Source: a virus. From it: a stretch of 49,214 bases of DNA. Below, in pieces: positions 1-49,214 of the stretch (the first letter of the stretch is position 1; each line of letters starts with the position of its first letter). A program made the position numbers and the translations under genes. The notes under the pieces were generated by a model. It was not told the DNA's origin and made no database searches. It was given only the letters and a program-made list of their open reading frames with translations. The DNA is taken from IMG/VR virus record IMGVR_UViG_3300046787_000030, positions 1 to 49,214 of that record; one strand, written 5' to 3'.

Positions 1-22
1 GATTAATAAGGAGGTAAGTCCT

Positions 23-562
23 ATGACAGAAACAACAGAAGCAGTAGAAGAAACTGTAGTTGAAGAGTCAGTGGTCGCTCCAGAAGTTGATGCCGCAGTT
101 GAAGAAGTAGCAGCCGAAGAAGTAGTAACAGAAGAGGCAGTAGCCGAAGAAGTTACTGAAGAGGTTGTTGTTGTCGAAGCGGAGTCCGTTGAGGATGAAG
201 AGACTGTCGTTGCTGTTGAGGAATCAGCTGACGAGATCTCCAAGTCTGATGAAGCAGTAGTTGAAGCTGTTGCTGAAATCAAGAGCGTTCTTACATCAGC
301 TTTTAGCGATCTAGCTGATACTGTAAAGTCTCTCCAGGAGCAGATTAATACAGTAACAAAGTCAGTCGATGCAGTAACCAACGAGGTTAACTCTGCAAAG
401 TCTGAATTTAATGAGTTTGGAAAGAGAGTAGACGCAGTAGAAGCTGATACTGCTTTCCGTAAGTCTGGCGATCTAGGCGAGATTGTTCAGGATCAACCTG
501 AGATGGTTGAAAAATCCCTATGGGGCGGTCGTTTCCTCAAAACAGCCGATTTGTTCAAATAA
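23..562 (+). CDS. Scaffold-like acidic coiled-coil protein
   Basis: A 179-residue protein directly upstream of the major capsid gene. The first ~85 residues are almost only Glu, Val, Ala and Thr, giving a very acidic low-complexity arm. Residues ~85-145 look like an amphipathic coiled coil with Ser/Val/Asp heptads. The basic/aromatic tail (LWGGRFLKTADLFK) could be a capsid-binding end. Position and composition fit a capsid assembly scaffold, which co-assembles inside the procapsid and is then removed. The start has a perfect AAGGAGGT at 8-15. The function is inferred from position and composition, not from a recognised domain; a structural head protein is the alternative. Confidence 0.6.
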   Translation: MTETTEAVEETVVEESVVAPEVDAAVEEVAAEEVVTEEAVAEEVTEEVVVVEAESVEDEETVVAVEESADEISKSDEAVVEAVAEIKSVLTSAFSDLADTVKSLQEQINTVTKSVDAVTNEVNSAKSEFNEFGKRVDAVEADTAFRKSGDLGEIVQDQPEMVEKSLWGGRFLKTADLFK

Positions 563-586
563 AAAAATCACTTAGGAGGTGACAAT

Positions 587-1702
587 ATGTCGGAAGAAAT
601 TATTAAAAACTATGATGCATCAACCAACAACACCATTAACGGTGAAGGTTCATTCGCATCAGGTGGCATTGGCGGAGTAACAGATCCAGGAGCAAACACT
701 CTTGGTAACATTCCTACCGCTGAGTTTGGTGTTACTACAGGTCCGAATGCAGTAAACCCTTCGGGTGATGCAGCAAGCGGTATCCTACGTCCAGAACAGG
801 CACGTCGATTCATCGATTATGTCTGGGACGCTACCACTCTCGCCCAAGATGGTCGTCGCGTAACAATGCGTGCAAACACAATGGAACTTGAAAAGGTTAA
901 CGTTGGTGAGCGTGTTATTCGTGCGGCCGCACAAGCAGATGCCACATATACAAACGCAGGTGCAACCTTCTCCAAGGTTGAACTTACCACCAAGAAGATT
1001 CGTCTTGACTGGGAAGTATCTGCAGAAGCACTCGAAGACAACGTCGAAGGTGCAGGTCTTGAAGACCACCTAGTTCGTCTAATGACAAATGCATTCGCAA
1101 ATGACATTGAAGATCTAGCTATTAACGGTGATGGAGCTACAGGTTCATTCCTCAGCATCATGGATGGTTTTGTCAACAAGGCAAAGACCAACGGTGACGC
1201 ACACGAGGCAGTTGTAACTGTTGCTAACGAAGCATGGACCCCAGAGGTTATGCAGTCAATCATCAACGCAATGCCACGTAAGTATCGTGCACTCAAGAAC
1301 AACCTTAAGTTCTACGCTGGAACCGACGCATTCGGTGGCATCGTTAAGAACAACGGTACTCTTGCAGACGCAGTTGCAGAGGCATTCGCAGGTCAGCAGG
1401 TTGGTTCCACTCAGGCGAACCGTCAGGCTTACCTCGATGGCCAGGGACAGACATTCGGTGGAGCACGTACTACTCGTGTTCTCGGAATTGAAGTTCAGGA
1501 AGTTCCTTACTACCCAGCAGGTTATGTAGACCTTACATTCCCAGCTAACCGTGTATGGGGTTTCCAGCGTGACATTACCGTTAACCGTGAGTATGTCGCA
1601 AAGAAGGACACCATTGAGTACACCGTATTCGTACGTTTCGGTATTCAGTGGGAAGAAGAAGATGCAATTGCTTTCGCAGATGCAGATTCATCTGATTCCT
1701 AA
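587..1702 (+). CDS. Major capsid protein (HK97-fold type)
   Basis: A 371-residue protein that forms the icosahedral head lattice. It begins with a Gly/Asn/Thr-rich stretch, then a region typical of actinophage capsid proteins: ILRPEQARRFIDYVWD near residue 66, a beta-rich block around LEKVNVGERVIRAA, and LDWEVSAEALEDNVEG before a helix. The C-terminal RDITVNREYVAKKDTIEYTV resembles the end of HK97-like capsids. It follows the scaffold-like gene after a 24-nt gap containing AGGAGGTGA and is closed downstream by a strong terminator, as expected for the most abundant structural product. Codon choice is strongly biased (AAC, GCA, CGT), consistent with high expression. Confidence 0.9.
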   Translation: MSEEIIKNYDASTNNTINGEGSFASGGIGGVTDPGANTLGNIPTAEFGVTTGPNAVNPSGDAASGILRPEQARRFIDYVWDATTLAQDGRRVTMRANTMELEKVNVGERVIRAAAQADATYTNAGATFSKVELTTKKIRLDWEVSAEALEDNVEGAGLEDHLVRLMTNAFANDIEDLAINGDGATGSFLSIMDGFVNKAKTNGDAHEAVVTVANEAWTPEVMQSIINAMPRKYRALKNNLKFYAGTDAFGGIVKNNGTLADAVAEAFAGQQVGSTQANRQAYLDGQGQTFGGARTTRVLGIEVQEVPYYPAGYVDLTFPANRVWGFQRDITVNREYVAKKDTIEYTVFVRFGIQWEEEDAIAFADADSSDS

Positions 1703-1714
1703 TAACTAAATAGT

Positions 1715-1750
1715 AAGAGGGGCAGGGGCCATATAGCTCCTGCCTCTTTT
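1715..1750 (+). terminator. Intrinsic terminator after the capsid gene
   Basis: The arm AAGAGGGGCAGGGGC (1715-1729) pairs with GCTCCTGCCTCTT, with a two-base bulge and one G-U pair, and is followed by a run of T ending at 1750. It starts 12 nt after the capsid stop codon and would stop transcripts of the scaffold/capsid pair. Confidence 0.8.
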
Positions 1751-1759
1751 GCATTAATG

Positions 1760-1768
1760 TGTGATAAT
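1760..1768 (+). promoter_or_regulatory. Putative extended -10 promoter
   Basis: TGTGATAAT lies just after the capsid terminator and 19 nt before the next start codon. It resembles the TGN-TATAAT element seen elsewhere in the window, with G for T at the first hexamer position. No good -35 is visible. It would restart transcription for the connector genes. Confidence 0.4.
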
Positions 1769-1786
1769 ATAGATAAAGGAGAAATA

Positions 1787-2158
1787 ATGTCAGAAGATCT
1801 AACGATTAAGTCAAAGACAAAGGGTATGCCTTCTACTGTAGATAGTGCAACAGAAGCATCAGTTATCGGCTCTTCCACCACAAACCGTGAGGGTAAGACA
1901 AATAAAAAAGGCTCAGTAGCAGTAACTAACAACGGAGCAATTGGTTCTCCGAATGCAGACAACAATAATGTTGCCACTAAGACTGTGGTAGATAATAAGG
2001 TAGCTGTGTTCTCAACCAAGAATGTTGACTGGCCTGGTGTTGGCAAGGTAGTCAAGGGATACAACATTGTATCTAAAGAGCAGTCAGAGAAGTGGTCTAC
2101 ACGTAACCACATCCGTATTGCAACGCCACAAGAGGTAGCCCAGGAGTTTGGTTTATAA
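1787..2158 (+). CDS. Conserved head-associated protein of unknown function
   Basis: A 123-residue protein. I chose the ATG at 1787 because AAAGGAGAAATA precedes it; an upstream in-frame ATG at 1757 has no ribosome-binding site and would overlap the putative promoter. The N-terminal two thirds is Ser/Thr/Asn/Lys-rich and probably flexible. The C-terminal ~45 residues (KVAVFSTKNVDWPGVGKVV onward, ending PQEVAQEFGL) look like a small folded domain that I associate with actinophage head genes in this position. No enzymatic motif is visible. A decoration or head-completion role is possible but unproven. Confidence 0.7.
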   Translation: MSEDLTIKSKTKGMPSTVDSATEASVIGSSTTNREGKTNKKGSVAVTNNGAIGSPNADNNNVATKTVVDNKVAVFSTKNVDWPGVGKVVKGYNIVSKEQSEKWSTRNHIRIATPQEVAQEFGL

Positions 2159-2159
2159 C

Positions 2160-3047
2160 ATGGAAATATTGAGAGTCCCACCATACAATGTGCAAGCAAC
2201 AGTAGATGTTGCAAATGCATCAAGTCCATATCACGTTGTGATCGAGGACATGACGGACCACTCAACTACATCTTCCTACGTTACATCTACCTCTAATTCA
2301 AAAGTTACTATTACTTTTCCTTCAGAGTATGATGGATCATATCTTGTAAATGTTGGAGGTGACGAGTATGAGTTTGACGTAGTTCGCCCATACTCCGATC
2401 CTACAGCAGTACCAAATCTAACTAGTGCAACAGAGATTGCAAACTATAGAAAGAACGAAGAGATTGCTAGAGCAATCATCGACTCAGTAATCCAAGATGG
2501 ATTTTACTACAAAAAGCTTTACATCGACAAGCCAGGTCTTGGTGCAGACTATATGCCAATCTGGGTAGATGCTAAGCAGGTGCTACAGGTCAAAGAGAAC
2601 AACGTAGTAATCTATGACCACGCTACAGAGAATGCATTTGTCTTAGACTTTGTTATTACAAAAGATAATTCAGCAATCGTTATGTCTTATTCTGGAGAGA
2701 TCAACAGAAATGAAGGAGCTCCAATCGTTTTGCCAGGAGGATCCTCAGACTTTGTTGGAGCAGGGTATGCCAGGTTTGGAACCTTTAAGACTGGATATGA
2801 CTACGAGATTCTAGTTCTAGCAGGACACAAGAGGCTACCAAGTGACATCGTTAGAGCTGCAGAGCTACTTATTGATGACCTAGCCTGTGGAAGACTAGAC
2901 TACTGGAAGTCTTATGTTTCTGGGTATGACACAGATCAGTTCAAGCTAAAGCTTGACTCACGAGTATTTGAGGGAACAGGAAATATCATTGTAGACAAGA
3001 TACTATCTAAGTATTCTAAGTCTATTACTACCGTCGGAGTTCTATAG
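2160..3047 (+). CDS. Head-to-tail connector/adaptor-like protein
   Basis: A protein of about 295 residues, starting at the ATG that overlaps the previous stop region (TAACATG). The N-terminal ~85 residues are beta-rich and Ig-like (alternating Val/Thr strands, YDGSYLVNVGGDEYEFDVV). Helical segments follow (NLTSATEIANYRKNEEIARAIIDSVI; VRAAELLIDDLACGRLDYWK), the pattern of gp6/gp15-type adaptors that dock under the portal. Its place between capsid and tail-terminator genes supports a connector role. The N-terminal beta domain is an addition to the usual ~100-residue adaptor. The assignment is by position and secondary-structure pattern. Confidence 0.6.
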   Translation: MEILRVPPYNVQATVDVANASSPYHVVIEDMTDHSTTSSYVTSTSNSKVTITFPSEYDGSYLVNVGGDEYEFDVVRPYSDPTAVPNLTSATEIANYRKNEEIARAIIDSVIQDGFYYKKLYIDKPGLGADYMPIWVDAKQVLQVKENNVVIYDHATENAFVLDFVITKDNSAIVMSYSGEINRNEGAPIVLPGGSSDFVGAGYARFGTFKTGYDYEILVLAGHKRLPSDIVRAAELLIDDLACGRLDYWKSYVSGYDTDQFKLKLDSRVFEGTGNIIVDKILSKYSKSITTVGVL

Positions 3048-3493
3048 TGATTTGCGAAACTCCAACAGTAATCTTTCCAATGCAGGCAGACATCTACTAT
3101 CCAATAGTAGAGCAGAGTGCGTACGGTAACGTAACCAAGACCTGGATCCTAGATAAGACAATTGTTGGAAACTTCTCTCCAGCTGGTTCGTCCACAAAAG
3201 AAGAGATTGTTCCAAACGTTAACATCACACAGGACAAGCTAGTTCTTGGAAGAATTAAGTCAGACTTGCGTATCTCTAGCAATGAGAACATGAGCTCAAT
3301 TACAAACGTAATCGTAACGAACATCAGAGACCGTGTATCAAATGAGATTTATCTAGAGACATCTGGTCCACGTGTAGGTAAGTCTACAATCTTTGAGGTA
3401 GCAACACAAGAACCACACATTGGTCCTTTTGGAACGGTAGACTTTTACAAGCTAATACTACGCAGATCCGAGAACCAAGCAGTGGACGTATGA
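3047..3493 (+). CDS. Putative head-tail stopper
   Basis: A 148-residue beta-rich protein beginning with GTG in a TAGTG overlap with the preceding stop codon, so translation is coupled. Size, position (second after the adaptor) and composition fit the SPP1 gp16/HK97 gp7 family of stopper proteins, which close the connector channel after packaging. There is no diagnostic motif. The end overlaps the next gene by 4 nt. Confidence 0.5.
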   Translation: MICETPTVIFPMQADIYYPIVEQSAYGNVTKTWILDKTIVGNFSPAGSSTKEEIVPNVNITQDKLVLGRIKSDLRISSNENMSSITNVIVTNIRDRVSNEIYLETSGPRVGKSTIFEVATQEPHIGPFGTVDFYKLILRRSENQAVDV

Positions 3494-4158
3494 TACCAAC
3501 ACTAGATGATAAAAGGTTCATGGCTGACATGAACAACATCCTCAATTACGCTATAGGCTTTATAGATGGTGCCAAGATGGGCAAGGTTAAGATGCTTAAC
3601 AATCTTGGTGAAGAAGTATCTGAAATGATCTGTAGCTACATTGACGCAAGTGCCAGGGTAGACCCACAATCACTTCACCATGTTTACGAGTGGTATCAGA
3701 CTGGTAGCCCAGATGCAAGACTATTTGATATCTCTTATATAGCTAACAGTGGTGGCCTATCTATTAACTCAACCCTAACACAGTCTATATCTGTACAGCG
3801 TGGCTCTAAGGTACCATTCTACAACAAGGCAGAGATTATGGAACGTGGTGTCTCGATGCGTATTGCTCCAAAGGATTCTGCAGTGTTGGCATTTGATGAT
3901 AATGGCGAAACGGTATTTACAAGAAAGCCAGTAACCATTTCAGATCCAGGTGGACCTGCTGTACAGGGTGAGTTTGAAAGAACACTAAAGCAGTTCTTCT
4001 CTACATACATGTCTCAGGCAATCCTTTCATCTAGTGGCATTCTAAGAAACTTGGGAAACCCAGTAGACTTCAAAACCAATCTAAAACAAGGTAAGACTGG
4101 TGGAAGGTCCGCTGGTATTAAAGTAGGGTATAATTGGATGACTAGGAGTTCTAACTAA
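3490..4158 (+). CDS. Putative HK97 gp10-like tail completion protein
   Basis: A 222-residue protein starting in an ATGA overlap with the upstream stop. The central region (KVPFYNKAEIMERGVSMRIA followed by a VTISDPGGPAVQGEFERTLK helix) resembles the HK97 gp10-type minor head/tail proteins found between stopper and tail terminator. The C-terminus is basic (KTNLKQGKTGGRSAGIKVGY). Order in the operon is the main argument. It could instead be a lineage-specific neck protein. Confidence 0.5.
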   Translation: MIPTLDDKRFMADMNNILNYAIGFIDGAKMGKVKMLNNLGEEVSEMICSYIDASARVDPQSLHHVYEWYQTGSPDARLFDISYIANSGGLSINSTLTQSISVQRGSKVPFYNKAEIMERGVSMRIAPKDSAVLAFDDNGETVFTRKPVTISDPGGPAVQGEFERTLKQFFSTYMSQAILSSSGILRNLGNPVDFKTNLKQGKTGGRSAGIKVGYNWMTRSSN

Positions 4159-4703
4159 TGGCTATCACTTACCCACCAGTACTTATTAATGAGTACCTCT
4201 CAGAGAAGATTGGCGACCGCTTGCCAGATAGATTCTCAAGCTCCTTGAAGTTTTTTCCTACATTGCCTACAGATATCAATGCTCTAACAGAAACTTTCCC
4301 TGCAGCAGCTAATGATGTTTTCGGGGTATATGACAGAATGTTCAAAATGCGTAGAGGTCCATTCCCACACATCAAGTGCGAACAGCTACTCTACTACTTC
4401 TATAAGATGAACAGTGATCCAGAAGCACTCATAGAGACATCACAGGTTGTAGCAGACCTCCTTGACCGTGGAGATGAATCTGCACAAGAGCTCAATGCTT
4501 GGGTATCTAGCAAGGCTGTTGGAGACACAATTACTTTTGGTACTGGTAATTTAGCTAGAGAGTTTAAGCCAGTATTCTTCCATACCATTAAGATCTACCA
4601 GCTTGAAGAGACTAGAGATATCGTTGACTTTGGTACTGCAAGAACCTATGCTGGAAACAAGATCATTATAGACTATGACTACCACGTCAGAGATTATAAT
4701 TAA
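4158..4703 (+). CDS. Putative tail terminator protein
   Basis: A 181-residue protein that begins on the last base of the preceding stop (TAATG). It lies immediately before the major tail protein, the usual place of the tail terminator that caps the tube and joins it to the head. The sequence alternates helical (ALIETSQVVADLLDRGDESAQELNAWV) and beta segments, ending in RDIVDFGTARTYAGNKIIID and a DYHVRDYN strand. No signature motif is recognised. After it there is a 74-nt gap with a promoter-like element, separating it from the highly expressed tube gene. Confidence 0.55.
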   Translation: MAITYPPVLINEYLSEKIGDRLPDRFSSSLKFFPTLPTDINALTETFPAAANDVFGVYDRMFKMRRGPFPHIKCEQLLYYFYKMNSDPEALIETSQVVADLLDRGDESAQELNAWVSSKAVGDTITFGTGNLAREFKPVFFHTIKIYQLEETRDIVDFGTARTYAGNKIIIDYDYHVRDYN

Positions 4704-4714
4704 TCCAAAACGCA

Positions 4715-4723
4715 TGTTATACT
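4715..4723 (+). promoter_or_regulatory. Extended -10 promoter for the major tail gene
   Basis: TGTTATACT matches the TGN-TATACT element repeated in this window. It lies in the 74-nt gap before the major tail protein and would give a leader of about 48 nt carrying the GAGGTGA ribosome-binding site near 4763. Confidence 0.55.
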
Positions 4724-4777
4724 TATAACGAGGAAACAACGCCCATTATCCTAATAGAAAAATGAGGTGAAAAAATT

Positions 4778-5431
4778 ATGGCATATACACGTGGTCAAAG
4801 TGCAAACATCATTGTTGGTGCAGCAGCACTTTTTACATATGAGCCAGCTGTAGGAGCAAGCAACCTTTCGGATGCAGACCTCCCAGCACTCGTTGAGGAC
4901 GTATCGTTCAAGGAGACACTCTCCAATGACGCTGACTTCCGTAACGTTGGTTACACGTCTAACGGTCTAGAGATCCAGTTCCAGCCTGACTTCGGTGAAG
5001 TTCAGGTTGACCAGGTTCTTGACGTTGCTAAGCTCTACAAGCAGGGCATGCAGGTTAACCTTAACACTGCATTCGCTGAGGCAACTCTCGAAAACCTACT
5101 CTTCTCTCTAGCTGGTCAGGATTCTGACCTTGGAACCATTGGTTCTGGTTGGGGTGCAGGTAATGCTGCTCTTAACCTTTCCGCTGGTGACATCGGTGAG
5201 TGTCCTGTTGAGCGTGGTCTAGTAGCAGTTGGTCCAGGTACAGGTGACTGTGCTGCATCAGAAGCTATTGAGCGTATCTATGTTGCATACCGTGCACTCT
5301 CCATCGAGAGCGTTACAGTATCTGCAAAGCGTGATGAAGCAACAATGTTTGAGGTGTCTTTCCGACTCCTTCCAAACGACACTGCTTCTTACGGTAAGAT
5401 CGTAGACCGTACTCTCTCTCTTATTTCCTAA
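4778..5431 (+). CDS. Major tail (tube) protein
   Basis: A 217-residue protein with MAYTRGQSANIIVGAAALF at the start, followed by beta-rich segments and a LSNDADFRNVGYTSNGLEIQF motif typical of actinophage tube subunits, and YRALSIESVTVSAKRDEATMF near the end. It polymerises into the tail tube around the tape measure. The gene is monocistronic by signal: its own promoter-like element upstream, a GAGGTGA ribosome-binding site, a strong terminator downstream, and the same high-expression codon preference as the capsid gene. Position just before tail-assembly-chaperone and tape-measure genes fits. Confidence 0.85.
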   Translation: MAYTRGQSANIIVGAAALFTYEPAVGASNLSDADLPALVEDVSFKETLSNDADFRNVGYTSNGLEIQFQPDFGEVQVDQVLDVAKLYKQGMQVNLNTAFAEATLENLLFSLAGQDSDLGTIGSGWGAGNAALNLSAGDIGECPVERGLVAVGPGTGDCAASEAIERIYVAYRALSIESVTVSAKRDEATMFEVSFRLLPNDTASYGKIVDRTLSLIS

Positions 5432-5455
5432 TAAATAAGCGAAGTACACATTGGG

Positions 5456-5493
5456 GCTGCCCAAGCATTAAGTTGCTTGGGCAGCTCTATTTT
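5456..5493 (+). terminator. Strong intrinsic terminator after the tail tube gene
   Basis: A perfect 12-bp stem (GCTGCCCAAGCA at 5456-5467 with TGCTTGGGCAGC at 5474-5485), a 6-nt loop and a T-rich tail (TCTATTTT). It ends tube-gene transcription. Its 3' arm also contains the -35-like TTGCTT of the next promoter. Confidence 0.92.
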
Positions 5494-5501
5494 GCTATAC
5501 T
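5473..5501 (+). promoter_or_regulatory. Promoter inside the terminator; predicted leaderless start
   Basis: TTGCTT (5473-5478), a 17-nt spacer, then TATACT (5496-5501) with TGC just before it. The +1 predicted 7 nt after the hexamer is 5508, exactly the A of the next ATG. No Shine-Dalgarno is present. The -35 lies in the 3' arm of the terminator stem. Confidence 0.7.
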
Positions 5502-5507
5502 GTAGTA

Positions 5508-6227
5508 ATGGCTACCAAAGTATATGATAAGGGCACAGTGAACCTTATCGATGGAACAGAACTAGAGATCATACCACTCAAGATTAAATATCTGCGTGAG
5601 TTTATGACTATGTTTGAGTTTGTAAAGACCGCATCTGATGATGACGAAGCCATGCACTTTTTGGCGGAATGTGCAGCAATCGCAATGAAACAGTTCCACC
5701 CACTTATTAGTACACGTATTGGCGTAGAGGATAACATGGACATGCCAAACGTATACAGGCTTATCGATCTAGCTGCTGGCATTAAGCTTAATCAAGAACG
5801 TAAAGAAGAAGAGACAGTCGCAAAGGATGCAACTGCAAAAGGCCAGACCTGGGAAGATCTAGACCTAGCCAAACTAGAGTCAGAGATATTCCTGGTCGGT
5901 AAGTGGAAAGACTATGCAGAGCTAGAGCTCTCAATGTCTATGCCAGAGATAATCGTCACTCTTGGTTCAAAGAGAGATCTAGATTATGAAGAGAAAAAGT
6001 TTCTTGCTGCGATTCAAGGAGTTGATTTAGACAAAGACTCTGGAAAAACAAATGCATGGGAAGAAATGAAGGCTAGGGTATTCAGTGGTGGAAAGACTGG
6101 AGACCCTAACGATGTGGTAGCATTACAAGGAGCAAATGCAGCTAAGGCTGGTTTTGGTATTGGTATGGGACTTGGATACGAAAACGTCACTGCTTCTGGA
6201 TCACAACCTTTTGGTAAAAACAAATAA
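5508..6227 (+). CDS. Tail assembly chaperone-like protein, long form
   Basis: A 239-residue protein between tube and tape-measure genes, the standard site of tail assembly chaperones, which bind the tape measure while the tube polymerises. Residues ~8-93 are clearly related to the next gene: shared LIDGTE, PLKI, an EC..IAM.Q helix and an EDN.D.P.VY segment. The remaining ~145 residues are an added domain (charged helix at DLDYEEKKFLAAIQGVDL, then a Gly-rich end). In lambda-like phages such long and short forms arise from one gene by programmed frameshift. Here they are separate genes. No ribosome-binding site precedes the ATG; initiation is probably leaderless. Confidence 0.75.
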   Translation: MATKVYDKGTVNLIDGTELEIIPLKIKYLREFMTMFEFVKTASDDDEAMHFLAECAAIAMKQFHPLISTRIGVEDNMDMPNVYRLIDLAAGIKLNQERKEEETVAKDATAKGQTWEDLDLAKLESEIFLVGKWKDYAELELSMSMPEIIVTLGSKRDLDYEEKKFLAAIQGVDLDKDSGKTNAWEEMKARVFSGGKTGDPNDVVALQGANAAKAGFGIGMGLGYENVTASGSQPFGKNK

Positions 6228-6235
6228 AGTCTCTA

Positions 6236-6244
6236 TGTTATAAT
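6236..6244 (+). promoter_or_regulatory. Extended -10 promoter (TGTTATAAT)
   Basis: A perfect TGN-TATAAT element between the two chaperone-like genes. It gives a ~23-nt leader with AGGAGG before the ATG at 6274. No convincing -35 at 16-18 nt. It would allow the short form and the tape measure to be expressed independently of the long form. Confidence 0.6.
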
Positions 6245-6273
6245 TAATTAAAGCCTATTAGGAGGACACTACT

Positions 6274-6588
6274 ATGACTACATCAGTCAGCGAAGCAAAA
6301 AAAATTACACTAATCGATGGAACAGAAATTACTGTAAGACCACTCAAGATCTCACTTCTACGTTTATTTATGAAGAAGTTCGAGGGAATTGCAAAGGTTG
6401 CAGAAGATAACGACAAATCAACAACTGTACTAATGGAATGCGTTCAGATCGCAATGCAGCAGTACGCACCAGAGCTAGCGGCTGACCGTGAGGCACTGGA
6501 AGACAATCTAGACCTACCTACGGTTTACAAGATTGTCGAAGAGGCTTCAGGTGTGAAGCTCGGAGAAGTTGCAAGTCTTCTCAACTAA
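6274..6588 (+). CDS. Tail assembly chaperone-like protein, short form (paralogue)
   Basis: A 104-residue protein homologous to the N-terminal ~90 residues of the preceding gene (KITLIDGTEITVRPLKI against VNLIDGTELEIIPLKI; MECVQIAMQQ against AECAAIAMKQ; EDNLDLPTVYKI against EDNMDMPNVYRL). It ends where the long form continues. It has a good AGGAGG site and its own extended -10 promoter. Inferred role: the gpG-like short chaperone needed in excess during tail assembly. I see no slippery heptamer at its end joining it to another frame. Confidence 0.75.
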   Translation: MTTSVSEAKKITLIDGTEITVRPLKISLLRLFMKKFEGIAKVAEDNDKSTTVLMECVQIAMQQYAPELAADREALEDNLDLPTVYKIVEEASGVKLGEVASLLN

Positions 6589-6606
6589 TCACGAGGTGTA
6601 AATTGA

Positions 6607-9600
6607 ATGGCTGATATCGAGTCAAATATTGATATTAATATTAATGCTGATCAAGCATTAGCTTCTATCAAGCGACTTCAGGCAGAGATATCAGCCTTTC
6701 ACCAAGCCATGTCGAAGGGCAGTGCTAAGGCCGCCCAGGAAGCTGCACTACTACAGCAGCAGCTCGTAAACTCAATTAATGCTACTGGCAAGTTCTCTGC
6801 AACAATGCAGACTGTATCTACAAGTACAGAATCTTTTACTACAGCACTTGAAAAGAACAAGCTGTCCATGGGGCAGTACTTTAAATATGCCGTTGCGTCA
6901 ACACAGGGTTTTGGCAAGGTATTCCGTACCGAGTTTGACACCATTGAAAAGGTTGCTCGTGAAAGAGTAAAGACCCTACAGACTCAGTACATCAAACTTG
7001 GTAGAGATGCTAACGGAGCCATGAAGGCTATTTCCGTTAGACCTCTTGCTTTAGATATGGAAGACCTTGGTACCAAGGTTGCCATTACAGCACAGAAGCA
7101 ACAGCTATTAAATCAGCTTCTCAAGCAGGGATCTACAAACCTACTTAACTTTGGTAAGAACACTCAGTGGGCTGGCCGTCAGCTCATGGTTGGTTTTACA
7201 GTTCCACTAACAATCTTCGGTGCCACAGCAGCCAGAGAGTTCATGAAGCTAGAAGAGCAGGCAATTAGATTTAAGCGTGTCTACGGCGACAGTATGACTC
7301 CGTCAGATGAAACTGACAAGATGATTCAGCAGATTCGTGACCTATCCTCTGAGTTTACTAAGTATGGCGTATCTGTAGAAAAGACAATGTCTCTTGCAGC
7401 AGATGCAGCTGCAATGGGTAAGCAGGGTGCAGACCTCATTGCCCAGGTAACAGAAGCAAATAAGCTAGCCGTTCTCGGTGGGGTAGACCAGGCAGCAGCA
7501 CTTGAAACTACTACATCACTAACTAACGCATTTGGTGTAGCTGCAGATCAGCTATCTGGAAAGATCAACTTCCTTAACGCAGTTGAAAACCAGACAGTTA
7601 CATCGATTGAAGACTTAACAGAGGCCATACCAAAGGCTGGTCCAGTTGTACAGCAGCTAGGTGGAGACGTAGAAGACCTAGCATTCTTCCTGACAGCAAT
7701 GAAGGAAGGTGGAATCGATGCAGCAGAAGGTGCAAACGCACTAAAGTCTGGTCTTGCTTCGATGATTAATCCAACAAAGGAAGCTACAGATCAGCTCGGT
7801 AGCATGGGGATTAACCTTAAGGCTATTGTTGATAACAACGCTGGCAATGTAAAGAACATGGTTACTGGTCTAGCAACAGAGCTAGACACCCTAACAAGCA
7901 TTGACAGAGCAAAGGCAATTGAGACACTCTTCGGTAAGTTCCAGTTCGCACGTATGTCAACACTATTCCAAAACGTAATTGCAGAGGGTAGCCAAGCATC
8001 AAGAGTTCTAGAACTAACTAATGCATCAACACAAGAACTAGCTATTCTAGCTGAGCGAGAAATGAAGAGAATTGAAGATTCTCCAATGTATAAGTTCCAG
8101 AAGGTCATGGAAGATCTGAAGGCAACGTTGGCACCAATTGGTGAGGCATTCCTTAAGGCTGTTACTCCAATTATTGAATGGGGTAGCGGTGTTCTAAAGT
8201 CATTCAACAATATGGGTGAAGGTGCCAAGCAGTTCCTAACCATTGCTGTAGCAGCTATTGCAGGTCTAGGTCCAGTGCTTCTAATGACATTTGGTCTTAT
8301 GGCTAACGGTATCGCTAACATCATTAAGATGTTTGGTGTGATGGGTGGCCTCTTTGGAAAGCTAAGCGGTCAGTCAACTACCCTTGGTCTAGATACTCAG
8401 TACATGACACAAGAGCAGCTAGAGGCTGCAGCTGTAGCGTCATCACTCAACCAGACACACCAAAGCTTAGTTCAAACATTCACATCTGAGGCAACTGCCG
8501 TAAATGCTCTTGCTGGTGCATATAGAAATGCAGCTGTTGCAATTCAGGGCGTACAGCGTCCAATGATGCCTGCTGCTCCAATGCCAGGTGCTGGTGGAAC
8601 AAAGAAGTACGCCAACGGTGTTTATTCTGTTCCTGGTCCAAAGGGTGCTGGTGACATTGTTCCTGCCATGCTTGCTCCTGGAGAAGCAGTCATCCCTGCA
8701 GATAAGGCAGATAAGTATCGTGGATTAATCCAGGGTATCATTGGTGGAAAGATTCCAGGATTTGCAGAGGGCGAAGTAAAGGTAAATGCTCCAAAGGGTG
8801 CAGGATTCAATCAGTCGCACTTCTCTGGCTCAAGTAGAATGACTGGGCAGGAGTTGTTGGATTGGTCGGCAACACAGCCAGAAAGCGTTCAGATAAAGCT
8901 TCGTAAAAAATTAGATGATCAGCTGAAATACTTTGCTAATGAGCAAGAGATGCTTGCGTATGAGTTCCAGACATATACAAATGAAGTTGTTAACATGTCT
9001 GCAGATATCAATAATAGACTTGGTCAGAGTAGCACTGGGAATGAAAAGGCTGTAGTCCCAGCTGGAGAGATAAAGGCAGATTTTTCTAGAACTAGAGAGC
9101 AGGCACATGGTGAGGCAGCCAGACTTATGGAAGAGGCTGGAGTACCAGCTGACAGAATTAAGCAGGTACTAGGACAGCTTGCAGATGAGATTGATTCAGG
9201 TCTCACCGCATTTGGTGATGAAGTTGAAATGACTGGCGATGACCTCGATGCTGTTATATCGTCAGCGTACGATAGAGTGCAGGCCACCAGTTCAGAGCTT
9301 GACGCAGCTCGAACAAAGATGGGAAAAACTAGTGGATTCTTGAGTGCTAGACCTGGACATAATACAAGAGTTGGAGTAACAACAGACGAATCTCCTACCA
9401 CGTTCTATCAAGACAGAAGAGAAGAAAATAAGGCAGCAGCTGAGAGGTACTCCGATAGAACTCCAGTTTTTGCCGACAAGGCTTCCATCAACTTTGCTGG
9501 ATCTCAGGCAAGACAAGACAAACAATTATTCCAGGACCTAGCAGAGGTTGATAGACAAGCAGCGATAGATATTGTTAATGCACAAAAAGAAGATAGAGTT

Positions 9601-12600
9601 TCTATGTTGCGTGAGGCTGCCGCTAAGGCAGGGCTTGGCACACCAGGAACTTCAGGAGCAACAGCCGTAACCCCACGACAAGACGCCGTTGACGATGTTA
9701 AAGAGTATCAGACCACAGTTGAGGCACAGACACCAGAAGATCTATATCCAAAGATTGGACGAAAGAGAAATAGTCCACACGAGCAGGTAGGCAAGGATGC
9801 TAAGGACGATGTAGAAGAGTACCAAAGAGTTGCTGACAAGGAAGCTAAAAAGGCAGGAAGGAAGTCTGGTGGCAAAATTGACCCAGCTGCCGCTCAGCGT
9901 ATACGTGACGAAGTAAAAGCAGCACAGGCAGAAGAAGATAGACGACTTGGAATCTCAGCTGGCGGTCCAGCCCCAGTAGTAGTTCCACCAAGAAAGCCAA
10001 AAACTCTTGTAACTGGCGAAGTTGCAATGACAGATGTTGAGAATGCAACAAGGCGTGGACAGCGTGAGTCTGGAATGCTAGATGGCTCTGGTAGTCCAAC
10101 TGCAGATAGAATTGCAGCAAAACTTTCTGGCGGACTTGATTGGGTACGTGGCAAGGCACCAAAGCTAGCTGCTGTAATCGATAACAAACTTAATGATCTA
10201 GATAAGATGCTTGACCTTGAGGGTAGACACCAAGCAGAAGCAGAAGCTGTACAGAAGCGTGCAATTATTGCACAAGAAAAGGTAGCCTTAGCGTTAGAGG
10301 CAGAAGCAGCACGTATGTCGGCTGCAGGAGAGACTGGCCCTGTTTCTGTAGACCCATCCAAGGTACTAAGCAGAAAAGAACTTCTTGCATATGAAAAAGC
10401 ACAAGAAGATGAAAAGATAAGAAACCAAAAAGATTTAGCACGACAGAAGAGACAAAAGAGAGCTCAGGCAATTGGAACTGCAGGTGCTGTTGCGTCTACG
10501 GCAATAGGTATGATGTCTATGGCTGGCGGAGATCTTGGAAACTTTGCACAGGCTGTTGGCCCAGCCGTACTTGCATTCTCTACTGTCGGTCCAATGCTAG
10601 CAGCAATGCCACCGCAGGCTGCAATTGCGGTTGGTGCTATTGGAGCTTTGGTTGCAGCATTTGTAGCAATTAAGACAAACCTAGATAACATAAGATCAGA
10701 AGCAATGAAGACAGCAGAAGCTCTAGGTACAAGTGAGGTTGCACTTAGAAAGTATGCAGAGTTTGCAAACAAGGTAACTGCTGGTGAAATTAAAGATAGA
10801 GAACGTGCAGCTCAGGCTACAGGCTATGGCGTGCAGACTGGTAAGGGATCTTTTGGTCTATCATTTATGCAGTCTGAGCAGGGTAAGGGACTTTTAGAAT
10901 CTGTAAAGACAGCTAAAAAAGGTGGCATGGATACCCAGTCAATGATGGTTAATCAGATGATGGCAGCCGTATCCTCTGGTGCATTAGACATTACACAGGC
11001 ACGTAGCGTTATTGCCCAGCTTGCTACAGAAATGGGTGACTATGATTTTGGTATTAAGGTTAATGGAGAGCTAAGTAACATTCTTGGTCCAAATGGAGAA
11101 AATATCCTAAAGGATCCAATCGGTGTTCGTGTGAGAATGATCGATGAAAGAAACTCACAGCTAAATAAGGGTGCTAACAGAATCAGTGAGGTGGCTGCTG
11201 GCGGTGCATCGGCACAAACTGCCCTCGGGGGTGTAGTAGCAGGAGCTGGTGCTATTGCAGGAATAACTGGTGCAACTGCTGGCATGATTGCATTTGGTGG
11301 TGCGGTAACTGGTGCAGCACTAGGAACATCTTCTATAGCTGCAACATTCTTAGGACTTTCTGCAGCAGCTGGTCCAATCGGTCTTGCTGTTGCTGGAGTA
11401 GCAGCACTTGGTCTTGGGGTATGGGCAGCATACGACGGAACACAAAAACTCGAATCGGCATCAGCAGCCTATGTGGCACAAGGTGTAATGGCACTACAGA
11501 ACAACCAAGAGATTCTAGACTCTCTTGACATTGAATACCAGAAGAAGATTGAGATTGCTAAGGCTGCAGGAGATCAGGCTGAAGCCGAAAGACTTACAAA
11601 TGAATACCTAAATGGTCGCAATGAAGTTCTAGCTGCAAATGCAAGAACTATGACTAGCATGTCAGATAGCTTTGCAGGTGCTGACTTTGCTGCAAGAGGT
11701 GCAATGGGACGCTCTCTGGACACAGCAATTGAAAATACCTACAAAGACGATGCACTAGCTCAGATGACAGCTATTGAGGCTAGAAACCAAATTGTTGCAG
11801 CTACAGCAGATACCCAGCAGGGAAACAAGAACGAATACACCATGAAGCTTATGCTTGCTTCTGGAGACGTAGACCCTGGCCTAATGCTAAGCCTTGTAGA
11901 AACATTCAAAGACAGCGAAGCAGACATGACTGCTATGGTCACCTACATGACCAACCTTGGCACAGCCGAAGGTGCAAGATTGATGAAGACAATTGGTGCC
12001 TTCCAAAATGCAGATGGAACGCCAAACACTCAAGCTCAGAAGACATTCACTGCAAACTTTGTTGAAGGAAAAGCACCAGAAGAAACAAAGAAGTATCTTG
12101 ATTTGTTTGAAGAGATCTCCAAGGGCGAGTCTGCTGGTCTAGAAATTGGTGCTGCACTAAACTTCTATAATGAAGATCCTGCAGCCGCAGAGGAAGCCGC
12201 AGATCAGTTGGCTCAGCTAAGAGAGCAAGCTAAGCAAGGTCCAATATCTCTTGACTATATTGTTACTCTTTACGGACAAGAAGTAGGCGACATTATTGCT
12301 AGCAACCAGGCCTACTTTGAGAGTTTGCCACCAGATCAGCAGGTTGTTTATACCACTGTGCTTAAGACAGTTAGAATTGGTGTTGGTGCTGCAGGCGATA
12401 AGACAGACGACCGCAAGGCATATATTAACTGGGCAAAGGCACAGGGATATACTGTAAGCGGTAAGGGTGGAACTCAGAGCTGGAACGATGCATCTACAGA
12501 AAACCAGTACATAAACCAAAAGGCAGAAGAAGTAACTAAGGCCAATATGGCTGCACAGCAGGCTCAGGAGGCAGCTGCAGACACTGGCCCAGCAGCTGGT

Positions 12601-14826
12601 GGTGGTGGAGGCGGACCACAGAGCTCAATGCTTGATGACCTACTCAAAAAGCTAAAGCAAGTTCAGATGAATGCTCTTGAAGTAACAAAGGGCTGGGCTG
12701 CATCTAGAACTGCACTAGATAACCTATTCCCAGGTGGTGGAAGTAATTCTCCGTTTAATGGTATCGAACAGGCAATGCGTAGACTCGGTGCCAATGAGCC
12801 ACTAATTAATCTTATTGCTGGTATGGATCCAGATGAGTTTAAGAAGCGTAAGGACGAGCTCTTCACGTTTGACGAGAATGGTAACATTGCTGGTTTTAGA
12901 GAGAGCCTTCTCTCCATCTCAGCAGCACTACGATCAATTGCATTTGGTGAGTTCCAGAGTAAGCAGCAGAAATCAATAGCTACAGTAAACGACCAGTCAG
13001 TTGCAATGCGTAAGCTTGTGTCTGTCGGGATGTCGACTGCTGACGCATATGCTATTGTTTCAGATGCCACAATGGCTGCCTCTATCGCACAGGAATCAAA
13101 TCTAGACATTGTAAGACAGTCTGTAGCTCTATACAGAGAGTCTGAAAAGGCAATTAAGGATCAGGCCGCAGCTCAGGCGGTAGCAAGCAAAAACCAGCAG
13201 ACAGTAGACAAGAGAGCACTAACATCTTTTCTAGCTGCAAATGCAGGCAACTACACAGACAAGCAGATGCAGGCAATTCTATCCGATGAAAACCTACAGC
13301 GTCTAGTACTTACCCCAGGCATTGACCCAGCTACCCTAGAGCAAGCTCTAAAGGATGCAGAGAACGCAGCAGACCTAGAAATTGATGTAAAGAAGCTAAC
13401 CCTTAAGGGCATGGAAGAAATCTTTAATGATGGATTCAGCAAGGCTATGGAAGCCTTTGCAGCTCAGGAGCAGGCTATTGACATTAAGTTTAAAGCTAAG
13501 ACTGACCCACTAAACGATATAATTACTGCTGCTCAGCAAGCCATTGAAGATATTCAGAACCGTGCTGGCGGCATGGATGACCTTGAGGCTGATCTAACTA
13601 GAATCGGTGAAAAGGAAAAGGAAATCAATGATAAGTACACTGAGCGAAATGAAGCACTAGACAAGGTAAGAACTGCTAATGAAGCACTAGTCTCACAGCA
13701 GAAGGCTCAGCTTACACTTGCAGATGCTCTTTCTCAGGGTGATATTTCTGCAGCAGCCAAGGCAGTACAAGACCAGCGTGCACAGGCATCATCTGATGCA
13801 ATTGCAAACCAGCAGAAGATTCTAGACTCTGCAAGGCAGCTTGAGCTTGACAACCTAGTTGGGCAGATGGGTCTAACTAGAAAGCAAATTGAAGAGCAGA
13901 TTCTATCGCTAAGAACTCAAATCTTCAACATAGAAGAGCAGATGATTGAACCAGCAACTCGACAGATTGCATTGCTTGACCGACAGAAAAAGATCGAGAT
14001 TGATAGTCTTACCGTACTTGGAAAGACAAAGCAGGAATGGCAGAATATCAAGGCTAAGATTGAACTTGCTAAGACTAGCAGCAAGGAATACAAAGAAGCC
14101 ATGGAGCAGGCACTTGGTGTTGTCCAGGGTATTCTTGATAAATGGACAGAGATTGAAAAACCTAAGACTACAGTACACACGATTATTACAAGAAACATTA
14201 CTGAGGGTGACCCTGCTGGTAACATTGGTGTAAGCGGAGATACTGTTGGTGGTCCAGGCTCTGGATCAGAACAAGAGACTGGAGCCCCAGGCGGAGGTCC
14301 AGGAGGAGCAGCTGCATCTGGTAAGAAGACTAGCTCTCAGTGGAACTCTATGGCTGGATCAAGCGACTATGCCAACCTAAGTAAGCGTTGGAAGGCCATG
14401 CAGGATGTAACAAATCCAATGGGACAGCCTAGAATTCAAGTACAAAAGCTCTGGGATGAATATGTCTGGTGGAACAAGACAGCTAATACACCAATGAAGC
14501 AAAAGAAGATTGCTGACTTGAAGGCTGGCTTCACAAAGTACGGATACAACACTGGTGGTTTAATTTCTGGAATTGGAAACAAGGACAAAATAAGTGCCAT
14601 GCTTACTCCAGGAGAGTTTGTAATCACAAAGCCAGCTGTACAGGCATTCGGGGCATCAAACCTAAGCGACATAAACAACGGAAAATTCTCAACTGGTTCC
14701 ATGTATAATAATACTTATAACATTAGTGTGGATGTCCGAGACGGAAATGCAAACAACATTGCGAAGGCAGTTGTGGCACAAATCAAGCAAGCAGACTCAC
14801 AGCGAATTAGAGGAAATAGGTTTTAA
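6607..14826 (+). CDS. Tape measure protein (TP901-like)
   Basis: At 2739 residues this is the largest gene. It sets tail length by spanning the tube lumen and probably helps DNA entry. Residues ~195-410 match the TP901-type tape-measure core (QLMVGFTVPLTIFGATAARE, YGVSVEKTMSLAADAAAMGK, a GGVDQAAALETTTSLTNAFG stretch). Hydrophobic, membrane-like segments lie near residues 548-582, 1291-1356 and 1538-1610. The PAMLxPGE-VI motif typical of tape measures occurs twice, near 685 and 2667. Long Ala/Gln/Glu-rich coiled-coil regions fill the rest. The usual ~1.5 angstrom per residue predicts a tail around 410 nm. No lysozyme or peptidase motif was recognised. Confidence 0.95.
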   Translation: MADIESNIDININADQALASIKRLQAEISAFHQAMSKGSAKAAQEAALLQQQLVNSINATGKFSATMQTVSTSTESFTTALEKNKLSMGQYFKYAVASTQGFGKVFRTEFDTIEKVARERVKTLQTQYIKLGRDANGAMKAISVRPLALDMEDLGTKVAITAQKQQLLNQLLKQGSTNLLNFGKNTQWAGRQLMVGFTVPLTIFGATAAREFMKLEEQAIRFKRVYGDSMTPSDETDKMIQQIRDLSSEFTKYGVSVEKTMSLAADAAAMGKQGADLIAQVTEANKLAVLGGVDQAAALETTTSLTNAFGVAADQLSGKINFLNAVENQTVTSIEDLTEAIPKAGPVVQQLGGDVEDLAFFLTAMKEGGIDAAEGANALKSGLASMINPTKEATDQLGSMGINLKAIVDNNAGNVKNMVTGLATELDTLTSIDRAKAIETLFGKFQFARMSTLFQNVIAEGSQASRVLELTNASTQELAILAEREMKRIEDSPMYKFQKVMEDLKATLAPIGEAFLKAVTPIIEWGSGVLKSFNNMGEGAKQFLTIAVAAIAGLGPVLLMTFGLMANGIANIIKMFGVMGGLFGKLSGQSTTLGLDTQYMTQEQLEAAAVASSLNQTHQSLVQTFTSEATAVNALAGAYRNAAVAIQGVQRPMMPAAPMPGAGGTKKYANGVYSVPGPKGAGDIVPAMLAPGEAVIPADKADKYRGLIQGIIGGKIPGFAEGEVKVNAPKGAGFNQSHFSGSSRMTGQELLDWSATQPESVQIKLRKKLDDQLKYFANEQEMLAYEFQTYTNEVVNMSADINNRLGQSSTGNEKAVVPAGEIKADFSRTREQAHGEAARLMEEAGVPADRIKQVLGQLADEIDSGLTAFGDEVEMTGDDLDAVISSAYDRVQATSSELDAARTKMGKTSGFLSARPGHNTRVGVTTDESPTTFYQDRREENKAAAERYSDRTPVFADKASINFAGSQARQDKQLFQDLAEVDRQAAIDIVNAQKEDRVSMLREAAAKAGLGTPGTSGATAVTPRQDAVDDVKEYQTTVEAQTPEDLYPKIGRKRNSPHEQVGKDAKDDVEEYQRVADKEAKKAGRKSGGKIDPAAAQRIRDEVKAAQAEEDRRLGISAGGPAPVVVPPRKPKTLVTGEVAMTDVENATRRGQRESGMLDGSGSPTADRIAAKLSGGLDWVRGKAPKLAAVIDNKLNDLDKMLDLEGRHQAEAEAVQKRAIIAQEKVALALEAEAARMSAAGETGPVSVDPSKVLSRKELLAYEKAQEDEKIRNQKDLARQKRQKRAQAIGTAGAVASTAIGMMSMAGGDLGNFAQAVGPAVLAFSTVGPMLAAMPPQAAIAVGAIGALVAAFVAIKTNLDNIRSEAMKTAEALGTSEVALRKYAEFANKVTAGEIKDRERAAQATGYGVQTGKGSFGLSFMQSEQGKGLLESVKTAKKGGMDTQSMMVNQMMAAVSSGALDITQARSVIAQLATEMGDYDFGIKVNGELSNILGPNGENILKDPIGVRVRMIDERNSQLNKGANRISEVAAGGASAQTALGGVVAGAGAIAGITGATAGMIAFGGAVTGAALGTSSIAATFLGLSAAAGPIGLAVAGVAALGLGVWAAYDGTQKLESASAAYVAQGVMALQNNQEILDSLDIEYQKKIEIAKAAGDQAEAERLTNEYLNGRNEVLAANARTMTSMSDSFAGADFAARGAMGRSLDTAIENTYKDDALAQMTAIEARNQIVAATADTQQGNKNEYTMKLMLASGDVDPGLMLSLVETFKDSEADMTAMVTYMTNLGTAEGARLMKTIGAFQNADGTPNTQAQKTFTANFVEGKAPEETKKYLDLFEEISKGESAGLEIGAALNFYNEDPAAAEEAADQLAQLREQAKQGPISLDYIVTLYGQEVGDIIASNQAYFESLPPDQQVVYTTVLKTVRIGVGAAGDKTDDRKAYINWAKAQGYTVSGKGGTQSWNDASTENQYINQKAEEVTKANMAAQQAQEAAADTGPAAGGGGGGPQSSMLDDLLKKLKQVQMNALEVTKGWAASRTALDNLFPGGGSNSPFNGIEQAMRRLGANEPLINLIAGMDPDEFKKRKDELFTFDENGNIAGFRESLLSISAALRSIAFGEFQSKQQKSIATVNDQSVAMRKLVSVGMSTADAYAIVSDATMAASIAQESNLDIVRQSVALYRESEKAIKDQAAAQAVASKNQQTVDKRALTSFLAANAGNYTDKQMQAILSDENLQRLVLTPGIDPATLEQALKDAENAADLEIDVKKLTLKGMEEIFNDGFSKAMEAFAAQEQAIDIKFKAKTDPLNDIITAAQQAIEDIQNRAGGMDDLEADLTRIGEKEKEINDKYTERNEALDKVRTANEALVSQQKAQLTLADALSQGDISAAAKAVQDQRAQASSDAIANQQKILDSARQLELDNLVGQMGLTRKQIEEQILSLRTQIFNIEEQMIEPATRQIALLDRQKKIEIDSLTVLGKTKQEWQNIKAKIELAKTSSKEYKEAMEQALGVVQGILDKWTEIEKPKTTVHTIITRNITEGDPAGNIGVSGDTVGGPGSGSEQETGAPGGGPGGAAASGKKTSSQWNSMAGSSDYANLSKRWKAMQDVTNPMGQPRIQVQKLWDEYVWWNKTANTPMKQKKIADLKAGFTKYGYNTGGLISGIGNKDKISAMLTPGEFVITKPAVQAFGASNLSDINNGKFSTGSMYNNTYNISVDVRDGNANNIAKAVVAQIKQADSQRIRGNRF

Positions 14827-15476
14827 TGTCACAAGTAGCATACCTGAAGGGTAGAACTAAATACCAGCGTCCACAGGCAATGCTATGGGCAAACAATCCT
14901 GGTTCCGTTGTTCTTTTTGACGAAGATCAAGGTAGCTACTATGTTCCTAATGGTCTTGAGGTTGGATCTGTAGATCACAATGGTGACGACAACTACTCTG
15001 GTGATGAATTCATAATCCTTTCTGACGATAACAGAAAAGACATAGACTTTAAGCCAGAGAGAATTGAAAAGCGTGAACGTACCATCAATGGAAGAATGCG
15101 TTCTTATCACATTGCTGACAAGCTTTCCATCACAACGTCCTGGGAGATGCTCCCATCACGCTCAGCTTCGCTCACACCAGCATTTAACTCAACAACTGGT
15201 ATAGAGTCAGACGCTGCTTTTATGTACACCACAGACGGCGGTGCAGGCGGTGTAGAGCTACTCGACTGGTACCAAAAGAACACTGGTTCTTTCTGGGTAT
15301 ATCTTTCATATGACAAGTATTCAAACTTCGGTAAGTCTGATGCTGCCTATGGAAACCTTGGAAAATACAGCCAGGTAGTAGAGGTATTCTTCTCAAGCTT
15401 TGACTATAGTGTAGTAAAGCGTGGCGGAACCAATCACGACTTCTGGAATGTTTCGGTAACACTGGAAGAGGTATAG
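14826..15476 (+). CDS. Distal tail-type minor tail protein
   Basis: A 216-residue beta-rich protein starting on the last base of the tape-measure stop (TAATG). It is the first gene after the tape measure, the normal place of the distal tail protein (Dit) that forms the hub at the tail tip. Visible features include IEKRERTINGRMRSYHIADKL and a C-terminal HDFWNVSVTLEEV, typical of a Dit-like beta sandwich end. There is no separate carbohydrate-binding insertion. It is followed after 1 nt by the large tail-tip gene. Confidence 0.65.
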   Translation: MSQVAYLKGRTKYQRPQAMLWANNPGSVVLFDEDQGSYYVPNGLEVGSVDHNGDDNYSGDEFIILSDDNRKDIDFKPERIEKRERTINGRMRSYHIADKLSITTSWEMLPSRSASLTPAFNSTTGIESDAAFMYTTDGGAGGVELLDWYQKNTGSFWVYLSYDKYSNFGKSDAAYGNLGKYSQVVEVFFSSFDYSVVKRGGTNHDFWNVSVTLEEV

Positions 15477-15477
15477 T

Positions 15478-18400
15478 ATGTTTACGAATACTAGCCTACA
15501 GGATCACCTTGAGACTTCATCATCTATTGGTGTTAGCTCTACCATCATTGCAGAATGGAACATGAATGTTGCTAATAATATTGCAAAGGTTGGTAACTAC
15601 AGATTCCGACCAACAGCAGAAGCTGTATCAGAAGATGGGGTATACAGACTGCTCCAGACATCGTATGATCCAAATGACGGTGGTCAAGATGCTTCTGTAG
15701 TTAAGTTTTACACTGGTGCTACAGATGCGGATGTGGTAATTGATGGTGGTATTGATAAGACAGAAACACCGCTAGCTTTTACATCTATTAAGGAAAAGGA
15801 AAAGCTCCTTTATTCCCTCGAAGACTGCCTCAATCGTTTTAGACCACGCTCTGGAATCAACAAGGCTAGATTCTTTGACGGTAAGTACGTACACCACGAC
15901 AACGTAGACATGACAAGTCGTCCAAGATACTATATGCCACACAAGGAAGATAACTTCAAGTATTGGTCATCATTTAGAACAGAAGACAACGTTGAACGAG
16001 GCATCTCAAAGAACTTTAACGGTAGATACTATATTGACGATGCTGCACCATTTGTTGTTTATGAGAATGAGATTCCTGTAAACAGAATCATTGTTAAGAT
16101 GCAGACAAATGTCGGTAGCGTAAACCTTGGACCATACACTAACTCTTACACAACATTCTCTGACCCACTATATGGTGATAACAATAAGACAACACCAGTG
16201 AGATGGAAGATCCAGTACCTTGATGGTAGCAGCTGGGTAGATGCAGTCTCTTTTGACGAGCTATCAACTAGAGAAGATGGCTCAGCTATCGTTAAGAGCG
16301 ATGGCTATGTAGAGGTATCCTACGGCCTAGTCGTTCCAGAAAAGTATTCCAATAGCTTTAAGATTGCTGGTGAGTACAGCTCTGCTAATGCCCTTCCAGT
16401 TTCAGCAAATATTGGTGATGCTTACCTAGTTAAAGAAACATCAACAGACATCGGAGACTTCTTCGTATGGGACGGCGACGGCTACGAGTCATTCCAACCA
16501 GTATATAACTGGCACATCAGTGATGATGTTGTAACCAACAAATCAAACTTTGCTACAGACCTCGTATCGCCAGAAACATTTATTGACCCAATAGACTCGA
16601 AGAGCAAGTACCGTGAGATACAGTATATCTCTGGCGTAAGAGTTGTTGCAGAAACAATGAACGTTGATGACTGTACATTCGATCTAATCGAAATGTCACC
16701 AAGACTAGCTGTAGATCTTTCTGACAAGGTAACTGACATCTCAATTACTAAGAGTGCTTCTGACCTAGGAACCAGCGGTATGCCAGTAGGGCAGATCCTG
16801 GCATCTACTGGAAAGATTAACCTCTTTGATTATGACAATGCATTTAGTGATACAAACATAGACAGTATCATCTCAGACGCATTCTCCCAGAACATTCAGA
16901 TCAAGATTTATGAAAACATTCTTAACGTTGGAGACCAGGACTTTTCTATTCCAGTTAAGACAATGTACACTGAGGGATTCCCAGAGTTAAATAAGCAGGA
17001 CAGATCAGTCTCTATGTCAATTAGAGATCTATTCTTTTATTTTGAATCTATCTCTGCACCACAGATTCTTATCCAGAACGCATCAGTAAGCTACGCAGTA
17101 TCTATGCTACTTGACTCAGCAGGGTTCTCGAACTATACATTCAGAAGAAACCCAGATGAAACAGAAGCAACGATCCCATACTTCTTTGTTGCACCAGACA
17201 AGAGTCTTGCTGAAGCACTACAGGACATCGCCATCTCAACTCAGACAGCAATGTTCTTTGATGAATACAACAACTTTGTAATGATGAGCAAAAACTATAT
17301 GATGCCTAGTATCGATGATAGGGCAACAGATATGACGCTCATTGGTTCAACAGACTTTACTGACGACGGCATCCTTGAGAACAAGGCAACGAATACAAAA
17401 CTAGCAAACATCATCAGCCTTAACTCTACAAGTAACAGCGTATACAACGATGGTTCTATTCGCTTTACTAATCGATACATCCAAAGATCATACAACTCTA
17501 TCAAGCAGGCTAGCAGAATTGACAGAGACAAGTCCTGGATCTACAAGCCAGTACTGCTTTGGGAAGTTGCTGGCACTGAAGCAACGAAGTCAAAGAATGA
17601 AGAGACAGCGTCACAGTCAACATACACGCTATCTGCAGTTCCCCTTAACTCAACACTTACGCAGGCGGTACCAGAGGTAGTTGCTGGTGTGCTAGTAAAT
17701 AACACTATGGACTTTGGCGATGCAGTCTACTGGATTGGTAGATACACTGGTTACTTCTATTCAAATGGTGAGGTTATCAAGTACGATGCTGTAGAATACA
17801 GCGTTCCAGGTACTGGAAATGTATGGATTAATAATGTTCAAGAGTACCAATCTTATTTCTCAAAAATACCATTCAATGGCAAGCTATACCCAACTGGTCT
17901 TGTAAGAATTTATGCCGAGCCAAACTACGAAGAGCGTGATGGAATAACTATTCTAAAGAACGGTAGCGTAGCAAAGCACGGTCGTGGACAGTTCGGTACG
18001 GCAGTAGCAACCCACACTGCTGGTCTAGATCCATACTGGTCAAATACAGACAAAGATACAGCACCAGTTAGAGGTCTAGACATGGAGTCTAAGTATCTAT
18101 TCTCTGGCGATACAGAGTTTGTCCTTTCTGGTGTTTATAGCGAACATGCAGATAAAGGTGATACAGAGTTAGCAGATAGAAAACTACCAGTTGTCATTAC
18201 TACTGTCAGTGGATCTCAAGTTCTAATGACACTAGCAGCCCATGGACTAATTAATGGCAGACAGGTTGTAGTAAGCACAACTGGAATTATGCACACTGGT
18301 TTAACTGAAGACACGATCTACTATGTCATAAACAAAACATCAGATACATTCCAGATATCAAAAACTCTGGGTGGTAGTCCAGTAGAGATAACAGAGGTTG

Positions 18401-20886
18401 GAAGCGGAAACTATTCAGTTGTAGCACTTCCAGACTGGAAGACCTCCACCGTAACAATTACACATGGAGATCCTACAGTTGTGTCACTAGTTGCACACGG
18501 CCTAGTTGAGGGAGATAGATTATTCTTTACAACTACTGGTGTGTTACCAACTGGCATGACTGCTAAGCAAGTCTATTACGTATACTATGTTATTGATGCC
18601 GATAGCTTTGAGATTTCTGCATATCCAGACGGTACTTCACTTGAGACCACGGCAGCTGGAGCAGAAGTACACACGCTTCATGCAGTTAGTGCTGTTGGGC
18701 TGCTATCTGTAATTAATAACCATAGATTTGTCTCTGGAGATAAGGTAAGATTCGTGGGTGGTGCCGAGGGCATCGACTACAACGAAGTTCAACCACTACC
18801 AGCACCACTAGTAGCGGATACAGACTATTACATTATTACAGAGGGTCTTACACCAACTAAGTTTATAATCTCAGAGACACTAGACGGTACACCAGTTAAG
18901 TTTAAGCAAACACACCAGCTTATACAGTTTATGACTAACCTTAATGTGGCTCAAACTACGCTAAACTCTAAGATAATTGTTCCAGATGTTAGCAAGATCC
19001 ATGAAGAGTTTACCGTTGAATTTATCAGTGGTGTTGGTAGAATTCTTGACGGTACAAAGGTTACAGCTATTGACACGGTCAATAATGTAATTACTATTGA
19101 TCCACCAGCACAGAAGCAATTGCTAAGAAACTTTATTGACCCAGCTACAGAAGTTCCTGTAATTAATCAAATAAGAATTCTAGACAAGGTAGATACAGTA
19201 GTTGGAGCTGCAGGGGTTAATACTGCTCTTGCACAGAAGGCATCTCGTAATGGAATTATCAAAAACTTCTTGAGCACTGCAAACCTCAGAGAGACAGATG
19301 TCAATCAATTCCAATCTACACAAACGGGAACAATTCAGTCATCTGCATTTGTATTTAATGGTCCAAACTTTGAGGCTACCCAGACACCACTAGACTTTAT
19401 AACCTATGCGTATAAAGAGCTAGAGAATAGCTACACACACTTTGGTACACGAATGAGAATCATTGGTCAGATTAACGCTACAGAGAATAGTCAGACTCCA
19501 GTTGGAAGTACAGCCTATTACACTGTAAACTCAACAATCTCGCCAGACCAGGATATCTCAATCTCTGGTGGATCTGGTGGTCTTGGAATCATGATTAATC
19601 CAGAAACAAATAGTGGATACTATCTAGAGATCATCACGCTAACAGAGAATAACTTAAAGCAGTACTCTGGTAATGCAGACATTCACAATATTATCTTTTA
19701 TAAGGTAAAGAAGAATGCTTCAGATCCTGCAGCTACTGCATCATCAAAGGCAATCCCAGTAAAGCTATGGGGTGGAACTTCACAGTTTGTTGTTGACGAT
19801 GGCTTGTTCACTGGTCAGTATAGAATGGCTGCTGAGCAAAATCCAACGGTATATGATATTGCCATTGAGTATGCCGATAGCGGTAACGATAGAACATTCC
19901 ACATCTATCTAAACGATAAGATCATAGCCACAGTAGTAGACACAGACCCACTACCAAAGTACAACAACATGGCAATGTTTGTACGAGGCTCTGCTAGATG
20001 TATGTTTGAGAATGTTTATGCTATTACAAATAACTATGCAGAAAACACGAAGGCACAACTTGATGTCTCAAAGTCTCCAGTATTTGGAAGTGATAACGAC
20101 ACCGTAACAACCTCATTGAGAAAGTATGCCATGAGTGGTATTGTACAGTCGAAGTATCTAAATGGAATTAGTCCAGCTCAGCCACCAAAGTATCAGATGT
20201 ACTTTGAAGAGTTTGGAACTATCATGCGTGAGGCTGCGTACATGAACATTAAGTATGACAAGGCATACCCTGCTCTATACTCTAAGATCTCACCAACATT
20301 CAATAACCTCAAGGGTTACACCGTATCTGGCTATATTGGAAGTAGTTATGGTGCAGAGTTCATGATCTTTAATAACACAGATACAGCACTTAGCCTAGAT
20401 GAAACAACTGGAAACTACCTCAGAATTCAGGGTATAACGTTTACACAGCAATCACAGCAAGAGCTAACAGTTGACGACTACTTCTCTAACATTAGTGACT
20501 TCTCAAACATTAATGCGTCCGATGTAGACGTTGTATCATCGATTAACCGTGTAAAGAAAGACTACCAGGATATAAAGAATAGCCGTATGTCTTATGGAAG
20601 AAAGCAGTTCGCTCTTGATGCACCATATATTCAGGACCAGGATACAGCAGAAAACCTAATGTCCTGGATGATTTCTAAGATAATGAAGCCTAGAAAGTCA
20701 GTCGGCATGTCTGTATTTGGAGTGCCAACATTGCAGCTTGGTGATATCGTAGAGATAGACTATAATGATAAGTCTGGGAACAATGAAATTTCGTTGAATG
20801 ATTCACGATTCGTTGTTTACCACATAGAATACAAGAAGGACGCTAAGGGTCCATCACACGTAGTATACGTTAGCGAGGTAGTATAG
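15478..20886 (+). CDS. Large tail-tip / tail-associated protein with tandem repeats
   Basis: An 1802-residue minor tail protein, the size and position expected for the tail-tip baseplate or receptor-contact protein. The N-terminal ~600 residues resemble a tail-associated hub region (LAVDLSDKVTDISITKSASD; SVSMSIRDLFFYFESISAPQ). Residues ~905-1150 hold three imperfect repeats built around AHGLxxGDxVxFxTTG...YYV...FxIS. A jelly-roll-like segment follows near 1340-1540 (LGIMINPETNSGYYLEIIT; RTFHIYLNDKI), resembling a carbohydrate-binding/concanavalin fold. The C-terminal part returns to hub-like sequence (GVPTLQLGDIVEIDYNDKSG). No hydrolase active site was recognised. Confidence 0.75.
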   Translation: MFTNTSLQDHLETSSSIGVSSTIIAEWNMNVANNIAKVGNYRFRPTAEAVSEDGVYRLLQTSYDPNDGGQDASVVKFYTGATDADVVIDGGIDKTETPLAFTSIKEKEKLLYSLEDCLNRFRPRSGINKARFFDGKYVHHDNVDMTSRPRYYMPHKEDNFKYWSSFRTEDNVERGISKNFNGRYYIDDAAPFVVYENEIPVNRIIVKMQTNVGSVNLGPYTNSYTTFSDPLYGDNNKTTPVRWKIQYLDGSSWVDAVSFDELSTREDGSAIVKSDGYVEVSYGLVVPEKYSNSFKIAGEYSSANALPVSANIGDAYLVKETSTDIGDFFVWDGDGYESFQPVYNWHISDDVVTNKSNFATDLVSPETFIDPIDSKSKYREIQYISGVRVVAETMNVDDCTFDLIEMSPRLAVDLSDKVTDISITKSASDLGTSGMPVGQILASTGKINLFDYDNAFSDTNIDSIISDAFSQNIQIKIYENILNVGDQDFSIPVKTMYTEGFPELNKQDRSVSMSIRDLFFYFESISAPQILIQNASVSYAVSMLLDSAGFSNYTFRRNPDETEATIPYFFVAPDKSLAEALQDIAISTQTAMFFDEYNNFVMMSKNYMMPSIDDRATDMTLIGSTDFTDDGILENKATNTKLANIISLNSTSNSVYNDGSIRFTNRYIQRSYNSIKQASRIDRDKSWIYKPVLLWEVAGTEATKSKNEETASQSTYTLSAVPLNSTLTQAVPEVVAGVLVNNTMDFGDAVYWIGRYTGYFYSNGEVIKYDAVEYSVPGTGNVWINNVQEYQSYFSKIPFNGKLYPTGLVRIYAEPNYEERDGITILKNGSVAKHGRGQFGTAVATHTAGLDPYWSNTDKDTAPVRGLDMESKYLFSGDTEFVLSGVYSEHADKGDTELADRKLPVVITTVSGSQVLMTLAAHGLINGRQVVVSTTGIMHTGLTEDTIYYVINKTSDTFQISKTLGGSPVEITEVGSGNYSVVALPDWKTSTVTITHGDPTVVSLVAHGLVEGDRLFFTTTGVLPTGMTAKQVYYVYYVIDADSFEISAYPDGTSLETTAAGAEVHTLHAVSAVGLLSVINNHRFVSGDKVRFVGGAEGIDYNEVQPLPAPLVADTDYYIITEGLTPTKFIISETLDGTPVKFKQTHQLIQFMTNLNVAQTTLNSKIIVPDVSKIHEEFTVEFISGVGRILDGTKVTAIDTVNNVITIDPPAQKQLLRNFIDPATEVPVINQIRILDKVDTVVGAAGVNTALAQKASRNGIIKNFLSTANLRETDVNQFQSTQTGTIQSSAFVFNGPNFEATQTPLDFITYAYKELENSYTHFGTRMRIIGQINATENSQTPVGSTAYYTVNSTISPDQDISISGGSGGLGIMINPETNSGYYLEIITLTENNLKQYSGNADIHNIIFYKVKKNASDPAATASSKAIPVKLWGGTSQFVVDDGLFTGQYRMAAEQNPTVYDIAIEYADSGNDRTFHIYLNDKIIATVVDTDPLPKYNNMAMFVRGSARCMFENVYAITNNYAENTKAQLDVSKSPVFGSDNDTVTTSLRKYAMSGIVQSKYLNGISPAQPPKYQMYFEEFGTIMREAAYMNIKYDKAYPALYSKISPTFNNLKGYTVSGYIGSSYGAEFMIFNNTDTALSLDETTGNYLRIQGITFTQQSQQELTVDDYFSNISDFSNINASDVDVVSSINRVKKDYQDIKNSRMSYGRKQFALDAPYIQDQDTAENLMSWMISKIMKPRKSVGMSVFGVPTLQLGDIVEIDYNDKSGNNEISLNDSRFVVYHIEYKKDAKGPSHVVYVSEVV
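18190..18930 (+). repeat. Three imperfect protein repeats in the tail-tip gene
   Basis: Three successive ~75-80-residue units share AHGL or NHRF, then a GD.V.F element, a short TTG or GG turn, a YY[VI] strand and F.IS..L.GT.V. The first two are closest to each other (AAHGLINGRQVVVSTTG and VAHGLVEGDRLFFTTTG); the third is diverged (NNHRFVSGDKVRFVGG). They are likely small beta domains lining the tail fibre or tip. Confidence 0.7.
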
Positions 20887-21395
20887 TGTCAGATGAAGTT
20901 TCAGCACTACCATTTATCGTAGAGCCAATATCTATTACACCTGCACCTAAGCCAGTTAAGGTTGCTACACCAGACATTACATTGCTGCAGTCTAGTGCTC
21001 TTCCAGTTGACTCTATGACTGATCTAGTGTTCCGTGATATTGGTGGACATGAAATTATCAATGTTGCAAGACAAAACCTAGTCAATGGCCAAAACGTTTC
21101 ATATCAGCTTATAGGTGACATTAGAGATCTTGAGCAAGAGTATAATTCTAAAAACATTATTCCTATGCCAGGATCGTCAGATAAATACTTTAACTCAAAG
21201 CCTATTGATCTTCTTTCACACATTCCTAATGTTGGTAACGGGGCAAATGGTGAGCATATCTATCTAGAAAACGGGGTATCGTTCGAAACAAGCACTGGAG
21301 ATATCGTTATAAACGTGGTCAATCTACTTCCAGGTGAACAGGTAGAGATAGAGATCATTACTCCAGACATGCTGTTTGATGATACAATGTATTAA
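20886..21395 (+). CDS. Minor tail protein, unknown
   Basis: A 169-residue protein with a GTG start overlapping the previous stop (TAGTG), so it is translationally coupled to the tail-tip gene. Pro/Ile-rich N-terminus (IVEPISITPAPKPVKVATPD), then predicted beta strands, ending with EQVEIEIITPDMLFDD. No known domain. The location suggests a tail-tip accessory or fibre-attachment protein. Confidence 0.6.
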   Translation: MSDEVSALPFIVEPISITPAPKPVKVATPDITLLQSSALPVDSMTDLVFRDIGGHEIINVARQNLVNGQNVSYQLIGDIRDLEQEYNSKNIIPMPGSSDKYFNSKPIDLLSHIPNVGNGANGEHIYLENGVSFETSTGDIVINVVNLLPGEQVEIEIITPDMLFDDTMY

Positions 21396-21407
21396 GATAG
21401 GAAAACA

Positions 21408-22610
21408 ATGATTACAAACACAGGTAAAACGATTCTTGCTAAGTATCTTATCGGTCAAACTCCAAGCTATGCATCTTATATTGCAATTGGGTGTGGGGCC
21501 AAGCCACTAGCGACAGCAACGGCTTTTGGTGACTACTCTGCCAAGAAGTCACTAGATTTTGAAATGTTCCGTGTACCAATCACATCTCGTGGATATGTCG
21601 TTGACAACGGTGTGTCACAAGTTGTATTTACAGCAGAGCTTCCAACAGAAGAGCGATACGAGATTACAGAGATTGGCGTTTACTCTGCTGCTAGCAACCA
21701 GTTGGCTGGAAACTATGACAGTAGAAACCTATATGCATTCTCTGACTCAGAGAAGTGGGAACACCACACCGTATCTCCAAACCTAGCTGTAGAGATTGAA
21801 AAGTTTAAAAACCCACTAGACGTTGACAATAACAATATTATTTCACTACCTGGATCACTAACTGCATTCCAGGCAAACTCTGACAACAAGCTATTCTCAA
21901 GTGAAGATAGAGTATCTAGATATGAGCGTTGTAGATTCTTAAATAATATCATTGCAATTAGAGGTGATGACTCATCGATAGCATCCTCTTCTGGAGGGAC
22001 CGTTCCACTTGCGATCAATAGCTCATGGGTTTCTGGCGGAACAACAAAGTATTCCAACCACATCCACCTTACAGGTACATCTATTGATCTAGACAATAAC
22101 GCACCTACAGATGAATTACGTCTGGCATTCTCGGTAGTAAATCGTGTAGGACAAGATCCAATAACTCCAGGAACTATTAATCAGCCAGAAAGCGTACGTA
22201 TTCTTGTTGAGTTTAAGTCAACAGAAAGCGATACAGCACCAGCTGCTGTGCAGTATGCAAACTTTGAGGTAGACCTTGTCCAGGGTTCTGGTGGAGTAGA
22301 CTTTGCAACAAATAGATACTTTACCATTAGCAAGAAGCTTGAAGACCTAAGAAAGAGTAGCGGATTCACCTGGAGAGCTATAGATGTTGTCAAGATTTCG
22401 GCTTGTGTTATTGACGGCGGTGTGCCATCTAGCGACTTCTACGTTTGCCTAGATGCGATTAGAGTAGAAAACGTTACCACGGTAAACCCACTTTATGGTA
22501 TGACTGCTTACACGGTTGTAAAGACAACAGATGCTGAGACTATCGTAAAGTCTCCAAACACAAGTAACTTTGTGGAGTTCAGGTTTGGTCTAGGAATTGA
22601 CGGGGTATAG
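21408..22610 (+). CDS. Minor tail / fibre-base protein
   Basis: A 400-residue protein. Its N-terminus (GKTILAKYLIGQTPSYASYIAIGCGAK, then an EITEIGVYSA motif) resembles the baseplate-attachment domain at the start of many actinophage tail fibres. The C-terminal half is beta-rich and may bind carbohydrate (EDLRKSSGFTWRAIDVVKIS; FYVCLDAIRVENV, a jelly-roll-like ending). Between tail-tip and collar-domain genes, it is a good candidate for a host-contact or fibre-anchoring protein. The assignment is by pattern and context. Confidence 0.6.
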   Translation: MITNTGKTILAKYLIGQTPSYASYIAIGCGAKPLATATAFGDYSAKKSLDFEMFRVPITSRGYVVDNGVSQVVFTAELPTEERYEITEIGVYSAASNQLAGNYDSRNLYAFSDSEKWEHHTVSPNLAVEIEKFKNPLDVDNNNIISLPGSLTAFQANSDNKLFSSEDRVSRYERCRFLNNIIAIRGDDSSIASSSGGTVPLAINSSWVSGGTTKYSNHIHLTGTSIDLDNNAPTDELRLAFSVVNRVGQDPITPGTINQPESVRILVEFKSTESDTAPAAVQYANFEVDLVQGSGGVDFATNRYFTISKKLEDLRKSSGFTWRAIDVVKISACVIDGGVPSSDFYVCLDAIRVENVTTVNPLYGMTAYTVVKTTDAETIVKSPNTSNFVEFRFGLGIDGV

Positions 22611-22619
22611 CGATCACCC

Positions 22620-22823
22620 ATGGCAGATTCAGGCATTAAGAATGTAAGAATATTTAGAAGCAAGCTTCCAACAGTTGCTCTAAATAGTGACTATCTAATT
22701 AGATATCGCATTGTCTCAGAGGACAAGAACAAGACATCTCACTGGTCTCAGATCTATTCAATTACCAATACATACGTAGATGCAGACAACATTATCTATC
22801 TAGATGGTGGAGAAGAATCATGA
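22620..22823 (+). CDS. Small tail-cluster protein, unknown
   Basis: A 67-residue protein whose stop overlaps the next start by 4 nt (ATGA). The sequence DSDYLIRYRIVSEDKNKTS-like core (residues ~24-41 here NSDYLIRYRIVSEDKNKTSH) followed by WSQIYSI looks like a single fibronectin-like beta strand pair, as in short connector modules between fibre proteins. No enzymatic motif. Its position between two fibre genes suggests a fibre linker. I see no strong ribosome-binding site, only a 9-nt gap from the previous stop. Confidence 0.55.
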   Translation: MADSGIKNVRIFRSKLPTVALNSDYLIRYRIVSEDKNKTSHWSQIYSITNTYVDADNIIYLDGGEES

Positions 22824-23620
22824 CAGATATTTCGGTTATTCAGCTAAGACGTGCTACAGCAGCATACTGGACAACATCTAATCCAGTTCTTCGTAGGGGA
22901 GAGCCAGGATTTGAAATTGATACTTTAAAGCTTAAGATTGGCAATGGCTCAACTGCCTGGAATTCTTTGGCATACCTAACACCAGACGATTTAGTTACAG
23001 AGACAGAGCTTAATACTGCCTTGGCAGGATTTACAACTGTTCCAGCTGGCGTAATATCTCAATATGTTGGTGCCACTGCCCCAACTGGATATCTATTCTG
23101 CCGTGGTCAGCAGCTAGATCGTACAGCCTACCCAACACTATTTAACGCACTTGGCGGAACATCTTCTCCATATGGTCTACCAAATAGCACTACGTTCAAT
23201 GTTCCAGACCTACAGACTAAGGTTGCTGTTGGTAAGTCTACTGCTGGGCGTTTTGCTACTCTTGGAAATAGCGGTGGTGCAGATACTGTTGCTCTAAACG
23301 ACACACAAATGCCAGTTCACAGCCACACTGCATCATCAACACAGGGTAACCACACCCACGGTGCTGGTGACTATGGCCACGCACACAATACCTGGAACAA
23401 CTATACCGTTGCAGCTGGTGGTGGAGCAATTATGACTGGTTCTGATGGTGATGGACGAGGAAACGCAACAGCTACAGGGTATGCAAGTATCTATATCAAC
23501 CAGGCAAGTGCTGGAGCTATTACGACTACAGTTGGAAATGCTGGTGGGTCTGGTGGAGTTACACAGGCTCACGAAAACATGCCACCATTCGTTGTTGTTA
23601 ACTACATCATTAAGACCTAG
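22820..23620 (+). CDS. Tail fibre with collar domain and His-rich loop
   Basis: A 266-residue protein. The N-terminal ~50 residues (SVIQLRRATAAYWTTSNPVL, then a GEPGFEID segment and KIGNGSTAWNSL) are the trimerising/attachment domain common to phage fibres. From residue ~75 a phage tail collar domain is clear: GVISQYVGATAPTGYLFCRG, an LDRTAYPTLF helix, and FNVPDLQTKVAVGKS. A His-rich loop follows (MPVHSHTASSTQGNHTHG, then GHAHN), like the metal-binding HxH motifs of T4-type fibres. It ends with ENMPPFVVVNYIIKT, the classic collar-domain C-terminus. Likely a receptor-binding fibre tip. Confidence 0.85.
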   Translation: MTDISVIQLRRATAAYWTTSNPVLRRGEPGFEIDTLKLKIGNGSTAWNSLAYLTPDDLVTETELNTALAGFTTVPAGVISQYVGATAPTGYLFCRGQQLDRTAYPTLFNALGGTSSPYGLPNSTTFNVPDLQTKVAVGKSTAGRFATLGNSGGADTVALNDTQMPVHSHTASSTQGNHTHGAGDYGHAHNTWNNYTVAAGGGAIMTGSDGDGRGNATATGYASIYINQASAGAITTTVGNAGGSGGVTQAHENMPPFVVVNYIIKT

Positions 23621-23623
23621 TCG

Positions 23624-23632
23624 TGATATACT
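23624..23632 (+). promoter_or_regulatory. Extended -10 promoter (TGATATACT), near-leaderless
   Basis: TGATATACT starts 18 nt before the ATG at 23642. The predicted +1 is about 23639, giving a leader of only 3 nt. There is no Shine-Dalgarno before this ATG. Confidence 0.55.
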
Positions 23633-23641
23633 AGACATACT

Positions 23642-24085
23642 ATGTCAAGAATTCCAACACCAGAACGTGGCCAGCCTCTAGATCTTTCTTACATCTATGC
23701 AATGGCAGAAGCAATTAATGATCTATCAGAAGAAGGCTCAGCACTAAGTCAGGGCAATAACTTTATCCTTAAGGATAAGAGTGGTGTCTCAACATCATCA
23801 AAGCTATATGGTGCACAGGTTACTGGTATGTACGTAACCGTTGCAGCTTCAAGCTTTAATAGCTCCTCTAACGAGTCTACACAGACTGTAAACTTTACAC
23901 CAGTGTTTGCGTCACCACCAATTGTAACTGCTACTATTGTAAATACTGGCGGTACAACATCTGGAACAGACGTATCTGTAGTCCTAAAGAACATTACAAC
24001 TAGCTCAGTTGACGTAGTAGTTAAGTTTGCCACATCAGAACTTTCTTCTGTCGGTGTAAACCTAATCGCTATCGGCCTACCATAG
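23642..24085 (+). CDS. Tail/fibre-associated beta protein
   Basis: A 147-residue protein with a short helical N-terminus (DLSYIYAMAEAINDLSEEGS) then Ser/Thr/Val-rich beta strands (ESTQTVNFTPVFASPPIVTA, ending in VNLIAIGLP). The second half resembles the beta-sandwich H-type tail fibre modules. It is the last gene of the structural block and has its own promoter-like element with a near-leaderless start, so it may be expressed separately. A receptor-binding or fibre-assembly role is plausible. Function not established. Confidence 0.6.
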   Translation: MSRIPTPERGQPLDLSYIYAMAEAINDLSEEGSALSQGNNFILKDKSGVSTSSKLYGAQVTGMYVTVAASSFNSSSNESTQTVNFTPVFASPPIVTATIVNTGGTTSGTDVSVVLKNITTSSVDVVVKFATSELSSVGVNLIAIGLP

Positions 24086-24092
24086 GAGTATC

Positions 24093-24617
24093 GTGATAAG
24101 TAGAGAAGAATATAACTCTGCACCGATTATCCCAGGGAACAAGAAGGTTTGGTTCCTAAACGGCGACTTGGTCAGATCTCACCATATCAATAGAGCTAAT
24201 GGCATCATGACTGTAATTAATATTAATACTGGTCAGATGGAAAGCTGTTTGGTTGGTGACTTTAAAAAGAATAGATTAAGAGCTTATACAGTTAATGAGA
24301 CTGCTAAGTTAGTTAATCGTCATAGAAAGTATATGCCACAGCTAATGGAAAAGGGTACAATCCCTCTCCCAACTGGATCATCCATTGGAAAAGAGCGAGG
24401 GTGGCAAATTAGATCTTACTACTCAGAATTGCAGGTAATGGAGATCCGTGATATACTTGCAACCTACAGTATTGGCCGTCCACGTAAAGACGGTCTGATT
24501 AATAACGATATCACTCCAACAAGACAAGAGTTGACAAGACGAATGGGAGATGGTATTCTTACATATACAAGGACAGAAGACGGCAGGTTTATTCCTGTTT
24601 GGTCAGAGTCCATTTAA
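24093..24617 (+). CDS. MerR-like DNA-binding protein
   Basis: A 174-residue protein with GTG start preceded by AGGAG. Residues ~65-105 (AYTVNETAKLVNRHRKYMPQ, then GKERGWQIRSYYSELQVMEI) have the helix-turn-helix plus wing pattern of MerR/excisionase-type domains. A basic C-terminal helix follows (TPTRQELTRRMGDG). It lies at the junction of structural and replication genes, a suitable place for a regulator of the switch, but a replication-origin or packaging role is also possible. No effector-binding domain is seen. Confidence 0.65.
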   Translation: MISREEYNSAPIIPGNKKVWFLNGDLVRSHHINRANGIMTVININTGQMESCLVGDFKKNRLRAYTVNETAKLVNRHRKYMPQLMEKGTIPLPTGSSIGKERGWQIRSYYSELQVMEIRDILATYSIGRPRKDGLINNDITPTRQELTRRMGDGILTYTRTEDGRFIPVWSESI

Positions 24618-24641
24618 TCCTTTGAGAGGGTATGAGAGAAA

Positions 24642-24848
24642 ATGCAAAACGAACAAACAAAGATTAATGTTACCTTGGGCTATACGCTTAATCTAGGTAA
24701 CTTCCAGTCTCTTCGCATTGACCTGGGTATTGAAGACTCACGTCGTGATGGAGAGACGATTGACGAGGCATTCAGTCGAGTGTATAGCTTTGTCGAGACT
24801 AAGCTTACAGAGAAGATCAACGAGTCTAAAGACGAAATTCCAGAGTAA
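24642..24848 (+). CDS. Small conserved protein before the helicase operon
   Basis: A 68-residue protein. INVTLGYTLNLGNFQSLRID with a charged C-terminal helix (ETIDEAFSRVYSFVETKLTE) is a pattern I have seen in small proteins next to replication genes in actinophages. The stop overlaps the next start (TAATG). It may be a helicase-associated factor; no biochemical role is assigned. Confidence 0.65.
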   Translation: MQNEQTKINVTLGYTLNLGNFQSLRIDLGIEDSRRDGETIDEAFSRVYSFVETKLTEKINESKDEIPE

Positions 24849-25156
24849 TGGCTGAACGCAAAGACCGAATGGCTTTGCTCAGTCGCTACGCAAAGCTTCA
24901 TAACTTTCACTATGAGGAACGGTCACTGCTTAACCTTAACGTAGAGCAGTGGGCTGCAGATGCCCTCATAGAATCATACGGTATGGAATACTGCTATGAG
25001 ATTATGCAATACTACTTTGATGTTGCAGCAACACCAACATGGAAGTATTTTGCATACAATACGGATGACATAATTAATGCCCGTAAACAATCAGAACGAG
25101 ACAAATTAGAGCGTGCACAACGCAGAGAAATGGCAAAGGCGTGGTTAAGTGAGTAA
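24848..25156 (+). CDS. Hypothetical replication-operon protein
   Basis: A 102-residue, highly charged, mostly helical protein whose start overlaps the previous stop and whose end overlaps the helicase start by 8 nt. The compact helical fold (LNVEQWAADALIESYGMEYC; an EIMQYYFDVA stretch) and a basic C-terminal helix (RKQSERDKLERAQRREMAKA) are compatible with a helicase-loading or binding partner. This is inferred from tight coupling only. Confidence 0.6.
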   Translation: MAERKDRMALLSRYAKLHNFHYEERSLLNLNVEQWAADALIESYGMEYCYEIMQYYFDVAATPTWKYFAYNTDDIINARKQSERDKLERAQRREMAKAWLSE

Positions 25157-26369
25157 TACAGAATCAAAGCTGATTTCAGCAGTACTAGAGGATAAGCAAG
25201 TCCATGTTTTGCTACAGGCAAACGTAGACAACATTCTACGTACCCATAATGATATCTGGACGTTTATCCGTAACTACTTTGAGCAGAACGGATCAACTCC
25301 ACCAACTGCACTCGTTGTGGATAAGTTCCGTGACTTTGAGCCAGTAGCTGGGGTGGGTGCAACTAAGCACCACCTAGATGAACTACAGGCTGAATTCATG
25401 AACGATAGCCTTAAGGACATTCTACGAACCACTGCGTCTGAGGTTCAGGATGGCAAGGCACCAGAAGCACTTGAACACCTTATCTCAAAGACATCAGAAC
25501 TAAAGAAGAACGCTGCGGTAATTCGTGATATCGATGTAACAGACATTGACTCTGCAGTTGCCTACTACGAGAACGTAAAGAAGCAGATGGCTGCTGGATC
25601 AGTTGGTATCAAGACTGGCCTTCCAGGGTTTGATAACTACCTCCCTGCTGGAATTACTCCAGGACAGCTAGGCGTATTCTTGGCATACCCAGGTATTGGT
25701 AAGTCTTGGCTATCGCTTTATTTTGCGGTACAGGCATGGAAACAGGGACGATCACCACTAGTAATCAGCCTTGAAATGAGTGAGACAGAAGTCCGTAACC
25801 GTGTATATACAATCATGGGTGAAGGTCTGTGGTCACACCGTAAGCTGTCTTCTGGTGAGGTAGAGCTAGATACATTGCGTATGTGGCACAAGAAGCACCT
25901 TGAGGGCAAGCCAGAGTTCCATATTATCTCTAACGATGGTGGTGGAGAAGTTACCCCATCTGTAATTCGTGGTAAGATCGATCAGTACAAGCCAGACCTT
26001 GTTATTGTTGACTACTTGCAGCTTATGTCTCCTAATACTAAGTCTGATAGCGAAGTTGTTCGTATGAAGAATCTATCTCGTGAGCTTAAGCTTCTGGCAA
26101 TTGGTGACGAGATTCCTATTCTTGCAATTTCATCTGCAACACCAGATGACGTTAACAAACTAGATACTGTTCCAACACTTGGACAGACTTCTTGGTCACG
26201 CCAGATTGCATACGATGCTGACTGGGTAATGGCACTTGGACGTGGTACAAACTCTGATATTATTGAGTGCGTATTCCGAAAGAACCGTAATGGTTTCATG
26301 GGTGAATTCTTAGTCCAGGTAGACTTCGATAAAGGTTTCTACAAGTACAAAGATTATGAAGATAACTAG
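25149..26369 (+). CDS. dnaB: DnaB-like replicative helicase
   Basis: A 406-residue RecA-fold helicase with GTG start overlapping the previous gene. It unwinds the fork during phage replication. The Walker A is AYPGIGKS at residues 179-186, a variant of the usual GRPSMGKT. Walker B is in DLVIVDYLQLM. The DnaB-type LVISLEMSETEVRNRV helix, an arginine-finger region and a QTSWSRQIAYDADWVMALGR segment are present. The N-terminal ~125 residues resemble a reduced DnaB N-terminal domain. It is followed by a primase, so helicase and primase probably work together. Confidence 0.9.
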   Translation: MSNTESKLISAVLEDKQVHVLLQANVDNILRTHNDIWTFIRNYFEQNGSTPPTALVVDKFRDFEPVAGVGATKHHLDELQAEFMNDSLKDILRTTASEVQDGKAPEALEHLISKTSELKKNAAVIRDIDVTDIDSAVAYYENVKKQMAAGSVGIKTGLPGFDNYLPAGITPGQLGVFLAYPGIGKSWLSLYFAVQAWKQGRSPLVISLEMSETEVRNRVYTIMGEGLWSHRKLSSGEVELDTLRMWHKKHLEGKPEFHIISNDGGGEVTPSVIRGKIDQYKPDLVIVDYLQLMSPNTKSDSEVVRMKNLSRELKLLAIGDEIPILAISSATPDDVNKLDTVPTLGQTSWSRQIAYDADWVMALGRGTNSDIIECVFRKNRNGFMGEFLVQVDFDKGFYKYKDYEDN

Positions 26370-26375
26370 TATAAT
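26370..26375 (+). promoter_or_regulatory. -10 element TATAAT, predicted leaderless start
   Basis: A consensus TATAAT begins immediately after the helicase stop codon. Its last base is 7 nt before the ATG at 26382, so the predicted +1 is the start codon. There is no Shine-Dalgarno. The -35 region is weak and there is no TGN extension. Confidence 0.55.
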
Positions 26376-26381
26376 TAAAGC

Positions 26382-26726
26382 ATGGACGCTTTTCATCATA
26401 AACCACTTAAAAAGTTTAGCCTCGATGGAAACATTCATGACGACTCAGCAATCTGGAGACTTAAGACTGAATACATAGGTCTTCTAACTACAGAAATGAG
26501 ATTGTCTGGATACGTGCCAAGACTTGACATCAATGCAGACTTTACAATAGAATACAATGAACAGAAACAACACTTTACATTTGAGTTATCATTATATGGA
26601 ATATACGTAGGAAAGAGAAAGAGCGAATGGATTACAGGGATAGACGAAACAAAAGTAATATATACACAGAAGAACAAGTCAAGCGAGTCCTCGCAGGATC
26701 TGGAATCACCGTCGAATCTGAAGTAG
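26382..26726 (+). CDS. Hypothetical protein overlapping the primase gene
   Basis: A 114-residue protein between helicase and primase. It has a beta-rich core (FTIEYNEQKQHFTFELSLYG, ending IYVGKRKSEWITG), and its last ~33 codons overlap the primase start in another frame (26627-26726). The overlapping tail is low-complexity Ser/Lys/Asn, so the folded part probably ends before it. Initiation is likely leaderless. Conserved placement would suggest a replisome accessory; no known domain. Confidence 0.6.
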   Translation: MDAFHHKPLKKFSLDGNIHDDSAIWRLKTEYIGLLTTEMRLSGYVPRLDINADFTIEYNEQKQHFTFELSLYGIYVGKRKSEWITGIDETKVIYTQKNKSSESSQDLESPSNLK

Positions 26727-27571
26727 ATTCAGACTTTATTATCTTTTGCCCATTCCATGGTAACCACCGTACGCCAGCTGGCGAAGTAGACAAGACATCT
26801 GGCATCTTCTTTTGCTTCTCTTGTCACAAAGCATGTGACCTGATCGAGTTGATCATGCACACATCTGCTAGAACATACTTCGAGGCAGCACGTTATATCA
26901 AGGGTAAAGAGACTGCTAGCGATCTATCTACTGATATAGATAAGCAGCTAGACAAGGCACCAGACTACGTTCCATTTGATGAACTCATTGTAAAGAGGCT
27001 CAACGCATCTGCACTTGAGTCCCCACGTGCTGTTAGATACTACCAGGGTAGACTCATTACCAAGGAATCTGTAAAGAAGTTTGGTCTAGGGTATTCTGAA
27101 AAGCAAGACATGGTAACTATTCCAGTACACTCACCAGACGGTTTGTGTGTAGGATTTGTTGGTAGGTCTGTAGAGGGCAAGGAGTTTAAGAATACTCCCA
27201 AGCTGCCAAAGAGTAAGGTTTTGTTTAACCTACACCGTATCAAGACATCTAGGACAGTCTATGTCGTAGAGTCATCATTTGATGCGATTAGGTTGGATCA
27301 GTGTGGCATGCCAGCGGTAGCTACACTAGGTGCCAGTGTTAATGGTACACAAATAGGTCTACTTCAAAAATACTTCAATGACATTATCGTCATTGCAGAT
27401 AACGATGAAGCAGGTGGCAACATGAAAGATAAGCTTGTTGAAAAGCTTGGATCTCGTGTTACCGTATTGCAATTAGAAAAACAATACAAAGATATTGGCG
27501 ACATGGATGACGAGTCTATTAAAAAACTTCACCAGGGGTTTGACAAGTCTATCCAAGCCATGCTAAACTAA
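26627..27571 (+). CDS. dnaG: DnaG-type primase
   Basis: A 314-residue primase that makes RNA primers for lagging-strand synthesis. The N-terminal zinc-binding domain has C41-x2-H44 and C63-x2-C66 (CHC2 type: FCPFHGNHRTP and FFCFSC). A TOPRIM domain contains E215 in VYVVESSFDAIRL and the D-x-D of IADNDEAG (258-260). It is shorter than bacterial DnaG and lacks the C-terminal helicase-binding domain, as in many phage primases. I see no in-frame alternative start closer to the zinc motif, so the 100-nt overlap with the preceding gene seems real. Confidence 0.9.
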   Translation: MDYRDRRNKSNIYTEEQVKRVLAGSGITVESEVDSDFIIFCPFHGNHRTPAGEVDKTSGIFFCFSCHKACDLIELIMHTSARTYFEAARYIKGKETASDLSTDIDKQLDKAPDYVPFDELIVKRLNASALESPRAVRYYQGRLITKESVKKFGLGYSEKQDMVTIPVHSPDGLCVGFVGRSVEGKEFKNTPKLPKSKVLFNLHRIKTSRTVYVVESSFDAIRLDQCGMPAVATLGASVNGTQIGLLQKYFNDIIVIADNDEAGGNMKDKLVEKLGSRVTVLQLEKQYKDIGDMDDESIKKLHQGFDKSIQAMLN

Positions 27572-27610
27572 TATACCCACTAAGGGAAAATAATAAACAA
27601 GGAGAAATAA

Positions 27611-28276
27611 ATGAGTGTAATTAAAGGGCTAAAGAATATCAACGCACTACTTGATAAGCCAAAGTATGATGAAAACGCACCACGAGTACGCTGGCTCAAG
27701 CTAGCTGACGGTCAGTCGGTCAAGATTCGTTTTATCGAAGAGCTTGATGAAGACTCTGCCAACTACGATGCAGACCGTGGTCTTGCTCTCGTAGTCAAGG
27801 AACACACCAACCCAAAGGACTACCGTCGTAAGGCTGTGGACACCATGGACACTGAGGGTCGTGACTGGGCAGAAGAGATGCACCGTAAGGATCCAAAGGC
27901 TGGCTGGCGTGCACGTCTCCGCTTCTACTGCAACGTGCTTGTAGATGACGGCATTGATGCACCATACGTTGCCATTTGGTCAATGGGTGTAAGCAAGCAG
28001 TCCTCGTTTAACACTATTCGAGAATACGCTCTTGAGACTGGCAGCATTTCAAATGTTGTATGGAAGCTCAAGCGTAACGGTCAGGGCACTGAGACAAGCT
28101 ACACGCTTATCCCATCGGCACCAGACTCCGAGCCATTCGCATGGAATGACACCAAGCCATTCCCACTTGAAATGGCACTTCAGCAGATTCCATATGCTGA
28201 GCAGGAAGCATACTACCTCGGCTTTGATGCCCCAGGTGGCGGTTCTTCCGTAACATCATCTACCATCGACTGGTAG
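27611..28276 (+). CDS. Putative ssDNA-binding protein of actinophage type
   Basis: A 221-residue protein with an AAGGAGAAATA ribosome-binding site. WLKLADGQSVKIRFIEELDE, then VVKEHTNPKDYRRKA and a YNxEQEAYYLGFDAP-like end (here IPYAEQEAYYLGFDAP) match a family found next to DnaE/primase genes in actinophages and usually annotated as ssDNA-binding. It lies between primase and polymerase, as expected for a replisome ssDNA-binding protein. The family's zinc-type cysteine pair is not obvious here: only a single cysteine (YCNVLV) is visible. The C-terminus is only mildly acidic, ending STIDW. Confidence 0.65.
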   Translation: MSVIKGLKNINALLDKPKYDENAPRVRWLKLADGQSVKIRFIEELDEDSANYDADRGLALVVKEHTNPKDYRRKAVDTMDTEGRDWAEEMHRKDPKAGWRARLRFYCNVLVDDGIDAPYVAIWSMGVSKQSSFNTIREYALETGSISNVVWKLKRNGQGTETSYTLIPSAPDSEPFAWNDTKPFPLEMALQQIPYAEQEAYYLGFDAPGGGSSVTSSTIDW

Positions 28277-28285
28277 CAGTACAGG

Positions 28286-28315
28286 TGGGAGTCACTAGCT
28301 TACTGGTGGCTCCCA
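28286..28315 (+). terminator. Stem-loop after the ssDNA-binding gene
   Basis: TGGGAGTCACTAG pairs with CTGGTGGCTCCCA across a 4-nt loop: 13 bp including two G-U pairs. It starts 10 nt after the stop codon. Only a weak U tract follows (TCTTC), so it may be an inefficient terminator or an mRNA 3'-end stabiliser before the polymerase gene. Confidence 0.6.
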
Positions 28316-28361
28316 TCTTCACCACATACTTATTCACGCACGTAAACAAGAAAGTTATTCA

Positions 28362-31300
28362 ATGAGCTACGTTGGACTTCACGTTCACACTCACTACTCG
28401 CTATTCGACGGCATCGCCACTCCACAGGAATATGTGGACCGAGCAGTAGAGCTGGGTATGCCAGCAATTGCAATCACAGACCACGGATCACTCTCAGGTC
28501 ACCGTGAAATGTACCGTACCGCCAAGGAGGCAGGCGTTAAGCCAATCCTAGGTGTCGAGGGCTACATGGCACAAGACCGTTTCGATCACCGTGATGCATC
28601 AGAACGTGAGCACGTTCTAGACATGGTTTATAACCACATCGTTATCCTAGCAAAGAACCAGAAGGGGCTTGAGAACCTTAACAAGCTAAATGAGATTGCT
28701 TGGACAGAAGGTTTCTTCAAGAAGCCACGTATTGACTTTGAGGTTCTAGAGCAGTACAGCGAAGGCCTTATTGTCACATCTGCATGCCCAAGCGGCATCG
28801 TTGCTAAGTCTATTGAGACTGGCGAGCTTGCTGTGGCGAAGGAAAAGATTGAGTGGTTCCACCGTGTATTTGGTGACGACTACTACATCGAGGTAATGCC
28901 TCACAACGCACCAGAGATTAACAAGGTTCTCCTAGAGCTTGCAGACGAGTACGGAATTAAAGCGGTAGCCACACCAGACTGCCACCACTCTGATCCAAGC
29001 CAGAAGGAAATCCAGGAACTCAAGCTTATCCTTAATACCTACTCGAATAAGATTGAGAAGGATGCTACATACGAGAAGTCTCTTGAGCACGATAACCTTA
29101 TGGATCGTCTTGACTACCTATACGGTGCTGACCGTCAGATGTCATTTAATAAGTTTGACATTCATCTTCTCTCTTATGAGGAGATTAAGGCTGCTATGGA
29201 AAAGCAGGGTATCGTTCGTGAAGATATCTATGCTAACTCACTAGAGATTGCCAATAAGGTACAAGACTACGACATCAAGGACCACATGGACTTGCTGCCA
29301 GTACAGTACCCAAAGCCAAATGAAGAGCTCATGTCTCTTGCCCTAGAGGGTTTGAAGACACGTGGTCTTGAAGGCAATCAGGAGTACCTAGATCGCCTGA
29401 ATGAAGAAATGCAAGTAATCTCCGACAAGAACTTTGGTCCATACTTCTTGGTCGTCCGTAATATGATTTCATGGGCAAAGAAAGAAGGTATTCGTGTCGG
29501 TCCTGGTCGTGGTTCGGCTGCTGGTAGTCTTCTCTGCTATGCTCTTGGTATTACAGATATTGACCCGATTGTTCATGGACTTCTGTTCTTCCGTTTTATT
29601 AATCCAGAACGAAATGACTTTCCAGATATTGATACTGATATCCAGGATTCTCGTCGAGACGAGGTAAAAGATTATCTAGTTAGACAGTATCGTCACGTAG
29701 CATCTATCACTACATTCCTTACCTTTAAAGACAAGGGTATGATTAAGGATATTGCACGTGCACTACACATCCCACTACCAGAGGTAAACAAGGTATCTAA
29801 GCAGATTGATACTTGGGATGAATACTGCACATCTAACTCAACCCTAGAGTTCCGACAGAAGTATCCAGAGGTAGAAGAGTTTGGAGAACAGCTACGAGGC
29901 CGTATCAAGGGTACTGGTATCCACGCTGCAGGCGTTGTAACGGCACGTGAGCCGATCTTTAAGCATGCCCCAATGGAAACACGTACAGACCCTAAAACTA
30001 AGCAGCGTATCCCTGTGGTGGCTGTGGACATGGGTGAGGCTGAACGCATTGGTCTGATTAAGTTGGATGCTCTGGGTCTAAAGACTCTCTCGGTACTCGA
30101 TGACACTCTTAATATTATTAAAGAACGTCATGGGCAAACGATTGAGCTCCTAGACATTAACATGGACGAGCGACCAGTCTACGATATGCTTTCTGCAGGT
30201 CACACCAAGGGCGTGTTCCAGTGTGAAGCTACACCATACACCAACCTGTTGGTAAAAATGGGGGTAAAGAATCTAGATGAACTATCTGCATCTAACGCAC
30301 TAGTCCGTCCAGGTGCCATGAATACCATTGGTAAAGACTACATCGCACGTAAGCATGGCAAGCAGAGCATTAGCTTTAGCCACGTTAAGATGAAGGCATT
30401 TACTTCTGATACCTATGGCTGTATCCTTTATCAGGAACAGGTTATGCAGGCTTGTACAGAGCTTGGTGGTATGACTATGGCTGAGGCTGACAAGGTTCGT
30501 AAGATCATTGGTAAGAAGAAGGATGCTAAGGAGTTTGACCAGTTCCAGGATCAGTTCGTTAAGGGTGCTTCACAGTACCTTGGTGAAGAGGGTGCTAGAA
30601 ACCTATGGCACGACTTTGAAGCACACGCTGGTTATTCGTTTAACAAGTCACACGCTGTAGCCTACTCTACGCTTTCATACTGGACTGCATGGCTTAAGTA
30701 CTACTATCCAATTGAGTTTATGTTTGCTCTTCTTAAGAACGAGAAGGACAAGGATGCACGTACTGAGTATCTAATTGAAGCCAAGCGTATGGGTATCCCA
30801 ATTCGTTTGCCACACGTTAACGAGTCTGACAATGACTTTAAGATTGAGGGCAAGGGTATTCGCTTTGGTCTTTCTGGAATTAAGTATGTATCTGATAACA
30901 TTGCTGGCAAGTATCTTGCAGCACGCCCATTCAAGTCATACAAGGAGCTAGAAGACTTTACATTTGCCAAGGGTAGTGGTGTCAATAGCCGTGCACTAGC
31001 TTCTATGAGACTGATTGGTGCAACAACCTTTGATGACTGCCCACGTAACGATGAAGAGATTCGTGAGAACCTTTACGAGTACCTAAACCTACCAGAGTTT
31101 AACATCTCAGTTCCAGCACACTTCCATGCTTTCATTAGCGAGACAGTGGACTTCGAGGAGAAGGGGGCATTCATTGTCATGGGAATGGTCAAGAACATTA
31201 AGAGAGGTAAGGGATGGTCACGTGTTGAGATCCTAGATAAGACTGGTGTTGTTGGTATCTTTGACGACGAGCAGACTACGATTGAGCCAGGTAAGACATA

Positions 31301-31637
31301 CATTGTGCTTGCCAGCGATAACCGTATCCTTTCTGCAATCCCCGTAGACGAGGCCAAGGGCTCTGACAACGGTATTGTTAAGTTCCTAAGCTACAAGCAG
31401 CTTCCATATACTGATGATGAATTGTATGTCGTGTCATTCAAGCCACGTGTAACTAAGGCTGGCAAGAAGATGGCATACCTAGTTGTAGCAGACACATCAC
31501 GTGAGCTGCATTCTGTGACGGTATTCCCAACACAGTTCCCCAAGGCCTACATGAAGATTAAAGAAGGCAAAGCATATAAGTTTGATTTGGGTAAAACCAA
31601 GGATGGCACAATCATTATGAACGACGTTACAGAATAA
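28362..31637 (+). CDS. dnaE: DNA polymerase III alpha subunit (DnaE-type)
   Basis: A 1091-residue C-family replicative polymerase. The N-terminal PHP domain has the full set of metal ligands by eye: H7/H9 in LHVHTHYS, D16, H41, E66, H92, C142, E177, D206 and H208, so a PHP exonuclease activity is plausible, as in actinobacterial DnaE1. The GPGRGSAAGS nucleotide-binding motif is near residue 380 and the catalytic aspartates are in PDIDTD (421-426). A helix-hairpin-helix region and an OB-like region (KGWSRVEILDKTG) follow. A separate DnaQ-like exonuclease is encoded downstream. The phage therefore carries its own polymerase core with possible proofreading. Confidence 0.95.
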   Translation: MSYVGLHVHTHYSLFDGIATPQEYVDRAVELGMPAIAITDHGSLSGHREMYRTAKEAGVKPILGVEGYMAQDRFDHRDASEREHVLDMVYNHIVILAKNQKGLENLNKLNEIAWTEGFFKKPRIDFEVLEQYSEGLIVTSACPSGIVAKSIETGELAVAKEKIEWFHRVFGDDYYIEVMPHNAPEINKVLLELADEYGIKAVATPDCHHSDPSQKEIQELKLILNTYSNKIEKDATYEKSLEHDNLMDRLDYLYGADRQMSFNKFDIHLLSYEEIKAAMEKQGIVREDIYANSLEIANKVQDYDIKDHMDLLPVQYPKPNEELMSLALEGLKTRGLEGNQEYLDRLNEEMQVISDKNFGPYFLVVRNMISWAKKEGIRVGPGRGSAAGSLLCYALGITDIDPIVHGLLFFRFINPERNDFPDIDTDIQDSRRDEVKDYLVRQYRHVASITTFLTFKDKGMIKDIARALHIPLPEVNKVSKQIDTWDEYCTSNSTLEFRQKYPEVEEFGEQLRGRIKGTGIHAAGVVTAREPIFKHAPMETRTDPKTKQRIPVVAVDMGEAERIGLIKLDALGLKTLSVLDDTLNIIKERHGQTIELLDINMDERPVYDMLSAGHTKGVFQCEATPYTNLLVKMGVKNLDELSASNALVRPGAMNTIGKDYIARKHGKQSISFSHVKMKAFTSDTYGCILYQEQVMQACTELGGMTMAEADKVRKIIGKKKDAKEFDQFQDQFVKGASQYLGEEGARNLWHDFEAHAGYSFNKSHAVAYSTLSYWTAWLKYYYPIEFMFALLKNEKDKDARTEYLIEAKRMGIPIRLPHVNESDNDFKIEGKGIRFGLSGIKYVSDNIAGKYLAARPFKSYKELEDFTFAKGSGVNSRALASMRLIGATTFDDCPRNDEEIRENLYEYLNLPEFNISVPAHFHAFISETVDFEEKGAFIVMGMVKNIKRGKGWSRVEILDKTGVVGIFDDEQTTIEPGKTYIVLASDNRILSAIPVDEAKGSDNGIVKFLSYKQLPYTDDELYVVSFKPRVTKAGKKMAYLVVADTSRELHSVTVFPTQFPKAYMKIKEGKAYKFDLGKTKDGTIIMNDVTE

Positions 31638-31646
31638 GGAGAAACA

Positions 31647-31964
31647 ATGTTTGACGATCTATCAATTGAGTTACACAAGACAGCAGTAGAAAAAGGTTTC
31701 TGGCCAGAGGATGTTGATGACATCTTTGTGACCAAGCAGCTTATGATGATTGTTTCTGAGGCCGTAGAGGTTATGGAAGCAATCCGTAAAGATAAGGGCG
31801 AAGAAGAGATTGCAGATGAAATGGCAGATATTCTTATTCGCACATTCGACTTGTACGCTGGTTTAGTCGAACACGGGTATACTAAGGTATCCCTCGATTA
31901 CGCTTTCGAGCAGAAGACCAACATCAATAAGTCACGACCAGAGAAGCACGGAGTACGATTCTAA
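31647..31964 (+). CDS. MazG-like nucleotide pyrophosphohydrolase
   Basis: A 105-residue all-helical protein. The MazG-type metal-binding motif is E38xxE41 (SEAVEVME) with E58xxD61 (DEMADIL). MazG-family enzymes hydrolyse NTPs or dNTPs, or alarmones, and phages often carry them. AGGAG precedes the ATG. It overlaps the NrdH gene by one base, placing nucleotide-pool control together with the redoxin. Confidence 0.8.
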   Translation: MFDDLSIELHKTAVEKGFWPEDVDDIFVTKQLMMIVSEAVEVMEAIRKDKGEEEIADEMADILIRTFDLYAGLVEHGYTKVSLDYAFEQKTNINKSRPEKHGVRF

Positions 31965-32185
31965 TGATTACAGTATATACAAAGCCAGCATGCGTTCAGT
32001 GTGAGCAGACTAAGAAGCTTTTGACCAAGAATGGTTTAGAGTTTGACACGGTAGACATCACACAAGACGAAGAAGCATATAACAAGATTGTTGGCATGGG
32101 CTTCTTGGCAGCTCCTGTAGTTATTGCAGGTGAAGACAGCTGGGCAGGGTTCCAGCCAGATAAGATTAATGGGTTGGTGGACTAA
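31964..32185 (+). CDS. nrdH: NrdH-like redoxin
   Basis: A 73-residue thioredoxin-fold protein. MITVYTKPACVQC carries the CVQC motif at C10-C13 typical of NrdH rather than glutaredoxin CPYC. NrdH reduces class Ib ribonucleotide reductase. The nrdIEF genes lie ~7 kb downstream, completing the system. Length and the GMGFLAAPVVIAGEDSWAGF ending fit the family. Start and stop overlap neighbours by one base. Confidence 0.92.
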   Translation: MITVYTKPACVQCEQTKKLLTKNGLEFDTVDITQDEEAYNKIVGMGFLAAPVVIAGEDSWAGFQPDKINGLVD

Positions 32186-33204
32186 TGGCAATGACGGTAG
32201 ACGATGTACTAGCTGCATTGAATCCAAAGCTACGCAAGAATCTGTTTGTTGGTGACGACATGCCAGAAACAATCCTGCAACCAACACCAAGCTATGGCCT
32301 CAACAAGGCACTTGGTGGAGGCTTGCCATATGGTCGTCAGGTATTGATCTGGGGCAGTAAGTCATCAGCTAAGTCTTCTATGTGTCTTCAGATGATTGGT
32401 CTTGCACAGAAGGAAGGCAAGATCTGTGCATGGATTGATGCAGAGATGTCGTTCGACAAGTCCTGGGCTGAAAAGCTAGGGGTAGACACATCAAAGCTTA
32501 TCTATTCACAGTGTCGTACAATCAATGAGATGGTAGACCTAGGGACAAACCTAATGCATGCAGGTGTAGACCTTATTGTTGTAGACAGTATTACATCACT
32601 GCTACCTGCAATCTACTTTGAGAAGGACTCTGACGAGCTTAAGCAGCTTGAGAACACCAAGCAGATTGGTGCTGAGTCACGAGACTTCTCTAATGCATGG
32701 AAGATGATTAACTATGCTAACAACAAGCCTAAGCCTACGTTGTTTGTTTTGATCTCTCAGTCACGTAACAACATCTCTGCTATGTACACTTCACAGCAGC
32801 CAACAGGTGGACAGGCTACAAAGTTCTATTCATCTACAGTTATCAAGCTGTTCTCCTCTGAGTCTGACAATCAGGCTATCAAGGGTAAGATTCCTGTGGG
32901 AGACAAGCTTATTGAAGATAAGATTGGTCGTAAGATCAACTGGGACTTGCAGTTCTCTAAGACATCTGCAGGCTTCCAGTCTGGTAGCTATGACTTCTAC
33001 TTTAAGGGAGCTAACATCGGCGTAGACGGCGTTGGAGACCTTGTGGATACTGCTGAGCTCGCAGGTATTGTAAATCGCACTGGAGCATGGTATATTGTAT
33101 CTGAAGATAAAAAGATTCAGGGTAGAGAAGCCTTCATTGCCTACGTTAAGGAGAATGAAGAATTCCGTAAGTCTATTGAGGATAAGCTAAATGGCACGCT
33201 ATAA
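32185..33204 (+). CDS. UvsX/RecA-like recombinase
   Basis: A 339-residue strand-exchange ATPase. Walker A at residues 57-64 reads GSKSSAKS, where the usual second Gly is Ala, similar to the altered P-loop of T4 UvsX. Walker B is VDLIVVDSITSLLP. FVLISQSRNNISAMYTSQQP and the following GGQATKFYSS region correspond to the RecA/UvsX loop before L2. It promotes recombination-dependent replication and repair, working with the resolvase-type and Cas4-like genes downstream. It overlaps nrdH by one base. Confidence 0.85.
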   Translation: MAMTVDDVLAALNPKLRKNLFVGDDMPETILQPTPSYGLNKALGGGLPYGRQVLIWGSKSSAKSSMCLQMIGLAQKEGKICAWIDAEMSFDKSWAEKLGVDTSKLIYSQCRTINEMVDLGTNLMHAGVDLIVVDSITSLLPAIYFEKDSDELKQLENTKQIGAESRDFSNAWKMINYANNKPKPTLFVLISQSRNNISAMYTSQQPTGGQATKFYSSTVIKLFSSESDNQAIKGKIPVGDKLIEDKIGRKINWDLQFSKTSAGFQSGSYDFYFKGANIGVDGVGDLVDTAELAGIVNRTGAWYIVSEDKKIQGREAFIAYVKENEEFRKSIEDKLNGTL

Positions 33205-33361
33205 CGTTTATCCAGGTACCTACATATGTCAGACATGCCATGTTGAGGTTCCAACGATACGATCTTACCCAGATGAAAAACGCTTAACATGGATGTGTAA
33301 AGACAAGCATCTTAGTGAGGTAGACTTGAACACTAAAAAGTCTAAGAGTGACTATGAGTGA
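33191..33361 (+). CDS. 56-residue zinc-ribbon microprotein
   Basis: A short gene overlapping the recombinase end by 14 nt and the next gene start. MARYNVYPGTYICQTCHVEV has C13-x2-C16; C36 and H40 (TWMCKDKH) could complete a zinc site. Compact zinc proteins with this pattern are common in actinophages. Context suggests a partner of the recombination genes; the function is unknown. Confidence 0.7.
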   Translation: MARYNVYPGTYICQTCHVEVPTIRSYPDEKRLTWMCKDKHLSEVDLNTKKSKSDYE

Positions 33362-33641
33362 ACGAGGAGAGTCTAAGAGACTAGGTGCTAAGCAGCACAA
33401 GAACTCTGGACGGAACACACAAAAGGGCGATGCGACATGGGAAAACTTCTGTGTTGACTTTAAAGAGGTTGGAAAATCTTTTACGCTTAACAAAGAGGTA
33501 TGGGCAAAAGCCAGTACTGATGCTATAAAGAACCACGCTGATCCAGCAATCATTGTTGTAATCGGTGACGATGCACATAAAACAAGACTGGCAGTGATAG
33601 AACTATCACTACTAGAACAATTAATTGAGGATACAAAATAA
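33348..33641 (+). CDS. PD-(D/E)XK-like small nuclease / resolvase candidate
   Basis: A 97-residue basic protein; start GTG 33348, or ATG two codons later. GDATWENFCVDFKEVGKSFT carries a D-x(n)-DFK arrangement reminiscent of the PD-(D/E)XK core, followed by an EVWAKASTDAIKNH helix and an AIIVVIGDDA strand. Similar small proteins next to recombinases are annotated as Holliday junction resolvase-like. A separate RuvC-type resolvase is present at 35766, so this one may have a different nuclease or structural role. Confidence 0.55.
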   Translation: MTMSERGESKRLGAKQHKNSGRNTQKGDATWENFCVDFKEVGKSFTLNKEVWAKASTDAIKNHADPAIIVVIGDDAHKTRLAVIELSLLEQLIEDTK

Positions 33642-34375
33642 TGAAAATACTATTTCTTGACCTAGAAACAACACCAATGACAGCCCATACTTGGGGACTA
33701 TGGGACCAGAACATCTCACTCAAGCAGATCCTGGCATCCACAGAAGTCATGTGCTTCGGTGCAAGATGGTACGGACAGAAGAAGGTTATCTTCAAGTCGG
33801 TACATCATGACGGTAAGCAGGAGATGCTTAACGAGATTCACCGACTTATGGATGAAGCAGATGCAGTAGTGGGATGGAACTCAGCTGCATTCGATGTGAA
33901 GCACCTTAAGCGTGAGTTCTTGGAGGCAGGAATGCTCCCACACTCACCTACAAAGGATATTGACCTTATGACTGTTGTTAAGTCACAGTTTAAGTTCCCA
34001 TCAAATAAGCTTGACTACGTAGCACAACGTCTTGGAGTTGGTGCGAAGGTAGAGCACTCAGGCTTTGACCTCTGGATTAAGTGTATGGCTGGCAACAGCA
34101 AAGCTTGGGCAGAGATGAAGAAGTATCAGATCCAGGATGTTAATCTACTTATTGATCTGTATGAGAAGCTTCTTCCATGGATTAACTCTCACCCCACAGT
34201 AGGTATGTATGAAAACATTGACGATGCTTGCCCCAACTGTGGTTCTCAGAATCTACGTCCAGAAGGTGTCTACGTTGGCACCACAGGCTCTTATGACAAG
34301 TTCCAGTGCAACGATTGTGGCAAGTGGGTAAAGTCAAGCAAGAGTAATCTTACTAGCAAAACTAGCGGTATCTAG
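33641..34375 (+). CDS. DnaQ-like 3'-5' exonuclease with C-terminal zinc ribbon
   Basis: A 244-residue RNase H-fold exonuclease. Exo I motif LFLDLET (D7, E9), Exo II GWNSAAFD (D85) and Exo III YQIQD (Y162, D166) give the DEDD-type set. The C-terminal ~45 residues carry C197-x2-C200 and C223-x2-C226, a zinc ribbon that could bind DNA. A proofreading or recombination exonuclease is most likely; the zinc tail is unusual for DnaQ. ATG is preceded by GAGGATAC. Confidence 0.75.
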   Translation: MKILFLDLETTPMTAHTWGLWDQNISLKQILASTEVMCFGARWYGQKKVIFKSVHHDGKQEMLNEIHRLMDEADAVVGWNSAAFDVKHLKREFLEAGMLPHSPTKDIDLMTVVKSQFKFPSNKLDYVAQRLGVGAKVEHSGFDLWIKCMAGNSKAWAEMKKYQIQDVNLLIDLYEKLLPWINSHPTVGMYENIDDACPNCGSQNLRPEGVYVGTTGSYDKFQCNDCGKWVKSSKSNLTSKTSGI

Positions 34376-34382
34376 GGGAAAG

Positions 34383-34391
34383 TGATATACT
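34383..34391 (+). promoter_or_regulatory. Extended -10 promoter (TGATATACT), predicted leaderless start
   Basis: TGATATACT with the last base exactly 7 nt before the ATG at 34398. The upstream gene has just ended at 34375. No -35 match. This is the same element and spacing as at 48435, which argues for a dedicated promoter class. Confidence 0.65.
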
Positions 34392-34397
34392 AAGGTG

Positions 34398-34712
34398 ATG
34401 GAAACACAAGTAGAAAACAAAACAACTCTAGAAATGATTAATGGTCTGTCAGATATTGCAGACTTTATGGACGACGAGGAGCTTACAGCTGCTCTGACAA
34501 TGATTGCAAAACTAATTATTAAACCAGATATCCCATTAAATGTTGCTACCGTTGAGATTGTTAGGCTACAGGCAATTGCCGCCAAGATGTCGTTTAAGGC
34601 TACTTGGATGACTAACGTAGATAAGGGAGATCGAGCGAAGAAGAACATATACTATACTGCTGCAGAGGCTGTTAATAACCTCGTATCAGCACTAAAGTAT
34701 ATTACTCGCTAA
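34398..34712 (+). CDS. Helical hypothetical protein
   Basis: A 104-residue protein, nearly all predicted helix: acidic N-terminal half (ISDIADFMDDEELTAALTMI here LSDIADFMDDEELTAALTMI) and a C-terminal region RAKKNIYYTAAEAVNNLVSA. ATG chosen at 34398 because the promoter element predicts +1 there; a GTG one codon earlier is the alternative. Small helical proteins of this look occur in actinophage replication blocks. No function assigned. Confidence 0.6.
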   Translation: METQVENKTTLEMINGLSDIADFMDDEELTAALTMIAKLIIKPDIPLNVATVEIVRLQAIAAKMSFKATWMTNVDKGDRAKKNIYYTAAEAVNNLVSALKYITR

Positions 34713-34719
34713 CAACATT

Positions 34720-35517
34720 ATGAAAAGTTTACTACAGCAAGTAATGGAGAAGCCAGCAGAGGCTAAGCTGGCTGATGCCTTTGATGTCAATGGTCTCATT
34801 GAAAAGATTCAGCACGGGTATATTGCTAACCGTGGTCCTAAGCACCAGCAGAAGAAGAGCTTTGCTCCTTCTACTATCGCTTACGGCCATGGGGAGTGTG
34901 CCCGTTATTGGTACCTCGCATTTGAAGGCGGTACCTTTGAAGACAATGCAGATGCATTTGCAGGTGCTAACATGACCAATGGTACACTCTCACATGAGCG
35001 TATTCAGAAGGCTATGGGAGATGCAGGCATCCTTATTGATTCAGAGTTTAAGATTGTAAACAATGATCCACCTATCTTTGGTTACGGTGACGTAATGCTA
35101 GATTGGCAGGGAGAACCACTCCTGGGTGAAATTAAGACAATGATGAATGAGGGCTTCGAGTATCGCAAGAATAATCGTAAGCCAAAGACTGGACACTTAA
35201 TCCAGTTGCTTATTTATATGAAGATTCTTCAGAAGAAGAAAGCAGTACTCATTTATGAAAACAAGAATAACCATGAACTATTGGTAATTCCTGTTCAGAT
35301 TAATGATTACTATATCAAGTGGGTAAATGATGCGTTTGACTGGATGAGAACAGTACGCAAGACCTGGGAAGATAAAGTCCTCCCAGAAAAGGTGTACCGA
35401 TCTAATTCCAAGATTTGCAAGTCATGCCCTCTTTCGAAGGTATGTGCAGACGCTGGCAAGGGAGAGATTAGAATTAACTCTTTGGAGCCAATAGATGAAA
35501 AACTGTCGCTGGTGTGA
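34720..35517 (+). CDS. Cas4-like RecB-family exonuclease
   Basis: A 265-residue nuclease. Cas4-type landmarks are visible: first Cys in GHGECARYWY (C60), LSHERIQ (H92), GYGDVMLD (D124/D128), GEIK (E137, K139), a Q162 helix, and the C-terminal cluster CKSCPLSKVC holding three cysteines, together a probable Fe-S site. It would process DNA ends in recombination. It is a common actinophage gene next to recombinase and RuvC. No Cas1/Cas2 or CRISPR array is nearby, so a CRISPR role is not indicated. Confidence 0.85.
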   Translation: MKSLLQQVMEKPAEAKLADAFDVNGLIEKIQHGYIANRGPKHQQKKSFAPSTIAYGHGECARYWYLAFEGGTFEDNADAFAGANMTNGTLSHERIQKAMGDAGILIDSEFKIVNNDPPIFGYGDVMLDWQGEPLLGEIKTMMNEGFEYRKNNRKPKTGHLIQLLIYMKILQKKKAVLIYENKNNHELLVIPVQINDYYIKWVNDAFDWMRTVRKTWEDKVLPEKVYRSNSKICKSCPLSKVCADAGKGEIRINSLEPIDEKLSLV

Positions 35518-35782
35518 CGCTAGCTTTAGCCCACGTGTACCATATCAGATTTACTGTTCTGACGAATGCAGAGAACATGCAACGAAAGAAAAGATTGCAC
35601 AACGTTACGCTATAACAAAGCGTAATAGATTGATTGGCAAGCCCAGGACCTGCAAGTCCTGTGCTAAGCCTCTCTCTGCATATAACGATGGGCAGTTGTG
35701 CTCTGGATGTATCGTCAACCCAGGCGATGTTACGAAAGCTCTAAAAGAAATTAAGGGTATGGCAAATGGAAAAGACAAGTAA
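35495..35782 (+). CDS. Double zinc-finger small protein
   Basis: A 95-residue protein overlapping the Cas4-like gene by 23 nt. Two zinc sites: C4/C7 with C21/C25, and C53/C56 with C69/C72. Basic middle region (KEKIAQRYAITKRNRLIGKP) suggests nucleic-acid binding. Between Cas4-like and RuvC-like genes; possibly a DNA-binding accessory in recombination. The C-terminus overlaps the next gene by 17 nt. Confidence 0.7.
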   Translation: MKNCRWCDASFSPRVPYQIYCSDECREHATKEKIAQRYAITKRNRLIGKPRTCKSCAKPLSAYNDGQLCSGCIVNPGDVTKALKEIKGMANGKDK

Positions 35783-36320
35783 GTTTGTTTCAATTGATGC
35801 AAACAGTACCAGCATTGCATTTGCCGTATGGTCAGATGACAATCTAACTAGTTATGGAAAGATCTCGTGGGCTGGTAAAACAAACTATGAGAAGGTTCAG
35901 CAAGCATCTAAGGTAGTGCGTGACTTCTTTAATTACTACGGTGACATGGAGACAGTTGTTATTGAGCACACCGTATTTATGAATAGTCCTAAGACTGCAG
36001 CTGATCTAGCATTGGTACAGGGTGCTATCTTAGGAGCCATGTCAATTTCTGGGGTAAAGACAATCAAGTCTACTAACCCTATAGCATGGCAAACATTCAT
36101 AAAGAACGGTAGGCTGACCACACCAGAGAAGCAGGTTATTCGTAATGAGAACCCTGGTAAGTCTGATGCCTGGTATAAAAACAAAGAGCGAGAGTTCCGC
36201 AAGCTAAGAACTATTAAGTTTATTAATGATAGATACAAGAAGAGCGTATCCGATAACGATGTGGCAGATGCCATAGGCATAGGACACTATGCAATCTTTA
36301 ATTGGGATAAGCTTGGTTGA
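35766..36320 (+). CDS. RuvC-like Holliday junction resolvase
   Basis: A 184-residue RNase H-fold nuclease. Catalytic acidic residues fit RuvC: D11 (FVSIDANSTSIAFAV), E67 (VVIEHTVFM), and D165/D168 (DNDVADAIGIGHYA). It would cut four-way junctions before packaging. Size and order match actinophage RuvC-like genes. Starts inside the previous gene and ends 11 nt before a small HTH gene. Confidence 0.85.
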   Translation: MEKTSKFVSIDANSTSIAFAVWSDDNLTSYGKISWAGKTNYEKVQQASKVVRDFFNYYGDMETVVIEHTVFMNSPKTAADLALVQGAILGAMSISGVKTIKSTNPIAWQTFIKNGRLTTPEKQVIRNENPGKSDAWYKNKEREFRKLRTIKFINDRYKKSVSDNDVADAIGIGHYAIFNWDKLG

Positions 36321-36331
36321 CAAGGAGTGCA

Positions 36332-36487
36332 ATGGCTGCTAAACTGTATACGAATGAGGCTTGGCTTCGCAAGAGGTTTCATCTGGACCGCAAGACTCCA
36401 GAAGAAATTGCAAAAGAATGTGGTACAAGCGTAGAGACTATCTATGTCTATTTGGCAAAATTTGGATTGAGAAAGAGTAAGAGATGA
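36332..36487 (+). CDS. Short helix-turn-helix protein
   Basis: A 51-residue protein with AAGGAG before the ATG. WLRKRFHLDRKTPEEIAKEC then GTSVETIYVYLAKFGLRK is a minimal helix-turn-helix (EEIAKECGTSVETIYVYL is the recognisable core). It resembles the DNA-binding part of recombination-directionality factors or terminase-small-type HTHs. The stop overlaps the next start (ATGA). DNA target unknown. Confidence 0.7.
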   Translation: MAAKLYTNEAWLRKRFHLDRKTPEEIAKECGTSVETIYVYLAKFGLRKSKR

Positions 36488-36771
36488 GTAATAGAAGGCT
36501 TGAAGAGGCACTAGTCGCCCAGGAGCAACAGGACATCCTACGTGGACTCCACGAGAAGGGTGCCGATATGGTTAATCATCCTAGGCACTACACATCTGAT
36601 CCATCTGGTGTAGAGGCAATTGAGATTACTCGTCACCGTAACTTCAATATTGGTAATGCTATTAAGTATCTATGGCGTGCAGGTCTTAAGGACGAGAAGA
36701 AGACAGTGGAAGACCTCAAGAAGGCAATCTTTTATATTAGTGATGAAATCAACCGTTTGGAGAACATGTAA
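36484..36771 (+). CDS. DUF3310 protein
   Basis: A 95-residue protein. VNHPRHYTSDPSGVEAIEIT, then NAIKYLWRAGLKDEKKTVED, is the signature of DUF3310, a family associated with nucleotide metabolism in many phages. It overlaps the HTH gene by 4 nt and the next gene by 1 nt. Biochemical role not known. Confidence 0.85.
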   Translation: MSNRRLEEALVAQEQQDILRGLHEKGADMVNHPRHYTSDPSGVEAIEITRHRNFNIGNAIKYLWRAGLKDEKKTVEDLKKAIFYISDEINRLENM

Positions 36772-37091
36772 TGGCAAGGCCTAAGAAGTTTGTGCTTCCA
36801 GAGATTGCTCAGAAGTATCAGCGAGAAGACTCCGTAACACTCGAAGACGGTAACGTTATTGAGCGTGGAGACATGTTTAAGATTAAGGGCAAGAATAGTT
36901 TTGGTATTGGTGAGTGGGGCATGACTTTTAAGTTTGACCATCTAGTTACTAATACAGAGAATGGCAAGATCTATGTAGAGTGCTTTGAGATGTACCGTGG
37001 CAAGGCTGGGGTAATGAGAGCATTCAACGTAGACCGTATCAAGCGTATTCCAAAGAAGAGGAGCAAGCGTGTCAGAACCACAGCTAGTTGA
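36771..37091 (+). CDS. Conserved hypothetical protein
   Basis: A 106-residue protein, beta-rich (GDMFKIKGKNSFGIGEWGMT; KIYVECFEMYRGKAGVMRAF) with a very basic C-terminus (KRIPKKRSKRVRTT). It resembles small SH3-like phage proteins located before terminase genes. The last 23 nt overlap the terminase-small-type gene. No known function. Confidence 0.6.
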   Translation: MARPKKFVLPEIAQKYQREDSVTLEDGNVIERGDMFKIKGKNSFGIGEWGMTFKFDHLVTNTENGKIYVECFEMYRGKAGVMRAFNVDRIKRIPKKRSKRVRTTAS

Positions 37092-37599
37092 GCATTTAGA
37101 TCAGGTAAACAAGGTAGTATCAAAGTACCTTGAAGGCAACAATGAGACTGCTATTTCTAAGCAGCTCAACCTTCCACGTCAAAAGGTAGTAGCCTATCTT
37201 GATGAATGGAAGCAGATGGCTTCTAACAATGCTGCTATTCGTGAGCGTGCACGTGAGGCACTTGTTGCTGCAGACACTCACTATAACAAACTAATTGGTC
37301 AAGCATACGATGTGATTGATGAAGCAACTACAACGGCAAACCTGACAGCCAAGACTACAGCTATCAAGCTTGTTCTTGACATTGAGACTCGTCGCATTGA
37401 TATGCTGCAGAAGGCAGGACTTCTTGAGAACAAGGAGCTTGCGGAAGAAATGATTGAGATTGAAAACCGTCAACAGGTTCTTGTTGGTATCCTAAAGGAC
37501 ATCGCATCAGAGCACCCAGAGGTTAGAGATAAGATCATGCGTAGACTGTCTGCTGTGTCCAAGGACCAGGAAGTTATTACGGTAGTACACGATGTTTGA
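37069..37599 (+). CDS. Putative terminase small subunit
   Basis: A 176-residue protein with GTG start, directly before the large terminase and overlapping it by 8 nt. Residues ~20-50 (NNETAISKQLNLPRQKVVAY) form an HTH-like DNA-binding segment; the rest is a long helical region ending EVITVVHDV. This is the TerS plan: DNA recognition plus oligomerisation. It selects packaging sites. The identification depends on context. Confidence 0.7.
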   Translation: MSEPQLVEHLDQVNKVVSKYLEGNNETAISKQLNLPRQKVVAYLDEWKQMASNNAAIRERAREALVAADTHYNKLIGQAYDVIDEATTTANLTAKTTAIKLVLDIETRRIDMLQKAGLLENKELAEEMIEIENRQQVLVGILKDIASEHPEVRDKIMRRLSAVSKDQEVITVVHDV

Positions 37600-39376
37600 T
37601 GACTTTTTAGATGCTCTGCAAGATAGTCCATTTGCAGAGATTCCAGTAGACGTAAAGACATTCGTTGAGGGGCTAGACTATCTAGGCCAGCCAAACCTGT
37701 CTGAGATTCAGTACGATATCGTTCAGGCTATGAGTCAGATCTATAAGCTAGAAGACCTACAGAACATCATGGGTACTGCTGAGGGTACTGCCTACTATAA
37801 GAAGTACACAAAGAATGAACTGATTCTGCAGCTTGGCAAGGGTAGCGGTAAGGACTTCGTATCTACCGTAGCCTGTGCATATGTAGTGTACAAACTTCTA
37901 TGTCTTAAAGATCCAGCTCGCTACTACGGTAAGCCATCTGGCGATGCTATCGATATTATTAACGTGGCTATTAACGCACAGCAGGCTAAGAACGTGTTCT
38001 TCAAGGGATTCAAGACTAAGATTGAAAAGTCTCCATGGTTTGCTGGAAAGTTCTATGCTAAGGCAGACTCGATTGAGTTTGATCATGCTATCACTGTTTA
38101 CTCTGGTCACTCTGAACGAGAATCTCACGAGGGTCTGAACCTCCTCATGGCGGTTCTTGACGAGATCTCTGGTTTTGCTACTGAGGTTGGAACTGGTAAT
38201 GAGCAGGGCAAGACTGCTGATAACATCTACAAGGCATTCCGTGCATCTGTAGACTCACGTTTCCCAGACCTAGGCAAGGTTGCACTGCTATCATTCCCAC
38301 GTTTCCCTGGAGACTTTATTTCTCAGCGGTATGACGATGTTATCCTCGACAAGGAAGTAATCACAAAGACTCATAAGTTTATTATGAATCCAGATCTTCC
38401 AGAAGACATGGAGGGCAATAGCCTAGAGATTACTTGGGATGAAGACACTATCATCTCATACAAGTATCCAGGTATGTTTGCCATTAAACGTCCTACGTGG
38501 GTAGTAAACCCTACCCGTAGTGTGGATGACTTCAAGCTTGCATTCTATACAGACCTAGGTGATGCTATGCAGCGTTTTGCCTGTATCCCTACGTATATGT
38601 CCGATGCATTCTTTAAGCAGCGTGACAAGATCCAGGACTGCATGTCTATTAGAAATCCTCTAGATAGCAACAGACGTTTTGATGAAACATTTAAGCCAGA
38701 CCCGACAAAGAAATACTTCGTCCATGCCGACCTTGCACAACTTCACGATAAGTGTGCGGTAGCAATTGCTCACGTAGAAAAGTGGGTAGACATTCAAGTC
38801 ATTAAGGATTACAATCAGGTAGCACCAATCGTTGTAGTAGATGCTGTAGCGTGGTGGGAGCCAAAGGTGGAAGGTCCAGTTAACCTATCTGAGGTTAAGC
38901 AGTGGATTCAAAACCTACGTCGTCTAGGCTTTGATATTGGAATGGTTAGCTTTGACCGCTGGCAGTCGTTTGATATCCAGAATGAGCTTAAGCAGGTTGG
39001 TATGCGTACTGAGACTGTTTCTGTTGCCAAGAAGCACTATGAAGACATGGCCATGCTTGTTTATGAAGAGCGACTTGTCATGCCTGCCATTGATCTTCTG
39101 TTTGAAGAGCTTACAGAACTTAAGATTGTTAAGCAAACACGAGTAGACCACCCACGTAAAAAGTCTAAGGACCTTGCGGATGCTGTGTGTGGAGCTATCT
39201 TTGGTGCTATCTCTCACACTCCAAAAGATAACTTTGGTGAGGTTGAGATCCATACATTCCGTGACAGACCAAAGAATCAAGAGCTTGCGTTAGACAGCAA
39301 CAACGTGATACAATTAAGACCCAAAGAGATTCCAAATGATGTTCGAGACTATCTCGACAGCTTTAAAATGATTTAG
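37592..39376 (+). CDS. terL: Terminase large subunit
   Basis: A 594-residue packaging ATPase and nuclease. Walker A at residues 82-88 is GKGSGKD, with Asp where Thr/Ser is usual, a form seen in actinophage terminases. Walker B is LLMAVLDE (D190, E191). The C-terminal RNase H-like nuclease has FVHADLA and the SFDRWQS motif, with DLADAVCGAIFGA near the end. It translocates DNA into the prohead and cuts concatemers. It is placed with recombination and ribonucleotide reductase genes, away from the capsid block at the window start. Confidence 0.95.
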   Translation: MFDDFLDALQDSPFAEIPVDVKTFVEGLDYLGQPNLSEIQYDIVQAMSQIYKLEDLQNIMGTAEGTAYYKKYTKNELILQLGKGSGKDFVSTVACAYVVYKLLCLKDPARYYGKPSGDAIDIINVAINAQQAKNVFFKGFKTKIEKSPWFAGKFYAKADSIEFDHAITVYSGHSERESHEGLNLLMAVLDEISGFATEVGTGNEQGKTADNIYKAFRASVDSRFPDLGKVALLSFPRFPGDFISQRYDDVILDKEVITKTHKFIMNPDLPEDMEGNSLEITWDEDTIISYKYPGMFAIKRPTWVVNPTRSVDDFKLAFYTDLGDAMQRFACIPTYMSDAFFKQRDKIQDCMSIRNPLDSNRRFDETFKPDPTKKYFVHADLAQLHDKCAVAIAHVEKWVDIQVIKDYNQVAPIVVVDAVAWWEPKVEGPVNLSEVKQWIQNLRRLGFDIGMVSFDRWQSFDIQNELKQVGMRTETVSVAKKHYEDMAMLVYEERLVMPAIDLLFEELTELKIVKQTRVDHPRKKSKDLADAVCGAIFGAISHTPKDNFGEVEIHTFRDRPKNQELALDSNNVIQLRPKEIPNDVRDYLDSFKMI

Positions 39377-39390
39377 AACGGGTGGTATGA

Positions 39391-39769
39391 TTGTCTCTAG
39401 ACATCGTTTACTATTCAAACCGTTCTGGCAATACAAAACGTTTTGTGGAAAAACTTGGGTATGAGAATATCTTTAGTGTCTCACAACTCCCCTTAGCAAG
39501 CAAAGAGTATGTTCTCTTTGTACCCACTTATGGTGGTGGCAACGGGGAGTATTCCATCCCTAGACCAGTAGCAAAGTTCCTAAATGTTAAATCAAATAGA
39601 GACTTGCTGCGTGGCATTGTAGGGTTTGGCAATACAAATTTTGGTGATCATTACTGTAAGGCAGCTTACATGATTGCTCATAAAACAGGTGCACCACTCC
39701 TGGCAAAGGTGGAACTTCTGGGGACTCCAGAAGACGTTGAACTAGTAAAACAAAGAATGAGGGAACTTA

Positions 39770-39792
<23 letters not shown>
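39391..39792 (+). CDS. nrdI: NrdI flavodoxin-like protein
   Basis: A 133-residue flavoprotein that activates the Mn cofactor of class Ib ribonucleotide reductase. FMN-binding landmarks: [17 protein letters not shown] near the start, [16 protein letters not shown], and [15 protein letters not shown]. The start is TTG with only a weak upstream site, so coupling to transcription from terL is likely. It overlaps nrdE by 23 nt. Confidence 0.92.
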
Positions 39793-42850
<3,058 letters not shown>

Positions 42851-42851
<1 letters not shown>

Positions 42852-43012
42852 TGGAATTTAATGAGTGGATGCAACTAGGCATCGATAGTGGGTGGATTAC
42901 TGAACCGTTTTGCAATACGCATGACGGTGATCCATATATGACTGATGAAGAGATGCAAGAGTGGGAAGACGGTGGCGATCCATGCCAGCCTGTCTTTAAG
43001 ATTATCCAGTGA
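42851..43012 (+). CDS. Short acidic conserved protein
   Basis: A 53-residue acidic protein sharing its first base with the nrdF stop. WITEPFCNTHDGDPYMTDEE, then GGDPCQPVFKIIQ, is a pattern I recall from small actinophage proteins near nucleotide or regulatory genes: C..HD with a second Cys in DPC. It may bind a metal. Function unknown. It overlaps the next gene by 4 nt. Confidence 0.7.
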
Positions 43013-43728
43013 AGATAGTATTTACACCATCTAGCACAGTAGCAGAAAAATATTTTGAGCCACCTCAGAGTGCAGCTAAGTATGTACCTGAGTGGTTTAA
43101 GAATATTCCGTTGCACATGGATGGTGAAAAAGAATATGGAATGACTGCCAATGGGAAAGGCCCTAGCAATTTAACGCTTAAGGGCTGCTCCCCATTCCTC
43201 GACTCACTAACTACGGGGTATATTATTACCACCCAGTTTGACGTTGAGGTTAGGAAGCAACCTGATGGAAACCTATCCTTTAACTGGGCTGCCGATGCTC
43301 CTGGTTATTTAAGTATTCAATCACCAGATCAGGCAGTTGGACTACCTATACCGATGGGGTCATTTCCAGGGGCATTCAAATGGAATCCTCAATGGCAGAT
43401 TAAAACACCTAAGGGTTATAGCACTATGTTTACACACCCATTGAATAGGGAAGAGCTGCCATTTAGAACCATGTCTGGAGTAGTCGATACAGATGACTAT
43501 ACCCTACCAGTTCAGTTTCCATTCCGTATGCAGGAGTTTGATTCTGATATATTTATCATTCCAAAAGGCACACCCCTGGTACAGGTGTTCCCATTTAAGC
43601 GTGACGACTGGACAAGCAGCATTGGAAAGTTTTCTAAAGAAGATGTTGACAAGCAAAGCTTTACCCTGTATTCTAGAATCATAAGATCTTACAAAACACA
43701 GTTCTGGAAGAAAAAATCTTATAAATAG
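43009..43728 (+). CDS. Double-beta-sandwich-like conserved phage protein
   Basis: A 239-residue protein starting GTG in a GTGA overlap. GCSPFLDSLTTGYIITTQFD; WQIKTPKGYSTMFTHPLNR; GVVDTDDYTLPVQFPFRM; and a KGTPLVQVFPFKRDDW motif form a recognisable conserved family also seen in cyanophages. It looks like a cupin or jelly-roll fold and is usually annotated only as a conserved phage protein. Its position at the end of the reductase operon suggests a metabolic or host-takeover role, unproven. Transcription likely ends before the strong promoter at 43730. Confidence 0.7.
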   Translation: MKIVFTPSSTVAEKYFEPPQSAAKYVPEWFKNIPLHMDGEKEYGMTANGKGPSNLTLKGCSPFLDSLTTGYIITTQFDVEVRKQPDGNLSFNWAADAPGYLSIQSPDQAVGLPIPMGSFPGAFKWNPQWQIKTPKGYSTMFTHPLNREELPFRTMSGVVDTDDYTLPVQFPFRMQEFDSDIFIIPKGTPLVQVFPFKRDDWTSSIGKFSKEDVDKQSFTLYSRIIRSYKTQFWKKKSYK

Positions 43729-43729
43729 C

Positions 43730-43759
43730 TTGACAAACAGTTTCGACTGTGAGTATAAT
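43730..43759 (+). promoter_or_regulatory. Near-consensus sigma-70 promoter of the tRNA cluster
   Basis: TTGACA (43730-43735), an 18-nt spacer, TATAAT (43754-43759). This is the best -35/-10 pair in the window. Predicted +1 is 43766, 99 nt before the first tRNA. It fits host-type transcription of a stable RNA operon. Confidence 0.9.
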
Positions 43760-43765
43760 AGAATA

Positions 43766-43864
43766 GAAGACCTCGGGATCGCTACAATGACTTTCTAGAT
43801 AAGTCGTAGTCTTTCGAGTGGGAGGCATCCCTCACGAGCTAGGCGTGGTTATCTCCTAGCACAA
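43766..43864 (+). ncRNA. Structured leader of the tRNA operon
   Basis: A 99-nt segment between the promoter +1 and the first tRNA. Helices by eye: CTAC plus GACTT (43782-43793) with AAGTC plus GTAG (43801-43809), a 3-nt bulge; a closing helix CTCG/GGAT (43772-43779) with ATCC and CGAG (43827-43838), plus an alternative GGGA/TCCC hairpin that competes for the same bases; and GCTAGG (43838-43843) with CCTAGC (43855-43860). No ORF or tRNA fits. It could be a processing leader, a riboswitch-like switch or a small RNA. Confidence 0.5.
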
Positions 43865-43937
43865 TGGGATATAGCTCAGCTGGCAGAGCGTTCGACTGTT
43901 AATCGAAATGTCCCTGGTTCGAACCCAGGTATCCCAG
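43865..43937 (+). tRNA. tRNA-Asn(GTT)
   Basis: Full cloverleaf: acceptor TGGGATA/TATCCCA, D-stem GCTC/GAGC, anticodon stem TTCGA/TCGAA around the loop CTGTTAA (anticodon GTT), T-loop TTCGAAC. The first pair is U1-A72, unusual for tRNA-Asn. No encoded CCA. It reads AAC, a very common codon in this phage. Confidence 0.95.
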
Positions 43938-43951
43938 CTCATAACTAAACA
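43936..43951 (+). repeat. 16-nt direct repeat in a tRNA spacer (copy 1)
   Basis: AGCTCATAACTAAACA overlaps the 3' end of tRNA-Asn and runs into the spacer. An identical copy follows tRNA-Gln at 44674-44689, and a related form (AGCTGATGCAACTAAATA) follows the odd tRNA at 44588. Repeated spacers suggest the array grew by duplication or recombination. Confidence 0.75.
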
Positions 43952-43965
43952 GCGTTTATACACAT

Positions 43966-44036
43966 GCGGATGTTGCATAATGGTAGTGCCTCAGATTTCC
44001 AATCTGACGGTGAGAGTTCGATTCTCTCCATCCGTT
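43966..44036 (+). tRNA. tRNA-Gly(TCC)
   Basis: Cloverleaf of 71 nt: acceptor GCGGATG/CATCCGT with a G1-U72 wobble, anticodon stem TCAGA/TCTGA around TTTCCAA (anticodon TCC), T-stem GAGAG/CTCTC with loop TTCGATT. No encoded CCA. Reads GGA. Confidence 0.93.
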
Positions 44037-44202
44037 CGTTACCCACAGGTCTGAACAACTTGTGGGCATACTGGTGCAACCGAAACTTCGTTGCTGCTTC
44101 CATTCGGATAGCCGTTCAGGGCGAGTCCACTAAGGGGGTAGCTAGGTTGTACAGCCATTGGGTGTTTCGCATAGGCTTAATCCTGTCCCACGAATGGCAC
44201 TT
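44037..44202 (+). ncRNA. Unassigned 166-nt spacer with hairpins
   Basis: No ORF or complete tRNA. A 9-bp hairpin CCCACAGGT (44042-44050) with ACTTGTGGG (44058-44066) has a 7-nt CTGAACA loop. Further potential helices: GCAAC/GTTGC around 44075-44093, and CCATT plus GTG with CAC plus AATGG near 44157-44197. The density of pairing suggests a transcribed structured RNA, but the sequence matches no family I know. Confidence 0.4.
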
Positions 44203-44276
44203 GGCCCTATAGCTCAGTTGGTTAGAGCGTCTGCCTGTCACGTAGAAGGTCGCCAGTTCAAGTCTGGTTAGGGTCG
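44203..44276 (+). tRNA. tRNA-Asp(GTC)
   Basis: Acceptor GGCCCTA/TAGGGTC (one G-U), D-stem GCTC/GAGC, anticodon stem TCTGC/GTAGA around CTGTCAC (anticodon GTC), T-stem GCCAG/CTGGT with loop TTCAAGT. 74 nt, no encoded CCA. Reads GAC. Confidence 0.93.
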
Positions 44277-44281
44277 CAATT

Positions 44282-44413
44282 GGAATAAGTTTGATCAGAG
44301 TTCTTATTTCGATTATGGTGTAAACTGATCTAAGGGTTAGACACGAGGGTTCCCCACGAATGAAATCAAATTAAACTCTCGTCCATCCACCTCCTAGTTT
44401 CGGCTAGGGGGTG
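44282..44413 (+). ncRNA. Candidate structured RNA: possible pseudoknot plus two hairpins
   Basis: Between tRNA-Asp and tRNA-Thr. Stem 1: GGAATAAG (44282-44289) with CTTATTTC (44303-44310). Its loop contains GATCAG (44293-44298), which can pair with CTGATC (44335-44340), an H-type pseudoknot. A 9-bp stem ACGAGGGTT (44343-44351) with AACTCTCGT (44374-44382) follows, then a 10-bp stem CACCTCCTAG (44388-44397) with CTAGGGGGTG (44404-44413), loop TTTCGG. No ORF. The last stem contains CACCTCC, similar to the anti-Shine-Dalgarno end of 16S rRNA. Function unknown. Confidence 0.5.
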
Positions 44414-44417
44414 AGTT

Positions 44418-44489
44418 GCCCCTATAGCTCAACGGTAGAGCACCTGTCTTGTAAACAGGAGGTTGTGATCTCGGAATTCACTGGGGGCC
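44418..44489 (+). tRNA. tRNA-Thr(TGT) with an aberrant T-arm
   Basis: Acceptor GCCCCTA/TGGGGGC, D-stem GCTC/GAGC, anticodon stem CCTGT/ACAGG around CTTGTAA (anticodon TGT). The T-arm is degenerate: stem GTGAT against TTCAC has one mismatch and the loop reads CTCGGAA rather than TTCxAxY. Discriminator would be C. Identity by anticodon; stability or function is less sure. Confidence 0.8.
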
Positions 44490-44517
44490 CGAGGCTAGTA
44501 GTTTTCTACAACGCCTT

Positions 44518-44589
44518 TCCCCTGTAGTTCATAACGGCTAGAACACCACAGGCATGTGGAGGTTGGTGGTTCAAATCCATCCTGGGGAG
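44518..44589 (+). tRNA. tRNA-like gene with a shortened anticodon loop
   Basis: Acceptor TCCCCTG/CTGGGGA (one T-T mismatch), D-stem GTTC/GAAC, T-arm GGTGG-TTCAAAT-CCATC: a clear tRNA body of 72 nt. Between D-stem and variable loop, CCACA pairs with TGTGG leaving only GGCA, a 4-nt loop instead of 7 (or CCAC/GTGG with a 6-nt loop). Compared with normal tRNAs about three bases are missing. Possible readings His(GTG), Cys(GCA) or Met(CAT) cannot be decided. It may be a tRNA remnant or a tRNA-like RNA. Confidence 0.65.
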
Positions 44590-44604
44590 CTGATGCAACT
44601 AAAT

Positions 44605-44674
44605 ATCCCATGGTGTAATTGGCAGCACAACAGACTCTGAATCTGTTAGTTTTGGTTCGAGTCCAGATGGGATA
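44605..44674 (+). tRNA. tRNA-Gln(CTG)
   Basis: Acceptor ATCCCAT/ATGGGAT, anticodon stem ACAGA/TCTGT around CTCTGAA (anticodon CTG), T-arm TTTGG-TTCGAGT-CCAGA. 70 nt, no encoded CCA. The D-arm (GTGT/GCAC with one G-U pair) is compact. Reads CAG. Confidence 0.9.
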
Positions 44675-44689
44675 GCTCATAACTAAACA
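44674..44689 (+). repeat. 16-nt direct repeat in a tRNA spacer (copy 2)
   Basis: AGCTCATAACTAAACA, identical to 43936-43951, lies at the 3' end of tRNA-Gln and immediately precedes tRNA-Tyr. Confidence 0.75.
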
Positions 44690-44690
44690 A

Positions 44691-44771
44691 GGTAGGTTAT
44701 CCAAGCGGCTAAAGGATGGCGACTGTAAATCGTCCACGAGAGTTTCGTGAGTTCGAATCTCACACCTACCA
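44691..44771 (+). tRNA. tRNA-Tyr(GTA)
   Basis: A type II tRNA of 81 nt: acceptor GGTAGGT/ACCTACC, D-arm TCC/GGA, anticodon stem GGCGA/TCGTC around CTGTAAA (anticodon GTA), long variable arm CACGA/TCGTG, T-loop TTCGAAT. No encoded CCA. One nucleotide separates it from the next tRNA. Confidence 0.95.
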
Positions 44772-44772
44772 C

Positions 44773-44844
44773 GCCCCCATCGTTTAATGGTTAGGACGCC
44801 AGGTTTTCATCCTGGTAATAGGAGTTCGATTCTCCTTGGGGGTA
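44773..44844 (+). tRNA. tRNA-Glu(TTC)
   Basis: Acceptor GCCCCCA/TGGGGGT (G-U at the end), anticodon stem CCAGG/CCTGG around TTTTCAT (anticodon TTC), T-stem AGGAG/CTCCT with loop TTCGATT. 72 nt. It is the last tRNA; AAGGAGG follows 5 nt later for the next gene. Confidence 0.94.
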
Positions 44845-44860
44845 CAGATAAGGAGGCAAC

Positions 44861-45037
44861 ATGCCAATCTATGAGTATAAATGTAAGTCTTGTGATACTA
44901 AGACAAACATTAATAAGTCCGTGTCTGATCTTGATAAAGAAGAGACATGTGAGACTTGCAATTCTACATTAAACAGGGTATACTCTAGTATAGGAGTTAC
45001 CTTCAACGGTAGCGGTTTTTATTCAACTGACAAATAG
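44861..45037 (+). CDS. FmdB-family zinc-ribbon protein
   Basis: A 58-residue protein with MPIYEYKCKSCDTKTNINKS at the start, C8/C11 and C30/C33 making a zinc ribbon, and the typical GVTFNGSGFYSTDK C-terminus. The FmdB family is annotated as putative regulatory; its exact role is unclear. AAGGAGG precedes the ATG. It sits directly after the tRNAs and is probably read from the tRNA promoter. Confidence 0.88.
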   Translation: MPIYEYKCKSCDTKTNINKSVSDLDKEETCETCNSTLNRVYSSIGVTFNGSGFYSTDK

Positions 45038-45048
45038 GAGGCAACGCC

Positions 45049-45303
45049 TTGACAGCTGTAGCAGAAGTTCCAGTAGAAGTAGAAAAGAAAGAGCGTGTTC
45101 TAACGCTCAATGATCGATGCGATGCTGGGCACTGTGGTGCAGCAGCCTTGGTAAAGGTTTCTGGTGTATCTGGAGAACTCCTATTCTGTGGACACCACTA
45201 CAATAAATTTGAAATGTCAGATAATATGGTTAAGTTTGCATTTGATATCATCGATGAACGATGGTCTATGCAGGGCGAGAACCGATTAAAATCAGAAGAC
45301 TAG
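45049..45303 (+). CDS. DUF7455-like zinc protein
   Basis: An 84-residue protein with TTG start after AGGAGG. NDRCDAGHCGAAALVKV and LLFCGHHYNKFE give C24, C29, C47 and H49/H50, matching the actinobacterial and actinophage DUF7455-like zinc domain. Present in many actinobacterial genomes, so it supports an actinobacterial host. Function unknown. Confidence 0.8.
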   Translation: MTAVAEVPVEVEKKERVLTLNDRCDAGHCGAAALVKVSGVSGELLFCGHHYNKFEMSDNMVKFAFDIIDERWSMQGENRLKSED

Positions 45304-45312
45304 GTGATTTAA

Positions 45313-45645
45313 ATGTCTATATCAGAAGACATGATGGAACAATTGATCTTGGATGGATCAGCAGAGTTTGCAGGTATTGATATTGAAAGTGGAGACATGC
45401 TCTACAACTTTACCTCAAAGCTACAGAAGCTTCATCCAGAAATATCAAATGAGCTTGAGAAGTACTTTCATTCCTACATAATGAAGTTGTGGGAAAAGGG
45501 ATTTCTAGAAATGGATATCTTGGATAGCGATCCGACAGTAAAGCTAACTGATTTATCATATGACGAGGCAGCCTTGAGCAGCCTAGATACAATAGAGAGA
45601 CGCACACTCCAGGCTGTTATTGAAAAATTTGACAGCATGGAATAG
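45313..45645 (+). CDS. Acidic helical hypothetical protein
   Basis: A 110-residue acidic, mainly helical protein (DMMEQLILDGSAEFAGIDIE; KLWEKGFLEMDILDSD). AGGTGATTTAA before the ATG. No recognised domain or motif. Same transcriptional direction and spacing as its small neighbours in the post-tRNA accessory operon. Confidence 0.6.
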   Translation: MSISEDMMEQLILDGSAEFAGIDIESGDMLYNFTSKLQKLHPEISNELEKYFHSYIMKLWEKGFLEMDILDSDPTVKLTDLSYDEAALSSLDTIERRTLQAVIEKFDSME

Positions 45646-45664
45646 TGCATAGTAAGTGGTTTAA

Positions 45665-46087
45665 ATGGAATACTTTATCGGTGCTGCTGTAACGCTAGCT
45701 ATTGTTTATTTTGTTAATAGATTTATTTCTGTGCGTGCAGAAGAGCAAGAAGAGATGCCACTGGTTTATACGCAAAGTTATGTGTATGAACTGATACGAC
45801 CTTTTGTCTCAATCTATGGATACGTCACAGAAGAAAAGCAAACCCAGGCAACAAAGCACTTCAATAATCTATTTATTAAAATAGTTTTTACAGAAGATAA
45901 AGCATACTGGATCGAAGATACAACATTCTATGTTGCAGATCTAAGCGAAGATGGCCTTGTGCAAAAAGATACAGCCAAACAGGTTGACACAATGTCCATG
46001 AGTAAGGTAGAATTAGACGACATAAAAGTTATTGTAGAAAAGTTAACGGAGGGAACAGGCAATGATAGTTGGAATGCAGGGAAGTAA
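45665..46087 (+). CDS. Single-pass membrane protein, unknown
   Basis: A 140-residue protein. Residues 4-23 (FIGAAVTLAIVYFVNRFISV) form one N-terminal membrane helix, followed by an acidic soluble domain of about 110 residues with beta segments (KAYWIEDTTFYVADLSEDGL). No catalytic motif. Could be a membrane-anchored accessory or exclusion factor. The end overlaps the next gene by 26 nt. Confidence 0.6.
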   Translation: MEYFIGAAVTLAIVYFVNRFISVRAEEQEEMPLVYTQSYVYELIRPFVSIYGYVTEEKQTQATKHFNNLFIKIVFTEDKAYWIEDTTFYVADLSEDGLVQKDTAKQVDTMSMSKVELDDIKVIVEKLTEGTGNDSWNAGK

Positions 46088-46415
46088 AAACTTCAACGAC
46101 TACGCAGTATTTCTGCGAGCCATTGGAACAGCTCTAGCTAGTATCCAGGATGGAGATGAAGAGTTCACCATCATGTCTGCAGGACCTTCCAGGGTTAACG
46201 AATTTGCAATGGAGTTTTCAAATATTTCTGAGAGAAGCCTTAAGTCACGTGGGATTAAAATCAAGGTAGTTAAAGTACCACCATCGTGGTTTAAGAGTAA
46301 CATGCATGTAATTAGTTACTTCATGTACTTTAGCCTACCGAAGGAAACACCCTCTGATCTTGTAAGAGAAGCAGAGGATAAAGACATTGATGTTGGAGTC
46401 TACAGGTACGCCTAA
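46062..46415 (+). CDS. DUF2493/SLOG-like protein
   Basis: A 117-residue protein starting after GGAGGGAACAGGC. MIVGMQGSKNFNDYAVFLRA, then FTIMSAGPSRVNEFAMEFSN, resembles the SLOG/YspA-type (DUF2493) Rossmann-like nucleotide-binding domain. In phages such proteins are suspected to bind nucleotides or nucleotide signals. The fold assignment is by pattern only. Overlaps both neighbours slightly. Confidence 0.6.
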   Translation: MIVGMQGSKNFNDYAVFLRAIGTALASIQDGDEEFTIMSAGPSRVNEFAMEFSNISERSLKSRGIKIKVVKVPPSWFKSNMHVISYFMYFSLPKETPSDLVREAEDKDIDVGVYRYA

Positions 46416-46771
46416 TGCTTAGTAAGAGTGAAGAGGCATTCCTGTCTGTTGCTCGCTACTTTGCAAAGAAGTCAACATCAAGACAGAAGCATGGGGCTAT
46501 TGTTGTTAAGTCTGGTCGAGTACTCGGTACTGGACATAACAAGAATACTAATGATCCCATGATTGTGTCACCCGAACATATCAAGTCGCATTGTTCCCGT
46601 CATGCTGAAATAGAGGCAATACGAGATGCGAACTGGAATGTACGTGGAGCGGTACTGTACGTGGCTAGAATAAACAACCACGGCCAGGATCGTAATAGCA
46701 AGCCTTGCATACGCTGCGAGGTAGTTATTGAAGAAACCCAAATAAAAAAAGTAATCTACACAGAGAGCTAA
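46415..46771 (+). CDS. Deoxycytidylate deaminase-like protein
   Basis: A 118-residue deaminase-fold protein: HAE (H63, E65) in RHAEIEAIR and the zinc-binding PCxxC at C98/C101 (KPCIRCEVVI). It would convert dCMP to dUMP to feed thymidylate synthesis, complementing the ribonucleotide reductase set. It is shorter than many dCMP deaminases, and free cytidine deamination is an alternative. One-base overlap with the previous gene. Confidence 0.75.
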   Translation: MLSKSEEAFLSVARYFAKKSTSRQKHGAIVVKSGRVLGTGHNKNTNDPMIVSPEHIKSHCSRHAEIEAIRDANWNVRGAVLYVARINNHGQDRNSKPCIRCEVVIEETQIKKVIYTES

Positions 46772-46772
46772 G

Positions 46773-46985
46773 ATGATGCAAGTAACATCTCTTGAAAAAA
46801 TGGAACAAATCGTAAAGAAGAATCGATCACTAAAGTGGGACGGGTGGACAGTAGTAAACGCATTCCCATCTGAGAAGGGTCGAACATCCAAAGACGGTGC
46901 TTATATCAACGGTATCTGGCACATTCAGCGTCGCTACGAAGCCAATGAGGCAGGATGGAATATCCCAGACAAGCTTGTGAGGTAG
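46773..46985 (+). CDS. Small conserved hypothetical protein
   Basis: A 70-residue protein with two adjacent ATGs at the start. DGWTVVNAFPSEKGRTSKDG, then INGIWHIQRRYEANEAGWNI, is a motif I associate with actinophage small proteins; function unknown. Immediately upstream of the WhiB gene, which starts one base after its stop codon. Confidence 0.6.
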   Translation: MMQVTSLEKMEQIVKKNRSLKWDGWTVVNAFPSEKGRTSKDGAYINGIWHIQRRYEANEAGWNIPDKLVR

Positions 46986-46986
46986 C

Positions 46987-47271
46987 ATGAATAAGAACGA
47001 GTGGAAAGACTCTGGATCTTGTCGTGACTACGACACAAACTTATTCTTCGATAAGTATGAAGAAAACGTCAACCTTAGACCAGCCATAGATAAGCTGTGT
47101 GCTACATGTCCAATGGTAAAGCAATGCTTTGCAGTCGGCATATCACAGAAAGAATGGGGAGTCTGGGGCGGTATCTATCTAGAGAATGGAAAAATCTCTA
47201 GAGAGTTTAACAAACATCGATCAAAGCCTGACTGGGGTCAAACCTGGTCATACTTAACAATGGATAACTAA
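46987..47271 (+). CDS. whiB: WhiB-family transcription factor
   Basis: A 94-residue protein with the WhiB 4Fe-4S cluster cysteines C12, C38, C41, C47 (CRDYDTNLFF and CATCPMVKQC) and the GVWGG turn at 58-62. A short basic C-terminus follows (REFNKHRSK). WhiB proteins are exclusive to actinobacteria and their phages and act with sigma-A. It could modulate host or phage promoters, including the extended -10 class in this window. One-base overlap with the next gene. Confidence 0.93.
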   Translation: MNKNEWKDSGSCRDYDTNLFFDKYEENVNLRPAIDKLCATCPMVKQCFAVGISQKEWGVWGGIYLENGKISREFNKHRSKPDWGQTWSYLTMDN

Positions 47272-47510
47272 TGACATACACAGATGCAATGGCAAGAGCC
47301 TTTCACTCTATTACAGCACCGAAGGGCTTTGGTGTTCAGCTAGAGGATAACGAGCACTTCCTGGTGATACGTGCAAGTGAAAAAGCATTCTTCTCGCTGA
47401 CAGATGAAGGTAAGAGATCAGCTGTTGAGTATATGGTGAGAGTAAAGAAGGCTCTTGAAGACAACGGTGCGATTGTAATGATTGTACGAGAGGGTGGGGT
47501 AGAGCAATGA
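47271..47510 (+). CDS. Small hypothetical protein
   Basis: A 79-residue protein (MARAFHSITAPKGFGVQLED; RSAVEYMVRVKKALEDNGAI), alternating beta and alpha pattern like a small ferredoxin-like fold. No recognised domain. Starts on the last base of the WhiB gene and overlaps the next by 4 nt, so it is co-translated with them. Confidence 0.6.
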   Translation: MTYTDAMARAFHSITAPKGFGVQLEDNEHFLVIRASEKAFFSLTDEGKRSAVEYMVRVKKALEDNGAIVMIVREGGVEQ

Positions 47511-47887
47511 CATTCGATATCCCAACACTAATCGGATTCCTAGCATATTCATTAGTTATTTTAGTAGTAGCTATTGATGACATTAGAATGCGATTTAAGT
47601 ACCGTCAGATGTTTAAGGCATCTTTGCAGCTCAGCATTGACAAGCTAACTCTTATGAAGAAGTTCGAAGAGCTATCTGTCAAGAATGAATCACAAGATAT
47701 AGAACAAACTGAGGGCTTCCTAAAGTTTATATCTCAATCTCGTGACTGGGCGTTTACATACATTGAGGATGTGCAGCTTGCCCTGGTTGAGTATGACAAT
47801 GCACTGGCAACCAAAGATGTAATCCTAATTAATGACACGTACAAAAAGCTTATGGACTTCTTGCCAAAAGACGACGACGAAGCTTAG
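47507..47887 (+). CDS. Membrane-anchored hypothetical protein
   Basis: A 126-residue protein. Residues ~5-23 (IPTLIGFLAYSLVILVVAID) form a membrane helix; the rest is soluble and helical (SIDKLTLMKKFEELSVKNES), ending with an acidic tail (PKDDDEA). Unknown. Positioned between WhiB and the Hsp20 gene. Confidence 0.55.
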   Translation: MTFDIPTLIGFLAYSLVILVVAIDDIRMRFKYRQMFKASLQLSIDKLTLMKKFEELSVKNESQDIEQTEGFLKFISQSRDWAFTYIEDVQLALVEYDNALATKDVILINDTYKKLMDFLPKDDDEA

Positions 47888-47896
47888 CAAATATTG

Positions 47897-47902
47897 TATA
47901 AT
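47897..47902 (+). promoter_or_regulatory. -10 element before the Hsp20 gene
   Basis: Consensus TATAAT after the preceding stop codon. Predicted +1 near 47909 gives a ~50-nt leader carrying AAGGAG before the ATG at 47959. No strong -35. Confidence 0.5.
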
Positions 47903-47958
47903 AGATTTACCTGCTCTTAGGAGGGGTAATATAAATAACTCGCTGAAAAGGAGAAAAC

Positions 47959-48390
47959 ATGGTAAAAGCATATAACACAATTATGGATGTATTTAATGAT
48001 CCATTTCTGATTGGGTTTAGTCGGGAATTCGATAGACTCAACACACTAAAGAAGACAAACTCTTCAATCTCATATCCACCATACAATGTAATTAAGTATA
48101 CAGAAGATGAATATGCCCTATCTCTTGCGGTAGCAGGATTTTCTAGGGATGACCTGTCTGTAGTTGTGGATGACGGCTATCTAATTGTCTCTGGAGAGAT
48201 TGAAGAGGGTCCTGCAATTGAGCCAGAGTATCTATACAAGGGTATCGCTAACCGTAAGTTCACTCGCAAGTTTGCACTTAGTGAATACATGGATGTAGAG
48301 CGTACATCCCTGCACAATGGTTTGCTTCATGTCTACCTCAAACGTGAGGTTCCAGAAGAAAAGAAACCAAAACAAATCTCGATTAACTAA
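47959..48390 (+). CDS. Hsp20/alpha-crystallin small heat-shock protein
   Basis: A 143-residue small heat-shock protein. The N-terminal segment VFNDPFLIGFSREFDRLNTL matches bacterial IbpA-like proteins, and the alpha-crystallin core runs ~39-135: YNVIKYTEDEYALSLAVAGF, a DDGYLIVSGE strand pair, and NGLLHVYLKREVPEE. A short C-terminal KPKQISIN carries the I-x-I motif. It would hold unfolding proteins, perhaps during virion assembly. Own promoter and AAGGAG site. Confidence 0.92.
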   Translation: MVKAYNTIMDVFNDPFLIGFSREFDRLNTLKKTNSSISYPPYNVIKYTEDEYALSLAVAGFSRDDLSVVVDDGYLIVSGEIEEGPAIEPEYLYKGIANRKFTRKFALSEYMDVERTSLHNGLLHVYLKREVPEEKKPKQISIN

Positions 48391-48434
48391 TCGGCTGAAG
48401 TCCTGGGCATGACTTAAAACTGCTCTTTTTACTG

Positions 48435-48443
48435 TGATATAAT
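48435..48443 (+). promoter_or_regulatory. Extended -10 promoter (TGATATAAT), predicted leaderless start
   Basis: TGATATAAT with its last base exactly 7 nt before the ATG at 48450. No Shine-Dalgarno. This is the most consensus-like member of the repeated element. It would start transcription of the head module. Confidence 0.7.
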
Positions 48444-48449
48444 GATCTT

Positions 48450-49184
48450 ATGCCATATCACGTAGGTAAAAAAGGTTCATACGGTTGCTCAGGTTTTGCA
48501 GCTGTAAAAGACGACGGCACCGTAATGGGTTGCCACAAGACACGTTCTGCAGCAGCAGGACAGATTTATGCTATTAATCGTAGTGAAGGAAATATAGGTA
48601 AAGTTATGATCACTGAAGGTGACTTTGTAATGTTTAAGTGCGAAGACGAGACATACGTCGGACGCATTGAGTACGTAATGACAACTGAAGGCACTCTCGG
48701 ACTTAAGGGTTCAGAGTACGCAGTAGAGTCTATGCCAGACGACTACGCAGTCTTGATTCGTATCTACGAAGAAGAAGATGGTGTCTGGGAAGAAGAAGAT
48801 AAGCTTATGTCTAGAAACATGTCAGAGCTTACTAAGATTGCATCCCTCAAGGTTGAGGTGGATGTAGAGGTAGAAATGATGAGCTCACAAGATGGGTCTC
48901 CTGCCATGACAATGGTAACAGAGGATGACATGACAGAGCTTGGTAAGCGTGCTGGTGGAAAGATGCCATCCTCAATGGGCCAGCCAGCCGATGCGTCACA
49001 GGGACAGTCAGCAATCAAGGATCCAAAGGTTAAGCCAAAGAAGTCTATTGGTGGAGTTGGTACTGCTGGTATTGGTGTAGCTAAGTCTGATGAAGAGCTC
49101 CCAGACTCAGAGCTATTTTCTGGTTTTGGTAAAGACTTTACACGTGTGGATCGTCGCACTGAAGTATTCCTTCCAAAGGATTAA
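48450..49184 (+). CDS. Prohead-protease-associated protein (N-terminal domain plus SH3-like domain)
   Basis: A 244-residue protein. The N-terminal ~45 residues (YHVGKKGSYGCSGFAAVKDD; VMGCHKTRSAAAGQIYAINR) match a small domain often found at the N-terminus of capsid maturation proteases. The next ~75 residues (GDFVMFKCEDETYVGRIEYV; DDYAVLIRIYEEEDGVWEEE, then a SELTKI ending) are a barrel domain that is also usually fused to such proteases. No protease catalytic motif is in this ORF. The low-complexity C-terminus ends PKD. It probably works with the next gene in head maturation. Confidence 0.65.
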   Translation: MPYHVGKKGSYGCSGFAAVKDDGTVMGCHKTRSAAAGQIYAINRSEGNIGKVMITEGDFVMFKCEDETYVGRIEYVMTTEGTLGLKGSEYAVESMPDDYAVLIRIYEEEDGVWEEEDKLMSRNMSELTKIASLKVEVDVEVEMMSSQDGSPAMTMVTEDDMTELGKRAGGKMPSSMGQPADASQGQSAIKDPKVKPKKSIGGVGTAGIGVAKSDEELPDSELFSGFGKDFTRVDRRTEVFLPKD

Positions 49185-49186
49185 TT

Positions 49187-49214
49187 ATGGCAGATACATA
49201 CTCACCAACATCTG
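49187..49214 (+). CDS. Start of a gene running off the window
   Basis: ATG two bases after the previous stop codon, with MADTYSPTS visible before the edge. Its context suggests the next head gene (protease or portal), but there is too little sequence to identify it. Confidence 0.5.

Follow-up and report, generated by a model that had tools for sequence, protein, structure and literature searches.

A conserved putative terminator fused to a predicted leaderless extended -10 promoter between the major tail and chaperone genes of a large phage clade

Gene organization around the tail-tube/chaperone junction

The window analysed here is the whole 49,214-nt stretch of IMG/VR virus record IMGVR_UViG_3300046787_000030, and the features of its tail and capsid junctions described below lie on the plus strand. 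The major tail (tube) protein gene (4778-5431) was assigned through PHROG 2175 (E 6e-30), with an additional weak match to PHROG 885 (major tail protein), and its product is ~45% identical to major tail proteins annotated in Streptomyces phages. It is followed by a gene encoding a tail assembly chaperone of 239 aa (5508-6227), identified both by tblastn homology to annotated Streptomyces phage chaperones (35-45% identity) and by its position, with the major tail gene before it and the tape measure gene, which begins at 6607, further downstream. A second, paralogous chaperone gene of 104 aa (6274-6588) falls, like the gene at 5508, into PHROG 10504. At this place, the annotation of several isolated relatives shows a frameshifted pair instead of tandem paralogs; a programmed frameshift is annotated for the chaperones of Yaboi, Dorin and NiceHouse, at the place where the window has a single 239-aa open reading frame and then its paralog.

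Extended -10 elements also precede the neighboring genes. The predicted promoter of the major tail protein gene, TGT-TATACT (4715-4723), is conserved in relatives and would give a 54-nt leader, and that of the second chaperone gene, TGT-TATAAT (6236-6244), is likewise leadered, with a Shine-Dalgarno (SD) sequence AGGAGG at 6260-6265. Just 3′ of the predicted tail-tube transcription start lies a box, GAGGAAACAACGCC (4730-4743). Almost every metagenomic relative retains this box as TGAGGAAACA(n)CGCC; in the Streptomyces relatives it takes the form GAGGAAGTGCCTAGCC. A coding uORF is not favored as an explanation of this leader box, given indels of 1-4 nt among relatives.

Between the tail-tube and chaperone genes, a hairpin, a U-tract, an extended -10 element and the chaperone ATG are packed within 5452-5509. 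The hairpin (5452-5489) has a perfect 12-bp core, as the initial annotation had reported, in which 5456-5467 pair with 5474-5485 around a 6-nt loop (5468-5473); four further pairs, two of them G-U, bring the stem to 16 pairs. A short U-tract, read from the sequence as TTTT (5490-5493) and followed by GC, lies directly 3′ of the stem. The intergenic region folds with -35.7 kcal/mol (z = -5.2), a stability reached by none of 200 shuffled sequences, and among 19 terminator-like hits in 15 kb this hairpin ranks as the strongest. A stable G+C-rich hairpin, a U-rich tract immediately after it and covariation in the stem (see below) together characterize an intrinsic terminator, and the RNA 3′ end is predicted near 5493-5498.

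The -10 hexamer TATACT occupies 5496-5501 and is separated by 6 nt from the chaperone ATG (5508-5510), whose A is the predicted +1 of a leaderless mRNA. The initial annotation had placed these elements, together with a proposed -35 hexamer TTGCTT (5473-5478) and a 17-nt spacer (5479-5495), and its positions hold throughout. It missed TGC at 5493-5495, which provides the TGn ahead of TAnnnT that defines an extended -10 (TGC-TATACT, 5493-5501). The -10 spacing that puts +1 at the start codon is accompanied by the lack of an SD sequence, the anti-SD duplex before 5508 being calculated at +0.9 kcal/mol. The chaperone N-terminus follows the pattern M-[AP]-T-x-x-Y; whether the phage is leadered or leaderless, M1, T3 and Y6 do not vary and A2 hardly does, which confirms 5508 as the correct start. 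An alternative start at GTG 5538, preceded by an SD-like AAGGG, was rejected because the residues ahead of it (M-A-T-x-x-Y) are conserved in relatives.

Conservation of the junction across IMG/VR relatives

Three scans of IMG/VR recovered 240 related loci, which with the window make 241 junctions with 125 distinct upstream sequences in 65 clusters (85% identity). The clusters are related by descent, and counts over them are therefore measures of conservation rather than independent trials. A canonical -10 hexamer is found 6-9 nt before the start codon in 124 of the 125 distinct upstream sequences, the exception carrying TAGAGT. By cluster, the gap between the -10 and the start codon is 6 nt in 35 cases, 7 nt in 4, 8 nt in 8 and 9 nt in 18. 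TG stands one base ahead of the -10 in 61 of 65 clusters, a count that may be slightly inflated since the anchoring score gave TG a bonus of 1. With the same strict motif applied to a control, an occurrence at 6-9 nt was seen at none of 405 other ORF starts in these loci, against 39 of 39 chaperone starts called as first-in-frame.

The upstream hairpin is equally persistent. All 65 clusters have one of at least six pairs, with a median z of -4.9 and every value below -2, and the sequence after it is T-rich. In a subset of relatives whose 29 hairpins with 4-base loops could be aligned, 95.6% of cells pair and 10 of 11 pairs have changed on both sides; sliding the partner by one column lowers pairing to about 53%. 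This loss of covariation on sliding indicates that the hairpin has been kept by selection on pairing, and its fold z, its presence in all clusters and its covariation rule out that it arose by mere chance. A search against Rfam found no family covering the junction element, with tRNAs the only finds.

No cluster has an SD sequence before the chaperone start (0/65), as the anti-SD duplex never reaches -4 kcal/mol; the corresponding values are a median of -6.0 kcal/mol for the genes of the window and -6 to -10 kcal/mol for Streptomyces-type relatives. The start codon is ATG in 240 of 241 metagenomic-clade junctions and GTG or TTG in 10 of 11 Streptomyces-type loci. Leaderless translation prefers AUG, and the near-exclusive use of ATG fits this mode of initiation.

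Comparison of these sequences thus confirms a real layout, with its covarying hairpin, extended -10, fixed spacing and absence of an SD, that is conserved across a large phage clade whose members differ in sequence. It also backs two proposals of the initial annotation, namely that a putative intrinsic terminator would close the tail-tube unit and that the promoter joined to it would start the chaperone transcript at the ATG; by the comparison, the start would lie at the ATG or within about 3 nt of it.

Isolated relatives with leadered and leaderless junctions

The nearest isolates of the window virus are the Stanwilliamsviridae of Streptomyces and some Rhodococcus phages. From this relatedness the host is probably an actinobacterium, and we infer that it uses leaderless mRNA. 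A search of bacterial genomes with the major tail protein gave one weak match, to an uncultured Caldiserica bin (37% over 60 residues), which is uninformative on the host.

The Stanwilliamsviridae (BillNye, Coruscant, Yaboi and others) share with the window a terminator hairpin in the gap that separates the chaperone gene from the major tail gene, in most cases with an extended -10 after it. Seven annotated isolates from Streptomyces have a gap made up of a terminator hairpin, a -10-like element and then a leader with an SD. Coruscant, Yaboi and Mildred21 have an extended -10 (TGATATAAT or TGCTATAAT) as this element; in the remaining isolates it is weaker or has a longer spacing. Unlike in the window, the promoter stands apart from the hairpin, the leader carries a strong SD and GTG or TTG frequently serves as the start codon.

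Both states occur among the Rhodococcus phages. The chaperone junction is leadered in Trina and NiceHouse; in Dorin and Francesca, the hairpin is followed by TGTTAGTAT, 7 nt and an ATG. The annotated chaperone start of Dorin (locus L263, around 2257-2284) and Francesca (locus L268) is a GTG inside the terminator stem. It is likely, judging from this arrangement, that these starts are misannotated and that the ATG 27 nt downstream is a leaderless start. A tree of the major tail protein places the two leaderless groups apart, requiring two changes of state, and the Dorin/Francesca junction is probably a second version, separate from that of the metagenomic clade; long branches and an unsettled root leave the direction of change open in this tree. 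A search for viral relatives of the Rhodococcus chaperone found none.

Related signals elsewhere in the window

A second hairpin followed by an extended -10 is found after the major capsid gene. The hairpin (1713-1752) has 17 pairs and a fold of -30.3 kcal/mol, and the extended -10, TGA-TAATAT (1762-1770), feeds a leadered gene that probably starts at 1787, where an SD is present; the first ATG, at 1757, is the less likely start. The same layout, with leader and SD, occurs in many relatives (22 of 35 distinct sequences under a strict pattern).

Across the window, four genes (5508, 23642, 26382 and 48450) lack an SD but have a -10 at 6-9 nt, an arrangement seen in none of the SD-bearing genes (Fisher p 5e-4). 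At 26368-26384, TATAAT lies 6 nt ahead of ATG 26382 (phrog_17515), with a spacing of 5-6 nt in four relatives, and the gene at 26382 is a probable second leaderless gene on this pattern. Downstream of an Hsp20-like gene, at 48435-48450, TGATATAAT lies 6 nt before ATG 48450; one relative has a leaderless version of this gene, and others have leadered ones. Two near-perfect TTGACA/TATAAT-type promoters without TG were also noted, at 43730-43759 (12/12) and 45984-46013 (11/12). One of the two precedes the tRNA cluster, whereas the virion-gene sites are extended -10 elements without a -35, and the two types may reflect different promoter classes.

Proposed mechanism and alternative readings

We consider it likely, from the comparative evidence, that the segment is a stop-and-restart junction, in which the terminator caps the tail-tube unit and the extended -10 starts a leaderless chaperone mRNA at or near the ATG. 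After reading through the major tail protein gene, RNA polymerase would make the hairpin and U-tract and release its RNA near 5493-5498. The U-tract runs directly into an extended -10 promoter that would need no -35, and the new mRNA would begin at 5508 in the window and 0-3 nt from the start codon in relatives. This mRNA would be translated without a leader or SD sequence, as is common in actinobacteria. The effect would be to separate the very abundant tail-tube mRNA from the chaperone and tape-measure genes, leaving these with their own, probably lower, supply.

The type of promoter departs from what was first proposed. The initial annotation had read TTGCTT as a -35 element within the 3′ arm of the stem; five of its bases do lie in the arm, and its first T sits in the loop. 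An ordinary -35/-10 promoter of this kind, downstream of a genuine terminator, is quite improbable. Its 17-nt spacing from the -10 is suitable, and one subset of relatives, in which the promoter lies further from the hairpin, shows by eye TTGTNT-like hexamers ~17 nt upstream. Yet TTGCTT matches the consensus at three of six positions, for which reason the site is absent from the promoter-scan list, and it is not retained in relatives. With spacers of 16-18, the highest agreement with TTGACA averages 2.12 of 6 over the 65 clusters, against 2.32 (sd 0.10) in shuffled sequences, and displaced positions score similarly, so that no conserved -35 hexamer of the sigma-70 type is present and a -35 in the stem as a conserved element is ruled out. 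The TG of the extended -10, unlike the -35, is nearly invariant. Promoter and terminator do overlap as the initial annotation held, through the U-tract and the extended -10 and not through a -35 in the stem.

Three other readings accept less of the stop-and-restart junction. The hairpin could be an RNA-processing or 3′-end-stabilizing element, with the chaperone translated from a tail-tube/chaperone read-through mRNA; hairpins are capable of both roles and the two genes are co-directional and close. We regard this as very unlikely, as it leaves the extended -10 at fixed spacing unexplained, does not account for the T-rich tracts directly after the hairpins, and would have the chaperone translated with no SD in any of 65 clusters when leadered relatives have one. 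A genuine promoter giving a very short leader of 1-3 nt, with translation not strictly leaderless, is also unlikely, if less so. It draws on the 18 clusters with a 9-nt gap, in which a leader of up to ~3 nt is possible, and is countered by the 6-nt gap of 35 clusters and of the window, where the usual discriminator length puts +1 at the A of the ATG; in addition, the absence of leaders of 4-14 nt in Lactococcus (PMC10986495) suggests that a leader of very few nucleotides acts as if there were none. Finally, TATACT might stand near the ATG by chance, lone -10-like hexamers being common in AT-rich DNA such as this gap and promoter-like sites being near shuffled expectation. Conservation of the spacing and the TG over 125 distinct sequences, with no control start out of 405 showing the motif, makes this explanation close to negligible.

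Within the stop-and-restart junction, a terminating polymerase would cover the promoter, which makes interference or recycling between the tail-tube and chaperone units plausible by analogy. It is further conceivable, though doubtful, that the junction is a selected restart site, where polymerase would stay on the DNA and be captured by the extended -10 at the point of termination, with the same relay operating after the capsid gene. Chaperone transcription would then be linked to that of the tail-tube gene instead of proceeding independently.

Relation to known systems and significance

In Actinobacteria, which are rich in leaderless genes, TANNNT ~12 nt before the start marks such genes (PMC3160421), and M. 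tuberculosis promoters show no -35 consensus, with TGN raising activity (PMC3898074). The junction resembles these genes in its -10 at 6-9 nt from the start, its ATG and its lack of both an SD and a -35 consensus. It differs from them in that the -10 abuts the terminator of the preceding gene and is extended in nearly all members, a class that accounts for just 7% of the M. tuberculosis TANNNT promoters (PMC3160421, PMC3898074). Leaderless promoters have also been predicted in Cluster O mycobacteriophages such as Corndog, in which a terminator-like stem-loop immediately follows the gene for the major tail subunit (PMC4351075). There the two are separate features in different places; here they are fused, in an arrangement conserved over a large clade.

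The lambda cI mRNA transcribed from PRM is the classical leaderless phage mRNA and encodes a regulator. It was the first leaderless example (PMC3160421) and, like the mRNA predicted here, begins at its AUG; unlike it, it does not stem from a structural-gene junction and has no fused terminator. Recycling of RNA polymerase after intrinsic termination has been described in vitro in E. coli (PMC6978380, PMC6978322). Those systems share with the junction a promoter close downstream of a terminator, where post-termination polymerase could restart. A literature search of incomplete coverage gave neither a description of a terminator and a leaderless promoter fused in one conserved segment nor a transcript map published for a close relative. 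Each element of the junction is already known, and its apparent novelty lies in the fusion of a terminator to a putative leaderless extended -10 promoter across a large clade.

The comparison corrects the chaperone gene starts of Dorin and Francesca and, probably, that of the window gene after the capsid terminator. The leadered versions in sister phages provide natural sequences for testing how the translation of one gene can change between the leadered and the leaderless mode, and the junction lets one ask whether, in living cells, polymerase that a terminator has released goes on to restart from a promoter next to it. For the phages themselves, it suggests how abundant virion proteins and assembly helpers may be supplied differently.
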